From: Nitrospirota bacterium
GTDB lineage: Bacteria > Nitrospirota > Nitrospiria > Nitrospirales > Nitrospiraceae
Reading direction: 5' to 3'
Assembly (NCBI GenBank): GCA_004296885.1
Contig: SCVN01000002.1
Coordinates: forward strand, 1-64,000
Length of the DNA: 64,000 nucleotides
Shown: piece by piece, positions 1 to 64,000 of the stretch
How the letters are laid out: each line of letters opens with the position of its first letter
Position numbering within the stretch: position 1 is the first letter of the stretch
Made by a program: the position numbers and the translations under genes
The notes under the pieces: generated by a model
The model's input: the letters and a program-made list of their open reading frames with translations, nothing else
What the model was told of the DNA's origin: nothing
Databases searched by the model: none

Positions 1-520
1 CCTTGAACAGTTTCCGGTAGCCGGGAATTTTCTTCATCTTGGCGACCATCTCGTCATGATTGGCAAAGCCATGCTCGACGGGGTTGACAAGCGGCCCGAC
101 CGACTGCTCCTCCAACGTGGCGGCCCGGCCATCCCAGAACTGGGCCTTGCTGAACAGCCGGTTGAGCGACGCGGGCGCGCTGCGGCCTCCCTTGAGCCCG
201 TGGATGCCGGCCGACACCGGCTTGCCGTCCGTGAAGGCGAATTGCGCCATGTGGCAGCTGGCGCAGGCGATCGTATTGTTTTTCGACAAGCGCTTGTCGA
301 AAAACAGGAGCCGTCCCAACTCGATCTTGCCCTTCGTCAGGGGATTGTCGGCCGGGATGACGATGGCGCTCTCGTCCAGACCGAAGGGGAGCTGCAACTT
401 GTAGTTCCCCGTGGCGGGCGATACGGCCCCGCGCGCCGCGTCGGACGGGAGCGCGCTGCCTGGCCCCAGCGCCGTCAACAAACATGCGGACAACAGGATC
501 ATCAACGGTTTGAATTTCAT
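1..520 (-). CDS. Di-heme cytochrome c peroxidase (MauG/CcpA family), C-terminus cut by window edge
   Basis: The reading frame starts at the ATG at 520 and is still open at base 1, giving about 173 residues. A well placed AAGGAGG lies just upstream of the ATG. The N-terminus is a signal peptide, so the protein should be periplasmic. The first heme site CASCH is visible, followed by family-typical stretches such as GRLLFFDKRLS and FWDGRAATLEEQ. Members use two c-hemes to reduce hydrogen peroxide with electrons from small cytochromes; some MauG relatives oxidise other substrates. The second heme site and the distal ligands lie outside the window. The gene is 64 bases downstream of a PerR-type regulator on the same strand, which supports a peroxide-defence role and co-regulation. 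Confidence 0.9.
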   Translation of the reverse strand, partial: MKFKPLMILLSACLLTALGPGSALPSDAARGAVSPATGNYKLQLPFGLDESAIVIPADNPLTKGKIELGRLLFFDKRLSKNNTIACASCHMAQFAFTDGKPVSAGIHGLKGGRSAPASLNRLFSKAQFWDGRAATLEEQSVGPLVNPVEHGFANHDEMVAKMKKIPGYRKLFK

Positions 521-584
521 TGCGAACCTCCTTCCCAAATCCTGCAACAGGCCATGTGATGTTCGACACATGCCGCGCAATCGT

Positions 585-989
585 TCAGCGGCATCGGGCG
601 CATACTCCTTCGACGACTAGGCGCACCTCCTCGACCTGGTAGCGCTTAAGACTCTTGCGCACACGATCGGCCGTCATCAGCGCATAGGGCATGTCTTCCA
701 CGTTCCCGCACCGCAGACACTTGAAGTGGTGATGCTGAGACACGTTGGGGTCCACGCGTGTCTTGTCCTGCTGGATCAGCACTTCCTGGAGCATGCCGGC
801 CTTCACCAGCGTCTTGATCGTGTTATAGACCGTGGCGCGGGAGATATAGGGAAAGCGCTTGTGGACCTTGCGATAGACCTCGTCGGGCGAGGGGTGATCC
901 GTATTGCCCTGGAGAAATTCCAGGACGGCCGCCCGCTGGGCCGTGACCTTGACGGATTTTTCGATGAGATGTTGGGCCGGCGTCTTCAT
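585..989 (-). CDS. Fur-family transcriptional regulator, PerR-type
   Basis: A 134-residue protein of normal Fur-family length. The N-terminal half is a winged helix with the family motif SRATVYNTIKTL; the C-terminal half has the metal-binding run QHHHF and two Cys pairs, CLRC and CARC, which form the structural zinc site in PerR and Fur proteins. A peroxidase lies directly downstream, which favours a PerR peroxide sensor over an iron regulator. A PerR-box-like palindrome sits a few bases upstream of the start codon and implies autorepression. No strong Shine-Dalgarno sequence is visible before the ATG, so translation may be weak or from a very short leader. Confidence 0.88.
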   Translation of the reverse strand: MKTPAQHLIEKSVKVTAQRAAVLEFLQGNTDHPSPDEVYRKVHKRFPYISRATVYNTIKTLVKAGMLQEVLIQQDKTRVDPNVSQHHHFKCLRCGNVEDMPYALMTADRVRKSLKRYQVEEVRLVVEGVCARCR

Positions 990-994
990 GGTGA

Positions 995-1009
995 TTAGAC
1001 TAATTCTAA
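995..1009 (-). promoter_or_regulatory. Putative PerR box upstream of the Fur-family gene
   Basis: The 15-base near-palindrome TTAGAATTAGTCTAA (minus strand) matches the Bacillus PerR box TTATAATTATTATAA at 12 of 15 positions. It ends 5 bases before the start codon of the regulator, where bound repressor would block transcription of the regulator and the downstream peroxidase. The surrounding DNA is AT-rich in an otherwise GC-rich window. The assignment rests on consensus match and position only. Confidence 0.6.
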
Positions 1010-1067
1010 CTTAAGAATTTGTCAAGTCATGCGGCGAGCCCTGGGCGCATGCGCCAAAACACGGCGC

Positions 1068-2387
1068 TTACTTCTTGCGCACGAGAATGCGGAGGGGGGT
1101 TCCGAGGAAGTCGTATTGTTCCCGCAGGCGGTTTTCCAGGAACCGGAGGTAGTTTTTAGTCACGTCGTCCGGGTGGCCCACGAAGAGCGCGAAGGCCGGC
1201 GGTTTCGTCGCCACTTGGGTCATGAAGACGGATTTGATCGCCTTGCTGGGCTTGCCCTTGCGGACCGGGAGGGGATTCTCTTCCAGAATGGCTTGCAGGA
1301 ACTTGTTCAGCGGTCCGGTGGGCACGCGGACCGTGAAAGCATTGACCACCCGATCGATCAGCCGGAAGATCTCGCGCACCGAGTCCGGCTTCATGGCCGA
1401 GCCGTACAGCACCGGCGCCCAGGGCAGGAACGGGAACTTCCGCTGGAGTTCGGCCTCGTATTCCTGGCGGGCCTCCGGGTCGCTCTCGCGCAGGTCCCAC
1501 TTGTTGACCACCAGGATGCAGGCGCGGCCTTGCTTCAGGGCGAGCCCGGCGATCTTCGTATCCTGTTCGGTGATGCCCTCGACCGCATCCAGCAGCAGGA
1601 CGGCGATGTCCGACCGGCCCATGGCTTTCAGAGCCCGGGCCACGCTGAAGCCTTCGATGCCCCGTTCGATCTTGCCGCGGCGCCGGATGCCGGCCGTGTC
1701 GGTGAAGACGTACTTGCGGTCCTGATAGGTCACGAGCGTATCGATCGGATCGCGCGTGGTGCCGGCTACGGCGCTGACCAGGACCCGATCTTCCCCGAGG
1801 AGGCTGTTCACCAGCGTGGATTTGCCGACATTGGGGCGGCCCACCACGGCGATGCGCGGCAGGTTCGCCGGGCTCTGGTCGGTTTCCCCTTCCGGCAGCA
1901 GGTGATGGAAGGCATCGAGCAAGTCATCCACCCCGATGCCGTGCTCGGCCGAGACCGGGAAGAACTGGCCCTGTCCGATCTTGTAGAAGTCGGCCATCAG
2001 AGCCTCGGCTTTGAGCGTGTCGATCTTATTGATCGCGTAGAACACCGGCTTGTTGATGCCGCGCAGAAGGGTGACCACTTCCTCGTCCGGAGGCGTCAGA
2101 CCCGCGCGCCCATCCATCACGAAGATCAGGATGTCCGCTTCCGCGATCGCGATCTGCGATTGGCGCTTGATCAGGGCCAACATGCCGTCGGCGGCAGCCG
2201 GGTCCAGTCCGCCCGTATCCACGAGGCGGAACGGCCGGCCCCGGTAGGTCCCGTCGGCGTAGTTGCGGTCGCGGGTCACGCCCGGCACGTCGTCCACGAT
2301 CGCGGGCTTCCCGCCCAGGATGCGGTTGAACAGCGTGGACTTGCCCACGTTGGGCCGGCCGATGATGGCGATCAATGGTGCAGACAT
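1068..2387 (-). CDS. der: Ribosome-assembly GTPase Der (EngA)
   Basis: Der is the double-GTPase that helps 50S ribosomal subunits mature. The 439-residue protein shows two G domains in tandem, each with a Walker A GRPNVGKST (near residues 10 and 187), a DTxG switch (DTGG, DTAG) and an NKxD-type base-recognition motif (NKID, NKWD), followed by the KH-like C-terminal domain. Length and architecture are normal. I chose the ATG at 2387; an in-frame GTG 18 bases upstream would only add VRSVA-like residues before the conserved MSAPLIAIIGRP. It is divergent from the next gene, with a TATAAT-like element at 2447-2452 for that neighbour. Confidence 0.96.
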   Translation of the reverse strand: MSAPLIAIIGRPNVGKSTLFNRILGGKPAIVDDVPGVTRDRNYADGTYRGRPFRLVDTGGLDPAAADGMLALIKRQSQIAIAEADILIFVMDGRAGLTPPDEEVVTLLRGINKPVFYAINKIDTLKAEALMADFYKIGQGQFFPVSAEHGIGVDDLLDAFHHLLPEGETDQSPANLPRIAVVGRPNVGKSTLVNSLLGEDRVLVSAVAGTTRDPIDTLVTYQDRKYVFTDTAGIRRRGKIERGIEGFSVARALKAMGRSDIAVLLLDAVEGITEQDTKIAGLALKQGRACILVVNKWDLRESDPEARQEYEAELQRKFPFLPWAPVLYGSAMKPDSVREIFRLIDRVVNAFTVRVPTGPLNKFLQAILEENPLPVRKGKPSKAIKSVFMTQVATKPPAFALFVGHPDDVTKNYLRFLENRLREQYDFLGTPLRILVRKK

Positions 2388-2503
2388 GGCAACGGACCGT
2401 ACCACAGGGGTTTCGACAAAGACAAGAAACGTAGGAGGGGGCAGCGTATAATAAAGGCGGTTGAGGCCTCGGGCGATTCATTGCCGGTGTGCGAGGAAGT
2501 GCC

Positions 2504-4048
2504 ATGAAGCCACGGATCAGAATCATGCTGGGCCTGGTGTTGTTCGCAGGGCTGTCGAGCGGCTGCGCGTCGGAGTTGTACAATGCGGCGGAGCGGGGCG
2601 ATCTCAAGGCCGTTCAGACCCTGGTGGGTCAGGGGGCGGTCATTAACGAGGCATCGGGTATTGACGGAGAGGTGCCGCTGGTCGGGGCGGCGCAAAACGG
2701 CAAGATGGAAGTCGTGCAGTTCCTGCTCAGCCACGGTGCAGATGTGAATAAGGCCGATGACTTTGAACGGACCGCCCTACATGCTGCGGCTGCCGGTGGA
2801 CATCTCTCGATTGTGCAGCTGTTGCTGGAGCGAGGAGCCAACGTCAACAGTCAGAATCGCTTCAAGTTTACTCCCTTGTCCTCGGCAGCTTCAGCAGGCC
2901 ATGCACAAGTCGTGAAGTTATTGCTCGATCGAGGGGCGGACGTCTCGATACCCGATTACTGGGGTACGCAGCCTCTCTGGTGGGCGGTGAGAGGCAATGG
3001 GAATGCCGAGATCGTGCAAATGCTGTTGGAGCATGGCGCAGATCCGGGCGTCAAAGGCAGGGAAATCGATATCATGCAGGACTGGCGCCCTCCCTTGACG
3101 GTCGCGCAGGAGAAGGGCAATACCAGGGTTATCCGGCTGCTTCAACAGGCCGAGGCTCGGCTATTGGGAGCGGCCGATGCCCCGTCGGTGCCCACTGCGG
3201 CGCCCGCGTCACCCGCACCAGCAGCCGTCCCGGCGAGCGACGTGGACCAGCCGCCGGCTGTACGTGCGAAGCCCAGGGAGAACGCCTACGCAGTCGTCAT
3301 CGGCATCGATACCTATCGCAATAAGCTTCCGAAGGCCGACTATGCCTCCCATGATGCCGAGATTATGGGTACCTATCTGACGAACGTCATGGGTTATGAG
3401 GAGGAGAACGTGGCGGTGCTGCTCAATGACCGAGCCGCCAAGACCGACTTGGAAAAGTACATCGAACATTGGCTGCCCAAGCGAGTCGAGCCGGGGGCCT
3501 CAGTGTTCATTTATTTTTCCGGGCACGGCGCGCCCAATCCCAAGACCGGTGATGCCTACCTGGTGCCCTACGACGGAGATCCGGCCTTTGTGGACGCGAC
3601 CGGCTACCCCTTGAAGCGGCTCTACGACCAGGTGGGCAAGCTCCAAGCCAAGGAAATCGTCGTCATGTTGGATTCTTGTTTCTCCGGCGCGGGCGGCCGA
3701 TCGGTGATCGCCAAAGGGATGAGGCCGATGGTCCTCTCGGTGGAGAATCCGGTCCTGGCCGGAGGCAAGACGGTCGTGCTGGCGGCCAGCCAGGGCGATC
3801 AGGTCTCCAGCACCTATGACCAGAAAGGCCACGGACTCCTGACCTATTTCTTCCTCAAAGGGTTGCAAGGGGAGGCCGATCGAAACAAGGACGGGTCGGT
3901 GGATCTGGCCGAGCTCTTCAGCTATCTGAAGCCGCAGGTGGAACGGAAGGCCAGGCGGGACTTCAACAACGAACAGACCCCGCAGCTCCTCGGGAGCCCC
4001 GAGCTCTTAAGGCGAGGCGTCCGCCTGGTCGAACGGGCCGGGCCGTAA
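2504..4048 (+). CDS. Ankyrin-repeat lipoprotein with C-terminal caspase-like (peptidase C14) domain
   Basis: A 514-residue protein starting at ATG 2504, preceded by GAGGAAG. Residues 1-22 are a lipoprotein signal with lipobox LSSGC. About five ankyrin repeats follow (roughly residues 25-215, e.g. ALHAAAAGGHLSIVQLLLE), then a Pro/Ala-rich linker, then a caspase-like domain from about residue 260. That domain starts at YAVVIGIDTY, has the catalytic His in YFSGHG and the catalytic Cys in LDSCFSG. Both catalytic residues are intact, so it is probably an active Arg/Lys- or Asp-directed cysteine protease at the membrane. Ankyrin repeats usually bind proteins; the substrate is unknown. Prokaryotic caspase-like proteins often act in stress or cell-death responses. 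Confidence 0.88.
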   Translation: MKPRIRIMLGLVLFAGLSSGCASELYNAAERGDLKAVQTLVGQGAVINEASGIDGEVPLVGAAQNGKMEVVQFLLSHGADVNKADDFERTALHAAAAGGHLSIVQLLLERGANVNSQNRFKFTPLSSAASAGHAQVVKLLLDRGADVSIPDYWGTQPLWWAVRGNGNAEIVQMLLEHGADPGVKGREIDIMQDWRPPLTVAQEKGNTRVIRLLQQAEARLLGAADAPSVPTAAPASPAPAAVPASDVDQPPAVRAKPRENAYAVVIGIDTYRNKLPKADYASHDAEIMGTYLTNVMGYEEENVAVLLNDRAAKTDLEKYIEHWLPKRVEPGASVFIYFSGHGAPNPKTGDAYLVPYDGDPAFVDATGYPLKRLYDQVGKLQAKEIVVMLDSCFSGAGGRSVIAKGMRPMVLSVENPVLAGGKTVVLAASQGDQVSSTYDQKGHGLLTYFFLKGLQGEADRNKDGSVDLAELFSYLKPQVERKARRDFNNEQTPQLLGSPELLRRGVRLVERAGP

Positions 4049-4065
4049 CGTATGCTCTTGCTGCA

Positions 4066-4764
4066 ATGACTTCTCACCCCTCACCCCTCGCCCCTCACGT
4101 CTTCGATTGGGATGCCGTGGACGACGTCCTGCTGGACATGGACGGGACGTTGCTCGACCGGCATTTCGACAATTTCTTTTTCGAAGAAGAATTGCCGCGA
4201 CGCTATGCGGCCAGGCATGGGCTCCCGTTCGCGGAGGCCCTGGCGAAGCTGCTCGCCATGTACCGGTCGGTCGAAACGGAGCTGGCCTGGACGGACCTCC
4301 ATTATTGGTCCCGGCTGCTGGACATGGATCTGGTGGCGCTGACCAAAGAGTTCGACCATTTGATTCGCTTTCTGCCGGATGCGGAAGACTTTCTCGCCCA
4401 CCTGCGCGAGCAGGGCAAGCGCGTCCATATCGTCACGAACGCCCATGCAAGCGGGATTGCGATCAAGGCCGCCAAAACCGGCGTAGACCGACACGTGGAA
4501 CGGATCGTCAATGCCTTCGAGGTCGGCTACCTGAAGATGCGGCCGGAATACTGGCCCGTCTGCCGGCAACTCATCGGCTTCGATCCCGCCCGGTCCCTCT
4601 ATATCGACGACGACGAATCCTGTTTGGCCGCCGCGCAAGCCTTCGGGATCGGCCACATCGTCCACCGCTCCACGTCCAGCTCGCAGCTCCCGCCCCAACC
4701 GTCGTCCCGTCACCGGTCCATCGAGACGTTTCATGTGCTGATGAACCGAGGCCTCCCGCGCTAG
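4066..4764 (+). CDS. HAD-superfamily hydrolase, YrfG-like (GMP/IMP nucleotidase group)
   Basis: A 232-residue cytosolic phosphatase. Motif I LLDMDGTLLD carries the nucleophile Asp, motif II is VTNAH, the motif III lysine lies in GYLKMRPEYW, and motif IV is YIDDDESCLAAA. The spacing and the segment TDLHYWSRLLDMD resemble the E. coli YrfG purine-nucleotidase family. Conservation begins at FDWDAVDDVLL; the first 12 residues are encoded almost wholly by a 7-base tandem array and have no counterpart in the family. No good Shine-Dalgarno precedes the ATG. It follows the caspase gene after 17 bases on the same strand. Substrate assignment is tentative. Confidence 0.85.
   Translation: MTSHPSPLAPHVFDWDAVDDVLLDMDGTLLDRHFDNFFFEEELPRRYAARHGLPFAEALAKLLAMYRSVETELAWTDLHYWSRLLDMDLVALTKEFDHLIRFLPDAEDFLAHLREQGKRVHIVTNAHASGIAIKAAKTGVDRHVERIVNAFEVGYLKMRPEYWPVCRQLIGFDPARSLYIDDDESCLAAAQAFGIGHIVHRSTSSSQLPPQPSSRHRSIETFHVLMNRGLPR
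4071..4098 (+). repeat. Heptanucleotide array inside the 5' end of the HAD gene
   Basis: Four consecutive 7-base units of the form (C/T)(C/T)CTC(A/G)C start 5 bases into the coding sequence. They encode most of the non-conserved N-terminal extension of the HAD hydrolase. Related 7-base arrays recur elsewhere in this window. Confidence 0.75.
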
Positions 4765-4783
4765 CCCTCATGAATGATGCGGG

Positions 4784-7700
4784 CTAGGAAGAGGCATCCA
4801 ATAGGTCGCGGACTTTGTGGAGGAGCGTCTGGGGCGGCATGGGTTTGGGCAGAAACGCCGCCTGCGCGTCGTGGATGCCTTGGTGTAGGTTTTGATCTTC
4901 GGTGTAGCCGGACATGTATAAAACCTTGAGCTCTCGACGGGCCGACGTCAATCGGCGTGCCAGCGCGTGACCGCTCATCTCGGGCATGACGAGGTCGGTC
5001 AGGAGGAGGTGAATCGGACCGGCATGTTGTCCGGCGAGCGCCAAGGCTTCCGCCCCGTTCTTCGCTTCCAGCACCCGGTAGCCCTGCTCTTCCAGCACTT
5101 CGCGAACCAGTGCACGGACGGTTGGTTCGTCCTCGGCCAGAAGAATGGTTTCGGAACCGCGGGTCGATCGGTGTGACGGCTCCGAGGGTAACGATGGTTC
5201 CGGTGCTTGCGCCACCTGCGGAAGGCAGACCGTAAACGTGGCGCCCTGACCCGGCTCGCTGGATGCCCAGATGGCTCCGCCGCTTTGCGCCACGATCCCA
5301 TAGACCGTCGCGAGCCCAAGCCCGGTTCCTTTCCCCACGTCCTTCGTCGTGAAGAATGGCTCAAACAGGTGGGCCAAGGTGGCCTTGTCCATGCCCTGGC
5401 CGGTATCGGTGACGATCAGCTGCGCGTAGACGCCGGACGGAAGGTTGGAAGGCTTGCCGGCGTCGCCCTGGTCGAAGGTCGCGTTCACGGTTGCGATCGT
5501 CAGCCGGCCTCCGTTCGGCATGGAATCCCGTGCGTTGAGAGCCAGGTTCATGATGACTTGCTCGATCTGACCGGGATCCGCCTTAACCGGGCCGAGGTCC
5601 TGGCTCAAGGCCGGCACCAACTCGATATGTTCGCCGATCAGTCGTCGGAGGATCGGGTCCATGGCGAGTATGGAGTCGTTGAGGCACAACACCTTGGGTT
5701 CCAGCACCTGCCGCCGGCTGAACGCCAGCAACTGTCGGGTCAGCGACGTGGCCCGGTCGGAGGCCGTCTTAATGTCGCGGACATACCGGCTCAGCGGGTC
5801 CTGGAGCTCAATCCGGCACCGGATGAGGTCGCTGCACCCGCCGATCACGGTCAACAAATTATTGAAGTCATGTGCAATGCCGCCGGCCAGCCGCCCGACC
5901 GCCTCCATCTTCTGCGCCTGGCGCAGCTCTTCCTCGAGACGCTTGCGGTCGGTGATGTCCTCGGACAGACCCAGCAGATAGCGGGGCACACCCTGCTCAT
6001 CCAGGATGGGAATCTTTTTGGTATGCAACAGTCTCTGGCCCTTATCCTTGGTTTGGATCGGTTCTTCCGGAATGTCCAAGAGTCGACCGTCAGCCAAGAC
6101 TGCCCGATCCATGGCCGTGAAGAAATCGGCTTGCTCTTTCGTGAAGAAGTCGTAGTCGCTCTTCCCGATCAAATCCCCACGCAAGTAGCCGATCAAGTCC
6201 TCGCCGGCCTTGTTAAACAGTACGAACCGCAGATCCTGAGCGTCCTTCACAAAAACCATGCCGGGAATGTTCTCGACGATTGAGTTGAGGAAAGCCTGGA
6301 GCTGGCGCAGGGCTCCTTCCGCTTGCTTGCGTCCGGTGACGTCTTCCTGAACGCACACCCAGTACGTCTTGTTTGATATTGCCAGGGCGGTGATGCGGGC
6401 AAACGTCGTAAAAGGCGTGCCGTCCTTCTTGCGGTTGCCGAATTCGCCGGACCAGACCCCCCGCGCCTTCAGTTGCTCGACCACGTCGCCGACGATCCGC
6501 GAGTTTTCGTCCGGGGGATAGGCGTTCAGAGCCGTGACGTGTTGGCCGATCAGCTCGCCTTGTCGGTATCCGAACATGGCATCCTCGGCCGGATTGGTGT
6601 AACGGATAAACCCCTGTTCGTCGGATAGGCTGACGCCTTCCGCCATGCTCTCCAGCACGCGAGATTGCATTGTGAGCGCTTCTTCCGCCCGCTTGCGTTC
6701 GGTGATGTCGAAACAGGCACCGATAAACCCCGTGAAGCTTCCCTCCAAGTCGTGGAAGGGGCCTCCATAATCGGTAATGTACCGGTATTCGCCGTCATAA
6801 CGGCGCAGCCGATACTCCAGGATGAACGGTTCACGGGCGTGAAATGCTTTCAGGTAGTGTGTAATGCATCGGTCCACGTCATCGGGATGCACGCCTTCGG
6901 CCCAGCCGTTCCCCAGTTCCTGTTCCAGCGTTCGACCCGTGAAGGTCAGCCAGGTGTTGTTGAAATAGTCGCACTTCGCGTCCACGCCCGAGCGCCATAT
7001 CATCGCCGGGAAATTTTGGAGGATGCCGAGATAGAAATCACGCGATCGGGCGAGCAGTTTCTCCGCCCGCTTGCGTTCGGTGATGTCGCGCACGAACGCG
7101 CAGTGGTACTCGCGTCCCTCGAAGGAGAGGTATTTGACGTTGATCTCGATCGGGATGCGCCGGCCGTCCTTGGCGCGATGGGAGGTTTCGAATACCGCTC
7201 CCCCTTTTTCCTTGGTAGCGGCCCAGTAGGCCGGCCACATGTCCGTGTGGAAATCGGGGTTGATGTCGTGCACGGTCATGCGACACAATTCATCTTTGGA
7301 GTAACCCAGCATGACGCTGGCCGCTTCGTTGACCTCCATGATCTCGGCGTGCGGGTTGACCCAGTAAATTGCGTCACTGGCCTGCTCGATCGTAAATCGG
7401 GCCAGCCGCAAATCTTCGTCGGCTTGCTTGCGCTCGGTGAGGTGGCGATCGCGCTCGATTTCCAGGGCGATGCGCTGACCGAAAATGCGCAGGACCTCTT
7501 GATCCTCCTCGCTGAACTCCCGCGGTTTGTCGTCCAGAAGGCACGTGACCGCGACGACACGGTGATCGTTGGCCAAGGCGGGGAAGCCGCAATAGGCGTA
7601 AGCGTCATGCTCCTGGAGAAAAGTCGCCTGTGGGAATCGCTCCATGACGCGGTCGAAGATTTGCACGTCCCTGGTGCGCTCGACAGTGGCGCAGGGCGTG

Positions 7701-8011
7701 ACGGCCAGCGGACAATGTCCCGCATCCGTCATGACCTGGCCGTTGATATAGACGGCCTTGAAGTACAATTCTTCCCCGACGATTTCCGATAAACAGACCA
7801 CGCGCACGTCGAACGACTCGCCGATCATGCGCGCGGCCTGCGCGAAGACCTCCAAAGGATCCCCGGACAGGGTCATGCCGAGCGCATAGAGCGTTTGCAA
7901 GTGCGCGAGGTGCTTGGTCTTCTGCGAGGCGGCGGTGCGAGATGCCTGCGGCTTGCGCACTGCGGGGCGGGGTGAGCGTTTGGTCACGGAGGGGCGTTTC
8001 TTCCTGCTCAT
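4784..8011 (-). CDS. GAF-PAS multi-sensor hybrid histidine kinase
   Basis: A 1075-residue soluble hybrid kinase starting at ATG 8011 (MSRKKRPS). It has a basic N-terminus, a GAF domain (about 35-190), four PAS domains (about 205-315, 325-440, 450-565, 570-690), a HisKA domain with the phospho-accepting His in GGIAHDFNNLL, an HATPase domain with N-box NLALNARDSM and G-box GKGTGLGLATV, and a C-terminal receiver domain with phospho-acceptor Asp in LLLTDLVMP. There are no membrane segments, so signals are cytosolic and probably redox or ligand type; no heme or flavin residue can be assigned by eye. It has no cognate regulator next to it. The same domain order and signature motifs recur in the kinase at 18726-21155. 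Confidence 0.93.
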   Translation of the reverse strand: MSRKKRPSVTKRSPRPAVRKPQASRTAASQKTKHLAHLQTLYALGMTLSGDPLEVFAQAARMIGESFDVRVVCLSEIVGEELYFKAVYINGQVMTDAGHCPLAVTPCATVERTRDVQIFDRVMERFPQATFLQEHDAYAYCGFPALANDHRVVAVTCLLDDKPREFSEEDQEVLRIFGQRIALEIERDRHLTERKQADEDLRLARFTIEQASDAIYWVNPHAEIMEVNEAASVMLGYSKDELCRMTVHDINPDFHTDMWPAYWAATKEKGGAVFETSHRAKDGRRIPIEINVKYLSFEGREYHCAFVRDITERKRAEKLLARSRDFYLGILQNFPAMIWRSGVDAKCDYFNNTWLTFTGRTLEQELGNGWAEGVHPDDVDRCITHYLKAFHAREPFILEYRLRRYDGEYRYITDYGGPFHDLEGSFTGFIGACFDITERKRAEEALTMQSRVLESMAEGVSLSDEQGFIRYTNPAEDAMFGYRQGELIGQHVTALNAYPPDENSRIVGDVVEQLKARGVWSGEFGNRKKDGTPFTTFARITALAISNKTYWVCVQEDVTGRKQAEGALRQLQAFLNSIVENIPGMVFVKDAQDLRFVLFNKAGEDLIGYLRGDLIGKSDYDFFTKEQADFFTAMDRAVLADGRLLDIPEEPIQTKDKGQRLLHTKKIPILDEQGVPRYLLGLSEDITDRKRLEEELRQAQKMEAVGRLAGGIAHDFNNLLTVIGGCSDLIRCRIELQDPLSRYVRDIKTASDRATSLTRQLLAFSRRQVLEPKVLCLNDSILAMDPILRRLIGEHIELVPALSQDLGPVKADPGQIEQVIMNLALNARDSMPNGGRLTIATVNATFDQGDAGKPSNLPSGVYAQLIVTDTGQGMDKATLAHLFEPFFTTKDVGKGTGLGLATVYGIVAQSGGAIWASSEPGQGATFTVCLPQVAQAPEPSLPSEPSHRSTRGSETILLAEDEPTVRALVREVLEEQGYRVLEAKNGAEALALAGQHAGPIHLLLTDLVMPEMSGHALARRLTSARRELKVLYMSGYTEDQNLHQGIHDAQAAFLPKPMPPQTLLHKVRDLLDASS

Positions 8012-8125
8012 AGGAACTGGTGCGGCAAAATGAAGGCCGTAGCCTAACAGGCGATCACCGATATGTCCAGTTGGCCGCAATTGGCCTTCATGGTTCGTCT
8101 ATGTTAGATTCGCGTCGCAACAACA

Positions 8126-8205
8126 GTCTGAAAGTCGGCAAGTCTTAACGTCATAAAGTCTGTCGGACTTGAAGATTTTTAGACTTTATGACTTTTGGAC
8201 GTTCT
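8126..8205. repeat. Octanucleotide array in inverted halves upstream of leuS
   Basis: Ten 8-base units in perfect phase fill the gap before leuS. The first five begin with GTC and the next five with GA(C/T), so the second half is roughly the reverse complement of the first. The best-paired part is a 12-bp stem, GTCATAAAGTCT at 8150-8161 with its complement at 8181-8192. As RNA it would place a large hairpin 7 bases from the leuS start codon. Confidence 0.8.
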
Positions 8206-8211
8206 TGATTC

Positions 8212-10653
8212 ATGAGCAAAACCTACGACCATCGGGCGATCGAAGCCAAGTGGCAGGCTTACTGGGAAATGCACCGGACGTTCCGCGTCACGGAGGAGCC
8301 GGGCAAGCCCAAGTTTTACTGCCTCGACATGTTCCCTTACCCCTCCGGCTCAGGCCTGCACGTCGGTCACCTGGAGGGGTACACCGCCACGGACATCGTC
8401 TCCCGCTACAAACGGATGAAGGGCTTTAACGTCCTGCACCCGATGGGCTGGGACGCCTTCGGCCTGCCGGCGGAGCAGTATGCCGTGAAGACCGGCATCC
8501 ATCCGGCCACCACGACGGCCCAGAACATCGCCACCTTCCGGCGCCAGATGAAACGCGCGGGGCTGTCATACGATTGGGAACGCGAGTTCAGCACGACCGA
8601 TCCGGATTATTACCGTTGGACCCAGTGGATCTTTCTGAAACTCTTCGAGCGGGGCCTGGCCTATGTGGCGGAAGTGCCGGTCAACTGGTGCCCGGCCCTG
8701 GGGACCGTCCTGGCCAACGAAGAGATCGTGGACGGGAAGAGCGAGGTCGGCGGCTTCGAGGTTGTCCGCAAACCCATGCGCCAGTGGGTATTGAAGATCA
8801 CGGCCTATGCGGACCGGCTGTTGGACGACCTGAAGCTGGTGGATTGGCCGACCAGCACGTTGGAAATGCAGAAAAACTGGATCGGTCGCTCGATCGGCGC
8901 CGAAGTAGAGTTTCCCCTGGCCGGGGTCAATGGCAACTTGCGCATCTTCACCACCAGACCGGACACTCTTTTCGGTGCCACGTATATGGTGTTGGCGCCC
9001 GAACATCCGCTGGTGGAGGCGGTGACGACGGCCGAGCATCGCTCCGAGGTCACGGCCTATCGGGAGGCTGCGGCGCGCAAGAGTGACCTGCAACGGCAGG
9101 AATTGGAGAAGGAGAAGACCGGCTGCTTCACGGGCGGCTATGCGATCAACCCTGTGAACGGGGAGCGGCTGCCCGTCTGGATCGCCGACTACGTGCTGAT
9201 GAGCTACGGCACCGGCGCCATCATGGCGGTGCCGGCCCATGACGAACGGGACTGGCAGTTCGCCCGCACCTATCGGTTGCCGATCCGGGAGGTCATCGCC
9301 GGAGGGAACGTCGAACAGGAAGTGTTCGTGGACACGGGGCGTGGGATCGTCGTCAATTCCACCACGCCTGACGGGTCCTTCTCGATCAATGGTCTCCTGC
9401 CCGCCGACGCGATGCCGAAGATCACCGCCTGGCTGGAGTCTTCGGGCAAGGGCCGCAAGGCCGTCAACTACAAGCTGCGCGACTGGCTTTTCGCGCGGCA
9501 GCGCTATTGGGGCGAACCCTTTCCCATTGTCTGGGTGGACGGAGAACCTCGCCCCCTTCCGGAGGACCAATTGCCGCTGCGGCTGCCCGAATCCACGACC
9601 TTCAAACCGTCGGGGACCGGCGAGAGCCCGCTCGCCAACCTGACCGACTGGCTCGCCACCCTCGATCCGGCCTCGGGCAAGCCGGCCCGCCGCGAGACCA
9701 ACACCATGCCCCAGTGGGCCGGCTCTTGCTGGTACTACCTGCGCTTCATCGATCCGAAGAACCAGAGCCGGTTGGTGGACCAGGCCAAGGAACGGTACTG
9801 GATGCCCGTGGACCTCTACATCGGCGGGAGCGAGCACGCGGTCCTGCACCTGCTTTACTCGCGCTTCTGGCACAAAGTGCTCCACGACATCGGCGTGGTG
9901 AGTACTCCGGAGCCGTTCAAGAAGCTGGTCCACCAGGGGACCGTGTTGGGCGAAGACAACCAGAAGATGTCCAAGTCGCGCGGCAACGTCGTGAACCCGG
10001 ACGACATGATGGACCAGTTCGGGGCGGACGCCGTGCGTCTCTATGAAATGTTCATGGGGCCCTTGGAAGCGGCCAAGCCTTGGAGCAGCAGGGGCGTCGA
10101 AGGCATCACGCGCTTTCTGGACCGGGTCTGGCGGCTGGCGATGGACGAGGAGGGGCATCTGAGCAAGGCCGTCACCGGAGCCGAGCCGGCGCCGGATCAG
10201 CTGCGGGTGCTCCATCAGACGATCAAGAAAGTGACCGAGGATATCGACGCGCTGCGGTTCAACACGGCAATCGCGCAAATGATGGTCTTCACCAACGAGA
10301 TGACCAAGCTCGAGCAGCGGCCGCGGGCTCTGTTGGAGCCGTTCCTCCTCTTGCTGGCGCCCTTCGCCCCGCATCTGGCCGAGGAATTGTGGGAACGGCT
10401 GAGCAAGCAACCCAGCGTCTCCGAGCAGCCCTGGCCGGCCTATGATCCGGCCCTGGTCGTGAGCGAGCGGTTGGAAATTCCCCTCCAGGTGAACGGGAAG
10501 CTGCGGAGCAAGATCGAGGTCGCGGCGGATGCCAGCGAGGCGGAGATCGTCGCACTGGCGCAGCAGGACCAAAAGCTCGTCGAGTGGCTTCAGGGCAAAC
10601 CGCCGCGCAAAGTGATTTATGTGCCGAAGAAGCTCGTCAATTTCGTCGTCTAG
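8212..10653 (+). CDS. leuS: Leucyl-tRNA synthetase
   Basis: This enzyme charges tRNA-Leu with leucine in the cytosol. The 813-residue protein has the class I signature HVGH (HIGH variant, near residue 50), the editing domain in the first half ([18 protein letters not shown] carries the editing-site Asp), the KMSKS loop in QKMSKSRGN, and an anticodon-binding domain at the C-terminus. It is slightly shorter than the E. coli enzyme (860). It is the first gene of a run leading into lptE and holA. The Shine-Dalgarno region is weak and lies beside the octanucleotide hairpin, which may affect its translation. Confidence 0.97.
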
Positions 10654-10667
10654 TCAGCCGACGAACC

Positions 10668-10695
10668 GTGAAAAGTGAAAGGTCAACAGTGAAAG
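10668..10695 (+). repeat. Heptanucleotide array between leuS and lptE, contains the lptE start codon
   Basis: Four 7-base units of consensus GTGAA(A/C)(A/G) run in exact phase from 10668. The last unit begins with the GTG at 10689 that I take as the lptE start, and the unit AG bases before it act as its Shine-Dalgarno (GAAAGG). The array is complementary in style to the second array at 10731-10772. Confidence 0.75.
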
Positions 10696-11354
10696 GTCTG
10701 GTAGGAAGTCGGCTCAGGGTGCCATTCGCTCTTTACTTTTCACTGTTCACTTTTTACTTTTTACCGTTCACGGCCGGTTGCGGCTATCAGTTCCGGGTGG
10801 AAGGGGCGGGGCCGGTCGTGGGCGGGAAGCCGTCCTCCGCCCAGACCGACAAAACCGATAAGCCAAAGGGGCCGACGCCGAAGCTGGCCATCGCTCCGTT
10901 CGACAACCATACCTTCGAACCGAACCTCGAACAGAAGTTCACCGCCTACACGAGGCACGAATTTTCCGCGGGCGGCGGGGTGGAGGTCGTCAACGACAAG
11001 GTCGCCGCCGATCTGTTTATGAAAGCACAGATCGTCAACGTCGTCACCCCCTCGCTCAGCTTCAACCAGAACGCCACCTTCGAGCAACGGGTGACGGTGA
11101 CCGTCAAGGCCACAGTGCAGGATCTTCGCCAAGGGAAAGAAATCTGGACGCAGCAATCCATCGGGGCCGGCGAGTTCTTCCTGACGAACGATTTGCAGTT
11201 CAACCGTGTGCTCCAAAACCGGGCGCTGGAACAGGCGGGCCGACAGATCGCGGCGGATCTGGCCACGCGCTTCCTGGCCCGCTTGGACAATGGCCCCACG
11301 AAGGCCTCCTCAAATCCGGCAACTCCGCCGGCCGCCCGTCCCGACGCCAAATAG
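10689..11354 (+). CDS. lptE: LptE-like LPS-assembly lipoprotein
   Basis: LptE plugs the LptD barrel that delivers LPS to the outer leaflet. With start GTG 10689 the product is 221 residues with an ideal lipoprotein signal peptide: a short basic n-region, a hydrophobic core and lipobox FTAGC followed by GYQF, the family hallmark. The mature part has the segments LAIAPFDNHTFEPNLEQKFT and ADLFMKAQIVNV typical of the LptE/RlpB fold. The position between leuS and holA is the classic context for lptE in many bacteria. An in-frame ATG at 10584 inside leuS would give a long charged extension and no sensible signal peptide. The core of the signal peptide is encoded by a 7-base tandem array. Confidence 0.88.
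   Translation: MKGLVGSRLRVPFALYFSLFTFYFLPFTAGCGYQFRVEGAGPVVGGKPSSAQTDKTDKPKGPTPKLAIAPFDNHTFEPNLEQKFTAYTRHEFSAGGGVEVVNDKVAADLFMKAQIVNVVTPSLSFNQNATFEQRVTVTVKATVQDLRQGKEIWTQQSIGAGEFFLTNDLQFNRVLQNRALEQAGRQIAADLATRFLARLDNGPTKASSNPATPPAARPDAK
10731..10772 (+). repeat. Heptanucleotide array encoding the lptE signal-peptide core
   Basis: Six 7-base units, (C/T/G)TT(T/C)AC(T/C/G), run in exact phase for 42 bases, which is exactly 14 codons. They read LYFSLFTFYFLPFT in the lptE frame, the hydrophobic segment just before lipobox Ala-Gly-Cys. The array is the inverted form of the GTGAA-type array 36 bases upstream, so the two can pair. Confidence 0.85.
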
Positions 11355-11372
11355 GGAACACCGAGGGCTCAC

Positions 11373-12425
11373 GTGCGACTCCAGGACATCGTTTCCACCA
11401 TCGCGAAAGACGGGGCGGCGCCCCTCTATCTGGTCACCGGCGAAAAGCGGGGAGGCAGGAAAGACAGTTTCGAGGTGGACGATTATCTGGTGGACCAGGC
11501 GGTGGCCGCGATCAAAGCGGCAGTGCTCGGCGGGGCCGAGGGGGCGGACCGCAGCGGCACGGAAGTCTTCAACTACGATCTCCTCTATGGCGATGAAACC
11601 GACGCGTCGGAGATCCTGGCCCGCGCCGGGGAGGCCCCCGTCTTCGCGTCGCGCCGGTTGATCCTGGTCAAGACGGCCGACAAGTTGCCGGCGGCGGAAG
11701 GGGAAAAGCTGTTGTCCTACCTGGCGGAGCCCTGCGAGACCACCGCGCTGGTCTTCGTGGCGGGGAAGAAGATGGACGAGCGGCGGAAGTTCTCCCAAGC
11801 GCTCATGAAGCGCGCGGTCCTCGCGGACTGTGCGCCGCCGCCGGAGGGCCAGTTGCCGGCCTGGATCAAGGCGGAAGCGAGCCGGGTCGGGGTGAAGGTG
11901 GAAGACGAAGCCGTGCTGTTGCTCAAGGACATGGCTGCGTCGTTGAAAGACATGGCCGGCGGTTCCCTCTACCTGATCCGACGCGAGCTGGAGAAGCTGG
12001 CGGCCTACGTGGGCGAAGGGGCCGTCGCGCGCGCGGCCGACGTGCAGACCCTCAAGGGCACGGAACCGGGCGCCTCGGTCTTCGACTTGACCGGCGCAAT
12101 CGGCGCGCAGAATCGGGCGCAGGCGCTGCGCATCCTCGCGCGCAACCTGGAAGCGGGAGAAGATCCCTTGCGCATCCTGGGCGCGCTGGCCTGGCAATAT
12201 CGGCGGATGTGGAAGGCGAAGGAGCAGGGAGGACAGTGGGGGAGGGAGTCGGACCTGGGCCGGTCCTTTTCAGAGGCCCGCCTCCGGTCGGCCTTCGAGA
12301 AGTTTGCGGAGACGGATTCCAAGTTGAAAGGGGCAAGCGGCGGCTCCAAGACCCGCGTGCTGGAAACGCTGCTGCTGGACCTCTGCGCGCGCCCGAAGGA
12401 AGCCGGGCGCGGCGCCTCGCGATGA
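11373..12425 (+). CDS. holA: DNA polymerase III subunit delta
   Basis: HolA is the clamp-loader subunit that opens the sliding clamp. The 350-residue protein has the family layout: N-terminal RecA-like fold with YLVTGEK, a middle region with ETTALVFVAGKKMDERRK, and the C-terminal collar domain with REDPLRILGALAWQYRRMWK-like sequence (here EDPLRILGALAWQYRRMW). The GTG at 11373 follows lptE by 18 bases with a GAGGG Shine-Dalgarno. The leuS-lptE-holA order, followed by convergent rpsT, is a common bacterial arrangement and supports all three calls. Confidence 0.92.
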   Translation: MRLQDIVSTIAKDGAAPLYLVTGEKRGGRKDSFEVDDYLVDQAVAAIKAAVLGGAEGADRSGTEVFNYDLLYGDETDASEILARAGEAPVFASRRLILVKTADKLPAAEGEKLLSYLAEPCETTALVFVAGKKMDERRKFSQALMKRAVLADCAPPPEGQLPAWIKAEASRVGVKVEDEAVLLLKDMAASLKDMAGGSLYLIRRELEKLAAYVGEGAVARAADVQTLKGTEPGASVFDLTGAIGAQNRAQALRILARNLEAGEDPLRILGALAWQYRRMWKAKEQGGQWGRESDLGRSFSEARLRSAFEKFAETDSKLKGASGGSKTRVLETLLLDLCARPKEAGRGASR

Positions 12426-12447
12426 GAGGATCGCGATGAACGGGGAG

Positions 12448-12723
12448 TTACTTCGCGGCGGCGAGGGCGTTGACCTTGACGGTGAGACGCGAAATCCGTC
12501 GGGACGCGGTGTTGGGCTTGAGAACGCCTTTGCTGACGGCCTTCCCCAGAGCCGACGCGGCTTCGCGCAACCCGGCCTTGGCTTCGTCGGCCTTTTTCTC
12601 CTCCACAGCGGTCAGGACCTTCTTCAGAATCCCTTTCACCGAACTCTGGATGGTCCGGTTCCGCTGGTGGCGCTTGATGGCCTGACGGGCCCGCTTAATC
12701 GTTGACTTGTGCACAACTGGCAT
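12448..12723 (-). CDS. rpsT: 30S ribosomal protein S20
   Basis: A 91-residue, Lys/Arg/Ala-rich protein that binds 16S rRNA. The N-terminus MPVVHKSTIKRARQAIKR and the C-terminal NTASRRISRLTVKVNAL are typical of S20. The start is ATG 12723 with GGAGA upstream; longer in-frame starts would add a non-conserved extension. It converges on holA with 22 bases between stops, the usual context. Confidence 0.97.
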   Translation of the reverse strand: MPVVHKSTIKRARQAIKRHQRNRTIQSSVKGILKKVLTAVEEKKADEAKAGLREAASALGKAVSKGVLKPNTASRRISRLTVKVNALAAAK

Positions 12724-12837
12724 GGGATGTTCTCCGTTGATTCTGAGTGTAAAGGAATGTTCTTGTAACATAGGCATGGCGGCCCGGTCAAGCGGCCGGG
12801 CGCCGGGAGCGGGATGCTCCCCCAACGCGAGGGAATC

Positions 12838-13170
12838 ATGAGCAAACCCATCACAACCCTGATCCTGGCCCTTGTTCTATCGGCGGTGCTGACGGCCTGC
12901 ATGGGCTTGCCGGACGCCTACTTCAAGGAGAACGTCGGAAAAGCCACACAGGACGAGGTGACGGCCCGCTTGGGCCGCCCCGATCACCGCTATGCATTGG
13001 ACAACGGCGAGACCAAGTGGATCTATATCATCCACGTGAGCACCGCGACCTACCTGACCTATGCGAACCGGGACGCGGAAGTGTGTTACAACTACGAGCT
13101 GCTCTTCGACGACAAGAAGGTGCTCAAGAGTTGGCAGACTAACAACAAAGACTGCGGAGCCATCAATTGA
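12838..13170 (+). CDS. Small BamE/SmpA-like lipoprotein
   Basis: A 110-residue lipoprotein starting at ATG 12838. The signal peptide ends at lipobox LTAC. The mature part has the SmpA/OmlA-type pattern: GKATQDEVTARLGRPDHRYALDNGETKWIY, here split into a repeat-like 'helix-turn then LGxP' motif and a beta segment. Proteins of this fold act in outer-membrane assembly or as envelope lipoproteins of unknown role. It overlaps the pyrF start by one base (TGATG), so the two are translationally coupled, although a functional link is not obvious. Confidence 0.72.
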   Translation: MSKPITTLILALVLSAVLTACMGLPDAYFKENVGKATQDEVTARLGRPDHRYALDNGETKWIYIIHVSTATYLTYANRDAEVCYNYELLFDDKKVLKSWQTNNKDCGAIN

Positions 13171-13886
13171 TGACCAAGATTGCCGCTCATGACCGGTTGA
13201 TTCTGGCCCTGGACGTGCCGTCGGCCGAAGAAGCCGACCGGCTCATGCGCCGGGTGGAAGGGACGGTCCGGTTCGTCAAGATCGGGCTCGAGCTGTACAC
13301 GGCGGCGGGCCCCGACATCGTCAAGCGCGCGCTGGACCGGGGGAACCGGGTGTTCCTGGACCTCAAGTTCCTGGACATCGACGAGACGGTGCGCCGGGCC
13401 ACGGCCCGCGTAGCCGAGTTGGGCGTGGAGTTCCTGACCGTCCATGCCAACCGCAAGGCCTTGAATGCTGCCGTCGAGGGGCGGGAAGAGCATCCGCTCA
13501 AGTTGCTGGCCGTTACCGTGCTCACGAACTTCGACAGCGCCGACCTGCGCGACATGGGCATCCAATGGAGCGTGGCCGATCTGGTGGTGGCGCGGGCCAA
13601 GCTGGCCGCGGAGCTGGGCTGCGATGGCGTGGTGGCGTCGGGCGAAGAGCCCGCCATCATCCGCCGCAACGTCGGGCCCAAGCTGCTCATTGTCACGCCC
13701 GGCATCAGGCCGGCGGGCAAGGGGCTGGACGACCATGCGCGGCCCACGACGCCGACGCAATCCATCAAGGCCGGGTCCGATTATCTGGTTGTGGGGCGGC
13801 CCATCCGCGACGCGGAGGAGCCGAAGGAAGCGGCGCAGGCGGTCCTGGCCGAGATGCAGGCAGCCTTCGACGCCCGTCCGGCCTGA
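13170..13886 (+). CDS. pyrF: Orotidine 5'-phosphate decarboxylase
   Basis: PyrF makes UMP from OMP, the last step of de novo pyrimidine synthesis. The 238-residue protein has LALDVPSAEEA at the N-terminus, the substrate-binding Lys in FVKIGLELYTAAGP, the catalytic Asp-Lys-Asp array in FLDLKFLDIDETV, and the C-terminal phosphate-binding VTPGIRP and DYLVVGRPI. All catalytic residues are present. The ATG at 13170 overlaps the upstream stop codon; a TTG one codon earlier is the only alternative. Confidence 0.96.
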   Translation: MTKIAAHDRLILALDVPSAEEADRLMRRVEGTVRFVKIGLELYTAAGPDIVKRALDRGNRVFLDLKFLDIDETVRRATARVAELGVEFLTVHANRKALNAAVEGREEHPLKLLAVTVLTNFDSADLRDMGIQWSVADLVVARAKLAAELGCDGVVASGEEPAIIRRNVGPKLLIVTPGIRPAGKGLDDHARPTTPTQSIKAGSDYLVVGRPIRDAEEPKEAAQAVLAEMQAAFDARPA

Positions 13887-14206
13887 GCCGGAAGTCCGGT
13901 TTTACGGTTCTTTTCTTCCATCACCAACAAATGTCTGCTCGTCTGCTATTTGGGGTGCGGCTCCGAGACGGCGTCTGTTTCTCCATGCATGGGGGCCGGG
14001 GTGCGCCGGAGGCGGATCGACCGTTCAGACCGCTCAAGAAACCCGCGTGACCGACCGATCAGGCAGGTGTGAGATGGGGGTTGGAGTTGTGCCACTCCGG
14101 CCATCGGGTGAAGGCGAGCGTTCCTCCCGCCTCCACCCGACCCATTCTCCCAGCCGACCTGGGCATGCAACCCTCATGCTTCCGTCCGGACACCCGGCGT
14201 GCCGTC
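13887..14206. other. Non-coding gap between pyrF and the tRNA-His promoter
   Basis: No reading frame here has a recognisable domain or a good ribosome-binding site. I see no strong hairpin followed by a T tract. Nothing else to report. Confidence 0.5.
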
Positions 14207-14235
14207 TTGCGGCCCATCCGCCCATTTGCTAAGAT
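14207..14235 (+). promoter_or_regulatory. Sigma-70-type promoter of tRNA-His
   Basis: TTGCGG (14207-14212) and TAAGAT (14230-14235) are separated by 17 bases. Transcription would begin near 14242, about 30 bases upstream of the mature tRNA 5' end. Confidence 0.5.
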
Positions 14236-14273
14236 GGCGGTCTGCCACGTATCCTCCGATACGTCCCCGGGTG

Positions 14274-14350
14274 GTGGGTGTAGCTCAGCTGGTTAGAGCG
14301 CCGGATTGTGGATCCGGAGGTCGCGGGTTCGAAACCCGTCACTCACCCCA
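14274..14350 (+). tRNA. tRNA-His (GTG anticodon)
   Basis: The sequence folds into a full cloverleaf. The 7-bp acceptor stem pairs GTGGGTG (14274-14280) with 14340-14346; D arm TAGCTCAGCTGGTTAGAG, anticodon loop TTGTGGA with anticodon GTG, and T loop TTCGAAA are all standard. A G at 14273 faces C at 14347, the extra G-1:C73 pair that identifies tRNA-His. CCA (14348-14350) is encoded. Its 3' end is duplicated about 1 kb downstream. Confidence 0.98.
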
Positions 14351-14351
14351 A
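14339..14351 (+). repeat. Direct repeat, copy 1 (3' end of tRNA-His), possible att site
   Basis: The 13 bases TCACTCACCCCAA at the end of the tRNA recur exactly at 15335-15347. The 3' end of a tRNA is the usual target of tyrosine integrases, and the interval holds a toxin-antitoxin pair. No integrase gene is present, so this would be a decayed or trimmed island. Confidence 0.55.
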
Positions 14352-14487
14352 ACTTCTGAATGGTCTAACTTCGTGATGGGTGGTCTGGTCTCCCATAAAA
14401 CCTTATCTGTGACGTCTCCCAGGAAAATGACGGCAGGTCGAAACTAGAATAGGAAGCCGGCATCCGTGGCTTTGGGTGGTGGGAGTT

Positions 14488-14832
14488 TTAAGCAAACACA
14501 ACGGAAAGCTTGCCGGTATGGCGATTGCGAGGTGTCGCTTTCACGACCACCTGCACGTCGCGACCGAGTCTAGTGAGACAATCCATCAAACGACGTTCCG
14601 AGACCCCTCGGAAGTTTCCTTTTAAGAGCGCAGACACTTTGGGTTGAGGTAGCCCGAGCAGTTGCCCCGCCTGCGTTTGAGTCAGGCCCTTTTGTTTGAT
14701 CAGCTCGTCAATCTTCGTAACAAGTTGGGCTTTCATGAGCATCGCGTCGGCATCGCGGAAGCCCAGATCCGCATAGACGTTCCCGCTGCCTTCTTCGACT
14801 GCGACTCCATGAATGGATTTTCGTTTGCTCAT
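14488..14832 (-). CDS. XRE-family antitoxin, HigA-like
   Basis: A 114-residue helix-turn-helix protein. The HTH lies in the middle: GLTQTQAGQLLGLPQPKVSALLKG, here seen as LTQTQAGQLLG then QPKVSALLKG. The N-terminal MSKRKSIHG and the tail with RLGRDVQVVVKATPR are typical of the HigA-type/XRE antitoxins paired with Gp49-like HigB toxins. It should bind and neutralise the neighbouring toxin and repress the operon. It starts 5 bases after the toxin stop codon, behind a GTAAGGACC ribosome-binding site, so the two are co-transcribed toxin first, as is usual for higBA. Confidence 0.87.
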   Translation of the reverse strand: MSKRKSIHGVAVEEGSGNVYADLGFRDADAMLMKAQLVTKIDELIKQKGLTQTQAGQLLGLPQPKVSALLKGNFRGVSERRLMDCLTRLGRDVQVVVKATPRNRHTGKLSVVFA

Positions 14833-14837
14833 GGTCC

Positions 14838-15194
14838 TTACTCCTTTGCCTTGGCCTCCGCTGCTTTCAACCGTTCACGAATCACGTCGATATCGTGCTT
14901 CGGGGTGCCGATTCCCTTCGTGGATTTCTTTTGAAACACATGCAGGACGAACACCTTTGCTGCAAAGCGAACAGTATAGACGGCACGATAGGTATCGCCT
15001 CGATAGTCCTCAACGACTTCTAAGACGCCGGCTGATCCGAAACCCCGTAACGGCTTCGCATCGGCATGCTTCTTTCCAACTTGCGCCAGATACAAGGCAT
15101 AACCAAAGATGTCCTGAACATCCTCGGGCAGAGACCGGAGGTCTTTCTTGCTGCTCCCGATCCAATAGAGAGGTTTCACGTCCGTCATCGGCAT
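14838..15194 (-). CDS. RelE/HigB-like toxin (phage Gp49-like family)
   Basis: A 118-residue protein with the RelE-fold pattern of the Gp49-like HigB group: W-IGSSKKDLRSLPEDVQDIFGYALYLAQ at the N-terminus, then GSAGVLEVVEDYRGDTYRAVYTVRF and VFVLHVFQKKS, and a C-terminal KHDIDVIRERL. Such toxins cleave mRNA at the ribosome. I took the first ATG (15194); a second ATG two codons later is equally possible. The predicted promoter ends so close to the start that the mRNA may be leaderless or nearly so. Confidence 0.87.
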   Translation of the reverse strand: MPMTDVKPLYWIGSSKKDLRSLPEDVQDIFGYALYLAQVGKKHADAKPLRGFGSAGVLEVVEDYRGDTYRAVYTVRFAAKVFVLHVFQKKSTKGIGTPKHDIDVIRERLKAAEAKAKE

Positions 15195-15200
15195 TCAAAT

Positions 15201-15227
15201 GTTATATCTAAATAGGTATAATGTCAA
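15201..15227 (-). promoter_or_regulatory. Promoter and palindromic operator of the HigBA-type operon
   Basis: On the minus strand TTGACA (15222-15227) and TATAAC (15201-15206) are separated by 15 bases. The near-perfect palindrome at 15203-15220 (TATACCTA-TT-TAGATATA) fills the spacer and the -10 box, where the HigA-like antitoxin would block RNA polymerase. The predicted start site falls at or within a few bases of the toxin ATG. Confidence 0.6.
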
Positions 15228-15334
15228 ACTGACGTTCGATACAGGGCCAAAATCATGTTGCTCCTGGGTTGCGGATCTGCGGAAAAATGGCCCGAAATGG
15301 CCCATTCTTATCCCGCATAAGTGCTAAAACTCAT

Positions 15335-15347
15335 TCACTCACCCCAA
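15335..15347 (+). repeat. Direct repeat, copy 2 of the tRNA-His 3' end
   Basis: Exact 13-base match (TCACTCACCCCAA) to the end of tRNA-His at 14339-14351. It would mark the distal boundary of a 1-kb island that holds only the HigBA-type pair. Confidence 0.55.
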
Positions 15348-15389
15348 TTCCTGCTGTCGATCCCTTTGGCAAAAATGCTGAAGTGACAC

Positions 15390-15410
15390 GCCCTCACCCC
15401 TCACGCGCGA
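15390..15410 (+). repeat. Short heptanucleotide array over the stop codon of the MtfA-like gene
   Basis: Two clear 7-base units (GCCCTCA, CCCCTCA) and one degenerate unit. The middle of the array supplies the TGA stop (minus strand) of the MtfA-like gene. It has the same unit as the array in the HAD gene. Confidence 0.55.
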
Positions 15411-16404
15411 GCCCCGCTATCCGCCCTTCGCCTCCCCCGCGACCACAGCAGGCCTTGTATTTCTTGCCGCTGCCGCAGGGACAGGGCGCGTTGCGACCGA
15501 TACCCTGGCGACGCGGAGGCACCAACGGGAGCAGCGATCCCGTGTCTTGGTGAAACATATCCCGCAGCATGGCGTACAAGACGGGATCCCGACGCTTCAA
15601 CAGCTCGGGCGACGTGAAGAAATATTCGGCCAACACCGCGAAGAATTCGTGTTCGTTCGCGTAGGCATAGGGGTTGACGTGGGCTCGATGCCTCGACGGC
15701 CGATCCAGCTCCCGGGCGACGTACCGCATCCACTGCCGGACCGCCATCCAGGGCACCTCGGGCGGGAGCCCATACTCGCTCGCTTCCTTCTCGACCAGGT
15801 GCGCAAACTCATGTACCCCCACATTGTGCTTGCCTGATGGATGGGCGAATCCTGCCAGGAGGGCCGGCTTGGAGAGAATCATTACCCCGCTCAAATGGTG
15901 CAGGCCGACCATCCCAAGAATATTTTCATCGGACCTGCCCGTGCTCCGGTAGGCGTCGTCAAACGCGTCCGGGTAGATCAGCACCTCGCGCAGCCGATGG
16001 TATTCCCAGTCGTGGAAGCCGAAGATGGGGATCGCCGCGCTCGCCGCCACCAGCACCCGAATCGTCTCATCGACCTCCGTGCGAATGCCCGTGATCCGGA
16101 CTTCGTCGAGAAAGATCTGCACCAGTTGCCGAAACCGCGCCTTCCCCACCTCGTCAAGGGCTTCGAAGAATGCGACGTGCCCGCGAAGAATCTGTTCCCA
16201 GTCCTCAGGAAACGGCTGCCGCATCACCGCCACCCGCCGGAGGCAGCGTCGCCGCACCAGCCAGTAAATGAGCGGACTGAGTCCCAGCAGGAGCCACAGA
16301 GGAGGGGAGAGCCAGCCTACAACTCCCCCCGCTAGGACAACCAGCCCAGCGGCCACGAGAGCCTGCCGCTGGTTTCGACCATTGGCCTCCGGCGTCACGA
16401 GCAT
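15394..16404 (-). CDS. MtfA-like zinc peptidase with SEC-C tail
   Basis: A 336-residue protein with one or two N-terminal membrane segments (about residues 17-50), an MtfA-family metallopeptidase domain (about 60-290) with the zinc motif HEFAH and a downstream Glu in NEHEFFAVLAEYFF, and a C-terminal SEC-C zinc motif with CPCGSGKKYKACC. MtfA in E. coli binds the glucose-operon repressor Mlc; the soluble form has peptidase activity. The added membrane anchor and SEC-C motif are features of a distinct subgroup. The ATG at 16404 is preceded by AAGGAGATCCC. The stop codon lies inside a short 7-base array (GTGAGGG on this strand). Confidence 0.87.
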   Translation of the reverse strand: MLVTPEANGRNQRQALVAAGLVVLAGGVVGWLSPPLWLLLGLSPLIYWLVRRRCLRRVAVMRQPFPEDWEQILRGHVAFFEALDEVGKARFRQLVQIFLDEVRITGIRTEVDETIRVLVAASAAIPIFGFHDWEYHRLREVLIYPDAFDDAYRSTGRSDENILGMVGLHHLSGVMILSKPALLAGFAHPSGKHNVGVHEFAHLVEKEASEYGLPPEVPWMAVRQWMRYVARELDRPSRHRAHVNPYAYANEHEFFAVLAEYFFTSPELLKRRDPVLYAMLRDMFHQDTGSLLPLVPPRRQGIGRNAPCPCGSGKKYKACCGRGGGEGRIAGLAREG

Positions 16405-16764
16405 CGTCGGGATCTCCTTGGTAAGGGTGCTGCCAGAGCCAGGATTCTACTGCAAACGAGGATGCGCTGCCGATGAGCGCGGCTTCGCCGCTCGGTCCTT
16501 CACGGTGCGTCTTGTGCCCCGCTTAAAATGGGGACAGGAGAATAATCCGTCGGGAATGCGGGAAACTCGGCGAAATCGGTTCAAAACGATCGTGATGGGA
16601 GCCAGTAGGGGACCTTCGAGCAAAGGATCAGCCGGTGATGCCCAGACTTCCCCTTGGGCACGAAGCCACGAAGACGCACGCATTCTCGTAGCTGGATGGT
16701 CAACGAGGCAAATACGCTGTCCACAAATTAACTGGGGCAGTATACAGAGGACCTGTGCCGGAAC
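16405..16764. other. Non-coding gap between the MtfA-like and PII-like genes
   Basis: A 360-base stretch with several weak reading frames but no recognisable domain, no good Shine-Dalgarno and no clear repeat. It may hold decayed coding DNA; I cannot identify it. Confidence 0.4.
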
Positions 16765-17067
16765 TTAGAGAATGACCTCGCATGCTTGCACAGCCACTTG
16801 AAGCGGGATCTTATGGCCATGGATGCCGACCATCTGATCGTGAAAGGCTCTGAGGGCTGCGGTGGCCTTGTCCGCTTGGTCGTCCATGAGGATGACGTCG
16901 AGCATGACATAATCCTCCTCCGTGAACGGAGTAGGCGGCACGGTGTCGTATATCCCACGGTGTGTCACGTTGCCGATCACCGTGTAGCGTGTGACCCCAG
17001 ACTCCGTCAGCACAGCCCACACCTCATCTTGGATGTCCTCTTTGCAGACAATGGTGAGCGTCTTCAT
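16765..17067 (-). CDS. Small PII-superfamily-like protein
   Basis: A 100-residue protein with a ferredoxin-like beta-alpha-beta pattern: MKTLTIVCKEDIQDEVWAVL as first strand and helix, a loop around YTVIGNVTHRGIYDTVPP, then YVMLDVILMDDQADKATAALRAFHDQM and a last strand. This is the layout of PII-like signalling proteins and of DUF3240/DUF190-type relatives. The T-loop Tyr and phosphate-binding residues of true GlnB are not evident. No amt or transporter gene lies alongside, so partner and ligand are unknown. The ATG at 17067 follows GAGGGAGAG. Confidence 0.6.
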   Translation of the reverse strand: MKTLTIVCKEDIQDEVWAVLTESGVTRYTVIGNVTHRGIYDTVPPTPFTEEDYVMLDVILMDDQADKATAALRAFHDQMVGIHGHKIPLQVAVQACEVIL

Positions 17068-17111
17068 ACCGACTCTCCCTCAAGAATGTATAAGCGCCGC
17101 GATAGCATGTG

Positions 17112-17325
17112 CTAGTCGAGCATGCGATCCGCGACTAGACGTTTCAATCGCTCATTTTCCTCCTCTAGTTGCCGGAACTGGCGGATGTCACTCACGTCCC
17201 TATGTACTCGTTTTTTTCATGCGTAGGCGGTGCCTTCGCTCACCCTCAACTGCCGGCAAATATCGCCGACGGACTTCCACTTTCTGCTTGGCGCAGCGTA
17301 TGCACGACCTGAACCATTTGCGCAT
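17112..17325 (-). pseudogene. IS3-family transposase OrfA remnant
   Basis: Reading the minus strand in three frames recovers pieces of an IS3 OrfA: MVQVVHTLRQAESG, then SVGDICRQLRVSEGTAYA in a second frame, then DVSDIRQFRQLEEENERLK and RLVADRMLD in a third, ending at an in-frame TAG. These are the HTH and leucine-zipper segments of IS407/IS3-type OrfA. At least two frameshifts and a stop make it non-functional; no OrfB or terminal inverted repeats are visible. Confidence 0.8.
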
Positions 17326-17583
17326 GTTAGTTTGAAGCTGTCGCTGTTTTTCTTGTGCATGTCAGTATTTATACTCTTTCACTTTTCAATTGACAGAGCA
17401 TAGGCAGAAGAATACGATTTCGCATGCCAACCGAGCCGCATGCCGTTGTTTTTCTTTCGCGCGCTATGCCTTCTCGGCCTCGATCAATTTCTCATTGCTT
17501 GCCGCTCCGATACGTACGCTCTTCCGAAGCGACACTCTGTAGGAATGCGAGTTTCATAACAATGGCCGTGCTGATTTAAGCTT

Positions 17584-18729
17584 ATGAAGCTCGAACAGAC
17601 TTGCTGGACACAAGCAAGAGGATGGGAGCCTGAGCCGCCTGGGCGGTTAGGTATGTCGGCTCAATTAGTGTTGCTCTTCGGCGCTACGGCAATTCTTAAG
17701 GCAGGCATACCTTTGAATGAAATGAAACAGTTGTATCCCCGCGCCCGTTTCATGGGATGCTCGACGGCTGGTGAAATTTTCGGGACCCAGGTCTTGGACG
17801 ATTCGCTCGTCGTCACGGCCGTGCAGTTTGAATCCACCACCCTTCAAGGCGTCAGTATTTCACTTGCCGAGGCGGGGAGTAGTCTGGCAGCCGGTTACCG
17901 GCTGGCACAGTCGTTCAAACATGAAGGACTCGTCCACGTGTTTGTGCTGAGCGACGGGCTTGCGATCAATGGTACTGAATTGGTCAAGGGCCTTATGCAG
18001 TATTTGCCCTCAAGCGTCACGGTGACGGGAGGCTTATCAGGGGATGGCGATCGGTTTCATGAAACGCTGGTCCTATTGGATGGCCCCCCGCAGCCACACA
18101 TAATTACGGCGCTCGGCTTCTACGGAAATCGGATCGCGGTGGGATATGGATCACTGGGAGGATGGGACCCTTTCGGGCCGGAGCGACTCATCACACGAGC
18201 AGAAGGGAATGTCTTGTATGAGCTCGATGGTAAATCAGCGCTGGCATTATATGCCCAATATTTGGGTGAGCATGCGAAAGGGCTGCCGGCGACCGGACTA
18301 TTCTTTCCGCTCAGCATTCGCATTCCAGGCGAGGAACATGGAGTGGTTCGAACCATCCTCTCAACCAATCCTCTCGACGAGAGCCTGACCTTTGCCGGCG
18401 AGATACCGGAAGGCACCTATGCGCGATTAATGAAGGCCAATTTCGACCGTCTGATTGACGGTGCCGTCGGTGCGGCTAGGACGTCCTATGAGGCTCTTGG
18501 CTCTTCGTCGCCGGATTTGGCTGTGCTGATCAGTTGTGTTGGCCGCAAACTGGTGCTCAAACAACGCATTGAGGAAGAGGTGGAAAGCGTTCGAGAGATC
18601 CTCGGCAATCGGACCGTCCTGGCGGGCTTTTATTCCTATGGTGAAATTTCCCCGTTTACCCGAGGCGCGAAGTGTGAGTTACACAATCAGACGATGACCG
18701 TCACTACCTTTTCGGAGCGCGAAAAATGA
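17584..18729 (+). CDS. FIST-domain sensory protein
   Basis: A 381-residue protein with FIST N (about 30-215; e.g. FMGCSTAGEIFG, TVTGGLSGDGDRF) and FIST C (about 220-370; ending GFYSYGEISPF). FIST domains are predicted to bind small ligands such as amino acids and usually feed c-di-GMP or two-component outputs. Here the stop overlaps the start of a hybrid histidine kinase by four bases (ATGA), so the FIST protein is almost certainly its co-produced sensor partner. The Shine-Dalgarno before ATG 17584 is poor; an ATG at 17653 is an alternative. Confidence 0.92.
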   Translation: MKLEQTCWTQARGWEPEPPGRLGMSAQLVLLFGATAILKAGIPLNEMKQLYPRARFMGCSTAGEIFGTQVLDDSLVVTAVQFESTTLQGVSISLAEAGSSLAAGYRLAQSFKHEGLVHVFVLSDGLAINGTELVKGLMQYLPSSVTVTGGLSGDGDRFHETLVLLDGPPQPHIITALGFYGNRIAVGYGSLGGWDPFGPERLITRAEGNVLYELDGKSALALYAQYLGEHAKGLPATGLFFPLSIRIPGEEHGVVRTILSTNPLDESLTFAGEIPEGTYARLMKANFDRLIDGAVGAARTSYEALGSSSPDLAVLISCVGRKLVLKQRIEEEVESVREILGNRTVLAGFYSYGEISPFTRGAKCELHNQTMTVTTFSEREK

Positions 18730-21155
18730 CGCTGCATCGGCTGCTTGCCCGCCAGCTCAAACAGTTCTTATCCGGTACCTTCACCTTCCAAGCATTTATG
18801 GACGCCGTGAATCAGGCGTATCAGGCTGCAGATCAAGACCGCAATATGTTGGAGCGTTCGCTCGAGTTGAGCTCACAGGAACTTCTTCATGCGAATTCGG
18901 AAATGCGTGCTATGGTACAGGCCTTTCCGGATATTTTCTTCTTGTTACGGTCGGACGGAACAATTCTGGCGTGCAAGGGCGGGAACCTGACGGATTTCTA
19001 TCTCCCGTCGCGGCGGCTAATTGGCAAACGGATCCAAGATATCCCGATGGGACAGGTAGGGGAGCAGTTCGCCGACGCCATTCAGAGCATTCAAACGGGA
19101 AAACCTCTGGTCAGTCTCGAATATGTCTTAGAGGAGAGCGATCAGGCAACCTGGTATGAAGCGCGGCTTGTTCCAGAGTGCGAAGGTCAAATCCTGGTGA
19201 TCGTGCGCAATATTAGTGAGCGCAAACGGTCCGAGGACAGGTTCCGGCGCCTGCTGGAGGCGGCGCCGGACGCCATGGTGATTGCGGACTCGGCCGGGCA
19301 GGTCGTGCTCGTGAACTCACAGGCCGAACGTCTGTTCGGATATGAGCGAAAGGACGTGCTAGGACAGCCGGTCGAAGTCCTAGTGCCAGAGCGGTTTCGT
19401 CATGGCCATGCCTTCAATCGCAGAGATTATTCCAGGAATCCAAGAGTGCGCGGTATGCGCGCTGGTTTGGATCTTTACGGCTTGCGCAAGGATGGAACCG
19501 AATTCCCCGTGGAGGTCAGTCTCAGTCCGCTTGAGACCGATGAAGGCGTGTTTACCATGAGCGCGATTCGAGACATCACGGATCGCAAACAAGCGGAATT
19601 GACGCTGCGAGAATCAGAAGAGCGATTCCGACAACTGGCTGAGAATATTCAGCAGGTTTTCTGGATGACGACACCGGACAAAAATACAATGCTCTACATC
19701 AGCCCTGCCTACGAGGCGATTTGGGGCCGCACCCGTGCAAGTCTATACGCCTCACCGCGTGATTGGCTGGATGCTATCCATCCCGAAGACCGAGGTCGAG
19801 TTCTGCATGCCGCACTTACGAAACAAGAGACTGGTGAATACCATGAAGAGTATCGGATTATCCGACCGGATGGGTCTGTGCGCTGGATCGAAGATCGCGC
19901 CTTTCCTATACGAGAAGCATCTGGAACCATCTATCGCCTGATTGGCATTGCGGATGACATTACGGAACAAAAACAACTTGCAGAACAGTTCCGTCAGTCT
20001 CAGAAAATGGAAACGGTGGGACAGCTGGCCGGTGGTATCGCGCATGACTTCAACAACATGCTGACCGTCATTATCGGTCAAAGCATGCTCTTGCTAAGTA
20101 AGCACGACTTGCAAAGAGCCCATCGCAACAAAGTGGAACAAATCAAGGAAACAGGCGAGCGGGCCGCCGCGCTGACCAAGCAATTGCTGACCTTCAGTCG
20201 CCGGCAGGTGCTTCAACCGATCGTGCTGGATCTCAATAGGGTCATCAGTCATGCTGAGCAGTTGGTCCGGCGGTTACTTGGAGAAGATATCATCTTGCAA
20301 ACCATCCTCCAACCAAACCTTGGGCCTATAAAGGTTGATCCGGGTCAACTCGACCAAGTTATCTTGAATCTGGCCATTAATGCGCGCGATGCCATGCTGC
20401 AAGGCGGATCACTCACGATAGAAACTGCGAACATGGTGTTGGAACAGGCCGATGCCGACCGCCCCCTTGACGTCTTGCCAGGTTCATACGTGATGCTGGC
20501 CGTAAGTGATACAGGCTGTGGGATGGATGCCGAGACCAAGGCCCGCATCTTTGAACCATTTTTTACAACCAAAGAACGCGGGAAAGGTACGGGGTTGGGG
20601 CTCTCGATCGTGTATGGCGTGGTAAAACAAAATGGAGGCTTCATTCAGCTCTCCAGCACGTTGAACCAAGGCAGCACATTTAAAATTTACCTGCCCATGA
20701 CTCAAGATCGGATGGCGGTATCTGCGGGACATCCTCAATTAGAGCCCCTTCTCAAGGGAACGGAGACGATTCTCTTAGTCGAAGACCAGGACGATGTTCG
20801 GGCATTCACAGAGACAGTTTTGGAGGAATATGGGTACACGGTCTTGGTGGCACGGGATGGCAGCGAAGCGCGCGGTCTCAGCGATACTTACGAGGGCGTC
20901 ATCCACCTATTGGTAACCGATGTGGTCATGCCGGGTGAAAGCGGCCCCAAAGTAGCCGAACAGTTGGCATGCGACCGGCCTGACATCAAATTACTGTATA
21001 TATCAGGTTATACGGAGGAGAACATCATCCGTCACGGTGTTCTTGATCATGCTGTGACTTTGCTTGAAAAGCCATATACGCCGACGGTACTTGCCCGGGA
21101 GGTACGGAAAGTACTCGACAGCTTCCCCTTACGTTCTTCCCATGCGAACATCTAA
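18726..21155 (+). CDS. PAS-domain hybrid histidine kinase, partner of the FIST protein
   Basis: An 809-residue soluble kinase. It has a helical N-terminus, three PAS domains (about 60-165, 175-290, 295-415), a HisKA domain with His in GGIAHDFNNMLTVI, an HATPase domain (NLAINARDAM; GKGTGLGLSIVYG) and a C-terminal receiver with Asp in LLVTDVVMPGESG. All phosphotransfer residues are present. Translation is coupled to the upstream FIST gene. No transmembrane segment is visible, so signal input probably comes through the FIST protein and the PAS domains. The output regulator is not encoded nearby. Confidence 0.93.
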   Translation: MTLHRLLARQLKQFLSGTFTFQAFMDAVNQAYQAADQDRNMLERSLELSSQELLHANSEMRAMVQAFPDIFFLLRSDGTILACKGGNLTDFYLPSRRLIGKRIQDIPMGQVGEQFADAIQSIQTGKPLVSLEYVLEESDQATWYEARLVPECEGQILVIVRNISERKRSEDRFRRLLEAAPDAMVIADSAGQVVLVNSQAERLFGYERKDVLGQPVEVLVPERFRHGHAFNRRDYSRNPRVRGMRAGLDLYGLRKDGTEFPVEVSLSPLETDEGVFTMSAIRDITDRKQAELTLRESEERFRQLAENIQQVFWMTTPDKNTMLYISPAYEAIWGRTRASLYASPRDWLDAIHPEDRGRVLHAALTKQETGEYHEEYRIIRPDGSVRWIEDRAFPIREASGTIYRLIGIADDITEQKQLAEQFRQSQKMETVGQLAGGIAHDFNNMLTVIIGQSMLLLSKHDLQRAHRNKVEQIKETGERAAALTKQLLTFSRRQVLQPIVLDLNRVISHAEQLVRRLLGEDIILQTILQPNLGPIKVDPGQLDQVILNLAINARDAMLQGGSLTIETANMVLEQADADRPLDVLPGSYVMLAVSDTGCGMDAETKARIFEPFFTTKERGKGTGLGLSIVYGVVKQNGGFIQLSSTLNQGSTFKIYLPMTQDRMAVSAGHPQLEPLLKGTETILLVEDQDDVRAFTETVLEEYGYTVLVARDGSEARGLSDTYEGVIHLLVTDVVMPGESGPKVAEQLACDRPDIKLLYISGYTEENIIRHGVLDHAVTLLEKPYTPTVLAREVRKVLDSFPLRSSHANI

Positions 21156-21581
21156 ATAGCTCGCCCATTTGACTTGTCTTGACGGTCTTGCCGATTTTGT
21201 CGTGCATCGAGTGACAACTGAGAAACGGTGTCATCGTGACGTATTCGCTTACGGTGCGCTTTGCGATGGGGAACGAGCGCACTGTACGATCGGTGATGGG
21301 CGTTTCAGGTGTCTCGTATCACACATAATCATCAGCACGGCTTCAGGAGATGGTAGTGGGCACGCAATTTAACTATTTGAATTTATAAGACGCAACCCAT
21401 GAGCTTTAGCATATGTCACATTCTTCCGATAAGAGTAATTGACACGCACTACTCCCCTTTTGGTTTCGATCGGCTGGCGCAAGGGCTCCTTCGGGAGCCC
21501 TTGCATTATGTGCGTCTCACCGGTCTCGGTTTCCTTTGTTGATGTGAAATTTCTTCTGTGTCGATTATTCAAGCTGACCCA
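21156..21581. other. Intergenic region after the FIST/kinase operon
   Basis: It contains a strong hairpin (listed separately). A 67-codon frame on the minus strand (21369-21572) has no recognisable domain and I do not call it a gene. Confidence 0.4.
21479..21504. terminator. Strong TTCG-loop hairpin, possible terminator
   Basis: A perfect 11-bp stem, GCAAGGGCTCC paired with its complement, closes a TTCG tetraloop. It has no clear T run on either side, so termination could be weak or the hairpin could have another role. It lies between the end of the kinase operon and the decayed sensor gene, which converge here. Confidence 0.5.
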
Positions 21582-22958
21582 TTACCCGGACGATATAGGC
21601 ATTCCCTGCCGTGACTCTGATGTCATGAAGAGAGGAAGGTCGACGGCTCGACTCCGTAGCACCGGCACCCGTCCGATGACCTTGCCTTCATTCTGAACAC
21701 TGGCAATATTGGCGTCGCTTATCACAGACTTGCCGGTTCTCGTGACGATCTCGAATTCCACACGGGAGGGAACCGGGGCTCCATTTTTCAGCGCAGCCAA
21801 ACGGGCTTGGCGCTGGCCTTGGACTCTGGCGTGAGGAATGCCCAGATAGGTCGTCCGACCAGATCGGGACTCGGCCAGTCTGCGAGCCGTTCCATCGCTC
21901 GGTTGCCCCACTGAATGGCACCCTCGAGGTCGATATATACGATCGCGTCGTTGACGTAATCGAGCATCGCTTGCATCTCTTGCTCGGAGGCGAGGCAGGC
22001 CCGAGTCTGTTGCTCGACCTGTTCTTGCAAACGTATATTGTTGATGGCCAGCGCGGCCTCGTGTTCTTGAATCCTGGACTGTTGTGCAAAAATCTGCGCC
22101 CGCAGTTTTTTGAAAAACACCTCGAAGCGCACTAGCTCATTGCTGCCCCACGAGCCTGCCATTGAAATGGCCATACCTCCGGTGATCTTGTTGCTGTCTC
22201 GGTCCAGACGGTCCGACAAGCGGGCGAGCGGTTGCGTAATGATGTGACGAGTCCCTATTGTAAGCAATTCCATTCGCAGCAGGCTCAGTCCGGCTCCTCC
22301 AGCCAGCAGCATCCACAAATCGTCACGATCTTCTTGAAGATATTGGTCTGCTGGAATGATGATCTCCAAGCCCCCGAGCACATCGTTCAACTTAAAATCA
22401 TGTCTGACGCTGCGGGGATGACCATTATGGCAGTCGACTCACGACTGGGCCGCGGCACGATCCGTGGTCAAATAGCGAAAGACGGATCGGCCGCCCAGTG
22501 CGTCTAACCGGTAAAACCGCCCCGTTGGAGTACCCTGCAGATACTCGAGGCCTCGCGTTGAAACTGATCGGAAAGACCTCGGCTTGGATTAATGGGCCAC
22601 GAACTGATGAGACGGGCTCCAAAGAGGGCACCTTGCGCAGCTAACCGACTAGATACTTCTTGGACGAACACCACCGGGAGCGGGAATTGTCCGTGGGTTT
22701 GGCTATACTCCGCCCCGATACTCCCCCCCCGATTTCGATTAAACGAAGAACAATAACCCTCGTATAGTAATCTCGGTCTGCCAGCACCTGCAGGCTGATG
22801 CTCTGGGCTCTCTTCGCGAGTTTATCGTACAGTCTGGTGCCGTTGTGTTGATGAATGATCCATGCCATAGTTCCGATCATCAGAAGAATGGCCGGGAAAA
22901 TGATCACCATGAATTGAGAAGCGATCCGCCAGTTACGGAACGTCACGGTTCTCATCAC
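21582..22958 (-). pseudogene. Decayed Tll0287-heme/HAMP/PAS sensor
   Basis: Pieces in several minus-strand frames join into one protein: an N-terminal membrane segment (RIASQFMVIIFPAILLMIGT), a Tll0287-like (DUF3365) sensor domain, a HAMP-like linker (ITQPLARLSDRLD), a coiled coil and a PAS domain (DYVNDAIVYIDLEGAIQWGN). Lesions: a frameshift at a run of eight C (22722-22729), a second near 22540, a stop codon exactly at the first Cys of the CxxCH heme site (reads QS-stop-VDCHNGHP, near 22448), and a shift near 21800. No kinase domain follows. The intact paralogue of its heme domain lies immediately upstream (23036-23632). Homopolymer sequencing error could explain the first shift but not the nonsense codon. 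Confidence 0.8.
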
Positions 22959-23035
22959 GTCCCCCTAACTTCCATGAGCCATACTCGAAAGCGTGAAGCA
23001 TGAGCGGCTCATCTCACCTGTTCCGCCGGCCGTTC

Positions 23036-23632
23036 CTAGGGGGCGAGCGGGATCAGCAGCAGCAGCCCGCCTATGACGCCCTGGAGCTTGAAATCATTTT
23101 TCGGACTGTCGGGATGGGCGTTATGGCAGCCGATGCAACTCTGAGAAACCGCTTTGTCGGCATAGAGGGCTTGGAAGTAACGCGTGCCGCCCTCGGTCGT
23201 GAAGCCCGTGTAAGGGCGATCGCTATGGGCCTGGACCTCCGCCAGCCCGGCCTTCTCGAACTCGGTCGTTGGGCTGTTCCGTTTGTTGATGGCCCAATTG
23301 CTGATGAGCCGGAATCGAAGGCCGTTCCTCTGCTCCGCCACCAACCGGCCGGCCTCGATCAAAAATTGAGCCGGCAAGGGGAGCCGTCCGCTCTCTCGCC
23401 AATTTTCTGCGGCAGAGACGACGCCGCGCAGCTGCATCCGCTCCACCACCTCCGTGGTGTACACGGCTCGATCTGCCTGGATAACTGCATGCAGATACTC
23501 GGCAACCATTTCGGGGGGGATGCCATTGGGCGGATCGATGGCCTTGCTTCCCGAGGAAAGACCCAACTGGCCGAGGAGGCAGGTGACGAATGCGCCGACA
23601 GCGAGGCCCCACCAAAAATTTTTGCGATGCAT
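23036..23632 (-). CDS. Membrane-anchored monoheme cytochrome, Tll0287-like (DUF3365)
   Basis: A 198-residue protein starting at ATG 23632 with AAGGAG upstream. An N-terminal hydrophobic segment (WWGLAVGAFVTCLLGQLGL) anchors or exports it. The body matches the Tll0287/DUF3365 fold, with the c-type heme site SCIGCHNAHPDSPKNDF near the C-terminus, followed by a short hydrophobic end GGLLLLIPL. Proteins of this family are heme-based redox or gas sensors, or small electron carriers. The neighbouring pseudogene carries the same domain in a sensor, which suggests this gene once partnered or gave rise to it by duplication. Confidence 0.85.
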   Translation of the reverse strand: MHRKNFWWGLAVGAFVTCLLGQLGLSSGSKAIDPPNGIPPEMVAEYLHAVIQADRAVYTTEVVERMQLRGVVSAAENWRESGRLPLPAQFLIEAGRLVAEQRNGLRFRLISNWAINKRNSPTTEFEKAGLAEVQAHSDRPYTGFTTEGGTRYFQALYADKAVSQSCIGCHNAHPDSPKNDFKLQGVIGGLLLLIPLAP

Positions 23633-23830
23633 GCCGTCGTCTCCTTTTTGTAGGCTGTTCCCGACAAGGTTCGCGCGCTGCTTTGCGCGCCCCCCCTCGC
23701 AGCATGGGTGCGAAGCGCAGCAGAGCCATATCATCGGCACGATAAAAATGATGCGCTGAAACGCTTGAAAGATCAACTGACCTGCGCCTGACCGGCATCG
23801 CGGCGGCGCGACCGCGCCGAAGCGTGCGCC

Positions 23831-24221
23831 TTAGACGGACTGCATGCGCTTCAGACGGTTCTTGTCGCGGTGATGAAACGGCTGGCCTTGCCCCTTGATG
23901 CGCAGCTGCGTGTCCTCTTCATAGCTGAAGGTCTGGGTGTTGTGGACGGTGACGGTCAGTTCGTAACGGACCGTCTTGAACGCCCGATCCAGGAACCGGT
24001 TCGAGCAGATGCCGTAGGTCTCCGATCCCGCCTCTGCGGAGAGCGTGAAGGATTTTGCCGTGGGTTCCGCCGTTCCCCCGGCGATGCCGGAGACCCCGCG
24101 CGGCACGATGAAACAGCGCAGGACTTGTTTCTCCTTGGGGTCCCAGAGCCAGTACCCAACTTCTTCGTGAAACGGGCCTGCTCTCCGATGCGCCAGGCCG
24201 TGGTGCGATCGGTCGAGAACT
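23831..24221 (-). pseudogene. Truncated nitrobindin-like heme-binding beta-barrel gene
   Basis: The minus strand encodes the C-terminal two-thirds of a nitrobindin/THAP4-type (FABP-like) protein: AWRIGEQARF, then after a one-base shift HEEVGYWLWDPKEKQVLRCF, VPRGVSGIAGG, and the tail SYEEDTQLRIKGQGQPFHHRDKN with a family-typical heme-side His. Nitrobindins bind heme and scavenge peroxynitrite. The N-terminal part is missing; homology stops at the edge of a CRISPR-like repeat (24222). A long frame in this region continues across the repeats but that part is repeat DNA, not gene. Confidence 0.75.
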
Positions 24222-24258
24222 GTTTCAATCCTCGCCCTTCCCGAAGGAAGGGCGCTAC
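24222..24258 (-). CRISPR. Isolated CRISPR repeat ending ATTGAAAC
   Basis: A 37-base sequence on the minus strand starts GTAGCGCCCTTCC, has an 8-bp inverted repeat (GCCCTTCC...GGAAGGGC) and ends GGATTGAAAC, the canonical 3' end of many type I-A/B/C/D and III repeats. There is only one copy. The DNA after its 3' end is the truncated nitrobindin-like gene. Confidence 0.6.
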
Positions 24259-24285
24259 TCTGACTTGCCCCGTAGTGCATCACGG

Positions 24286-24314
24286 CTGGTTCATCCCCAC
24301 GACCGTGGGGAACG
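24286..24314 (-). CRISPR. Isolated type I-E-like CRISPR repeat
   Basis: On the minus strand the sequence reads GCGTTCCCCACGG then TCGTGGGGATGAACC. It has the type I-E stem (TCCCCAC/GTGGGGA) and the ATGAACC handle, differing from common I-E repeats mainly in the loop. Only one copy is present. It is separated from the other repeat by about 27-29 bases, a near-spacer length, and both point the same way. No cas genes occur in this window. Confidence 0.65.
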
Positions 24315-24470
24315 CCTGATGGAAGGCGCGCGCCGCAGCAAGCCAAGCGGGCCGGCATGTGACGGCGATCGGCAACGGCGGCGCACCCCGGCCGTAGCCG
24401 CAGGCGGCAGGTCGGTGTTTCTTGCACCTTCCGGTAGGCTCGAAACGCCGGCTATGCTATGATCGCGGCC

Positions 24471-24638
24471 ATGCTCCACTGTCCCAAGTGCAACAGCCCC
24501 GAGCTCTCCCGGCTGCATCGCCATTTCTGGGATCGGCTGATGAGCCTGCTTCTCGGTCTCTACCCCTTCAGTTGCGACCACTGCGGGCACAACTTTCGGA
24601 CGCGCTACCATCCCGCGCCGCCGGCCGGACTGGATTAA
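24471..24638 (+). CDS. Small four-Cys zinc-ribbon protein
   Basis: A 55-residue frame (or 59 with the in-frame ATG at 24459) beginning MLHCPKCNSPELSRLHR. Two CxxC pairs, CPKC near the start and CDHC about 31 residues later, flank a hydrophobic helix-like stretch (LMSLLLGLYPFSC) and fit a zinc ribbon. Similar short proteins are annotated as hypothetical zinc-ribbon proteins. Codon use and position-specific GC look normal for the window. No Shine-Dalgarno is obvious, which lowers confidence. Confidence 0.6.
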   Translation: MLHCPKCNSPELSRLHRHFWDRLMSLLLGLYPFSCDHCGHNFRTRYHPAPPAGLD

Positions 24639-24800
24639 CCGCTGTGCCCTCCAACCACCGGGCTCCGGCGGACGCCCCTGATCGAAGGGCGTGCCGAGCG
24701 GCTCCCCGGCCTCCGAGCGAAGACCTTGCATTCGGAATCGGCGTTGCCTAGCATGGGACGCAGCCGTCACGTCCGAATCCCGCAACCGACATCGTCACCC

Positions 24801-25532
24801 ATGCGTCGTCTGATCGTTACGAGTCTGGTCCTGGCCTGGCTGGGTCTCCTGGTCCGCGGCCTGCCGCTCCGGGCCGAACCGCTCAAAGAGGTCGTGGGCA
24901 AGGACGGCGCTCCGATGGTGCTGGTGCCGGGGGGCGAGTTCATCTACGGAGAGGGGGACGAGCGACGCCATCTGACGCTGCCCCCGTTCTACATGGACAA
25001 GTACGAAGTGACGACGAAACGCTATGCCAAATTCCTGCAAGAGATCGGGCGGAAGGAACGGGAGCGGTCCAACGAAAGCAGCCAGGCCAGCGCGGGCGAT
25101 CGGCCGATCATCGGCGTGGACTGGCAGGATGCGGAGGCCTATTGCCGCCACTACGGAGAACGCCTGCCGACGGAAGAGGAATGGGAAAAGGCGGCGCGGG
25201 GGACGGACGGGCGGATCTACCCCTGGGGCAATCACGAGCCGACGCGCAACTTGGCCAGCTACGATTGGGACGGGAAGCAGCGCTGGCACGGCTATAGCGG
25301 CCTCTTGCCCGTGGGGGCCTTTGAAGCCGGCAAGAGCCCTTACGGCATCTACGATCTGGCCGGCAGCGTGACCGAGTGGACGAGTTCGGATTTCGACCGT
25401 GACACCAAGGTCGTCCGCGGCGGATCTTGGCTCGTGGATCCCTGGACGCTCCGCGCGGCGCATCGCCACGGGATCATTCCCACCTACCGCCTCAACGTGC
25501 TGGGCTTCCGCTGTCTGCAAGACGCGCCGTAA
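24801..25532 (+). CDS. FGE/SUMF1-type domain protein, exported
   Basis: A 243-residue protein starting at ATG 24801 with a signal peptide (LVLAWLGLLVRGLPLRAEP). The rest is a formylglycine-generating-enzyme-like (C-type-lectin fold) domain: MVLVPGGEFIYG, MDKYEVTTKRYAKFL, the LPTEEEWEKAARG block, YPWGN, and the C-terminal VVRGGSWLVDP...GFRC. True FGEs have two catalytic Cys in RVXRGGS..C..; here the second half keeps GFRC but the paired catalytic Cys is not evident, so it is probably a non-FGE member of the family, such as a periplasmic binding or structural protein. Confidence 0.88.
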   Translation: MRRLIVTSLVLAWLGLLVRGLPLRAEPLKEVVGKDGAPMVLVPGGEFIYGEGDERRHLTLPPFYMDKYEVTTKRYAKFLQEIGRKERERSNESSQASAGDRPIIGVDWQDAEAYCRHYGERLPTEEEWEKAARGTDGRIYPWGNHEPTRNLASYDWDGKQRWHGYSGLLPVGAFEAGKSPYGIYDLAGSVTEWTSSDFDRDTKVVRGGSWLVDPWTLRAAHRHGIIPTYRLNVLGFRCLQDAP

Positions 25533-25564
25533 CGACGGGCGCATCCGTCCTACCGCGATCCGTC

Positions 25565-26578
25565 CTACTGCCTGATCCGGCCTTCCCCCCGAATAGGTCC
25601 GTGCTCATCCGGACGCAGCAGCCGATTGCTCGCCCCCGAGTGCACGCCCGGCGGGGTCTGCGCACGGGCATGCGGCACGGTGTTGTGGCGAGGCTGGCCG
25701 GCCGTGGTCGAGGACTTGGCATTGTTGCCGCTGTCTCCGCCGCCCTGGGCCTGGTCCACGCCGGCGCTCCCGTCTTTGGATGCCGTCAGGTCCTGCCCCG
25801 GCCCGACCTGTGCGCCGCCCAGACCGAGCCCCAAGGCCCGGGGCGCGCCGATGTCGCGCAAGGCGTCCTTGGGCGCCTCGTGCTTCAGGCTTTCCTTCAC
25901 GTGTGTCGCCCCGATCGCATCCTGCATCCGCGCGTGGGTTCCGGCCGCGATCAAGGCCGGAGGGCCAGGCGGCGCGCCTCCATCGGTGTGGGAGTATTGG
26001 CCCGCCTCCAACCGGCTGATCTGTCCGCCTGCGATGAAGTCCACCATGCCGGCCGTTCCGATGTTCGCCGCGCCGCTCAAGGTCCCGTCCGCCCAAACCA
26101 CCAGCGTGCCGCCGTGGGCCACGACGCGGGAGGTCGGCGTCTGCACCTCGAACGTCGCGCCGGCGGTATGGGCGCTGCCCACCATCGCGCGCAAGCTGCC
26201 TTGCGTCAGCCGCACCGTCGTGGCGGCCTGGGCTTGGGCCGAATCGTGCCGGTGGTCGAGGATCTCGACCCGGCTGTTCTCGCCCAGCGTGAGGAGGTTG
26301 CCGCCTTCGAGCAACACCTTGGTCCGCCCCTGCGCGTGGGTTTGGATCACGTCGTTCTGTTGCAGGCTCTCCTTCGTCGTGGCCGGAAACGGCGCGGCCG
26401 GGTCCAGATGGTCCATCATGACCTTGCCCTGCACGGACGTGATGGCCCCGATCCCTTTGCCCGTGCTTTGGGCCGGTTCCTCGGCCCAAGCCGGCGAGAA
26501 AAACAAGACAGGCGTCAGCGCTGCCGCCAGGCTCCAACCCCGGGTCAAGCCGTAAGGGCTTTTGCATGGAGATGTCAT
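25565..26578 (-). CDS. FecR-domain protein, exported
   Basis: A 337-residue protein from ATG 26578, which has GAGGT upstream. After a signal peptide ending SPAWAEEP it has a FecR domain (about 40-190): GAITSVQGKVMM, LQQNDVIQTHAQGRTKVLL, TLGENSRVEI and TPTSRVVAHGGTLVVW. The C-terminal third is Gly/Ala/His-rich and disordered. FecR domains in this setting are periplasmic peptidoglycan- or sugar-associated scaffolds rather than anti-sigma factors; no sigma factor is adjacent. The TPR-barrel gene lies upstream on the same strand and is probably co-transcribed. Confidence 0.87.
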   Translation of the reverse strand: MTSPCKSPYGLTRGWSLAAALTPVLFFSPAWAEEPAQSTGKGIGAITSVQGKVMMDHLDPAAPFPATTKESLQQNDVIQTHAQGRTKVLLEGGNLLTLGENSRVEILDHRHDSAQAQAATTVRLTQGSLRAMVGSAHTAGATFEVQTPTSRVVAHGGTLVVWADGTLSGAANIGTAGMVDFIAGGQISRLEAGQYSHTDGGAPPGPPALIAAGTHARMQDAIGATHVKESLKHEAPKDALRDIGAPRALGLGLGGAQVGPGQDLTASKDGSAGVDQAQGGGDSGNNAKSSTTAGQPRHNTVPHARAQTPPGVHSGASNRLLRPDEHGPIRGEGRIRQ

Positions 26579-26631
26579 GGGCGACCTCATGTGCGCAGGT
26601 GAATTGTGGTGCAGCCGAACGGAACGCATAT

Positions 26632-26754
26632 CAGGATGTTGAAAAAGGCCTTCAGCAAGGCCGCAGCAAGCGAGATCCCGAGTCGTACTTGTTGCCGTAC
26701 GTCGAGGGAGCGAGCGATGCGAGAACGACGCTGGAGGCCTTTTTCAACATCCTG
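26632..26754. repeat. 123-bp palindromic intergenic element
   Basis: Perfect 19-bp terminal inverted repeats (CAGGATGTTGAAAAAGGCC at 26632-26650 and its complement at 26736-26754) enclose a GC-rich centre with a smaller palindrome (GTAC...GTAC). From memory, elements with a GATGTTGAAAAAG arm are frequent in Nitrospira-like genomes. It abuts the stop codon of the TPR-barrel gene directly and could act as its terminator, or as a non-autonomous mobile element of REP/MITE type. A partial arm (TGTTGAAAAAGG) also occurs near 57613. Confidence 0.85.
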
Positions 26755-28362
26755 TTAAAACGAGGCGTTCAGCATCAGCGAATAGATGCTTCTGGTATAG
26801 CTGAACACGTCCACGTTCGTGTCGTCCCGCATATACGTGTACTGAAACGTCAGCGACAGTTGGTCGTTCAAGTCCCGGCTGGCCGCCCCCGTGAAGCTAT
26901 AGATGTTATCACGCCGACGGGTCGTGGGGTCCACCGCGTAGGAATTCGGGTTCAGATACTGCTGATGAATCCAGTCGAACGCCAGGGACACCGCCACGGT
27001 GTAGACGGGCGGCAGCTCCAGCCCCGTCGTGATGTGATGGCCCTGGTAGGCCCAATCGGCATTGTCCAGCTGGTTGGGCGGGCCCGCCACCTTGGGCGAG
27101 CCGCCGCCCGTCACATCCGTGTCGAAGATGTAGCCCAGCCAGGCCCGGCCCTTTTCCCCCAAGGCGAGATATTGGGTCAGGCCCACCAGCCAGTTTTTGC
27201 CGTTGCGCGAGGAGTTCAGCAGAAACCGCCCGTCGCGAAAGACCTTGTCCATGTATCGGAACTGGAGCACCGTCGAGGTGACGTCGGATTCGCTCAGGGT
27301 CAACGAGGTCAGGGCCGTGTTCGCGTTCAGGTACGGCGAGCGTCCCACCAGCGTGTAGTTATAAATGTATTGCAGGTTGAGGCTGACAGGCCCGTCTTGA
27401 TATTGCACGTAGGCGCTGGGCGCATGGTCCTCCACGTCGAAGCCGCTGAGCTTGGAATGGAAGCTCTGGTAGATCGAGTAGGAGATGCCGCCGGCGAACC
27501 GATCGAGCTGCAGGGCGCGATAGTCCACGGACCCGTTGAGCACCGTCCGATAGTCGCTCTGCCGGGAAATGCCGGTGGCGCCGGCCGGCGGGGAGGTGCC
27601 GCCGGGCAGCAGCACCACGTTCGTGTCGTATTCCATCCCGCCCGCGGCGGTCACCTTCCAGGCGCTGGGCTCGGCCTTGGGCGCCTCCGCCGGCGCCTGC
27701 GCGAGCAGGTCCTTGGCTGCCGCGGCATAGTCCGCCTCCGGCGCCGCCGCAATCGCCGCCTCCAGCGTCTGCTTCGCTTCGGTGAAGGCCCCGCGGCGAA
27801 AGTGCGCCACGCCGCTGTAATACTGGGCGGTCGGCGCCAGGTCCGGGCTCAACTCCGCGGCCCGCTGAAACCGGTCCGGCGCCGCCTCGAACTCGCCCAG
27901 TGCATGATGGACTAGACCGAGAAAGAGATGCACCAGCGCATCGTCTGGCTGGACTTTCTCGGCGGCGAGCAAACTGGCTTTGGCCTCCGCATACTGCTGT
28001 TGATGGTATTGGACGATGCCCAGGCCCAACCAGGCAGGGCCGGACGAGGCATCCAGCGCGAGCATGCGCCGGAACAGCGCTTCGGCCTCGGCATACTGCT
28101 TGCGGCGCAGCAGCGACTGGCCCAGATAGTTGCCGGCCTCGGGATCGTCCGGTTTCGCCTCGAGGGCGGCGCGGAAAAATGTTTCGGCCTGCTCGTAGTG
28201 GCCCAGCCCGAAGGCCATGGCGCCGCGCGAGTAGTTCAATTCGTAGACTTCCAGCGCCTCCTGGGCATGAGCGGGAAGGACCGCCCACAAAAACAGGAGC
28301 CACAAGCAGGCGACCTGACAGACCCGACCGGCGGGCCGGCGGGGAACAAGAGCCGGGGCCAT
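26755..28362 (-). CDS. TPR-containing outer-membrane beta-barrel protein
   Basis: About 535 residues from ATG 28362; an ATG at 28398 would add 12 residues. A signal peptide ending LPAHAQ is followed by about five TPRs (roughly 40-240; e.g. GHYEQAETFFRAALEAKPDDPEA) and a C-terminal barrel of alternating strands ending in Phe (SLMLNASF), the outer-membrane C-terminal signature. The TPR-plus-barrel layout resembles surface-lipoprotein assembly modulators (DUF560/Slam) and some exopolysaccharide export proteins. With the downstream FecR protein it may form an export or surface-assembly system. The exact cargo is unknown. Confidence 0.8.
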   Translation of the reverse strand: MAPALVPRRPAGRVCQVACLWLLFLWAVLPAHAQEALEVYELNYSRGAMAFGLGHYEQAETFFRAALEAKPDDPEAGNYLGQSLLRRKQYAEAEALFRRMLALDASSGPAWLGLGIVQYHQQQYAEAKASLLAAEKVQPDDALVHLFLGLVHHALGEFEAAPDRFQRAAELSPDLAPTAQYYSGVAHFRRGAFTEAKQTLEAAIAAAPEADYAAAAKDLLAQAPAEAPKAEPSAWKVTAAGGMEYDTNVVLLPGGTSPPAGATGISRQSDYRTVLNGSVDYRALQLDRFAGGISYSIYQSFHSKLSGFDVEDHAPSAYVQYQDGPVSLNLQYIYNYTLVGRSPYLNANTALTSLTLSESDVTSTVLQFRYMDKVFRDGRFLLNSSRNGKNWLVGLTQYLALGEKGRAWLGYIFDTDVTGGGSPKVAGPPNQLDNADWAYQGHHITTGLELPPVYTVAVSLAFDWIHQQYLNPNSYAVDPTTRRRDNIYSFTGAASRDLNDQLSLTFQYTYMRDDTNVDVFSYTRSIYSLMLNASF

Positions 28363-28540
28363 GGTTCGAATCGTTCGGGCGGACAACAAGCGCAGCATAG
28401 GCCCAGTCTTGGCAGCCTCCCATTTTCAAGTCAAGCCCGTCGGCCTATACGTGCGGCCCCCTATCTGCCGGGGTTCCCGGTCTGTTACAACTGACGGGGC
28501 GACCGGCGCAGGCCCAAGCCTGAGCAAGTGGGAGGCAGCC

Positions 28541-29647
28541 ATGTCCAGCGACCCGACCGCGATCACGAAAATCGAGCTCTGGCCGGCGGACCTGCCGCTG
28601 ATGGACCCCTTCGTCGTGGCCACGGGCAGCCGCGTGACCGCCGAACTCCTGTTCCTGCGCATCACGCTGGCGGGCGGCGTCCAGGGCTATGGCGAGATCG
28701 CGCCGTTTCCCGAAGTCGGCGGGGAGGATCGCGCCTCCGCGTTGGCGGCGGCCACGGAGCTGGGCCGTATGGCCCTGGGCCGATCGGTCACGGAGTATGA
28801 GCCGCTCGGCAGCCTGTTCTACGAGCAGGCCGCCAACCATCCGGCCGCGCGCTGCGGGCTGGAGACGGCGCTGCTGGATGCCCTCTGCCGCCACTTGCGT
28901 ATCCCCCTCTGGGGCTTCTGGGGCGCGGCGGACGTGAGGACGCGCGAGACGGACATCACCATTCCCATCGCCGACCGGGAGAAGACCGTTGCCCTGGCGC
29001 GCGGCTGGGCGCAACGAGGATTTCGGACCTTCAAAACCAAAGTCGGCACGGACGTGGAAGGGGATATCCGCCGGCTGGAGGCCATCCATCGCGCGCTACC
29101 CGGGAGCGCCTTCATCGCGGACGCGAACCAGGGCTTCACCGTCGAGGCCTGCCGGAGATTCCTCGCCGAGCTCAAAAAGATCGGCGTCACGCTCCTGTTA
29201 TTGGAGCAGCCGGTCCCGCGGGAGGATTGGGAGGGGATGGCGGCACTGGCGAAAGAAACAGGGGTGCCGGTGGCAGCCGACGAGTCGGTCCGCTCGCTGG
29301 AAGATGCGCAACGGGTGGCCAGGACTCAGGTGGCGCAGGTCGTCAACATCAAGATCACCAAGACCGGCCTGCTGCAGGCCATCGAGATCGCCAAGTTTGC
29401 AAAAGGCGCGGGGTTGTCCCTCATGGCCGGGGGCATGGTCGAGGCGCGGGTGGCCATGGGCTGTTCCTTCGCGCTCGTGCTGGGATTGGGCGGATTCGAC
29501 TATCTGGATTTGGACACGCCCCTGCTGCTGGCAACCGATCCCGTCACAGGCGGCTTCCGCTACGAGGGCCCCATCCTCCACCCCTGGTCCGGCCCAGGCC
29601 TGGACCTGACGGTAGCGCCCACCGGCACCGTGACGACCATCGAATGA
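28541..29647 (+). CDS. Enolase-superfamily enzyme, probable dipeptide epimerase
   Basis: A 368-residue enzyme from ATG 28541, with GGGAGG upstream. It belongs to the muconate-lactonizing subgroup: the catalytic KxK is in FRTFKTKVG, metal ligands are the Asp in ADANQGF, Glu in LEQPVP and Asp in AADESV, and the second catalytic Lys is in NIKITKTG. The N-terminal capping domain is complete. The pattern fits L-Ala-D/L-Glu (dipeptide) epimerases, which recycle peptidoglycan peptides, better than cycloisomerases. No peptidase gene flanks it, so the substrate is not certain. Confidence 0.87.
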   Translation: MSSDPTAITKIELWPADLPLMDPFVVATGSRVTAELLFLRITLAGGVQGYGEIAPFPEVGGEDRASALAAATELGRMALGRSVTEYEPLGSLFYEQAANHPAARCGLETALLDALCRHLRIPLWGFWGAADVRTRETDITIPIADREKTVALARGWAQRGFRTFKTKVGTDVEGDIRRLEAIHRALPGSAFIADANQGFTVEACRRFLAELKKIGVTLLLLEQPVPREDWEGMAALAKETGVPVAADESVRSLEDAQRVARTQVAQVVNIKITKTGLLQAIEIAKFAKGAGLSLMAGGMVEARVAMGCSFALVLGLGGFDYLDLDTPLLLATDPVTGGFRYEGPILHPWSGPGLDLTVAPTGTVTTIE

Positions 29648-29737
29648 GGAAGACAAAGGCCGGCTCGGTCTTTGTCGGCTAGGGTCGCTCTTCGCGGAGG
29701 CTGATCAGAAACTCGGCGAGCGTGACCACTCACATGG

Positions 29738-29983
29738 TCAGCGGCCTTGCAACACCAGGGCTTCAACCTCAGCCTCGGTCACAAGGCCTTTCTTGCGGGC
29801 CTGGCGCACTCCGTAGCGCTGAAGGCGATGGAACTCTTCTTCTCGCCGCCGCTGTTCGTAGGCCGTAAACATGTCGCGGAACAACTGGCTCTTATTCTTC
29901 GCTTCGGTCTTGGCCAGCTTTTCAAACCGTACAGCCAGTTCTGACGGCACCGAGACGGTTACGGGAACCCGAGGCCGCTTCAT
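29738..29983 (-). CDS. Ribbon-helix-helix (CopG-family) DNA-binding protein
   Basis: An 81-residue protein; I chose ATG 29983 because GGAG sits six bases upstream and the predicted transcript starts near 29999. Alternative ATGs at 29989 and 29995 would leave almost no leader. The N-terminus VPVTVSVPSELAVRFEKLAK is the RHH strand and first helix, followed by NKSQLFRDMFTAYEQ. Such proteins are often antitoxins. Downstream is a short frame resembling the C-terminus of a toxin gene (VTLAEFLISL), which hints that a partner was lost. Confidence 0.77.
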   Translation of the reverse strand: MKRPRVPVTVSVPSELAVRFEKLAKTEAKNKSQLFRDMFTAYEQRRREEEFHRLQRYGVRQARKKGLVTEAEVEALVLQGR

Positions 29984-30005
29984 AGACATCTCCATTGCCT
30001 GCAAA

Positions 30006-30043
30006 ATTGTACAGTTGGGCTAAGAAGAGGTCAAACCAACTGT
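30006..30043 (-). promoter_or_regulatory. Promoter and inverted-repeat operator of the RHH gene
   Basis: Minus-strand TTGACC (30029-30034) and TACAAT (30006-30011) are 17 bases apart. An inverted repeat, ACAGTTGG at 30011-30018 and CCAACTGT at 30036-30043, flanks the -35/-10 interval and is a likely autoregulatory site for the RHH protein. Confidence 0.65.
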
Positions 30044-30082
30044 TCGAGGATGGCATCGAAAAGTGAGCGGCTTGATGGAAAG

Positions 30083-30703
30083 CTACTGCCGGCAGCGGCC
30101 GGACCAGCCGTTCTGCGGAGAGGCGTCCTCCCACAGGTCGGTCGGGCAGAAGGCCCGCAGGACCGCCTGGGTCGCGAGCTGGTCGATGCCGTAGGTCGGG
30201 GAGGCCACCGGCTGGGTCCAGCGGGCCTTGCCGAGGGAGAAGACCTCGCCCGTCTCCACGCCCACCACGCGCACGGACACGCTCACGTCGAACCCGTCCG
30301 CATAGTAGCCCTTGCCCGCGGCGCTGGCCGTCTCGACGAAGGCGACCAGTTGCGCCCCCACCAGCTTCCCCACGCTCACCTGCGACCGGTCGTCGCCGTA
30401 TTGGAGCTGGGTCTCCTGCTCCTTCAGCAGCGCGCCGAGCTTGTCGCGCTCGACCACGTCGAACCCCTTCATCAGCAGCGCCCCCCGCGCCACGATCAGC
30501 GCCTCGTCCGAGCCGGGGCCCTTGGGCCCCTTTACCCAGACCGAGCCCTTCACCGGCTGCTTCGGCCAATGGTAGGTGCCGGTCGTCTGGACGAATTGAA
30601 TGTGCTGTTCCGGGTGAGCCGGGGCCGCCTCTGGCTGGGGCGGTGGCGCGCCGGCACAGCCGACCACCAGCAGAACGACGAGGCTCCATCCAATCGCGCG
30701 CAT
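30083..30703 (-). CDS. CsgG-like lipoprotein
   Basis: A 206-residue protein from ATG 30703 (GGGAG upstream) with a lipoprotein signal ending LVVGC. The mature region resembles CsgG/curli-assembly-type and related DUF domains: ALLMKGFDVVERDKLGALLKEQETQLQYGDDRSQVSVGKLVGAQLVAFVE, split here into VVERDKLGALL and GKLVGAQLV. Other parts are VSVRVVGVETGEV and a C-terminal disulfide-prone tail with two Cys. CsgG-like proteins form outer-membrane export pores or act as their periplasmic relatives. No curli genes are next to it, so it is a stand-alone member. Confidence 0.75.
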   Translation of the reverse strand: MRAIGWSLVVLLVVGCAGAPPPQPEAAPAHPEQHIQFVQTTGTYHWPKQPVKGSVWVKGPKGPGSDEALIVARGALLMKGFDVVERDKLGALLKEQETQLQYGDDRSQVSVGKLVGAQLVAFVETASAAGKGYYADGFDVSVSVRVVGVETGEVFSLGKARWTQPVASPTYGIDQLATQAVLRAFCPTDLWEDASPQNGWSGRCRQ

Positions 30704-30816
30704 CAGGCTGCTCCCTGGACCCAGGCGGTTATACCATACTTCACTGCCCGCGAGCGGATACGGCTCTTGCGGATGGTCTGGCCCTGTGTCTGAACCGTTC
30801 ATGACCGTGAGATGTG

Positions 30817-30844
30817 CTTCACGAACGACGCTTCACGCTTCTTG
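30817..30844 (+). repeat. Short heptanucleotide array upstream of the nucleotidyltransferase gene
   Basis: Four 7-base units (CTTCACG-type, one degenerate) in phase between divergent genes. Confidence 0.5.
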
Positions 30845-30906
30845 CCATCGGCCCCCCTCCCCAAGGGGCGTGATTTCCCCCCCCGAAAAGCGTATCCTTC
30901 GCGGCA

Positions 30907-31482
30907 ATGCGGGCGAAAGGGGGGGCAAGCCAGTCAGTGAGCGACGAGTTAGACGTGCTTAAATCTGTGACCGCACAATTGGACGGGGCCGGCATTCCGT
31001 ATATGGTGACCGGCTCGATGGCGGCGAACTTCTACACCGTTCCTCGCATGACCCGCGATATTGACCTTGTGATCGAGCTATCCGAACGGGATGTGGATCG
31101 AATCACCTGCCTGTTTCAACAGGAATACTATGTCGATCGTGACATGGTCCAACGAGCCGTCCGAGACCATGCCATGTTCAACATGATTCACAACGCCCTG
31201 GTGGTCAAGGTAGATTGTGTCGTAAGAAAAGAGACGGACTACCGCCGGGAAGAGTTTGCGCGTCGCCGGGCCGTCGCCATCGCAGGCCGGCAGGTCTTCA
31301 TCGTGTCGCCCGAAGATCTCATCCTCTCCAAGCTGGACTGGGCCAAGGAGAGCCGATCCCAGGTGCAACTGGACGATGTCCGGAATCTGCTCAGATCCGT
31401 GCAGGGACTCGACACAACCTATCTGACCCGCTGGGCGGACCGATTGGGTCTCTCATCACTCTACCGGGAGGTGTCGGCGTGA
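30907..31482 (+). CDS. AbiEii/MNT-like nucleotidyltransferase
   Basis: A 191-residue protein with the minimal nucleotidyltransferase pattern: YMVTGSMAANFYTVPRMTRDIDLVIEL carries the Gly-Ser and the DxD metal ligands (DIDLV), and a third acidic residue follows in VVKVDCVV. The C-terminal helical part has PEDLILSKLDWAKES, typical of AbiEii/DUF6036-type proteins. Such enzymes act as toxins that modify tRNA or proteins, or are fused to abortive-infection systems. Its stop overlaps the next gene by four bases, so the pair forms a two-gene unit. The ATG at 30907 lacks a strong Shine-Dalgarno; a GTG at 30937 is an alternative. Confidence 0.8.
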   Translation: MRAKGGASQSVSDELDVLKSVTAQLDGAGIPYMVTGSMAANFYTVPRMTRDIDLVIELSERDVDRITCLFQQEYYVDRDMVQRAVRDHAMFNMIHNALVVKVDCVVRKETDYRREEFARRRAVAIAGRQVFIVSPEDLILSKLDWAKESRSQVQLDDVRNLLRSVQGLDTTYLTRWADRLGLSSLYREVSA

Positions 31483-31748
31483 ACGATACATCGCCCGACA
31501 TGGACGCCCGCTATCGGGCCATGCTCATGCAGCGGTCCGGAGAAGAACGGCTCATCATGGGATGTGCCATGCGCGACACCGCGCGCGCCCTTGTGGAAGC
31601 GTCCCTGAGGGAGCACGATCCGCAGGCCACGGTCGCGACCATTCGCAGAGGCCTCTTTCTTCGCTTCTACGGGGACGACTTCGATGCCAAGAGCCGGGCA
31701 AAGATTCTCGCCGCCATCGAATCCGCCGGCCATCCCGTCGCCAGGTAA
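31479..31748 (+). CDS. Small partner protein of the nucleotidyltransferase
   Basis: An 89-residue protein starting at GTG 31479, overlapping the upstream stop (GTGA). It is soluble and mostly helical: MDARYRAMLMQRSGEERLIM, then MRDTARALVEASLRE, and RRGLFLRFYGDDF near the C-terminus. I do not recognise a named family with certainty; short proteins of this type follow AbiEii-like genes in other bacteria. The tight coupling suggests an antitoxin or activity partner. Confidence 0.65.
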   Translation: MNDTSPDMDARYRAMLMQRSGEERLIMGCAMRDTARALVEASLREHDPQATVATIRRGLFLRFYGDDFDAKSRAKILAAIESAGHPVAR

Positions 31749-31762
31749 CCAATCCTCTCGTA

Positions 31763-31821
31763 GCTCTCGGCCGTCAGCTCTTCTCCGTCTTCTGCCATAT
31801 GCCATTAGCCATACGCTCTTA
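31763..31821 (+). repeat. Heptanucleotide array directly 3' of the first Asn-Pro-repeat gene
   Basis: Seven 7-base units (GCCATA-/GCTCTT-type) run in phase with one 10-base interlude (TCCGTCTTCT). The last unit ends exactly at the stop codon of the minus-strand gene at 31822. The array at 32757-32892 has the same units and interlude. Confidence 0.8.
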
Positions 31822-32001
31822 TCATCGTAACGGCTTGAACGGCGTGTTGGGATTGTATTCGTTGATCGGATTCAGCGGGTTGTCGGGGCGGTATTGGTTG
31901 ATGGGATTGAAGATATTGTAATCCCGCTGGTACTTCTCATCGAAGCCCGGCTCGGCAGAAATGGGAATGCTCCAGAAGATGACAATCGCGAGGAAGAGCA
32001 A
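31822..32001 (-). CDS. Tiny exported Asn-Pro-repeat protein (copy 1)
   Basis: A 59-residue frame opening at TTG 32001. The first 16 residues (LLFLAIVIFWSIPISA) are a clear signal peptide, followed by EPGFDEKYQRDYN and an Asn-Pro repeat: IFNPINQYRPDNPLNPINEYNPNTPFKPLR. The last ten residues and the 3' flank are nearly identical to the second copy at 32893-33072. No good Shine-Dalgarno is visible and an in-frame stop lies three codons upstream, so start choice is uncertain. The family is not one I recognise; the regular NPxN spacing suggests an extended, possibly surface-exposed structure. Confidence 0.6.
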   Translation of the reverse strand: MLFLAIVIFWSIPISAEPGFDEKYQRDYNIFNPINQYRPDNPLNPINEYNPNTPFKPLR

Positions 32002-32195
32002 CGTTCGCTAAAGAGAAGACGGAGGTGGTCGCAATCTGCGACCACCTCGGGAAGCTCAATTCTCGCCAGCATCGCATCCCTCGCGTCGTCTGGCCACTCG
32101 AATACCCGGTCGGGTGGCTTTCAGGCCGGAGTTGCGCTAGACTTCTTTGCCCATGGTCCAAAGCGGCAAGTGAATAGGACAAAGGTTGCGACGGA

Positions 32196-32483
32196 ATGAG
32201 CCATTTTCGCCTGGTCTTTCGGGTGCATGCCATCCAGCGGATGTTCCAGCGGAGGATCGGAGAGGAGGAAGTGCGACAGGTCGTCGTGACGGGAGAGACC
32301 ATTGAGACATATCCGGAAGACAAGCCTTTTCCAAGCCGATTGATACTCGGTTGGTGTGGCTCCCGCCCGGTCCATGTCGTGGTGGCCGACAATGAGGATG
32401 CTCAGGAAACGATCGTGATCACGGTCTATCAACCGGATATCGAAGAGTGGGAAGCAGGCTTTAAGAGGAGGAAGCGCCGATGA
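32196..32483 (+). CDS. DUF4258-type toxin-like protein
   Basis: A 95-residue basic protein with the DUF4258 pattern: HAIQRMFQRRIGEEEVRQVV at the N-terminus and HVVVADNEDAQETIVITVYQPDIEEWEAG at the C-terminus. DUF4258 proteins pair with YgiT/MqsA-type zinc-finger proteins as toxin-antitoxin systems and resemble BrnT/RelE-fold RNases. The stop overlaps the start of such a zinc-finger gene by four bases, which supports the assignment. Confidence 0.83.
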   Translation: MSHFRLVFRVHAIQRMFQRRIGEEEVRQVVVTGETIETYPEDKPFPSRLILGWCGSRPVHVVVADNEDAQETIVITVYQPDIEEWEAGFKRRKRR

Positions 32484-32707
32484 CCTGCGTGATTTGTAAA
32501 CAGGGTGAGACCCGGCCTGGGACCGCGACGGTCACGCTCGAGCGCGAAGGCGCGACCGTGGTGATCAAAGGAGTGCCGGCGCATGTGTGCAAGAATTGCG
32601 GTGAAGAATACGTGGAGGAGGGCGTCACCGCGCGCCTGTTGAAGACAGCCGAGGAGGCCGTCCGATCAGGCGTACAGGTGGATGTCAGGACCTATGCAGC
32701 AGCCTAG
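32480..32707 (+). CDS. YgiT/MqsA-type zinc-finger antitoxin
   Basis: A 75-residue protein with the YgiT zinc finger: CVIC near the N-terminus and CKNCGEEYV about 40 residues later supply four Cys. The intervening strand pattern (TVTLEREGATVVIKGVPAHVC) is standard. The HTH domain found in full MqsA is absent, as in many DUF4258 partners. It likely neutralises the upstream toxin-like protein. Confidence 0.88.
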   Translation: MTCVICKQGETRPGTATVTLEREGATVVIKGVPAHVCKNCGEEYVEEGVTARLLKTAEEAVRSGVQVDVRTYAAA

Positions 32708-32756
32708 GTGAATCGCGCGAATTGTCACCCCTCGGCGCTTCTCTCTTCCCCCTCCC

Positions 32757-32892
32757 GCCATTAGCCATAGGCTATAAGCTCTTAGCGCTCAGCCGTTAGC
32801 TCTCAGCTCTTTTCCGTCTCCTGCCATACGCCATCGGCTATAAGCTCTTGGGCTCTGGCCATAAGCCATCGGCTATACGCCATACGCTCTTA
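32757..32892 (+). repeat. Long heptanucleotide array 3' of the second Asn-Pro-repeat gene
   Basis: About 18 units of 7 bases with core GC(C/T)(A/C)T(A/T)N keep exact phase for 136 bases, apart from one extra 3 bases in a TCCGTCTCCT interlude. The array ends at the stop codon of the minus-strand gene (32893). Units vary but the GC start recurs every 7 bases. Confidence 0.88.
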
Positions 32893-33072
32893 TCATCGTA
32901 ACGGCTTGAACGGCGTGTTGGGGTTGGTCTCGTTGATCGGGTTCAGCGGGTTCTTGGGATTGACCTCGTTGATCGGATTGAACGGATTGTTGGGATTGAG
33001 CTTGTTGAGCTGGTTCGCCGGGTTGCCCGGATCAACGCTGTTGATCGGGTTGAAGGGGTTCTTCGGGTCCAT
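32893..33072 (-). CDS. Tiny Asn-Pro-repeat protein (copy 2)
   Basis: A 59-residue frame from ATG 33072 with GAAGG five bases upstream. It is almost entirely built of Asn-Pro motifs: MDPKNPFNPINSVDPGNPAN, then QLNKLNPNNPFNPINEVNPK, then NPLNPINETNPNTPFKPLR. It lacks the signal peptide of copy 1. The repeated DNA of about 33 bases gives NPFNPIN-type modules. The plus-strand frame over the same DNA (Gly/Leu-rich) is its shadow. The two copies bracket the DUF4258/YgiT pair. Confidence 0.62.
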   Translation of the reverse strand: MDPKNPFNPINSVDPGNPANQLNKLNPNNPFNPINEVNPKNPLNPINETNPNTPFKPLR

Positions 33073-33280
33073 ACCAACCTTCGGTTGAACCGCCGCGTTC
33101 GATCATATCGCGGCGGAGTGGTACTTTGCCACAAGTGAGCTTAGATTCTTCGCGCGGTCTCGCCTGATAGGGCCACGTAACCGGGCGATGGCGTCGAGAA
33201 GACATCTGGGCTAGACCTTTTTGAAGAGTTCTGCTTTACTGCTCTCCGGCCGACCGTCCACGGAGATAAGGGACAAGCGG

Positions 33281-35089
33281 ATGCCCAAAGCCGGACGATC
33301 CAGCAAAGCTAAGTCCACCCCCAAGCCCAAGCAGGCCCAGAGTTACAAGCATCCTGAAGCGACCAGCCTCATGCGGCCGGAGGTGGGGACTCAGGCGCAG
33401 TTCAAAAAGAAAAAGCCGCCGAAGACCTACCGCTACGACTCGTCGCTATCGCCTTCACTCGACTGGGACGCGAAGAATCCCGCCCGCGAACAGGGCGAAG
33501 CCCTTATCAAGCAAGTCCTCGATGCCAAGAACCTGGAAGAAGCGAAGGCCGCAGCTTCCAAGCTCAAGAGTCTGAGCAAGCCTTTTCTAAATTGGGCCGG
33601 GAAGATGGAACGGCTCTCCTTCGATGTGCCGACCTTACCCCTGTTCATCCACGAGCGGTTGTCTACGAAAGCCATCATCGAAACGCTGGGGGGGCACAAG
33701 ATCGACCAGCAGCAGTCCATGTTCGAACTCTTCGGCGATCCGCAGCATTCAATCGCCGACCAGGTGTTGAAAGCTTACGAGTACCAGGACAACTGGACGA
33801 ACCGGATAGTCCTGGGTGACTCGTTGGTGGTGATGAACTCGTTACTCCATTACGAAGGACTCGGCGGGCAGGTACAGATGATCTACATGGACCCGCCCTA
33901 TGGGGTGAAGTTCGGGTCGAACTTCCAGCCATTCGTCCGCAAGCGCGATGTCTCGCACAATGATGACGAGGATATGACCCGTGAGCCCGAAATGGTTCAA
34001 GCCTATCGGGACACGTGGGAGTTGGGCCTACACTCATATCTGACATACCTGCGCGACCGTCTGCTCCTCGCCCGCGATCTGCTCACGCCGAGCGGCAGCA
34101 TCTTCGTCCAGATCAGCGACGAGAACCTGCACCATGTTCGCGAAGTGATGGATGAAGTGTTTGGGGTGGAGAATAGTCTATCTGTGATCGTCGTCCGGAA
34201 AACAACGAGTGAGGGAACTAAGTATCTTGGCACTACATCAGATTTCCTTCTGTGGTATGCCAAAGATCGAGAGCGAACCAAGTACCACCAGCACTACATT
34301 GATCGAAGTGACGAAGCCGAATCCCGCTACGACCAAATCATGCTGTCGGACGGAACAGTGCGGCCTGCCCTGGAAGAAGAGATGACAGGGTTGATACCGT
34401 TATCATCGGGAGCAAGATTGTTCCGCGTTGACAACATTACAAGTTCTCGTCCCGCAGGCGAAGGAGACCTTAGGGAGTTTGAGTATCTTCGGAAACACTT
34501 CACGCCTGGAAGTGGAACATTCAAAACTGATTTGGCGGGAATGGAACGATTGGCAAAAGTTGGTCGGCTGCATGTTACAGGAAAAGGAAAGCTTGGGTAC
34601 CGAAGATTTAAGGATGATTTTCCTTTTGGCAAGGTTGGTAATCTTTGGGCTGATATCAGTGGAGCAGTGCAAAGCCGATCGGACCCAAAGATATATGTGG
34701 TCCAAACATCAACCTCAATCGTCGAACGCTGTCTCCTCATGACCACCGACCCTGGCGACCTTATCCTCGATCCGACCTGTGGCAGTGGGACAGCGGCCTA
34801 CGTCGCCGAGCAATGGGGGCGACGGTGGCTTACGGTTGATACGAGTCGTGTGCCACTGGCCTTGGCTCGGCAGCGTCTCCTGACTGCGACCTTTCCCTGG
34901 TACGAATTGAAAGACGATTCACGTGGCCCAGCCGGCGGGTTCGCTTACAAGCGGAAGCAGAACAAGAAGGGCGAAGAAGTCGGCGGCATTGTGCCGCACA
35001 TCTCACTCAAAACCATCGCCAACAACGAACCGCCAGATGAAGAGGTGTTGGTGGACGGCCGGAAGAACAGAACGGCATTACGCGGGTGA
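33281..35089 (+). CDS. Type III-like DNA methyltransferase (Mod)
   Basis: A 602-residue beta-class adenine N6-methyltransferase. The basic N-terminus (MPKAGRSSKAKS) is followed by a linker and the catalytic domain: motif IV DPPYG (near residue 205) comes before the SAM-binding motif I, DPTCGSGT (near 500), which is the beta order. Between them is a target-recognition region with locally lower GC (about 34170-34720), which suggests domain exchange. Start ATG 33281 follows AAGGGA. It heads a three-gene operon with the helicase-nuclease res. In longer relatives the region encoded by the next gene is fused to the C-terminus. Confidence 0.9.
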   Translation: MPKAGRSSKAKSTPKPKQAQSYKHPEATSLMRPEVGTQAQFKKKKPPKTYRYDSSLSPSLDWDAKNPAREQGEALIKQVLDAKNLEEAKAAASKLKSLSKPFLNWAGKMERLSFDVPTLPLFIHERLSTKAIIETLGGHKIDQQQSMFELFGDPQHSIADQVLKAYEYQDNWTNRIVLGDSLVVMNSLLHYEGLGGQVQMIYMDPPYGVKFGSNFQPFVRKRDVSHNDDEDMTREPEMVQAYRDTWELGLHSYLTYLRDRLLLARDLLTPSGSIFVQISDENLHHVREVMDEVFGVENSLSVIVVRKTTSEGTKYLGTTSDFLLWYAKDRERTKYHQHYIDRSDEAESRYDQIMLSDGTVRPALEEEMTGLIPLSSGARLFRVDNITSSRPAGEGDLREFEYLRKHFTPGSGTFKTDLAGMERLAKVGRLHVTGKGKLGYRRFKDDFPFGKVGNLWADISGAVQSRSDPKIYVVQTSTSIVERCLLMTTDPGDLILDPTCGSGTAAYVAEQWGRRWLTVDTSRVPLALARQRLLTATFPWYELKDDSRGPAGGFAYKRKQNKKGEEVGGIVPHISLKTIANNEPPDEEVLVDGRKNRTALRG

Positions 35090-35961
35090 CCGGGCCCTTC
35101 TGTTTCGAGGCGACGATCCCGACGCCGGTGGACTGGGAAGGCGATGGTGTAGAGGACTCTGGCACAGTCTCAGCCGAAGCCTATGGGTCCTTTGTTGATC
35201 GGATGCTGGAGGTGTTGCGCAAGAGTCCGGTGCTGCGACTGGAAGGGAACAAAACGGTCACGTTCCGAAACATCCGGCCCCCGGCCAAGACTCTGTCGCT
35301 ATCGGCGGAGGCGCTTGTCGTCAACGGCGGGGAAAAGGCTGTAGCCCTCGTCTTTGGCCCGGAGAACGGCGCAGTCAGCGAAAAATTGGTCTACGAAGCA
35401 GCGCGCGAGGCTCATGCCAAGAGCTACACCCATCTCTATGTGGTTGGGTTTGCCATCCAGCCCAATGCCCGGACACTCGTGGACAAGTGCGCCGATGTGA
35501 TGGGCGTGGCCGCCACCTATGTCCAGGCGACGCCGGACTTGATGATGGGCGACCTGCTCAAGAATATGCGGTCGAGCCAGATTTTCAGCGTGTGCGGCCA
35601 GCCGGAAATCAAGGTCTCACGCAATAAGGAGAAACAGTATCAGGTTGAATTGCTTGGCTTGGACGTGTTTGACCCCATTACTATGGAGGTCACGCACCGG
35701 ACCGGCGAGGATGTGCCGGCCTGGCTCCTAGACACTGACTACAACGAACTGTGTTTCCACGTCTCGCAAGCCTTCTTCCCGCGGACGGGTGCCTGGGAGA
35801 ATCTGAAGAAAGCTCTGAAAGGCGAGTACGAAACCAGCGTGTGGGATCATCTTGCTGGAACCACGAGCGCGCCGTTCGAGGCGGGCGAGCACAAGCAGAT
35901 TGCGGTGAAAGTGATTGACGACCGAGGCAATGAATTACTCGTTGTGCAAAAGCTGTCCTAA
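35086..35961 (+). CDS. Middle gene of the type III-like restriction-modification operon
   Basis: A 291-residue protein starting at GTG 35086, overlapping the mod stop by four bases. Features include VTGPFCFEATIPTP, ALVFGPENGAVSE, HLYVVGFAIQPNA and LMMGDLLKNMRSSQIFSVCG. To my knowledge this block occurs as the C-terminal part of some large Mod proteins in other bacteria. Here it is a separate, translationally coupled subunit in the -1 frame relative to mod. It may help target recognition or bridge Mod and Res. No catalytic motif is evident. A frameshift that split a fused gene is possible, but the clean GTGA overlap argues for a real gene. Confidence 0.75.
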   Translation: MTGPFCFEATIPTPVDWEGDGVEDSGTVSAEAYGSFVDRMLEVLRKSPVLRLEGNKTVTFRNIRPPAKTLSLSAEALVVNGGEKAVALVFGPENGAVSEKLVYEAAREAHAKSYTHLYVVGFAIQPNARTLVDKCADVMGVAATYVQATPDLMMGDLLKNMRSSQIFSVCGQPEIKVSRNKEKQYQVELLGLDVFDPITMEVTHRTGEDVPAWLLDTDYNELCFHVSQAFFPRTGAWENLKKALKGEYETSVWDHLAGTTSAPFEAGEHKQIAVKVIDDRGNELLVVQKLS

Positions 35962-35967
35962 TATTCT

Positions 35968-38900
35968 ATGAGCGCTCAGTCCTACGAAGTCCCTGAACCA
36001 ATTCTGAATCCCCCATACAGCGAGCCCGCCAAGTACTGGAACCTGGAAGAGGGCCGTGCTCCCGTCAAAATGACCGGCCGACGACCAGCCGGCTACTTCT
36101 ATCGCGATCCGAGAATTCCCGCAGAATCTGGAGACGGTGAACACGAGGCCCGCGGTCAATGGATGCCGCTGACACTCGTGAATCTGATCCGTGAGCGCAT
36201 GGGCGCTTGGCGCTTGCAAGGCTATCCCGGTGTCTCACGCACGACGTTGGAATTGGTGAACTACTGGCAACGGGAAGGGCGGCAGCATCGCTTGTTCTTT
36301 GCCCAGCGAGAAGCTGCCGAGACGATTATCTTTTTAACCGAGGCCCGCGCCGATTTCCTTCAGGGCATTTTGGTGCCACGCGATGAACCCAGCGCTGATC
36401 GTCAAGCGGAGGGCTATCGGGGCTTCCTCCGCTACGCCTGCAAGATGGCGACCGGGTCCGGCAAGACGACGGTGATGGGTATGCTGGCGGCCTGGAGCAT
36501 CCTGAACAAAGTGAATGACCGGAGCGATGCGCGGTTTTCCGACGTGGTGCTGGTGGTCTGTCCTAATGTCACGATTCGCAGCCGCCTCGGCGAACTCGAC
36601 CCTCGCCACGGCGAGGCCAGTCTCTATCGCACACGCGATCTCGTTCCAAGCCATCTGATGGCCGACCTTGTGCAAGGCCGTGTGCTGATGACCAACTGGC
36701 ACGTCTTCGAGCCGCAAATCGTCCAGGTCGGCGGGACCAGCGCCAAAGTGACCAAGGCCGGAGTCCCTACGCGAGTGCGTGAGACGATCACCATTGGGGC
36801 GAAGAAGACTACGGCGAGGGGGAAGCGCTATCTCACTCTGGACGATCTTACCCGTCAGGCGGCGGCGGGATTGATACAGGTTGTGAAGGAAGAACGAGAT
36901 CATGATGGGACGATCAAGAAGGTGGTCGTCGAATCGACGAAGTATGTGGAGAGCGATACGGCACTCGTCGAACGTGTGCTGGGCCGGGACATTGGCGGGA
37001 AGCAGAACCTGCTCGTTTTCAACGACGAAGCCCACCATGCCTATCGGATCAAGCAGGCAGAGCCAGATGAAGGCGATGAAGATGAGAGTGACGATGACGA
37101 CTTCGAGGAGTTTTTCAAAGAGGCCACCGTATGGGTGGAAGGACTCGACCGCATTGATAAGCTTCGCAGCATCAATTTCTGTCTCGATTTGTCGGCCACC
37201 CCGTATTTTCTCGGTCGTGTCGGCCAGGATACGAACAAGACATTCCCATGGGTCGTGAGCGATTTTGGGCTGACCGATGCCATTGAATCGGGTCTGGTGA
37301 AAATTCCTCAACTGGCTGTCCGAGATACGACCGGCTCCGAGATACCCGGCTACTTCAATATCTGGAGATGGATACTCAAGCAACTGACTCCCGCCGAGCG
37401 GGGCGGCAAGAAAGCTAGTCCCAAGCCTGAAGCTATTTTGAAGTGGGCGCATACCCCGATTGCCATTCTCTCCGGGTTTTGGGACGTCCTACGAAAGGAA
37501 TGGGAATCCACCAAGGACGATCCTCGCCCGCCGGTCTTCATCGTTGTGTGCAAGAACACGAAGATTGCAAAAGTCATTTTCGATTGGTTGGCGAAAAACG
37601 AACCGCCTTCTGGTATTCCTCCCTTGGGGCTTGATGCGTTTACGAACCATAACGGCTTCGATCGGACTATCCGCGTTGACTCCAAAGTGGTGCAGGAGAC
37701 TGATACGGGGGAAGCCAAGAATGATGAATCGCGGTGGATGCGTCTGACACTCGATACAGTTGGCAAGCGAACATGGCCGAGTGATCGGCAGGAACGGCCT
37801 ATCTATCCCGAAGGGTTTGAGGAACTCGCCAATAAGTTAGAGCGACCGCTCCATCCTCCGGGCCGTGATGTGCGGTGCATCGTGAGTGTCGCCATGCTCA
37901 CGGAGGGATGGGACTGTAACACCGTCACGCACATTATCGGGCTGCGACCGTTCATGTCCCAATTGCTCTGCGAACAGGTGGTGGGCCGAGGGCTCCGACG
38001 GGCCAGCTATTCGGACTTTACAGAGGACGGGCGATTGGTTGAAGAGGTCGCCAAGGTATTTGGTGTCCCGTTTGAAGTTATCCCCTTCAAAGAAAACAAA
38101 GGGCAGGCTACGCCGCAACCCAAACGGCATCACGTGCATGCGATTCCTGAAAAAGCTGTGTTCGAGATTCGTTTCCCGCGTGTGGAGGGGTACCAGCAAG
38201 CCATTCGTAACCGGGTGATGGTGGATTGGAAGACCGTGCCGACTCTTCGCCTTGATCCGAACAAAATTCCTAACGAAGTTGAGCTGAAGGCAGCGTTGCC
38301 TACAAACCGGGGACGTCCTTCGCTGACTGGTCCAGGCAAAATTGAAAGCGTCGATCTGAACCCGTTTCGATCAGGCAAGCGCCTCCAAGAGTTGGCTTTT
38401 GACCTGGCACGCGATGTCACGCGGGGGTATGTCGCGCAGCCATCGTGCCAAGCGCCGGCTCATGTGCTGTTCCCACAGATCGTTCGGATCGTTCAGCAGT
38501 ACTTGCAAGAAAAGATCGAGCCGGTGCCGCCCGCGAACGTGCTGGACGTGTTCCTCTCGCCGTACTATGGCTGGGTCATTGAGGTCCTCGTGGCCCATGG
38601 TATTCGTCCCGATGTCACGCAAGGCGAGATTCCTGAAGTGCCCCGCTACGAGACGAGCCGTGGCCCTGGTACGACAAGCGAAGTTGATTTCTGGACTAGC
38701 CGCGACGTACGGGAGGTCGTGAAGAGTCACTTGAACTATGTCGTCGCTGATACCAAGCAATGGGAACAGGCAGCCGCTTACCACATTGACCGGCATTCTG
38801 CGGTCGAGGCTTTTGCGAAGAATGCCGGATTGGGTTTCGCCATTCCCTACCTACACAACGGTCAGATGCACGATTACGTGCCCGACTTTCTTATTCGACT

Positions 38901-39096
38901 CAAGACAGAGCCCGCAAGCTATCTGATCCTGGAGACCAAGGGGTACGATCCTCTTGAAGAAGTAAAACGGGCTGCGGCTGAACGGTGGGTGGCTGCGGTG
39001 AATGCCGATGGAACCTATGGCCGGTGGCAGTATGCCATCGCGAAGAAGGTTTCCGATATTCCAGAGATCATAAAAACAGCATCGGCACTAAAGTAA
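35968..39096 (+). CDS. Type III-like restriction subunit (Res), SF2 helicase-nuclease
   Basis: A 1042-residue DEAD/DEAH-type ATPase. Walker A is ATGSGKTT (near residue 160), the Walker B/DEAH box is FNDEAHHAYR, helicase motif VI region is CEQVVGRGLRR. The C-terminal nuclease fits PD-(D/E)xK: VPDFLIR then LILETKG. Res subunits translocate on DNA and cut after meeting a second complex, only as a complex with Mod. It follows the middle gene after six bases with a weak ribosome-binding site, and ends before a hairpin. All signature motifs look intact, so the system is probably active. Confidence 0.9.
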   Translation: MSAQSYEVPEPILNPPYSEPAKYWNLEEGRAPVKMTGRRPAGYFYRDPRIPAESGDGEHEARGQWMPLTLVNLIRERMGAWRLQGYPGVSRTTLELVNYWQREGRQHRLFFAQREAAETIIFLTEARADFLQGILVPRDEPSADRQAEGYRGFLRYACKMATGSGKTTVMGMLAAWSILNKVNDRSDARFSDVVLVVCPNVTIRSRLGELDPRHGEASLYRTRDLVPSHLMADLVQGRVLMTNWHVFEPQIVQVGGTSAKVTKAGVPTRVRETITIGAKKTTARGKRYLTLDDLTRQAAAGLIQVVKEERDHDGTIKKVVVESTKYVESDTALVERVLGRDIGGKQNLLVFNDEAHHAYRIKQAEPDEGDEDESDDDDFEEFFKEATVWVEGLDRIDKLRSINFCLDLSATPYFLGRVGQDTNKTFPWVVSDFGLTDAIESGLVKIPQLAVRDTTGSEIPGYFNIWRWILKQLTPAERGGKKASPKPEAILKWAHTPIAILSGFWDVLRKEWESTKDDPRPPVFIVVCKNTKIAKVIFDWLAKNEPPSGIPPLGLDAFTNHNGFDRTIRVDSKVVQETDTGEAKNDESRWMRLTLDTVGKRTWPSDRQERPIYPEGFEELANKLERPLHPPGRDVRCIVSVAMLTEGWDCNTVTHIIGLRPFMSQLLCEQVVGRGLRRASYSDFTEDGRLVEEVAKVFGVPFEVIPFKENKGQATPQPKRHHVHAIPEKAVFEIRFPRVEGYQQAIRNRVMVDWKTVPTLRLDPNKIPNEVELKAALPTNRGRPSLTGPGKIESVDLNPFRSGKRLQELAFDLARDVTRGYVAQPSCQAPAHVLFPQIVRIVQQYLQEKIEPVPPANVLDVFLSPYYGWVIEVLVAHGIRPDVTQGEIPEVPRYETSRGPGTTSEVDFWTSRDVREVVKSHLNYVVADTKQWEQAAAYHIDRHSAVEAFAKNAGLGFAIPYLHNGQMHDYVPDFLIRLKTEPASYLILETKGYDPLEEVKRAAAERWVAAVNADGTYGRWQYAIAKKVSDIPEIIKTASALK

Positions 39097-39130
39097 AGTC
39101 AACTGCAGTACATCCGGCCGAGGCAAAATA

Positions 39131-39151
39131 AGGGGTCGGGAGCCGACCCCT
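39131..39151. terminator. Hairpin after res, probable terminator
   Basis: A 9-bp perfect stem (AGGGGTCGG with its complement) closes a GAG loop 35 bases after the res stop. The T run is short, so efficiency is uncertain. Confidence 0.55.
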
Positions 39152-39190
39152 CCTCCCGCGCCCTCTGCGCCACGCTCGAAGAGGTGGTTC

Positions 39191-39319
39191 ATGCCGCAGC
39201 CAGCCCGACTCCTCGCCGCGATCTGCTTCCTCCTGACCCTCTCTGCTCAGATTTCGGCCGGCAGCGACCGTGATCCGGACGCCTCGCTGACCCCTTGGGC
39301 GGTGAACAGTGAGAAGTGA
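39191..39319 (+). CDS. Short frame with signal peptide, probably truncated
   Basis: A 42-residue frame: a signal peptide (PARLLAAICFLLTLSAQISA) followed by about 20 residues, ending inside a 7-base array. It looks like the 5' end of an exported protein whose remainder was lost when the array and the 96-bp repeat arrived. It may not be expressed. Confidence 0.3.
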   Translation: MPQPARLLAAICFLLTLSAQISAGSDRDPDASLTPWAVNSEK

Positions 39320-39336
39320 ATGGTGAAAGGGAGAGG
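39302..39336 (+). repeat. Heptanucleotide array beside the 96-bp repeat
   Basis: Five 7-base units, mostly GTGA(A/G)NN, lie directly next to the first copy of the 96-bp repeat (39338). The same unit type occurs before lptE. Confidence 0.7.
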
Positions 39337-39337
39337 G

Positions 39338-39433
39338 CCGGTTGTAGTCGAAGAGCCCCCATTCGATGGGGGCGGCCTGGCGGTAGGCCTTGTGCATCTG
39401 GTCGCTGTGCGGCCAGAAGTCGGGGCTGGTGCG
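39338..39433. repeat. 96-bp direct repeat, copy 1 (fragment of cti)
   Basis: Matches 40929-41024 at 95 of 96 positions. The source is the 3' end of cti (codons for HKAYRQAxPIEWGLFDYNR, minus strand), so this copy is a stray fragment. The two copies point the same way and bracket the fic gene. Confidence 0.92.
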
Positions 39434-39580
39434 AGGCGGTGAGTTGATCGCGCTTCGCCGGTAAGGCAGGAATGCCTCTTACGCTTCCCTTCCTTGAATA
39501 TGGCCGTTGCTCGCTTCCTTGTTAAATGCAGCCTATAATACAGACGGACGTGATCCCTCATGCGATAGGGAGGATCAAGC

Positions 39581-40756
39581 ATGACTAGATCGGATCGATC
39601 GGACCGGGCTGGAAGTTATCAGCAGCAGCCTACCGGCTACCGCGCGTTCATTCCGGCCCCGTTGCCACCCGATCCGCCGCTGCGGCTTTCAGGAGAATTG
39701 CAGGGGCTGCTCTCGCAGGGTGATCGTGCATTGGGGCGGCTCGACGGCTCGGTCCTCACGCTCCCCAACCCCGATCTTTTCGTCTTCATGTATGTGCGTA
39801 AAGAAGCCGTGCTCTCCAGTCAAATCGAAGGGACGCAGAGTTCGCTACAGGACCTGTTGGAGGCTGAAGCCGATCTTTTCGGCGAGGCGCGCCCTGCAGA
39901 TGTGGCCGAAGTCGTGAACTATGTCGCGGCGATGAACCATGGGCTTGCGCGTCTGTCCGAACTGCCTGTCTCCGTCCGTTTGATTCGGGAGATTCACGAG
40001 AAACTCTTGCGCGGCGTGCGCGGCAGCCGAATGACGCCGGGCGAATTGCGTCGCAGCCAGAATTGGATTGGACCTGCGGGGTGCGCGCTCAATACGGCCG
40101 CCTTTGTGCCGCCGCCCCCCGACGTTGTGCCGGCGGCACTCTCCGATCTGGAGCGTTTCCTCCACCAGGACGACGATCTGCCGCTCCTGATCCAGATTGG
40201 CCTTGCACACGCTCAATTCGAGACCATTCACCCCTTTCTCGACGGCAACGGCCGCGTTGGTCGCTTGCTCATCACCTTTCTGCTTACCGAGCGGGGCGTG
40301 CTCCACAAGCCGGTGCTGTACTTGTCACATTACTTCAAAGCCAATCGACAGGCCTACTATGATCGCCTGCAGGCGGTGCGTGATCGCGGGGATTGGGAGT
40401 CCTGGCTCGCCTTCTTTCTGCGCGGCGTGATCACGGTGAGCAAGGAATCTGCGGAGACAGCGAAGCGCATCCTTCATCTACGCGAGCAGCATCGCGGTGC
40501 GATTACGCATCACCTCGGACGGGCGGCGGGGAACGGGCATAAAGTGCTGGAGTCCTTGTTCGACCGTCCGATCGTCTCGGTGTCCGATGTCGTCAAGCTG
40601 ACCGGGACGACTTACGCGGCGGCCAACAACCTGGTGGCACGTCTGGCTAAGCTGGATATCCTGGCGGAGATCACCGGTTATGCGCGCAACCGGCGGTTCC
40701 GCTACGACCCCTACGTGCGCTTGTTCACCGATGAAACGTTGGAGGCTGGACTATGA
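39581..40756 (+). CDS. Fic-domain protein (class II, AMPylator-type)
   Basis: A 391-residue protein. The Fic motif HPFLDGNGRVGR is intact, so it can probably transfer AMP (or another nucleotide moiety) to a protein. An N-terminal inhibitory motif SSQIEGT fits the S/TxxxE(G/N) type of class II Fic proteins. The C-terminus has a winged-helix-like DNA-binding region (VSVSDVVKLTGTTYAAANNLV). Start ATG 39581 follows AGGGAGG, and a TATAAT (39534-39539) lies 41 bases upstream. The gene lies between direct copies of a 96-bp fragment of cti, so it is probably a recent insertion. Confidence 0.93.
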   Translation: MTRSDRSDRAGSYQQQPTGYRAFIPAPLPPDPPLRLSGELQGLLSQGDRALGRLDGSVLTLPNPDLFVFMYVRKEAVLSSQIEGTQSSLQDLLEAEADLFGEARPADVAEVVNYVAAMNHGLARLSELPVSVRLIREIHEKLLRGVRGSRMTPGELRRSQNWIGPAGCALNTAAFVPPPPDVVPAALSDLERFLHQDDDLPLLIQIGLAHAQFETIHPFLDGNGRVGRLLITFLLTERGVLHKPVLYLSHYFKANRQAYYDRLQAVRDRGDWESWLAFFLRGVITVSKESAETAKRILHLREQHRGAITHHLGRAAGNGHKVLESLFDRPIVSVSDVVKLTGTTYAAANNLVARLAKLDILAEITGYARNRRFRYDPYVRLFTDETLEAGL

Positions 40757-40772
40757 CCCGCTTCGGTGTCAT

Positions 40773-40892
40773 GGTGGAACGAATCAACTGAAGCGATATC
40801 TGAAGGAACGCATCGGGTCCCTGCCTCCCCAAGCCTGGGATGCCGTGGAAGCCGGCATGCGGTTGGTCCTCGGCTTGCACAATTCCAGGTGA
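40773..40892 (+). pseudogene. C-terminal remnant of a MazF/PemK-type toxin
   Basis: The frame encodes GGTNQLKRYLKERIGSL then PPQAWDAVEAGMRLVLGL, which resembles the last helix of MazF-type toxins (LxxxxxxxVxxALRxxLGL). No start or upstream domain is present. It lies right after fic and before the second 96-bp repeat, so it came with, or was cut by, the insertion. Confidence 0.45.
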
Positions 40893-40913
40893 GCGGTCCA
40901 CAGCAATCTTTTC

Positions 40914-43343
40914 TCACCGATTCTCCAGCCGGTTGTAGTCGAAGAGCCCCCATTCGATGGGGGTGGCCTGGCGGTAGGCCTTGTGCATCTGGTCGCTGTG
41001 CGGCCAGAAGTCGGGGCTGGTGCGCCGCACGCCGAAACGCTCGACGAACTTCCGGTAGTCCTCTTCGCTCGTCAGGGCGGCGATGGCCGCGGTGAACTCG
41101 GGCAGCTTGGCCCGCTCGACCCGGTAGAAGGCGTTGGGGTAGGCGCCAACGATGCCGCGCGCGAGGGTCAGGGCGTCTTCATCCGGCAGGCGGCGCGCCT
41201 CCAGGTTGAAGAGCGAGGCGATGTTGCTGTACGCCTCGTCGTGGATCACCGTGTACATGCGGTCATTGCGAATCTCCGGCCGAATCTCCGGCTGATTCTC
41301 CGGGCGCATCTCAGGCCCTGCCCCCTCCGTGACGGCCAGGAACATGACTTCGGGCAGCCATTGCAGGGCCCGGCCCTTGAGCCGCGCCAGGTCGGTCAAC
41401 TGGTTGCGCAGCTCCGCGTCCGGTTCGCCCTGGAGATCGTAGGCCTGGTTCAGCGAGCCGGTGAGCCGCTGGCGCAGGAGGTCGAAGAGCTCGTCTTTGG
41501 GTTTGTTCGTCCGGTAGGGGATGCCGCTTTCGTAGTCGAAGTGGATGCGGCTGCCGTAGACATAGTCCTTCACCGACTGGTGCGCGTCCCGGTACCAGTA
41601 GTCTCGCTCCTTCTCCCGCATCTGCATGGGCAGGAGCATCAGGAAGTTGAATTCCCCCTCCATGCGCAGGAAGTCCATGTAGAGGCGCGTGTCGAGCTGG
41701 TGCCCCGCGAAGCCGAAGACGTCGAAGCCGGCGACCAGCAGGTAGTAGACCCGTTCGAACAGGTCGTAGGAGACGAGCCAGGCGGTTTTCGGATTGTCGC
41801 CGACGAAGCCTTGCACGACGGAGGCGCTGTCGGCATGGCGGAAGACGGTCAGGGCCGCGTTCTGGTTGGTCCCCCGTCCGTCCCAGACGAAGGCCAGCTC
41901 GGCGGCCTCGTCGTTCAGTTGCAGGTTTTCGAGGTAGACCTGCTTGGCCTGGAGGAACTCGTTCTGCATGTGGGAATACTTCAACCAGGACACCAGGCCC
42001 AGCCGGCCGGTGCCCTCTTCGGTCGGCAGGTAGAGGTGCTTGCTCTCGCGCGCCAGGAACTCCTCGATGTGCGTGAGGGCGGCGCTCTCCGGGTCCACGA
42101 AGAAGATCCAGAACCGGTCTTCGATCACGTCCAGCGCGACCGGGCCCCGGCAGACCGGTCCCTTGATGAACTGCATGACGAAGACATGGGCGTCGTCGAG
42201 CAGAAATTTGTAGCGCGCGCGGACGGGCAGCGCCTGGAAGGTGATGAAGGGGTTGGAGGCGACGGCCGGATTGTAGGAGGGGAGCGAGCGGACTTCATAG
42301 GCGGTGTCGAGGAACAGTTCCTGATACCGCTGCTTGCGCGCCGGGCCGAGCGCATAGGGAATGTGCGTCTTGGCCAGCAGGCTGGACCGGTCCAACTGGA
42401 GCCGGTAATAGAAGCGGCCCGGGCCCGGATCGTCGTAGGGGCGGCGCGTGGCGATCGGGTCGATCGGCTGGCCCGGCGCCGTGCGGGAGCGGACCAGGCG
42501 GAACCAGCGCCGGTCGGGGAGGCCCTCGAAATACAAGTGGGTCAGGTGCAGGTGCTCGTAGAGGTAGCGGCTCATCAACTGCTGCTTGGGCTGCTCGCCG
42601 TTGAGGAAGGCCTCCCAGTCCCGGATGGGCGCGTCATAGTCGGACGGCGGGGGGGCCGGTTCCCGGTAGGGGGCGCCCTGCCCGATCCACCTGATCAGGG
42701 TTTCGTGTTCGCGCTCGGTCAGCCCGGGCAGGCCGTAGGGCATGCCCCAGAGCGGATATTTCTCGGCAAAGCCGTCGAACTGGGTCTCGGTGGGACATTG
42801 TTGGTCGCGGTTCAACGCGAAGTCGAATGAGTCGGGCAGGGGCGCCTGGGCCGGCAGGGGATGGGCCCGCTTGAGCGCCAGCATGCGCGCGAGCAGGCCG
42901 GCCTGGCGCGCCGCCTCGGTCGGCTGCGCCGATTCGGCCAGGACCGGGAAAAAGTCCTTCTTCCGCCAGTCCGCGACCGACTGGGCGTCCGCGAACAGGC
43001 GCGTCGGTTCCGTCTTGAGCAGCCTGGTGGTGTCGTAGACCGGTTTCTTATGCGCGCCCCTGGCCAGGCCCTCGTAGGCGCTGAGGTTCAACTGGCAGGG
43101 CGCGTCGTAGCAACCGTGGCAGACGACGCAGCGGCGTTCGAGGATCGGCTGCACGTCCCGCCAATAGTCCACCGAGGCAATCCCCTCCGCCGTCGCCGGG
43201 GGCGCGGTCTGCGAGAGGGGCGGGGGCGCTTCGCCCTGGATCGGTTGCGTCGGTTGCTGCGGCTGCGCGCAGCCGGCCAGGGCCAGCAGCAGGATGAGGG
43301 CGGCCGTGCGGCCCTGCTTATCGCTGCGGTGGTGTGGCCCCAT
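40914..43343 (-). CDS. cti: Fatty acid cis/trans isomerase
   Basis: Cti converts cis- to trans-unsaturated fatty acids in the membrane to rigidify it under solvent or heat stress; it is a periplasmic c-type heme protein. The 809-residue product starts at ATG 43343 and has a lipoprotein-like signal (LLLALAGC). The heme motif is VVCHGCYDAPCQLNLSAYEG, here with CVVCHGC. The other conserved blocks of the family (e.g. WGMPYGLPGLTEREHETLIRW; FWPHSDQMHKAYR) are present and the length is near normal. It starts in a one-base overlap with the alcohol dehydrogenase stop. A longer in-frame extension upstream is only overlap with that gene. A desaturase is encoded 6 kb away. Confidence 0.95.
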   Translation of the reverse strand: MGPHHRSDKQGRTAALILLLALAGCAQPQQPTQPIQGEAPPPLSQTAPPATAEGIASVDYWRDVQPILERRCVVCHGCYDAPCQLNLSAYEGLARGAHKKPVYDTTRLLKTEPTRLFADAQSVADWRKKDFFPVLAESAQPTEAARQAGLLARMLALKRAHPLPAQAPLPDSFDFALNRDQQCPTETQFDGFAEKYPLWGMPYGLPGLTEREHETLIRWIGQGAPYREPAPPPSDYDAPIRDWEAFLNGEQPKQQLMSRYLYEHLHLTHLYFEGLPDRRWFRLVRSRTAPGQPIDPIATRRPYDDPGPGRFYYRLQLDRSSLLAKTHIPYALGPARKQRYQELFLDTAYEVRSLPSYNPAVASNPFITFQALPVRARYKFLLDDAHVFVMQFIKGPVCRGPVALDVIEDRFWIFFVDPESAALTHIEEFLARESKHLYLPTEEGTGRLGLVSWLKYSHMQNEFLQAKQVYLENLQLNDEAAELAFVWDGRGTNQNAALTVFRHADSASVVQGFVGDNPKTAWLVSYDLFERVYYLLVAGFDVFGFAGHQLDTRLYMDFLRMEGEFNFLMLLPMQMREKERDYWYRDAHQSVKDYVYGSRIHFDYESGIPYRTNKPKDELFDLLRQRLTGSLNQAYDLQGEPDAELRNQLTDLARLKGRALQWLPEVMFLAVTEGAGPEMRPENQPEIRPEIRNDRMYTVIHDEAYSNIASLFNLEARRLPDEDALTLARGIVGAYPNAFYRVERAKLPEFTAAIAALTSEEDYRKFVERFGVRRTSPDFWPHSDQMHKAYRQATPIEWGLFDYNRLENR
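40929..41024. repeat. 96-bp direct repeat, copy 2 (in the 3' end of cti)
   Basis: The resident copy in the last codons of cti; its partner at 39338-39433 differs at one base. Together they define a 1.5-kb unit containing fic and the MazF-like remnant. Confidence 0.92.
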
Positions 43344-44383
43344 CACAGCGTCTTCATGTCGATGACGAAGCGATAGCGCACGTCGCCTGTGATCGTCCGC
43401 TCGTAGGCCGTTTCGACCTGCTGGATGGGAATGACTTCCACGTCGGCGGTGATGTTCTTGGCCGCGCAATAATCCAGCATCTCCTGCGTCTGGCGGATGC
43501 CGCCGATGAGCGAGCCGACCAGCCGCCGGCGGCGCAGGACGAGCGAGAAGGAGGACAGCGGCGTCGGCGCGGGCGGCGCCCCGACCAGGATCATGGTGCC
43601 GTCCGTCTTGAGCAGTTCCAAATATGCGTTGAAGTCGTGCGGGGCCGAGACCGTGTCGAGGATGAAGTCGAACCGCCGGGCGAGCTTCGCGAAGGTCTCC
43701 GGATTGCCCGTGGCCTGATGGTCGGCGGCGCCGAGGCGCAGGGCATCCTGCTTTTTGCTGTCGGAGCGGCTGAGCACGGTCACTTCCGCGCCGAAGGCCT
43801 TGCCGAACTTGACCCCCATGTGGCCCAGCCCGCCCAGGCCCACCACGGCCAGCTTGTGGCCCTTGCCGACGCCCCAATGACGCAGGGGGGAGTAGGTCGT
43901 GATGCCGGCGCAGAGGAGCGGCGCCGTGCCGGCCAGCGCGAGGCCGGCGGGAATCTTCAGGCAAAAGGGTTCTTCCACGACGATCTGATTGGAGTAGCCG
44001 CCGAACGTCGGCGCGCCGCTCTTGTCCTTGGCGTTGTAAGTCCAGACCGGCATCGCGTCGCAATATTGCTGCTCGCCCGCGCGGCAGCTCTCGCAGGCGC
44101 GGCAGGAGTCCACGAAGCAGCCGACCCCGGCCAGGTCGCCGACCTTGAAGCGGGTCACGTTCGCGCCGATGCGGGTGACGCGTCCGACGATCTCATGGCC
44201 CGGCACCATGGGGAAGAGGGCGCCGCCCCATTCGTCGCGGGCCTGATGGATGTCGGAGTGGCAGATGCCGCAATAGGCGATCTCGATGAGCACGTCGTGG
44301 GGCCCCGGCTCGCGCCGTTCGAAGGCGAAGGGGGCGAGCTTCGACGTGGGGCCCTGGGTGGCATAGCCGCGAGTAGGGAGCAT
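43343..44383 (-). CDS. Zinc-dependent NAD(P) alcohol dehydrogenase (YahK/CAD-like)
   Basis: A 346-residue medium-chain dehydrogenase. The catalytic zinc ligands are Cys in YCGICHSD and His/Glu in GHEIVGRV, the structural zinc has four Cys in CRACESCRAGEQQYC, and the cofactor fold shows GLGGLGHMGVKFGKAFG. The loop sequence and SRSDSKKQDAL suggest NADP preference, as in YahK-type aldehyde reductases that act on a wide range of aldehydes. It overlaps the cti start by one base; the two are coupled but a biochemical link to lipid isomerisation is unclear. Possibly it removes lipid-derived aldehydes. Confidence 0.94.
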   Translation of the reverse strand: MLPTRGYATQGPTSKLAPFAFERREPGPHDVLIEIAYCGICHSDIHQARDEWGGALFPMVPGHEIVGRVTRIGANVTRFKVGDLAGVGCFVDSCRACESCRAGEQQYCDAMPVWTYNAKDKSGAPTFGGYSNQIVVEEPFCLKIPAGLALAGTAPLLCAGITTYSPLRHWGVGKGHKLAVVGLGGLGHMGVKFGKAFGAEVTVLSRSDSKKQDALRLGAADHQATGNPETFAKLARRFDFILDTVSAPHDFNAYLELLKTDGTMILVGAPPAPTPLSSFSLVLRRRRLVGSLIGGIRQTQEMLDYCAAKNITADVEVIPIQQVETAYERTITGDVRYRFVIDMKTL

Positions 44384-44418
44384 GTCTCAACCTCCTGCTG
44401 CCGACGGATGTGACGACG

Positions 44419-44616
44419 CTACTGTTGGTCCTCCGGGTCGTCCAGCTCGGAGGGGGTGACGAGGAGGCTCTGGCCCGGCACGCGATACTCCTCCGAGGCC
44501 CAGGCGCCCAGGTCGATGAGCTGGCACCGTTCCGAGCAGAAGGGGCGCCAGTGGTTCCCTTCCCAGCTCGCGGGTTTTTTGCAAATGGGGCATGTCATCG
44601 GCTTCCTGCTGTTCAT
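44419..44616 (-). CDS. yacG: DNA gyrase inhibitor YacG
   Basis: A 65-residue zinc protein. The four zinc Cys are in CPICKK and FCSERC, followed by the conserved C-terminal [15 protein letters not shown]. YacG binds the GyrB subunit and limits gyrase action. The start is ATG 44616 after [14 protein letters not shown] (44598) is an alternative. It is 35 bases upstream of the alcohol dehydrogenase on the same strand. Confidence 0.95.
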
Positions 44617-44640
44617 GCCGTCTCCCCGCCCGGCGGGACC

Positions 44641-46299
44641 TCACCGGCCGGCGCCCGCCGCGGCAAAAGCCGTGGCGATCAGGGCTTGCGCCTCCTCCTG
44701 GATGCGCCGTAAGTGCGCCGGGCCGCGGAAACTTTCTGCATAGAGCTTATACACCTCTTCGGTGCCGCTGGGCCTGGCGGCGAACCAGCCTTGCGCGGTG
44801 ACGACTTTGATGCCCCCGATGGCGCCGCCGTTGCCGGGGGCCTGGGTGAGGATGGCGGTGATGGGTTCCCCCGCCAGCTCGGTGACCGATATCTGCTGCG
44901 GCGACAATTTCTGCAGGATGGCTTTCTGCGCCTGGGTGACCGGGGCGTCGATCCGCTCATAGGCCGGGTCTCCCAGCGTTTGCGTGAGTTCTTGGTAGCG
45001 CTCGGCTGGGTCGCGTCCCGTGGCGGCCATGATCTCCGCGGCCAGGAGGTCCATGATGAGGCCGTCCTTGTCGGTGACCCACACGGTGCCGTCGCGGCGG
45101 AGGAAGGCCGCGCCCGCGCTCTCTTCGCCGCCGAAGCCGAGCGAGCCGTCGAGCAGACCTTGCACGAACCACTTGAACCCGACCGGCACTTCCAGCAGAC
45201 GGCGCCCCGCCTTGGCGGCGACGCGGTCGATCATGCTGCTGCTGACGCAGGTCTTGCCGACGGCCGCCTCCGCCCGCCAGCCAGGCCGGTGGGCGAAGAG
45301 GTAGTCGATGGCGACGGCGAGGAAATGGTTGGGGTTCATGAGGCCGCCGGTCCGCGTGACGATGCCGTGACGGTCGGCGTCCGTGTCGTTGCCGCAGGCC
45401 AGGTCGAAGCGGTCTTTGAGCGCAATGAGCGAGGCCATGGCGTAGGGGGAGGAGCAGTCCATGCGGATCTTGCCGTCCCAGTCGAGCGTCATGAACCGGA
45501 AGGTCGGGTCCACGCGGTCGTTCACGACCTGGAGGTCGAGGCCGTAGCGGTCGGCAAGCGGCTTCCAGTAGGCGACGGCCGCGCCGCCGAGCGGATCGAT
45601 GCCGATCTTCAGTTTGGCGCCGCGGATGCGCTCCAGGTCCACGACGTGGCTCAGGTCCGCCAGATAGGTGCCGACGTAGTCGTGCTTTTCTGTGCCTGCG
45701 GCGTTGGCCGCCTGGGCATAGGGCTGGCGGGCGACGCCGGTCAGGTTGGCGGCGAGCAACTCATTGGCCCGGTTTTCGATGGCCTTGGTCGTCTGGCTGT
45801 CCGCCGGGCCTCCGTGCGGCGGGTTGTATTTGAAGCCTCCATCTTCGGGCGGATTGTGCGAGGGGGTGATGACGATGCCGTCGGCCAGGCCGTTTTGGCG
45901 GCCTCGGTTATAGATGAGGATGGCGTGGGAAATGACGGGGGTGGGCGTGTAGCCTCCCTCCCGGTCGATGCGCGTCCGGACGCCGTTGGCCGCCAGGACT
46001 TCCAACGCGGTCCGGAATGCCGGCTCGGAGAGGGCGTGGGTGTCCTTGCCGAGGTAGAGGGGCCCGGTGACGCCGGCCTGATGCCGCTGTTCGCAGATGG
46101 CTTGCGTGATGGCCAGGATGTGGGCCTCGTTGAAGGTGCCGCGCAGGGCGGAGCCCCTGTGTCCGCTGGTGCCGAAGCTGACCCGCTGCTGCGGATCGGC
46201 CGGATCGGGCCGGCGCGTCTCGTACTCCCGTTCGAGCCGGGTGACGTCGATGAGTTGCTCGGGGAGGGCCGGCTGTCCGGCGCGCGGATGCTGGTTCAT
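44641..46299 (-). CDS. pgm: Phosphoglucomutase, alpha-D-glucose specific
   Basis: Interconverts glucose-1- and glucose-6-phosphate. The 552-residue protein has FGTSGHRGS at the N-terminus, the catalytic phosphoserine loop [11 protein letters not shown], the metal-binding DTDADRHG loop, the sugar-binding GEESAG, and the phosphate-binding [10 protein letters not shown]. All are intact. Start ATG 46299 was chosen because the conserved N-terminus begins shortly after; upstream in-frame sequence is not conserved. It is divergent from the sensor gene at 46490. Confidence 0.96.
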
Positions 46300-46489
46300 C
46301 TTCGGAGGCTCCTGTACGGCTCCCGGTCCGGCCGCCCCGCTCCCGTGTTCCCTACCATGGCCATGGGCGCGTACCATGGCGCGGGAAGGAGTATAGCCGT
46401 CCCGCGCGCGCTTGTCAGCGTCCTTCCGTCGGGGACGGTTCTCCCCGCCGATTTTCCAATCGCCTGCCCAATCTGCTACAGTAGTTTCC

Positions 46490-48400
46490 ATGCAGATGCG
46501 CAAACGACGGGCCGAGCTCTATGCCTGGCTGCCGGGGCTGATCGTCATCATGACGGTGGTGGCGCTGGCCGTGGGCACCCTGGCTCTGCACCACCTGGAG
46601 ACCGAACTGGTGGCCTTTGCCGGAGAAAGCCTGGCGATCGCCGCCACCGACATTGCGGACAAGCTGGACTTGCTCCTGTTCGAGCATTACAGCGAGGTCC
46701 AGATCCTGGCCGGGGCGCTGGATGCCGCCATCTCCGATCCGCAACATTTAACCAAACATCTGTCGGCTTGGCAGCAGGTCCACCCGGCCTATCTCTGGAT
46801 GGGGGTGACGGACGCGGGGGGCCGGTTGGTGGCGGCCACCGATCTGCAACACGTCGGGCAGGATCGCAGTAAGGACCGTTGGTTCCTGGCGGTGCGGGAG
46901 AAGGACGAGGTCTTGGTGGAAGACGCCAAGGTTTCCTCCGAAGCCGGCGGGGTGGCGGCGCTCTCGTTTACGGCCCCGATCAAAAGCGCGGAGGGCAAGT
47001 TCCTGGGGGCGGTGAGCGTGCGCATGGGGTTGCCGGCGATGGAGGGGGTCTTCGGGCGGACGATCCGTCTGTTCCAACTGGAGCGGGGGATCAGCGGTAT
47101 GGTGCAATGGCGGTTGCTGACCAAGGACGGATCGCTGCTGTTCGACTCCTCCCTGGGCCGGGCGGACCGGGAGAACCTGGTGCAACGCGGGCAGGCCTCC
47201 GCGCTGCTGCTCGCCTCGACCGCGCCCGCCGGCTATGTCGAGGAGGATCAGGTTCCGCGGCGGGTGAAAGTCGTGACCGGCTATGCGCGGACCGAAGGCT
47301 ACGGGCGGTTTCCCGGGCTGCAATGGGGCGTGCTCGTGCACGTGGCGCGGAAAGACGTGCTCCGGCCCATCTATGGCATCATGGGCGAGGTGGGGGTTGC
47401 TGGCGCCGCCGTGGGCCTGCCCTTGCTGACCCTGCTCTTCTGGACCTCCCTGCGCTTGCGCAAGGAATGGGCCCGCATCCTCAAGCACGAAGCGCAGTTG
47501 GCCGCCACTTTGGCTAGCACGGCCGATGCCGTCCTCGTGACCGATCCGACCGGCCTCGTGACGTCCGTGAACCGGGCCGCTCAGGCGCTGATCGGCTGGA
47601 GTCCGGACGAATTGCTCGGCAAGAAAATCCACGAGGCCATTACGTTCAGGCAGGGGAAGGCCGATCAACCGCTGGATAGCCTGATCGAGCCGGCGCTCCA
47701 TGGAACGGCCAAGTCGCTGCCTCCCATTGTCCTGGTGTCCAAGCAGGGCCGCGAAGTCATGGTGGAAGGGACGTTGTCGCCCATTCGGGACGACGCCGGC
47801 AAGCTGATCGGCGCGTTGATGGCCTTGCGGGATATCACCGAGCGGACCAGGGTCGAACGCCGCCGGGAGGCGCAGTACGAGGTGACAAAAGTTCTGGCGG
47901 AGTCCTCCACCTTGGACGATGCGGCGCCCCGCCTCCTGGAAACCATTTGCGTCAGCCTGCACTGGGCGGTGGGGCTCATGTGGACGGTGGATGAGGCGGC
48001 GAACCAGTTGGAGTTCGTCGAATTCTGGCATGTGCCGGCCGACACGGTCCCGGCCTTTGAAACGGCCAGCCGGCGCGCGGCCTTTGCGCCCGGCATCGGC
48101 TTGCCCGGCCGGGTCTGGGCGTCGAAAAAGCCGGCCTGGATTTCCGACGTCTCGCGGGACGGCAATTTCCCCCGCGCGCCGATGGCGGAGCAGGCGTGCC
48201 TGCACGGCGCCTTTGCCTTTCCCATTCTAAGCGGAGACCGGGTGCTGGGCGTGCTGGAGTTCTTCAGTCACGATGTCCGGCAGCCGGACCACGATTTGCT
48301 GCAAATGTTGAACTCTATCGGGGTTCAGGTCGGCCATTTTCTGGAACGGCATCAGCTGGCGCGGCAGGTGCGCAAAGCCCAGACCGGGGAGCGCCTCTGA
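46490..48400 (+). CDS. Membrane Cache-PAS-GAF sensor without output domain
   Basis: A 636-residue protein from ATG 46490. A first membrane helix (about 12-35) is followed by a periplasmic dCache-like domain (about 35-285; [18 protein letters not shown]), a second membrane helix ([17 protein letters not shown]), a PAS domain (about 335-455) and a GAF domain (about 475-625; [15 protein letters not shown]-like, here [12 protein letters not shown]). It ends soon after the GAF domain. No kinase, GGDEF or methyl-accepting output is attached, so it must act through a partner or have lost its C-terminus. The stop lies before a 260-base gap with no coding sequence I can support. Confidence 0.88.
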
Positions 48401-48662
48401 AGGGGGCGTTTCGCCCAAGGTGCGGCGGGACGGATTCGTGCTTGCGTTCCCGGCAGACCTGTGGTAGGGTGAGGACGCTGCATTGTTAGGGCCTGGCACT
48501 GCAGCATCAAATAGCAAGGCCCGGAACCGATGTTGTTTTGCCCCGGGAATCTGATCGGAAGCCAGACCAAGTCGCCTCATGTTTCGCGCCTTCGGCCCGC
48601 TCCTTCCTATCGTGCTTTTTTTCTCGAGTCCAAGACAATATCATTAGCGAGGAGGGACCCCA

Positions 48663-48992
48663 ATGGGTTCGAAGATTTATGTGGGTGGCTTACCGTATTC
48701 CGCAACCGAGCAGCAGCTCAGCGAGCTGTTTGCGCCGCACGGCACCGTTGAATCGGCGCGCGTGATCACGGACAAGTTCACGGGCCAGTCCCGTGGGTTC
48801 GGGTTCGTGGAAATGGCCACGGAAGAGGATGCCAAGAAGGCGATTGCGGCGTTGAATGCGACCCAGATGGGTGGCCGGACGCTGACCGTCAATGAAGCCA
48901 AGCCGCAGGAGCCGCGCTCCGGGGGCGGTGGCGGCGGTCGTGGCGGATTCGGTGGCGGCGGCGACCGTGGTGGCCGCGGCGGCCGCTTCTAA
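48663..48992 (+). CDS. RRM-type RNA-binding protein
   Basis: A 109-residue protein with one RRM (residues 1-80): RNP2 is KIYVGGL and RNP1 is RGFGFVEM. The C-terminus is a Gly/Arg-rich (RGG-like) tail. Such proteins bind single-stranded RNA and are often cold- or stress-induced in bacteria. The ATG follows a strong AGGAGGG. A 180-base AT-richer region upstream may be a regulatory 5' UTR, as in cold-shock-type genes. A good hairpin follows the stop. Confidence 0.95.
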   Translation: MGSKIYVGGLPYSATEQQLSELFAPHGTVESARVITDKFTGQSRGFGFVEMATEEDAKKAIAALNATQMGGRTLTVNEAKPQEPRSGGGGGGRGGFGGGGDRGGRGGRF

Positions 48993-49014
48993 CAACCCCG
49001 TCGTTTGATATGCC

Positions 49015-49040
49015 GGGGGCGCCTCCTGGGAGGCGCCCCC
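49015..49040 (+). terminator. Terminator hairpin after the RRM gene
   Basis: An 11-bp stem (GGGGGCGCCTC and its complement) with a CTGG loop begins 22 bases after the stop and is followed by a short pyrimidine run. Confidence 0.65.
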
Positions 49041-49107
49041 GCTTCTCTCGCAGGTTCTCGCACCACTCGTATCTCGTTTCATATATACCTAGGGGGGCTT
49101 CAGCCCA

Positions 49108-49977
49108 ATGACCTCATCTTCCGCCACCGCCGGTCCCTTTGTTCCGCGTCGCATCAGTTTTGGGGCGTCGTTTCTCTTTGCCCTGGTCTGCCTCGTGGCG
49201 TTGGTCGGGGTGCCCGCTTACGGCTACTACGTCGGGTACAGCTGGGTGGACTGGGCCATGTTCGGCCTCCTCTACGTGGTGACCGGTCTGGGAATTACGG
49301 TGGGCTATCATCGGTTGCTCGCGCACCGGAGCTTTACCTGCCCCGATTGGGTCAAGGGGGCGCTGCTTGTCGCCGGCGGCTGGGCCTTGGAGAACACGGC
49401 GCTCAGATGGGCCGGCGCGCATATCCGGCACCATGCCCGCTGCGATGAAGACGAGGACCCTTACAATGCCCAACGGGGTTTTTGGTTCAGTCACTGCGGC
49501 TGGGTGGTGTTGAAAGATCCTCATCGCGATCAGGACGAGAAATACCTGACCCGCTTGCGGCAGGACGCGGTGGTGATGTGGCAATACCGGTGGTACGTGC
49601 CGATCGTGCTCTCGGGGCTGGCGCTGCCTTTTGCCGTCGGCTATCTCTACAATGGATGGCGCGGCGGGGTGGGTTGCTTCCTCTTGGCGGGGGTGGGGCG
49701 GACGTTCTTCGTGCTCAATTCGACCTTCTGCATCAATTCCGTCTGCCACCTCTGGGGCAGCCAGAAATACGGGTCGGCGGACTCAAGCCGGGACAGTTGG
49801 TGGGTGTCCCTGCTGACGTTCGGCGAGGGGTACCACAACTATCACCATACGTATCAGAGCGACTACCGCAACGGACCCCGCTGGTACAATTTCGACCCGT
49901 CCAAGTGGCTGATCTATACCCTGTCCCTGGTCGGGCTTGCTTCGTCCTTGCGGACGGCCTCCGACGAGCCTTCGTAA
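49108..49977 (+). CDS. Acyl-lipid/acyl-CoA fatty acid desaturase
   Basis: A 289-residue membrane di-iron desaturase. The three His boxes are present: HRLLAH, HIRHH and HNYHH, with four hydrophobic membrane spans between. It probably introduces a delta-9 double bond into acyl chains. Together with cti in the same region, the cell can both make cis double bonds and isomerise them to trans. It follows the RRM gene by 115 bases after a terminator. RRM and desaturase are both often cold-induced, and the context fits that. Confidence 0.95.
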   Translation: MTSSSATAGPFVPRRISFGASFLFALVCLVALVGVPAYGYYVGYSWVDWAMFGLLYVVTGLGITVGYHRLLAHRSFTCPDWVKGALLVAGGWALENTALRWAGAHIRHHARCDEDEDPYNAQRGFWFSHCGWVVLKDPHRDQDEKYLTRLRQDAVVMWQYRWYVPIVLSGLALPFAVGYLYNGWRGGVGCFLLAGVGRTFFVLNSTFCINSVCHLWGSQKYGSADSSRDSWWVSLLTFGEGYHNYHHTYQSDYRNGPRWYNFDPSKWLIYTLSLVGLASSLRTASDEPS

Positions 49978-49985
49978 TGCCACTC

Positions 49986-50004
49986 CAGCCCGTGTGACGG
50001 GCTG
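49986..50004. terminator. Hairpin after the desaturase gene
   Basis: An 8-bp stem (CAGCCCGT and its complement) with a GTG loop, 9 bases after the stop. There is no T run. Confidence 0.45.
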
Positions 50005-50130
50005 CGTGCTGCTCGGCCTCACGGCCTGATTCCGCGCTCATCTTCCGTACGATGCTTCCGCAAGACACCGGGGCCGCGAGCCGCAGGCGCCTCGAGCCCC
50101 ATCGCCACTGAGCTATCGCTCGCTTGTCGC

Positions 50131-50667
50131 TTAGCTGGCGGCCACAGCCCGGCCGTTCCCCGTATGGGCCAGTAGGAGGGCATCCCGATCCCTGTCCCTG
50201 GGCGCTTCCCTGACCACGGTGGGCTTCGCCGAGGGCTGGTCCGCTTGCCGCATCTCCAAGGTGCCGCTGAACAGGACCCCTTCTTCCATTGCCACGACGG
50301 GCGCCGTGACCGAGCCGGTCAATATGGCCGGGGCCAGGAACCGGACTTTCTCGGTGGCCAGGATGTCGCCGGTGATCTGTCCGAGGCAGAGCACTTTGCG
50401 GGCCTGGACTTGCGCGAAGATCACGGCGCCACGCCCGATCAGCACGGTGCCGTCGGTGATGATTTCCCCTTCCATCTTGCCGTCGATGCGGACCGTCCCG
50501 CTGTACCGTAGACAGCCCTTGAACTCCATGCCCCTGGCGATGGACGCCATGACCTGGCTATCCGCTCCTTCATTGGCAAAGAGATTCGTGTCCTGGTCGG
50601 TCGCGTCCGTCGTCTGGGCAAAGCCGTCTCCCCCCTGCTTCTGGGGGCCATCGGTACGGTTCCACAT
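50131..50667 (-). CDS. Bactofilin (polymer-forming cytoskeletal protein)
   Basis: A 178-residue protein from ATG 50667 with AAGGAG upstream. The core (about 45-140) is a right-handed beta-helix repeat with the bactofilin pattern: IARGMEFKGCLRYSGTVRIDG, GKMEGEIITDGTVLIGRGA and VKARKVLCLGQITGDI-like repeats. Disordered N- and C-terminal tails are usual. Bactofilins self-assemble into filaments that position peptidoglycan enzymes or other machinery. No cell-wall hydrolase gene is adjacent. Confidence 0.92.
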   Translation of the reverse strand: MWNRTDGPQKQGGDGFAQTTDATDQDTNLFANEGADSQVMASIARGMEFKGCLRYSGTVRIDGKMEGEIITDGTVLIGRGAVIFAQVQARKVLCLGQITGDILATEKVRFLAPAILTGSVTAPVVAMEEGVLFSGTLEMRQADQPSAKPTVVREAPRDRDRDALLLAHTGNGRAVAAS

Positions 50668-50958
50668 AGCACGCTCCTTTCGGTTAGGAAACACAGCCAC
50701 ACTGACTGGCGCTGCTGGGACAACGCATCAATCGTGCCACCAGGTACCATATGGGCGTGATCGTGCCGAAATAGTTTTAATATCAGTATCTTGGGTGTGT
50801 CGAGGCGACTCGGGCGTTGCGCCTGGTGGAACTGTACGCCGTCATGGCTTTGACGGATAAGGGAAAAATTCATGACAGGTTGGCCGAACGCCTTGACTGG
50901 AGAGAGGCGCACGCATTCCTTGACAGAGGCCGGGCGAATCCAGCAGGATCAACCCCCG

Positions 50959-51477
50959 ATGCGACACCGTTGGACCTGTTCAGGCTACGTATTGGTCATG
51001 ACCCTGGCATGGCTGGCCGGCTGCGTTTCGGTCCAGGTCGAGCCGCTGTCGCTGGAGCCCTATCCCCCTCGCCCCGGCGGGCCGCCCGCAGCCTTGGAGG
51101 CTGACCCGGCCCGGCCTCACGTGAACTTGGCGCGGTTTATTGCCACCAGCGACTCCGATTACGTGGACGAGGATACGTTGAGAGGGAAAATCCTCGTCTC
51201 TGCCGGCCGGTATGGCGCCGATGCCGTGGTCATGGGCAAGTACGATCTGATCGAATCCAACAGACTGGGCCAGACCTATCAGTCGACGAACGCTCCCGGG
51301 ATGCAGAATTCTCTTTTCGGCGGCATGGGGAGCGGGATGCCGTTTTTTTTCGATCCCTGGACGTATGTGCAGGCGCCGGTGGATCGGGTGGAGTATCTCC
51401 AGTACCAATCGGGCATCGCGATTCGATACAAAGACGGGGCCACGGCCGCTCTCCATCAAGGCGGTCCGCCATCCTGA
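50959..51477 (+). CDS. Lipoprotein of unknown function, paralogue of the 54.9-kb gene
   Basis: A 172-residue lipoprotein from ATG 50959; upstream in-frame starts give no signal peptide. The lipobox is LAGC. The mature protein has RGKILVSAGRYGADAVVMGKYD, then a Gly/Met/Phe-rich stretch (LFGGMGSGMPFFFDPW), then a last strand GIAIRYKDG. The same layout, GADAVV plus a Gly-rich linker plus (G)LAIRY at the end, occurs in the protein at 54934-55452, so the two are distant paralogues of a small envelope family. They bracket a cytochrome/heme-porin cluster. Function unknown. Confidence 0.7.
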   Translation: MRHRWTCSGYVLVMTLAWLAGCVSVQVEPLSLEPYPPRPGGPPAALEADPARPHVNLARFIATSDSDYVDEDTLRGKILVSAGRYGADAVVMGKYDLIESNRLGQTYQSTNAPGMQNSLFGGMGSGMPFFFDPWTYVQAPVDRVEYLQYQSGIAIRYKDGATAALHQGGPPS

Positions 51478-51497
51478 CGAACACGAAAGGAGCAGCT

Positions 51498-51977
51498 ATG
51501 CGAGAGCGGATCTATCTCCACCTAGTGGCGGCCCTCCTGCTGACCGGCTGGGGCTGCGCCGCGGTGGCTCCGCCCCCCGAGGCGGCTCATCCGGCGGACC
51601 TGGTCGTGACCATGCTGGAGCGACACCTCGGCCAGTTGGATGCCAACGTTGATCGCTTGGACAAGCAGCTTGCCGATCTGCAAAAAGTGCCGGAGACCCC
51701 GGATCCCACCTTGCGCGAAATTCGCGCCCTGGACCTCAGCGGGTGGCAGCTGCACCAGCAACAGTTGAAGGTCCAACGCGAACACTTCCGGTTTGCCCTG
51801 GAGCAGCTCCGGCAGGTGAAGGCCCATCCGGACAACAAGGCCCAGCTTTTGGAGCAATGGACCAAGCATGAGCAGGACTACGAGCGCGCTCTGGACGGCC
51901 TGCGGCAGCAGCGGCATCAGTTGGAGCAGCAGCGGCACAAGGTCGAGGCGCAAGTGGTGGAGCGGTATCTGCGCTGA
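51498..51977 (+). CDS. Coiled-coil lipoprotein
   Basis: A 159-residue protein with a signal ending GWGC (lipobox-like, TGWGC). The rest is almost fully helical and coiled-coil, rich in Gln, Leu, Arg and His (e.g. LGQLDANVDRLDKQLADLQ; QQRHQLEQQRHKVEAQ). It follows the previous lipoprotein by 21 bases with an AAAGGAG site, so it is in the same operon. Probably a periplasmic structural or chaperone-like protein; no specific family is recognised. Confidence 0.7.
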   Translation: MRERIYLHLVAALLLTGWGCAAVAPPPEAAHPADLVVTMLERHLGQLDANVDRLDKQLADLQKVPETPDPTLREIRALDLSGWQLHQQQLKVQREHFRFALEQLRQVKAHPDNKAQLLEQWTKHEQDYERALDGLRQQRHQLEQQRHKVEAQVVERYLR

Positions 51978-52068
51978 GAAGACCGGTCCGCCGTTGTGGG
52001 CCTGCGATCTTGCGTCGGTTTGGTGATCGGGGTATCCTTGCCGGTCGAAGCGGCGATAGGGGAATGGG

Positions 52069-52554
52069 ATGTCATCGGGGAACGCGGTCATGATGCGCCA
52101 GGAAGTTCGAGCCATTCTCTCTCTGCTGCTCGTGGCGCTGGTGGGCGTACTGCTATCCTGTGCGCGGCATGATCCGCTGGCCCCAAAGGTTCCGGCCCAG
52201 AATATGGAGGAGGCCAAGGCCCTGAAGGCTCCGTTCGGAGCGGCCAAGAGCGCCCCGCCGGAGATCGTGGCGGAAGGCAAGCGGCTCTTCGAGGGCAAGG
52301 GGGCCTGTATCCACTGTCATGGCGAGGGCGGCAAAGGCGATGGGCCGGCCGGCAGCAAACTGTACCAACATCCCGCCGCAGATTTCACCAGCTGTAAAAT
52401 GCATGAACTACGGACCGATGGGGAGCTGTTCTGGACCATGGACCACGGAGTGCCGGGTACGGCGATGGTGGACATGGTGCACAGCGGCAAGCTGAAAGAG
52501 ATCGAGGCCTGGAAGATCGTCGCCTATTTGCGGTCCCTCTGTACGTTGCCATGA
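52069..52554 (+). CDS. Monoheme c-type cytochrome, membrane-anchored or lipoprotein
   Basis: A 161-residue protein with an N-terminal hydrophobic signal ending LLSCAR (lipobox-like). The cytochrome c domain has heme motif CIHCH, preceded by GKRLFEGKGA, and a likely axial Met in the second half (GTAMVDMVHSGKLKE). The C-terminal WKIVAYLRSL is the family's last helix. It likely shuttles electrons in the periplasm, perhaps to or from the adjacent heme-porin protein. The start could be ATG 52069 or the ATG ATG at 52090. Confidence 0.87.
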   Translation: MSSGNAVMMRQEVRAILSLLLVALVGVLLSCARHDPLAPKVPAQNMEEAKALKAPFGAAKSAPPEIVAEGKRLFEGKGACIHCHGEGGKGDGPAGSKLYQHPAADFTSCKMHELRTDGELFWTMDHGVPGTAMVDMVHSGKLKEIEAWKIVAYLRSLCTLP

Positions 52555-52617
52555 TCGGGCGCCCGGCAGGCACGAGTGCCCTCGGTTCCCGGACCCTTCG
52601 ACGGAGGCCCTGACGCC

Positions 52618-54066
52618 GTGATCATGCGCATGTTGAAACGACGCAGCCTCATCATCATCGTCTTCGGCCTGATCGCCTTCCTGAGCTACGAGTGGAGCCT
52701 GCTCGTGCCGAAGGCGGACGCGATCCCGGCCTTCGCCCGCAAATACAATTTCGCCTGCAACGTCTGTCACGTGCCCGGGTTTCCCAAGCTCAACGACTTC
52801 GGCAACCTGTTCCGGGACCATGGCTATCAACTGGGCGCGGAGAGCGACTTGCCGGAGCACGAGAGCATCAACATGGGCTACTGGCCGGTCTCCTTGCGGA
52901 CGCAGGTGGGCTATCGGAGCCTGACCTACGGTCCCCCCGGCGCCCGTGGCGGCGAGGTCTCCACCGGCAGCTTCGGGTTCAAGACCCTCAATTTGCTCTC
53001 TTACGGGGTCCTGGCGAAGGACATCAGCTACGGCATCATCTATGCGCCGGCCCTGAACAGCGGGAACTATGGATCGGCGGCGACGGGCGGAGACCTGCCC
53101 AATGCCTTCGTCCGGTTCAACAATCTCCAGCGCTTCCTGGGCGGGGACGCGAACAGCTACTTGATGAATTTCAAGGTCGGCAAGTACGAGCCGGAACTGC
53201 CCTTCAGCGCGTTCCGCAACCCGACCCAGTTCAACACGCCCATCGTGTTCTACAACTATCGGGCTGGCACTCCCTACAACTCGGCCAACTTTCCGTCGAA
53301 CAGCGCCGTCAGCAATGGCTACGGCAACGCCACCATGTCGTCGTTGCAACAGGGCCTGAACGGAGCGGAACTGGCCGGGATCAAGTCCACCTCGGTGACC
53401 AACGGGTACTTCCGGTATTCCCTGAACGCCTTTTCGACCACCGGGCCTTTCGGGAACAACGGGGGGCGCAACATGATCTTCTACGGCCACGCGACCCAGT
53501 CCTTCGACGGGTACGGGATCGTCAGCGGCCACCGAGTCGGCGTGTCCTGGTGGCACGGGGATTCCCCGACCACGCCCAACGGGCTGACGACCGCCAATGG
53601 GACCGCGTCCAACGGCAAGACCTTCGACCGGATCGCGCTCGATGCCAGTACGACCTTCGACGGCCAGTGGAACCTCTTTGGCTCGATCATCCATGCCAAG
53701 GACAGCAAGGACCTCATCGCCAACAGCGCTACGTTGGGGCCCAGGCGGGATGCGGTGTGGAACGGCGGATTCGCCGAACTGGATTGGTCCCCCAACCAAC
53801 TGCCGTTCTTCGGGACGCCGGGCTGGATGCTTCTCTACCGCTATGACCTGATCCGCAACGAGCAGCAGGGTGTCCGCACGGTTCCGGGCGACTACAACAA
53901 CGTGGACTCCCACACCTGGATGACCCGCTACTATATCCACCAATCAGCCCGTACGGACGTCGCCTGGCACACGGAATACAATTGGTTCCGGACCAGGGCA
54001 ACGGGAACCAACGGCCGGGACACGGTCGGGCAGCTCTTCTTCACGGGCATCGACTTCGCCCTGTAA
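52618..54066 (+). CDS. Heme-porin: outer-membrane beta-barrel with N-terminal c-type heme motif
   Basis: A protein of 482 residues. I chose GTG 52618 because GGAGG lies 10 bases upstream; ATG 52624 is an alternative. The signal peptide is followed at once by IPAFARKYNFACNVCHVPGFPKLNDFG, with one CxxCH, and then by a long beta-barrel region rich in aromatic strands, ending GIDFAL. A c-type heme at the barrel mouth would let it pass electrons across or at the outer membrane. The family is common in organisms with extracellular electron transfer or nitrite/iron oxidation; a precise role is not known. The preceding gene is a monoheme cytochrome. Confidence 0.82.
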   Translation: MIMRMLKRRSLIIIVFGLIAFLSYEWSLLVPKADAIPAFARKYNFACNVCHVPGFPKLNDFGNLFRDHGYQLGAESDLPEHESINMGYWPVSLRTQVGYRSLTYGPPGARGGEVSTGSFGFKTLNLLSYGVLAKDISYGIIYAPALNSGNYGSAATGGDLPNAFVRFNNLQRFLGGDANSYLMNFKVGKYEPELPFSAFRNPTQFNTPIVFYNYRAGTPYNSANFPSNSAVSNGYGNATMSSLQQGLNGAELAGIKSTSVTNGYFRYSLNAFSTTGPFGNNGGRNMIFYGHATQSFDGYGIVSGHRVGVSWWHGDSPTTPNGLTTANGTASNGKTFDRIALDASTTFDGQWNLFGSIIHAKDSKDLIANSATLGPRRDAVWNGGFAELDWSPNQLPFFGTPGWMLLYRYDLIRNEQQGVRTVPGDYNNVDSHTWMTRYYIHQSARTDVAWHTEYNWFRTRATGTNGRDTVGQLFFTGIDFAL

Positions 54067-54073
54067 CAGGATC

Positions 54074-54925
54074 GTGAACATCTTGAACCCTCTTACGATG
54101 TCTTGGCCGACACTGCTGCTCATCATGGGCGTGTCGTATCTCGCCCAGGCTTGTTCCGGCCCGCAGCCGGCCCGCATCGTCTGCGGCCAATGTGAAGAGG
54201 AAGACCGGTTCGTCCGCCTGCAGGCCCGCAGCGACGCGCCGGGACCGGAGCGCCGGTCGTTCGCCCATCCGTTCACGCTGAGCCAACAGGACTGGACGCT
54301 TCTGTTGCGCAGTCTGCGCATGCAGCGCATTGAGGAGGCCTTCCCGCTGCTGGCCTCGAAGGGGACGCCGGCGGAGGCGTTCACCGCCGAGGAAACAACC
54401 TACCTGAGCGAGACCTTCTCCAAGGCCTTCGCCAAGGCCGGCACGGATGATTGGGTCTTGTTCGCCCTGACCCGCCGATCGTCGACGGAGGTCAGCGAGT
54501 TGACGACCGGCGCCTGCTATATCGAAGGGGAGCGGCTGCACGTGCTGCTGGCCAACTATCGGTTTCCGGTCACGCTTCCCGGCGTCCGGGCGCTCTTGTG
54601 GGAGCAGCCGCTCTATGCCTATCCGCCGTTCTATGCCGTGGCGCCGGGGGAGTTTCAGACCCTCGCCAGGCGGTATGGACTGCAGGGGCGCCTGATCGCC
54701 TCGGGGGTGCCGGACATCACCATCGACATCAAGCCGCTGCTGTTGGCGTCGCTCGGCTCCAAGCCTGCCGCGCCGCCGGGCAAGGCCGATGGGGCTCAGG
54801 CGGGGCCGGCTTCGGGAGCGTCCGTTGAAGACTCGCTGGCGTTGCTCCAACGGCTGAAAGAACGGGGCCTCGTCACCGAGGACGAGTACCGAGAGAAAAA
54901 ACAACAACTCCTGAATCGGTTTTGA
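54074..54925 (+). CDS. SHOCT-domain envelope protein
   Basis: A 283-residue protein. The N-terminus has a signal-like hydrophobic segment ending YLAQAC (possible lipobox). It has a CGQC motif near residue 38, a central alpha/beta region (about 60-220) without a family I recognise, and a C-terminal SHOCT motif (LLQRLKERGLVTEDEYREKK). The GTG at 54074 follows AGGATC; an ATG at 54098 is an alternative. It sits 8 bases after the heme-porin gene and almost abuts the next lipoprotein gene, so all are likely co-transcribed. Confidence 0.75.
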   Translation: MNILNPLTMSWPTLLLIMGVSYLAQACSGPQPARIVCGQCEEEDRFVRLQARSDAPGPERRSFAHPFTLSQQDWTLLLRSLRMQRIEEAFPLLASKGTPAEAFTAEETTYLSETFSKAFAKAGTDDWVLFALTRRSSTEVSELTTGACYIEGERLHVLLANYRFPVTLPGVRALLWEQPLYAYPPFYAVAPGEFQTLARRYGLQGRLIASGVPDITIDIKPLLLASLGSKPAAPPGKADGAQAGPASGASVEDSLALLQRLKERGLVTEDEYREKKQQLLNRF

Positions 54926-54933
54926 CCGTCGCG

Positions 54934-55452
54934 ATGAAGATCCTCCACCGGCGTCCTCACACGGTTCTTGTCCTGGGCGTGATGCTGGCGCTGGCCGGGT
55001 GCGCCAGCGTGGACATGGTCCGGCTCACCAGCCAGCAGTTCCCGTCGAAACGGTCCGTGGAGGAGGTGGAGGTGCTGCAGCAGGTACCGGCCTGTCCGCA
55101 CGTGGCCCTGGCGGAACTACGCGTCGAGGACACCTCCGACGGCTACGGGACCATGCAGCAGAACATGCTGGAGAAAGCCGCCGGGATCGGGGCCGACGCG
55201 GTGGTCTTCGCAAAGCCCGAAGAGCAGATCCAGCATCAAGTCACCTATCAGCCGGGTATGATGATGAGTCCTTTCGGGTACGGAGGATTCGGCTACGGCG
55301 GGATGATGTATGGGCCCTATCCCTATGGCATGGGCTATTACGGCGGGTATCCGGCCTATGGCGGGGGCGCGGCCGTCCCCTACGACGTGGAGGTCAAATC
55401 GCTCAAGGGCTTGGCCATCCGGTACATTCAATCGTCGGGGCCCAAGTGCTGA
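54934..55452 (+). CDS. Gly/Tyr/Met-rich lipoprotein, paralogue of the 51-kb gene
   Basis: A 172-residue lipoprotein (lipobox LAGC) from ATG 54934. The first half resembles other small envelope proteins with a KAAGIGADAVVFAKPE motif; a low-complexity stretch of Gly, Tyr, Met and Pro (about residues 105-150) follows; the end is GLAIRYIQ. The same ends are seen in the lipoprotein at 50959-51477. It follows the SHOCT gene by 8 bases. Function unknown. Confidence 0.7.
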   Translation: MKILHRRPHTVLVLGVMLALAGCASVDMVRLTSQQFPSKRSVEEVEVLQQVPACPHVALAELRVEDTSDGYGTMQQNMLEKAAGIGADAVVFAKPEEQIQHQVTYQPGMMMSPFGYGGFGYGGMMYGPYPYGMGYYGGYPAYGGGAAVPYDVEVKSLKGLAIRYIQSSGPKC

Positions 55453-55516
55453 CCCGAGCTTCCCTGAATCCTTTCCTAACCTCCTGATCCTAACCTTCAG
55501 GGCGGTCACTCTCTTC

Positions 55517-55538
55517 GGCCGGTTTGCCTAAACCGGCC
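55517..55538. terminator. Bidirectional terminator hairpin
   Basis: A perfect 9-bp stem, GGCCGGTTT and its complement, with a GCCT loop sits between two converging genes (lipoprotein on the plus strand, small membrane protein on the minus strand) and fits a shared terminator. Confidence 0.65.
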
Positions 55539-55559
55539 AGAGCCATCCATACCCTCCGG

Positions 55560-55691
55560 TCAGGGCACGCCGCTCAGTTCCTGCAGTTCATCCATGAGGA
55601 TGTGGTTGTTGAAGTGCTCCGTGGTGCGCAGGAGGACGAACAGGAGCGTGAAGGTCACGAAACAGGCGATGATCTTGTGCAGGAGCTTCAC
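55560..55691 (-). CDS. Small single-span membrane protein
   Basis: A 43-residue protein starting at GTG 55691, with GGAGG six bases upstream. One hydrophobic helix (IIACFVTFTLLFVLL, residues 7-21) and a soluble tail rich in His, Asn and Glu (EHFNNHILMDELQEL). Too short for family assignment. The strong ribosome-binding site and the shared terminator support a real gene. The gene is divergent from adenine deaminase (130 bases between starts). Confidence 0.6.
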   Translation of the reverse strand: MKLLHKIIACFVTFTLLFVLLRTTEHFNNHILMDELQELSGVP

Positions 55692-55819
55692 CGTGTCCCT
55701 CCGGCGTTCGCGCCGACCTCCTGTGTAGCAGAATCCCGAGCCTGAGGGAAGCGGCCGCGCCTTGACCGATGCGCCCGGAGCCAGTATGGTGGACTCACGA
55801 GCATCGGAGCGCAGACCCC

Positions 55820-57607
55820 ATGGCCGGCAAAACCACCTACCGGACGCCCGAAGAGCTCGCCGCCCACATCCGCGTCGCGCGGGGGCTCGAGCCGGCCGAC
55901 CTCGTCATCAAGCACACCCGTTTCCTGGATGTCTACAGCGGCGCGTTTTTGCCCGGGGATGTGGCCGTCTACCGCGGGCGCATCGCCGGCACGCAGCAGG
56001 TCTATCAGGGCCGGCGCGAGCTGGATGGCTCCTCCCTCCTCGTGGTGCCCGGCTTCATCGACGCCCACGTCCATATCGAAAGCAGCCTCCTGACGCCGGC
56101 CCGGTTCCAGCAGATGGTGCTGCCCTCAGGCACGACCACCGTGATCTGGGACCCGCACGAGATTGCCAACGTGCGCGGGGTGGACGGGTTGCGCTGGGCC
56201 CTGGCGGCGACGGATGGTCTGGATCTTGATGTCTTCGTGATGCTGTCCAGCTGTGTGCCCTCCACCAGCCCCGAACGGGAGTTGGAGACCAGCGGGGCGG
56301 AGCTGCACGCCGACGATCTGGCGGCTCTCTGCGACCATCCGCGCGTCCTGGGCCTGGCCGAGATGATGAACTATCCGGGCCTCCTGGCCGGGGAGCCGGA
56401 CGTATTGCGCAAGCTGCTGGCCTTCCAGGAACGGCGGCTCGACGGCCACTGCCCGGGGTTACGGGGCAAGAAGTTAAATGCCTACGGCACCGCGGGCATC
56501 CACAGTTGTCATGAGTCCACGACCCTGGAGGAAGCCCGGGAGAAATTGCAGAAGGGACTGCACGTGCTGATCCGGGAGGGGTCCTGCGCCAAGGATGCGG
56601 ACGCGCTCCTGCCGCTGCTGGACGACTATTCGTCGGCCGTCGTCGGCCTCTGCAGCGACGACCGCAATCCGGCCGATATCGTCCGCGAAGGCCACATCAA
56701 CTGGATCGTGGACAAGGCGCTGCGCGCAGGCCTCAGGCCGGAGGTTGTCTTTCGCGCGGCCGGCTTCGCCACGGCACGGGCCTACGGGTTGGAGGATCGG
56801 GGTGTGGTGGCTCCCGGGTTCCTGGCGGATTTCTGTCTGGTCAGGCCGAAGGAGGCCGGTCGGTGGGAGTCGGGTCTGGCGGTCGAGGCGGTGTACAAGC
56901 GCGGCTCCCTCGTGGAGCGGGCGGCGTTGGAGGTCGCCTCCATCTCCTCACGGACACAGGCCTTGGCCGGCCATGGTTCCAACCTGCGTCTCGCCGCCTG
57001 TACGGCAGCCGACTTTCAGGTTCCGGCTGCTCCCGGCTTGTTGCAACAGCGGGTCCGGGTGATCGGCGTTCGGCGGCGGCAGATCGTGACGGACTTGCTG
57101 GAAGCCACGTTGCCGGTGTTGGACGGATCGGTGCGCGGCGATGTGTCGCAGGATGTGCTGAAAATCGCCGTCTTCGAACGGCATCGAGGGACGGGGAGGC
57201 GCGCCGTCGGGTTTGTCAAAGGATTCGGGATGCAACGGGGCGCGCTCGCGACGTCCATCAACCACGATTCCCACAATGCGATCGTGGTCGGCGCAGATGA
57301 GGCTCTTATGGCTGTGGCCCTGAACCGGCTGCGCGAGATCGACGGGGGCATCGTGGTCGCGCTGGATGAGACGAGCCTCGAGGCCTTGCCGCTGCCGATC
57401 GGCGGGCTCATGTGCGACCGGGCGCCGCAAGAGGTGGCGACGGCGCTCGAACGGCTGCGCGGGCTCGCCAAGACCTTGGGCTGCACATTGGAAGAGCCCT
57501 TCATCCAGCTCTCCTTCCTGGCCCTGCCAGTCATTCCCTCGCTGAAGATCACGGACCGGGGGCTGGTGGATGTGGAGCAGTTCCGCCTGGTCGGGACGGT
57601 AATGTAA
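55820..57607 (+). CDS. ade: Adenine deaminase
   Basis: Ade converts adenine to hypoxanthine in purine salvage. The 595-residue metal-dependent amidohydrolase has HVHIESS (metal ligands), PHEIANVRG, a His in GHCPGLRG, HSCHEST, and CSDDRNPADIVREGHINWIVD carrying the catalytic Asp. The C-terminal half matches the family (NHDSHNAIVVG; LPLPIGGLM). Start ATG 55820 was chosen for the conserved length; an upstream in-frame start would add 17 residues. No other purine genes lie nearby. Confidence 0.95.
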   Translation: MAGKTTYRTPEELAAHIRVARGLEPADLVIKHTRFLDVYSGAFLPGDVAVYRGRIAGTQQVYQGRRELDGSSLLVVPGFIDAHVHIESSLLTPARFQQMVLPSGTTTVIWDPHEIANVRGVDGLRWALAATDGLDLDVFVMLSSCVPSTSPERELETSGAELHADDLAALCDHPRVLGLAEMMNYPGLLAGEPDVLRKLLAFQERRLDGHCPGLRGKKLNAYGTAGIHSCHESTTLEEAREKLQKGLHVLIREGSCAKDADALLPLLDDYSSAVVGLCSDDRNPADIVREGHINWIVDKALRAGLRPEVVFRAAGFATARAYGLEDRGVVAPGFLADFCLVRPKEAGRWESGLAVEAVYKRGSLVERAALEVASISSRTQALAGHGSNLRLAACTAADFQVPAAPGLLQQRVRVIGVRRRQIVTDLLEATLPVLDGSVRGDVSQDVLKIAVFERHRGTGRRAVGFVKGFGMQRGALATSINHDSHNAIVVGADEALMAVALNRLREIDGGIVVALDETSLEALPLPIGGLMCDRAPQEVATALERLRGLAKTLGCTLEEPFIQLSFLALPVIPSLKITDRGLVDVEQFRLVGTVM

Positions 57608-57772
57608 CCGGCTGTTGAAAAAGGGGCAAGTGAGGCGGCTGCGCCCAATGAAGAATATCTCTGTGCGCGGTGTCTTTCCCCCACTTCTCCAGCGCATCCC
57701 GCTCGCGGTTCTGCTACTTCCATACGGAAGCGGCAGCTGCAGCCCGGTTTATCTGAATCCTCCTGTCGGGGA

Positions 57773-57801
57773 TTGACAAAGACGTCTGGACGTCATATTC
57801 T
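57773..57801 (+). promoter_or_regulatory. Promoter with palindromic operator before the methyltransferase gene
   Basis: TTGACA (57773-57778) and TATTCT (57796-57801) are 17 bases apart. The spacer contains GACGTC-TG-GACGTC (57781-57794), two copies of a palindromic hexamer. The predicted transcription start is at about 57808, next to the ATG at 57809, so the mRNA is probably leaderless. The methyltransferase's own N-terminal wHTH-like region could be the repressor. Confidence 0.65.
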
Positions 57802-57808
57802 CTCGGGC

Positions 57809-58978
57809 ATGTACAAGCGAGCTGTGCAGACCAAGCGCCGACCGGGAGAAGTGAGAGATGCGATCCTTTCCGTTCTTTCGACGAGGCCGGACGGGGCTCC
57901 TCTTCAGACCATCGAGCAGCATGTAGCACACCTCATCGGCAATTCCGCTCGCTCCAGCGTTCGTTCCTACCTGAGACTTAATACGCCCTCATTATTTGTG
58001 CGCACGACTCGAGGATATTACGGGCTGAAGACTAATGTGAGAGGGCGGAGCGCTCAGAAGGTTGCCGATCCTCAAGTCACGTATCGGCGCAGTTTCTCAT
58101 CCGGTAGAGCGCTGATCCTCGAAAGCGATTGCTTGGAATGGCTGCGCGAACAGCAGCCCAACTCCGTTCATGCCGTCGTCACCGATCCTCCTTACGGGCT
58201 TTTTGAATATAGCCCTGAGCAGCAGGTTAAGCTGAGAAGCGGAAAGGGAGGGGTCTGGCGCATTCCTCCTTCGTTTGACGGTGTCCAACGATCTCCGCTT
58301 CCTCGCTTCACGGTACTATCGGACCAAGACCTTCGGGCGCTGGAGTTGTTCTTCTTCGAATGGGCGCAGATTCTTATTCCTGTCCTTGTGCCGGGGGCGA
58401 ACGTTATCGTTGCAACGAACCCGCTGCTCTCGTACCTGGTTTCGAGCGCGTTGGTGCGTGCAGGTTTAGAACGACGAGGAGAAATCGTGCGCCTTGTCAT
58501 GACGATGAGGGGGGGCGATAGGCCCAAAGCGGCTCACGAGGAATTTTCAGAAGTCAGCGTGATGCCTCGATCCATGTGGGAGCCGTGGTTGTTATTCCGG
58601 AAGCCCCTTGAGGGAAGAGTGCAAGACAATCTTCGGAAATGGGGGACGGGAGGGTTCCGGAGACCGTCTCTAGAAAAGCCGTTCGGGGATGTTATCGCGT
58701 CGGCGCCGACCCACAAGTCTGAAAGGGAACTCGCGCCGCACCCAAGTTTGAAGCCTCAACAGTTTCTGCGCACGTTGGTGAGGGGTGTGCTTCCACTTGG
58801 AGAAGGGATCATACTTGACCCATTCTGTGGGGCGGGATCAACGCTTGCTGCGGCCGAGGCGATGGGATATGCCAGCATCGGGATTGAAAAAGATCCCCAC
58901 TATTTCGAGATGGCTCGGAAGGCCTTGCCGAAATTGTCGGTTTTCAAGAACGGAGCTCATTACAGTTTGAGCTTATAG
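57809..58978 (+). CDS. Type II DNA methyltransferase with N-terminal DNA-binding extension
   Basis: A 389-residue beta-class methyltransferase. Residues 1-80 look like a winged-helix DNA-binding domain (VRDAILSVLSTRPDGAPLQTIEQHVAHLIG). Motif IV DPPYG is near residue 130 and motif I DPFCGAGST near 340, the beta order, and the pattern fits adenine-N6 or cytosine-N4 methylation. All catalytic residues are present. The partner endonuclease is encoded convergently, with the two 3' ends overlapping by 19 bases. A leaderless start at ATG 57809 is predicted from the promoter. Confidence 0.9.
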   Translation: MYKRAVQTKRRPGEVRDAILSVLSTRPDGAPLQTIEQHVAHLIGNSARSSVRSYLRLNTPSLFVRTTRGYYGLKTNVRGRSAQKVADPQVTYRRSFSSGRALILESDCLEWLREQQPNSVHAVVTDPPYGLFEYSPEQQVKLRSGKGGVWRIPPSFDGVQRSPLPRFTVLSDQDLRALELFFFEWAQILIPVLVPGANVIVATNPLLSYLVSSALVRAGLERRGEIVRLVMTMRGGDRPKAAHEEFSEVSVMPRSMWEPWLLFRKPLEGRVQDNLRKWGTGGFRRPSLEKPFGDVIASAPTHKSERELAPHPSLKPQQFLRTLVRGVLPLGEGIILDPFCGAGSTLAAAEAMGYASIGIEKDPHYFEMARKALPKLSVFKNGAHYSLSL

Positions 58979-59568
58979 ACCCAGTTTTGCCTGAGCTTCT
59001 CAATCCCTCTTTTGTGCAAGGTCGCCGTCCGAGTCCCCAATTCTCCTCGCTGATTCTTTCGAAAATCTTCCTTGCCGACTTCTCCCAGGTAAATCTCTGT
59101 GACCGTCATCGGCGCTCTATCCCTGGCGGGCTCTGTTGAGTTGTCCACGTCATAGACGAACACACACATCCACTGATCGCGGGCGCCGTGGGTATCGACG
59201 GCGCCGCCGGCTTTCCGAGTCGTCTTGATTTCGACACCCTCGGAGCCAGCCTTGACCTTGTTGTCTGGATAGATTCCGCTGACCAGTAGATCAGGGTGAC
59301 CGTTGTGGTAAAGGTTCACGGTCAACGTGCGAGAGTGTTTAGCGAGACTTGCCGTGAGCATGTCGGACAGAACGCCTGACATGATGGCAGGTCTGAGCAT
59401 GTCATCGAGCCGGAGCAGTCCGCGCTGAACTAGGCCTCGGTTGACGTCGTAGAAGAAATCGTAAATGTCCTGCATCGCCATCTCGAAGTCCTTCAGTCGG
59501 AGTTCGAACGGCAATCGCGCTTTCTTGTTGAAGCTCCGAAGGTCGACTTCGTTGCGGGTGATTGACAT
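58960..59568 (-). CDS. Type II restriction endonuclease
   Basis: A 202-residue protein. The nuclease core fits PD-(D/E)xK: HPDLLVSGIYPDN supplies the first Asp and VEIKTT the Glu-x-Lys. The following KAGGAVDTHGARDQW is typical of restriction enzymes of this type. The N-terminal part is helical. Its 3' end overlaps the methyltransferase by 19 bases. I cannot name the recognition sequence. It probably cuts DNA that lacks the partner methylation; the pair forms a type II restriction-modification system. Confidence 0.85.
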   Translation of the reverse strand: MSITRNEVDLRSFNKKARLPFELRLKDFEMAMQDIYDFFYDVNRGLVQRGLLRLDDMLRPAIMSGVLSDMLTASLAKHSRTLTVNLYHNGHPDLLVSGIYPDNKVKAGSEGVEIKTTRKAGGAVDTHGARDQWMCVFVYDVDNSTEPARDRAPMTVTEIYLGEVGKEDFRKNQRGELGTRTATLHKRGIEKLRQNWVYKLKL

Positions 59569-59592
59569 GGCGCCTTCTCCCCCGACAGCCTG

Positions 59593-60225
59593 CTAGAGGC
59601 GGGTCTTCATGTAGGCGAGCAGCGCGTCTACCGCCCGATCTTCGGCGGCGCGATAGCTGTCCGGCGAATCCGCCAGGGCTTTGATGGTCAGCTTGCCGAG
59701 GATTTGCTGCGCATTCTTGTCCACGAACTGCACATCGACGAGCAGGAATCCATCCCCTACCGTGCCGGACACGGTGCCGATTTGCTGCTTCGCGTAGGAT
59801 TCGTAAATCCCGCCGACGAGCTCCGTCACGGCGCCCATCCAGCGGAGAAATCGGTTGCCTGTGTCCCACTTGGTGACGGTGGTCTGGATGATGAGGGTCT
59901 GCTGGTTGGCCCCCGTGATGGCGGCGGCGACACGACGGAATTTGCCCATCGTCCCGATGTGCAGCAGCATCTTCTCATGGAAGTCATGGGTGATTTCGGC
60001 CGGGGCAGCCGGATTCTTCGGCTCCGGGATTTCCACGGAGTTGTAGGCGGTGAGCTTGGATTCCACCGGTTGCACCACGATGGTTTTCTGGATCTCGGCC
60101 GCACAGCCGACCAGGCCGAGACAGAGGAGGCCGGCGGCGAGCGTGAGGGAGAAAAATCCTGAGGTCGGGGCGATCGGCGGCTGATTGGTCCGTACGCGGC
60201 AGAACTGTACCATCGGGGGCATCAT
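59593..60225 (-). CDS. DUF4410-like lipoprotein
   Basis: A 210-residue lipoprotein; lipobox LVGC. Features include VEIPEPKNPAAPAEITHDFHEKM, ITGANQQTLIIQTTVTKWDTGNR and GTVSGTVGDGFLLVDVQFVDKNA, a pattern found in DUF4410/GNA1162-like periplasmic proteins. The first ATG (60225) is used; ATG 60213 is an alternative. It lies downstream of the diguanylate-cyclase gene on the same strand (22 bases) and may share its transcript. Confidence 0.78.
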   Translation of the reverse strand: MMPPMVQFCRVRTNQPPIAPTSGFFSLTLAAGLLCLGLVGCAAEIQKTIVVQPVESKLTAYNSVEIPEPKNPAAPAEITHDFHEKMLLHIGTMGKFRRVAAAITGANQQTLIIQTTVTKWDTGNRFLRWMGAVTELVGGIYESYAKQQIGTVSGTVGDGFLLVDVQFVDKNAQQILGKLTIKALADSPDSYRAAEDRAVDALLAYMKTRL

Positions 60226-60247
60226 ACCCTAACGCAGGGGGGAAATC

Positions 60248-61231
60248 CTACTGAGGAAGGCCGACCGGGACGTCGGCGGGATCGAGCTGCCGGTCGCTGA
60301 TGCGTTGATCCTTCAGGTAGAAGCTGCCTGTCATGGCCTTGGCCTGCTTCTTCAACTGGGACACGATTTTGCTGACGTCGCCGGGGTGCTTGATCGGGGC
60401 GAACTCGTTCGTGACCACGGCGATGGAGAGCGTCATGAGCGGGAACTGTTCGCGATTTCCCTTGCGGTCCACCGAGTCGATGTAGCCGCGCAGGCGGTCC
60501 TCCCGGTCGTAGAAATCGGGAATGACCAGATCGAACCGCTTGATCACCGTCTGGCAGATGGCGTCGATCGTCGCGGGATCGCTCATGAACACGAAGTCGT
60601 CGCCGCCGACGTGGCCCACGAATCCCTCGGTCCCGGCCAGTTCGCTGACCACCGTCGTCAGCAGGCGGCAGGTCACCACCAGTACTTCATCGCCGCGGCC
60701 GTAGCCGTAACGGTCGTTGAACGACTTGAAATTATCCACGTCCAGGTAGGCCAGGGCGAAGGGGTGGCCGCTGTCGATCCGCCTGGTGGTCTCGCAGAGA
60801 ATGGACGTGTTCCCCGGGAGCCTGGTCAGCGGGTTTGCATCCAATGAACGGGCCATGCGGCTCAGGCAGAGCCGGAGCCGGCGCACCACGTCGTTCGGCC
60901 GGTAGGGCATCGTGATGTAATCGTCCACGGTGAGCGCGCCCCAGTCCACGTCGTCCACACGGACTTCGCGGATGAGCACGACGATGGGGAGACGTCCAAG
61001 GATTGGATCGGCTTTGAGATCGCGCACCAGGGTTTCCACGGAACGGCCGCCGGCTCCGTCCGCCGCCAGGACCAGGGTCGGCGGGTTGTGAAACAACTCG
61101 TCCATGGCGAGGCCGCCCCCGTCGTTGGACTCGACCTCAAATCCGGCCCGGCCGAGGAGGCCGGCCAGCGTCGAGGCTTCGTCCGGGTCGTTGTGCAGGA
61201 GAAGCACGCGTCGTGTCGCCGTGGCTGCCAT
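60248..61231 (-). CDS. Receiver-GGDEF protein with degenerate signature
   Basis: A 327-residue protein from ATG 61231. The N-terminal domain (about 1-125) is a receiver-like fold (LLLHNDPDEASTLAGLL), but the phospho-acceptor Asp position reads VLAADGAG, so phosphorylation is uncertain. The GGDEF domain (about 135-310) has the active-site loop GHVGGDDF instead of GG(D/E)EF. It may still have diguanylate-cyclase activity, or act as a c-di-GMP or protein-binding effector. It closes an operon of HDOD and small regulatory proteins. Confidence 0.85.
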   Translation of the reverse strand: MAATATRRVLLLHNDPDEASTLAGLLGRAGFEVESNDGGGLAMDELFHNPPTLVLAADGAGGRSVETLVRDLKADPILGRLPIVVLIREVRVDDVDWGALTVDDYITMPYRPNDVVRRLRLCLSRMARSLDANPLTRLPGNTSILCETTRRIDSGHPFALAYLDVDNFKSFNDRYGYGRGDEVLVVTCRLLTTVVSELAGTEGFVGHVGGDDFVFMSDPATIDAICQTVIKRFDLVIPDFYDREDRLRGYIDSVDRKGNREQFPLMTLSIAVVTNEFAPIKHPGDVSKIVSQLKKQAKAMTGSFYLKDQRISDRQLDPADVPVGLPQ

Positions 61232-61236
61232 AGTAT

Positions 61237-62073
61237 TCACAGAAAGTCGTCGATGGTGTCGAAGTCTCGCCATGCGATGTCGACGCAGGCGGCGAGCGCG
61301 TTATCATCCAGATTGACCAGCTTCCAGGCCTTCGACGCCAAGGGAGACACCGGTTGGTTGTCCATGGCGCCGTAGCCCATGGCTTTGGCCAGGATGTCCG
61401 CGACGTGGACGATTGCCGTCTGCAGCGGGGCATCACGCGCGAGCGTGGGTTGATGGTGGTACATCATGGGCTCTTTGAGCGAGTTGGGAAGGCTCCAGTG
61501 GTCCGCCAACCAGCCGGCCATCTCGGCGTGGGTCAGGCTGAGGATCTCCTGCTCGGCCTCCGTCCGCCAGAGGTCGCTCCCGTGCAAGGTTTGCTCGACC
61601 TGCACCGCCAGATCCGGCGCTTTCGAGTAGAGGGCGACTTGGCCGAGGTCGTGCAGCAGGCCGGCCACAAAGACCTCTTCCGGATGCGGGAGGCCGGCCC
61701 GCATTGCCAGGGTGTGGCAGGTCATGGCGACGGCCAGGGAGTGGCGCCAGAGTTGGCCCATCCCCGTGGCCATCATCATATCGAAGACGGAGGCGCAGAT
61801 CGCCATCCGTTTCACGATGTTGAGTCCGAGAATCACGACTGCGTGACTGACCGTGCCGATCCGTTTCGGGAACCCGTAATAGGGCGAGTTGGCCAGCTTC
61901 AGGACTTTTGCAGCCAGCACTTGATCCTTCTCGATGATCTGCGCAATCTCTTCGGCGGAGGAGTTGGGCCGGTTGCTGATCGAGACAATCTTGTGCACCA
62001 CCAGGGGCAGGGTGGGGAGGTCCCCGACCTTCTCGATCCGACGCCGGATTTCTGTGGCAGTCACAGTCGACAT
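61237..62073 (-). CDS. HDOD-domain protein (copy 2)
   Basis: A 278-residue HDOD (HD-related output) domain protein from ATG 62073. The HDOD signature (TLPLVVHKIVSISN; DQVLAAKVLKLANSPYYGFP; SHAVVILGLNIVK; LLHDLGQVAL) spans most of the length. HDOD proteins are regulators in bacterial signalling; their metal site is often incomplete and they may lack hydrolase activity. A closely similar gene lies at 62510-63364 (same domain order, most blocks match by eye). It ends 5 bases before the receiver-GGDEF gene. Confidence 0.9.
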   Translation of the reverse strand: MSTVTATEIRRRIEKVGDLPTLPLVVHKIVSISNRPNSSAEEIAQIIEKDQVLAAKVLKLANSPYYGFPKRIGTVSHAVVILGLNIVKRMAICASVFDMMMATGMGQLWRHSLAVAMTCHTLAMRAGLPHPEEVFVAGLLHDLGQVALYSKAPDLAVQVEQTLHGSDLWRTEAEQEILSLTHAEMAGWLADHWSLPNSLKEPMMYHHQPTLARDAPLQTAIVHVADILAKAMGYGAMDNQPVSPLASKAWKLVNLDDNALAACVDIAWRDFDTIDDFL

Positions 62074-62093
62074 GGCTGCGTCGTTCCTTCCGG

Positions 62094-62411
62094 TCAAACG
62101 GTCGTGCGGTGCGTCGCACGGAGATGACGCCGGATGGTTTCCTGCATGCGTGCCAATTCAGCGTCGCCTGCCACTTTCCTGAACCGATGATCGAGGGCCT
62201 GCTCCAACTCGGCGAGCGTTTTGACCGGGTCTCCTTCCTCGCCGTGACGATTCTCGATGTGGGCCGACGTCAGCCCCAAGTCACGTAGGCGGGCGATCAG
62301 CGAGGCATCCAACGACTTGCCGGCGGGCACGATCATTTGCCCGGTCAGACTGGTGACCGGTTTGGCCAGGACCATGCCCGGGGTGACTTCATCCAAGTGC
62401 ATGCGCTTCAT
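62094..62411 (-). CDS. Small cassette protein paired with HDOD (copy 2)
   Basis: A 105-residue protein. It starts MKRMHLDEVTPGMVLAKPVT, followed by TGQMIVPAGKSLDASLIARLRDLGL and, at the C-terminus, LDHRFRKVAGDAELARMQETIRRHL. The first half resembles the small domain at the N-terminus of some HD-GYP/DUF3391 proteins (V..L..GMVLA.PV). The paralogue at 63361-63699 has the same beginning and length and also precedes an HDOD gene. It may be a regulator or structural partner of the following HDOD protein. Confidence 0.65.
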   Translation of the reverse strand: MKRMHLDEVTPGMVLAKPVTSLTGQMIVPAGKSLDASLIARLRDLGLTSAHIENRHGEEGDPVKTLAELEQALDHRFRKVAGDAELARMQETIRRHLRATHRTTV

Positions 62412-62509
62412 GCCTCACTCCTTTCCCGACACGTTCTGCCGAGATCCCAATCGCCGGCTCTTCACAGCCGGGCCGGATGGCCGGAACTCGATGGCGATGG
62501 TCGTGGTCG

Positions 62510-63364
62510 TCATAGGTAGTCGTCGATGGTCTCGAACTCTTGGGCGGCCTTGTTGAGACACTCATCCAACCCGGCCTCGTCCAGGTTGATGAGCTTCCAG
62601 GCTTTCTGGTTGAGCGGCGGCACCAGATCGTCCCCCGAATCCCCGCACCCCAGCGCTTTCACCAGCACGTCGGCCACGTGGACGACGGCGGTCTGCATGT
62701 CCGCGTCGCGGGCGAGCATGGGATGGTGATGGAACATCATGGGGTCCTTGAGCGTGCTCGGCAGGTGCCACATGTCGCCCAGCCAGCCGGCCATGTCCGC
62801 ATGGGTCAGGCCCAGGACTTCCTGCTCCGCCTGGGTGCGCGAGCCGTCGCTTTGTTTGAGCACGCGCTCGATCTGCGCGCCCAGCTCCGGCAGCTTGGCC
62901 TGCAGCACGACTTTGCCTAGGTCGTGCAGAAGGCCTGCGGCGAAGAGTTCATCCGGGTTTTTGATCCCGCTGCGCGCGGCCAGGATGTGCGCCATCATGG
63001 CCACGCCGAGCGAATGGCGCCAGAGCTGCTCCATGCCGGCGGCTTTCATCATGTCGAACGCCGTGGCGCCCAGCGTCAACCCCTTCACCACGTTCAACCC
63101 CAGCACCACCACCGCGTGACTGACCGAGGCGATGCGGGAGGGAAACCCGTAAAACGGCGAGTTGGCCAGCTTCAACACCTTGGCGGCCAGCACCTGATCC
63201 TTTTCGATGATCTTGCCCAGGTCCTCGGCCGACGTGTCCGAGCGGTTGCTCATCAGGACGATCTTCTGCACCACATGCGGCAGGGTGGGCAGCTCGCCCA
63301 TTTTTTCAATCTGGCGCTTGATGGCCGCCGGATCGTGGGGGGCGGTCGTGATCAGGCTGCTCAT
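62510..63364 (-). CDS. HDOD-domain protein (copy 1)
   Basis: A 284-residue HDOD protein. It shares the layout and most motifs with copy 2 (TLPHVVQKIVLMSN; DQVLAAKVLKLANSPFYGFP; SHAVVVLGLNVVKG; LLHDLGKVVLQ), and both end in FxTIDD(Y/F)L. The start overlaps the stop of the upstream small gene by four bases (ATGA), so the two are translationally coupled, as expected for an interacting pair. Confidence 0.92.
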   Translation of the reverse strand: MSSLITTAPHDPAAIKRQIEKMGELPTLPHVVQKIVLMSNRSDTSAEDLGKIIEKDQVLAAKVLKLANSPFYGFPSRIASVSHAVVVLGLNVVKGLTLGATAFDMMKAAGMEQLWRHSLGVAMMAHILAARSGIKNPDELFAAGLLHDLGKVVLQAKLPELGAQIERVLKQSDGSRTQAEQEVLGLTHADMAGWLGDMWHLPSTLKDPMMFHHHPMLARDADMQTAVVHVADVLVKALGCGDSGDDLVPPLNQKAWKLINLDEAGLDECLNKAAQEFETIDDYL

Positions 63365-63699
63365 GCGGTTCCTCCTGCGGCGGCCTCCGCCTGGGCGACC
63401 TGCTGGACGGTGTGCAGGTGACGCCGGACGGCCTCGCGGATCATGACTTGCGTCGGATCGCCGGCCACTTGTCGAAATCGTCGATGCAGGTCCTGCTCCA
63501 AGTCGGCCGGACTCTTGGCGGCGGCCGCGCCGGCGGCGCCTTCGACGTACACGGCGTTGAGGTTCATCCGATCGAGCCGCTTGAGCAGGTCCTGGTCGAG
63601 CTCGGTCCCGGCGGGAAGAACCGTCACGCCGGTCTGGTTGGTGACGGGCTTCGCCAAGACCATGCCCGGCTCGGCTTCATCCAAGGGCACGCGCTTCAT
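63361..63699 (-). CDS. Small cassette protein paired with HDOD (copy 1)
   Basis: A 112-residue protein: MKRVPLDEAEPGMVLAKPVT, then TGVTVLPAGTELDQDLLKRLDRM, an Ala-rich linker, and LHRRFRQVAGDPTQVMIREAVRRHL. It is the paralogue of the gene at 62094-62411. The DUF3391-like half and the basic helical C-terminus suggest a small protein-interaction module. The 9-base gap from the GGDEF gene above and the overlap with HDOD below place it in one operon. Confidence 0.65.
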   Translation of the reverse strand: MKRVPLDEAEPGMVLAKPVTNQTGVTVLPAGTELDQDLLKRLDRMNLNAVYVEGAAGAAAAKSPADLEQDLHRRFRQVAGDPTQVMIREAVRRHLHTVQQVAQAEAAAGGTA

Positions 63700-63708
63700 A
63701 AGGACTCC

Positions 63709-64000
63709 TCAAGTCGAGATGTTCAGCCAGGCACCCTTCGTGGCCACCGCCAGGCTGTGCTGCCCCGGCTGCTTGGCCCTGTACAAGGCCGCTTCGGCCG
63801 CGCAGGCCAGCGCATCGGCCGGGCGCCGCTCCTGCATCCCGCCCGCGGCTGCGATGCCGGCGCTGAGCGTGATGCGGATCGTGCCTTCGTCCAACGCGAT
63901 CGGCTGCGCGGAGACCGAGGTGCGCAGGCGCTCCGCCAGCGCCGTTGCGAGCGGCTCGTCGCAGCCGGGCAGAATGGCCAGGAACTGGTCGCCGCCGTAG
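63709..64000 (-). CDS. GGDEF-domain protein, N-terminus beyond window
   Basis: The last 96 residues of a GGDEF protein; the frame is open to the right edge. The signature reads GGDQF just inside the edge, in place of GG(D/E)EF; the C-terminal RITLSAGIAAAGG and ADALACAAEAALYRAKQPGQH are normal. It may be inactive or have altered activity. It heads the operon that includes two HDOD cassettes and the receiver-GGDEF gene. Confidence 0.85.
   Translation of the reverse strand, partial: YGGDQFLAILPGCDEPLATALAERLRTSVSAQPIALDEGTIRITLSAGIAAAGGMQERRPADALACAAEAALYRAKQPGQHSLAVATKGAWLNIST

Follow-up and report, generated by a model that had tools for sequence, protein, structure and literature searches.

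The closest described system is the palindromic repeat RU-2 of Yersinia, which forms part of the predicted signal peptide of YPO1552 (Delihas 2007, PMC2759123; reviewed in PMC2229807). That case concerns a single gene, the role of which is unknown, and a single repeat family whose sequence is fixed, whereas at the locus reported here many unrelated units occur at one conserved gene across a bacterial family, with replacement of the cassettes between sister species. Rickettsia palindromic elements (RPE) are tolerated in frame inside conserved protein genes; they are fixed element families inserted within such genes, and the accessible portion of the review describes no signal-peptide role for them (PMC2229807). 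Heptamer repeats are known from Xanthomonas (GGGAATC) and Nostoc (GGGGA(C/T)T), and they form mostly intergenic arrays near ORFs, with 70-75 pairs in a convergent inverted layout (PMC4692102). Convergent inverted pairs of heptamer arrays next to ORFs, as in the Xanthomonas type, are found here as well. However, the published units are G-rich and were studied as G-quadruplexes, and the accessible part of the paper describes neither signal-peptide coding nor replacement; no GGGAATC-like unit occurs at the present locus and its counterparts, where the units are GTGAANN, GTAAAAG, GTGCTGA, GCGAGANNN and others. In Beggiatoaceae, TAACTGA heptamers lie just upstream of many start codons, but this is a single unit in direct rather than inverted repeats, with stops in all frames in forward orientation, and translational regulation was proposed for it (PMC4679880). 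SECReTE, i.e., pyrimidine-rich repeats enriched in the mRNAs of secreted proteins, bacteria included (PMC6625729), is a composition motif (NNY) and not a hairpin repeat cassette. REP and BIME elements are described, in the accessible text, as 20-40 bp palindromes with a GTAG or CGTC tag (PMC3733652); by eye, no such tag is present at the ends of the element studied here, the arms of which are 7-mer arrays. In the open-access literature, neither the lptE case nor cassette replacement was found described, and a literature search on the repeat strings themselves returned only unrelated eukaryotic papers.

The window, a stretch of 64,000 nucleotides of contig SCVN01000002.1 from a Nitrospirota bacterium, carries on its forward strand leuS (8212-10653; PF13603, E = 1.3e-63), an lptE-like gene of 221 amino acids (10689-11354; PF04390, E = 6.7e-13) and, downstream of it, a holA-like gene for the delta subunit of DNA polymerase III (11373-12425; PF21694, E = 1.7e-13). 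The order leuS-lptE-holA is also that of E. coli. The LptE family model PF04390 is matched with 49.8 bits, above its curated cut-off of 23, and lptE orthologues are present in 108 of the 118 genomes of the family. Of the named records that contain this gene, the nearest is from a Nitrospira sp. MAG (VGXC01000017.1, L061; loci are cited here by their survey numbers, the window's own being L031). Judged by family membership, the LptE of the window would bind LptD and is probably essential.

An earlier note on this DNA had reported two heptamer arrays at the leuS-lptE junction, with the GTG at 10689 opening a heptamer unit and the 42-base second array amounting to six heptamers, or fourteen codons, for the hydrophobic core ahead of the lipobox, all of which is borne out by direct reading. 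Array 1 (10668-10695, forward strand) consists of the unit GTGAANN four times, one copy being degenerate (GTGAAAA GTGAAAG GTCAACA GTGAAAG), the fourth copy starting with GTG 10689. Array 2 (10731-10772, forward strand) consists of CTTTACT TTTCACT GTTCACT TTTTACT TTTTACC GTTCACG, translated as LYFSLFTFYFLPFT. Array 2 repeats the array 1 unit in reverse complement, and thus the two arrays are the arms of a single hairpin, which together with its loop spans 10663-10769 (stem score 20, lag-7 score 16.5). Both scores are the highest among the 1031 windows of 125 nt in the 64 kb and were reached by 0 of 100 shuffles. The pattern GTGAANNGTGAANNGTGAA has 33 matches in the genome and its reversed form has none. 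A different inverted element, built of units of about 8 bases (AAGTCNNN ... GACTT), precedes leuS at 8122-8201, so that leuS is flanked on both sides by different short-unit hairpins.

Between the leuS stop codon and the lipobox Cys, the start codon, a ribosome-site candidate and the hydrophobic core all fall within the arrays. A Shine-Dalgarno-like AAGG (10679-10682), where the second heptamer meets the third, lies 6 nt before GTG 10689, and the 5' arm encodes the first n-region residues (MKG) of the product. The predicted lipoprotein signal peptide MKGLVGSRLRVPFALYFSLFTFYFLPFTAG (10689-10778) fits a PROSITE PS00013-like pattern, with K at position 2 and Cys at 31; the residue at lipobox position -3 is Thr, not Leu. 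The Cys codon (10779-10781) is in frame with GTG 10689 and is followed by the conserved CGYQF. The strict PS00013-like rule is passed by 52 of 107 loci, and failures among the inspected loci result mostly from the start distance.

The earlier note had further explained the hydrophobicity of array 2 by a unit length of 7, not a multiple of 3, that cycles through the frames. The three frames, LYFSLFTFYFLPFT, FTFHCSLFTFYRS and LLFTVHFLLFTVH, do have KD means of 1.36, 0.42 and 1.86 and are all non-polar, but the proposed cause fails. The worst-frame value is reached in 0.18% of random 42-mers of the window, and shuffles of the same composition match it in 50% of cases, showing that T/C-rich base composition is sufficient and that period 7 is not the reason. 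The alternative frames of the GTGCTGA and GCGAGANNN types lack such hydrophobicity.

Across the family, the DNA between the leuS stop codon and the Cys codon was surveyed at 107 lptE loci. In 125-nt windows that end at the Cys codon, and with p <= 0.01 against dinucleotide shuffles, 38 loci showed a lag-7 signal, 15 a lag-9 signal and 34 an inverted repeat. The corresponding counts in the controls were 0, 3 and 0 of 104 at the lptE-holA junction of the same genomes, 1, 2 and 2 of 106 in the leuS interior, 0, 2 and 3 of 106 in mature lptE, and 0, 1 and 0 of 21 for other lipoproteins of the surveyed genomes. These genomes are related and hence not independent samples, but the unit types, assigned by hand, span several genera and include single-contig genomes. 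The units differ by species and are unrelated to one another, i.e., GTGAANN, GTAAAAG, GTGCTGA, GCGAGANNN (period 9), GGCGAGA/GGCGATG and GGAAAAA, and in the types inspected the hydrophobic core is encoded by the 3' arm. The earlier note had suggested comparing orthologues for signal peptides encoded by non-repeat DNA, and such cases are common: 45 of the 107 relatives, one congener included, have no recognised repeat type at the junction. With about 40% of the relatives devoid of clear repeats, the repeats are not required, and the suggested dependence of export on repeat DNA may apply to this genome but does not extend to the family. Among 20 lptE loci from the phylum outside the family, 6 carry a lag-7 signal, the array encoding the n-region rather than the core in several of them.

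Selection on the signal is weak at the peptide level, as the 20 codons that precede the Cys have a pN/pS of 0.59 vs. 0.12 in the first mature codons, and the ratio is 1.0 in the B cassettes. The c-region ALSLSLSAC of B-type LptE signal peptides (L042, L045, L052, L057, L081, L110) comes from a further small palindrome, GCGCTGAGCCTGTCGCTCAGCGC.

Comparison of close relatives showed that the cassette is replaced between flanks that remain nearly identical. For L056 and L052, identity is 94% in leuS, 95% in mature lptE and 93% in holA, vs. 31% in the cassette, and for L063 and L057 the values are 92%, 93%, 93% and 42%, respectively. The window and its congener L033 share 86% in leuS, 83% in mature lptE and 87% in holA, vs. 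22% in the cassette. In the sister-species alignments, identity is lost at the leuS stop codon, which itself differs between L056 and L052, and returns at the lipobox Cys codon; these two codons are thus the left and right borders of the cassette. Among 116 pairs with a leuS four-fold divergence of up to 0.32, cassette identity is bimodal, at 0.80 within a repeat type and 0.53 (unrelated) between types, with flanks at 0.86-0.91. Point mutation cannot produce this pattern. Unrelated cassettes between near-identical flanks, together with shared cassettes in different genera (below), indicate that the signal peptide acts as a cassette of repeats that can be replaced. About 29 changes of unit type are needed on the tree of LeuS and mature LptE; the possibility that the cassette travels with mature lptE found no support (28 Fitch changes on the LeuS tree vs. 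32 on the LptE tree).

The reverse situation, i.e., similar cassettes between diverged flanks, was observed as well. The window locus and L036, which belongs to another genus, differ by a four-fold divergence of 0.47-0.62 in the flanks but by 0.15 in the cassette, loop included, and L045 and L042 differ by 0.54-0.65 and 0.12, respectively. Between the window and its nearest relative, cassette divergence is already small compared with four-fold divergence (ratio 0.04 to 0.21), and slow vertical evolution within a type could be an alternative to transfer. The L033 junction holds an inverted repeat, followed by an ordinary signal peptide. This sequence is similar to the 28-bp inverted repeat TATCAGGATGTTGAAAAAGGCCTTCAGC at 26629-26757 of the window, which belongs to a family with about 20 AGGATGNTGAAAAANNC matches per genome. 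At the leuS-lptE junction, the GGAAAAA hairpin of L054 aligns by eye with a degenerate hairpin in L089, as if the array had been rebuilt in place and not inserted.

The lptE junction is not the sole site of such repeats. In the window's own genome (gene context from 456 kb), inverted short-unit elements fill the spacers of co-directional genes, and 31 of 377 sampled gene starts have lag-7 signals at p <= 0.01, about 4 being expected. Of the ones examined, most proved to be arrays ahead of the start codon, and some are chance or coding (e.g., at 12814 of the window). The 3' arm is part of the coding sequence at lptE, whereas at the other sampled sites it usually precedes the start codon. Of the 118 family genomes, 95 have GTGAANN arrays, for which control hits were few, 26 have GTGCTGA arrays and 27 have GCGAGANNN arrays. 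The hisA-hisF and hemE-hemH spacers (L191-L208) hold different inverted heptamers in related species; the former has GTGAANN in the window's genome vs. a GAATGATG-type hairpin in two congeners, and the latter has at least three unit types among the genomes read. As hemH and hisF were picked for having elements in this genome, they are examples and do not give a rate, but from these sequences spacer replacement looks general in these genomes. In one further case (L018, G000:C15:1-98), a GTGAANN element is fused in frame directly before the sequence SPFTVHRSRIPIIAMTAN..., seemingly a response-regulator receiver domain in truncated form; as the contig begins here, this may be a broken gene or an assembly edge.

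We consider it probable that the stretch bounded by the leuS stop codon and the Cys codon is a repeat-hairpin cassette like those in operon spacers throughout this genome, which has been replaced repeatedly and serves as the signal peptide. At lptE, the cassette would extend from the spacer into the coding sequence, its purine-rich 5' arm supplying the GTG start, the AAGG ribosome site and the basic n-region, and its T/C-rich 3' arm encoding the h-region, the hydrophobic part of the lipoprotein signal peptide. A purine-rich arm in the sense direction yields K, R, E and G together with GTG starts, and its complement F, L and S. A purine-then-pyrimidine hairpin thus has the layout of a signal peptide, which would explain why unrelated cassettes can serve. 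Because the junction must act as a signal peptide and such hairpins tend to do so, unrelated cassettes have replaced each other again and again in the family while the flanks stayed. The exchange most likely occurred through short recombination tracts between relatives or through insertion of genome-wide repeat families. That one loop-specific cassette occurs in more than one genus favours short recombination tracts at the junction, and the L033 element favours genome-wide repeat insertion. Points against this reading are the Thr at lipobox position -3, the number of loci that fail the strict PS00013-like rule, and the hairpin itself, which would bury the lptE start codon in the mRNA.

The cassettes could instead be a miniature mobile element (MITE- or REP-like) that jumps into operon spacers, with lptE as one landing site. 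The dispersed GTGAANN copies in most genomes and the resemblance of the L033 sequence to a family of about 20 copies are consistent with this proposal. However, unit sequence, unit length and loop are too variable for one element, and despite the many dispersed unit copies, arm length, loop and ends vary between loci, with no common ends or common terminal inverted repeats seen. In addition, the cassettes substitute for the previous sequence rather than adding to it, and the sister-species alignments at the junction show replacement, with no clean empty site or target duplication. A mobile element of this kind is unlikely, though it deserves some weight.

We give little credence to the proposal that the hairpin is mainly an RNA regulatory device between leuS and lptE (an attenuator, or a determinant of mRNA stability or translation coupling), to which the overlap with the signal peptide would be secondary. 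The predicted RNA hairpin is very stable (-59.2 kcal/mol, z = -6.8, vs. -35 for shuffles), the elements lie in spacers of co-directional genes, and three pairs in the B cassettes have changed on both sides. However, the RNAalifold covariation term of the B cassettes is +0.81, which is unfavourable to a conserved RNA structure, and many pairs are broken. The stem is absent in many relatives, and at several C-type loci it has decayed while the signal peptide is still hydrophobic.

It is improbable that the real start is another of the three in-frame GTGs (10668, 10689 and 10719), so that the arrays would encode just part of the signal, although both alternatives are in frame and a simple gene finder chose 10719. 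GTG 10668 is cut off by an in-frame TAA in L032, and GTG 10719 has neither K/R in the n-region nor a ribosome site. The AAGG of GTG 10689, by comparison, is kept in L031, L032 and L036, making GTG 10689 the best candidate, from which we infer translation to begin; whichever GTG is used, array 2 encodes the hydrophobic core.

Signal peptides and spacers evolve fast, but ordinary divergence of a weakly constrained segment, with short repeats made by slippage, is very improbable here, since the cassettes of different-type pairs are unrelated at a flank four-fold divergence of 0.26 while same-type and non-repeat pairs at 0.16-0.22 keep 0.80-0.82 identity in a bimodal distribution, and slippage does not explain inverted arms.

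The origins of signal peptides are poorly documented, and here repeat DNA has repeatedly taken the place of the signal of a conserved, probably essential lipoprotein, the near-identical flanks serving as a natural control. The hairpins form a fast-replaced class of operon-spacer element in Nitrospirota, for which no description was found in the open-access literature. They also offer a route, open to testing, by which hairpin repeats that code for nothing could become functional targeting signals. More tentatively, purine-then-pyrimidine hairpins may be a standing source of signal peptides, in that cassettes from a shared pool would be swapped wholesale at lptE, each providing a working start, n-region and core, and an essential export signal would thereby become an exchangeable module.
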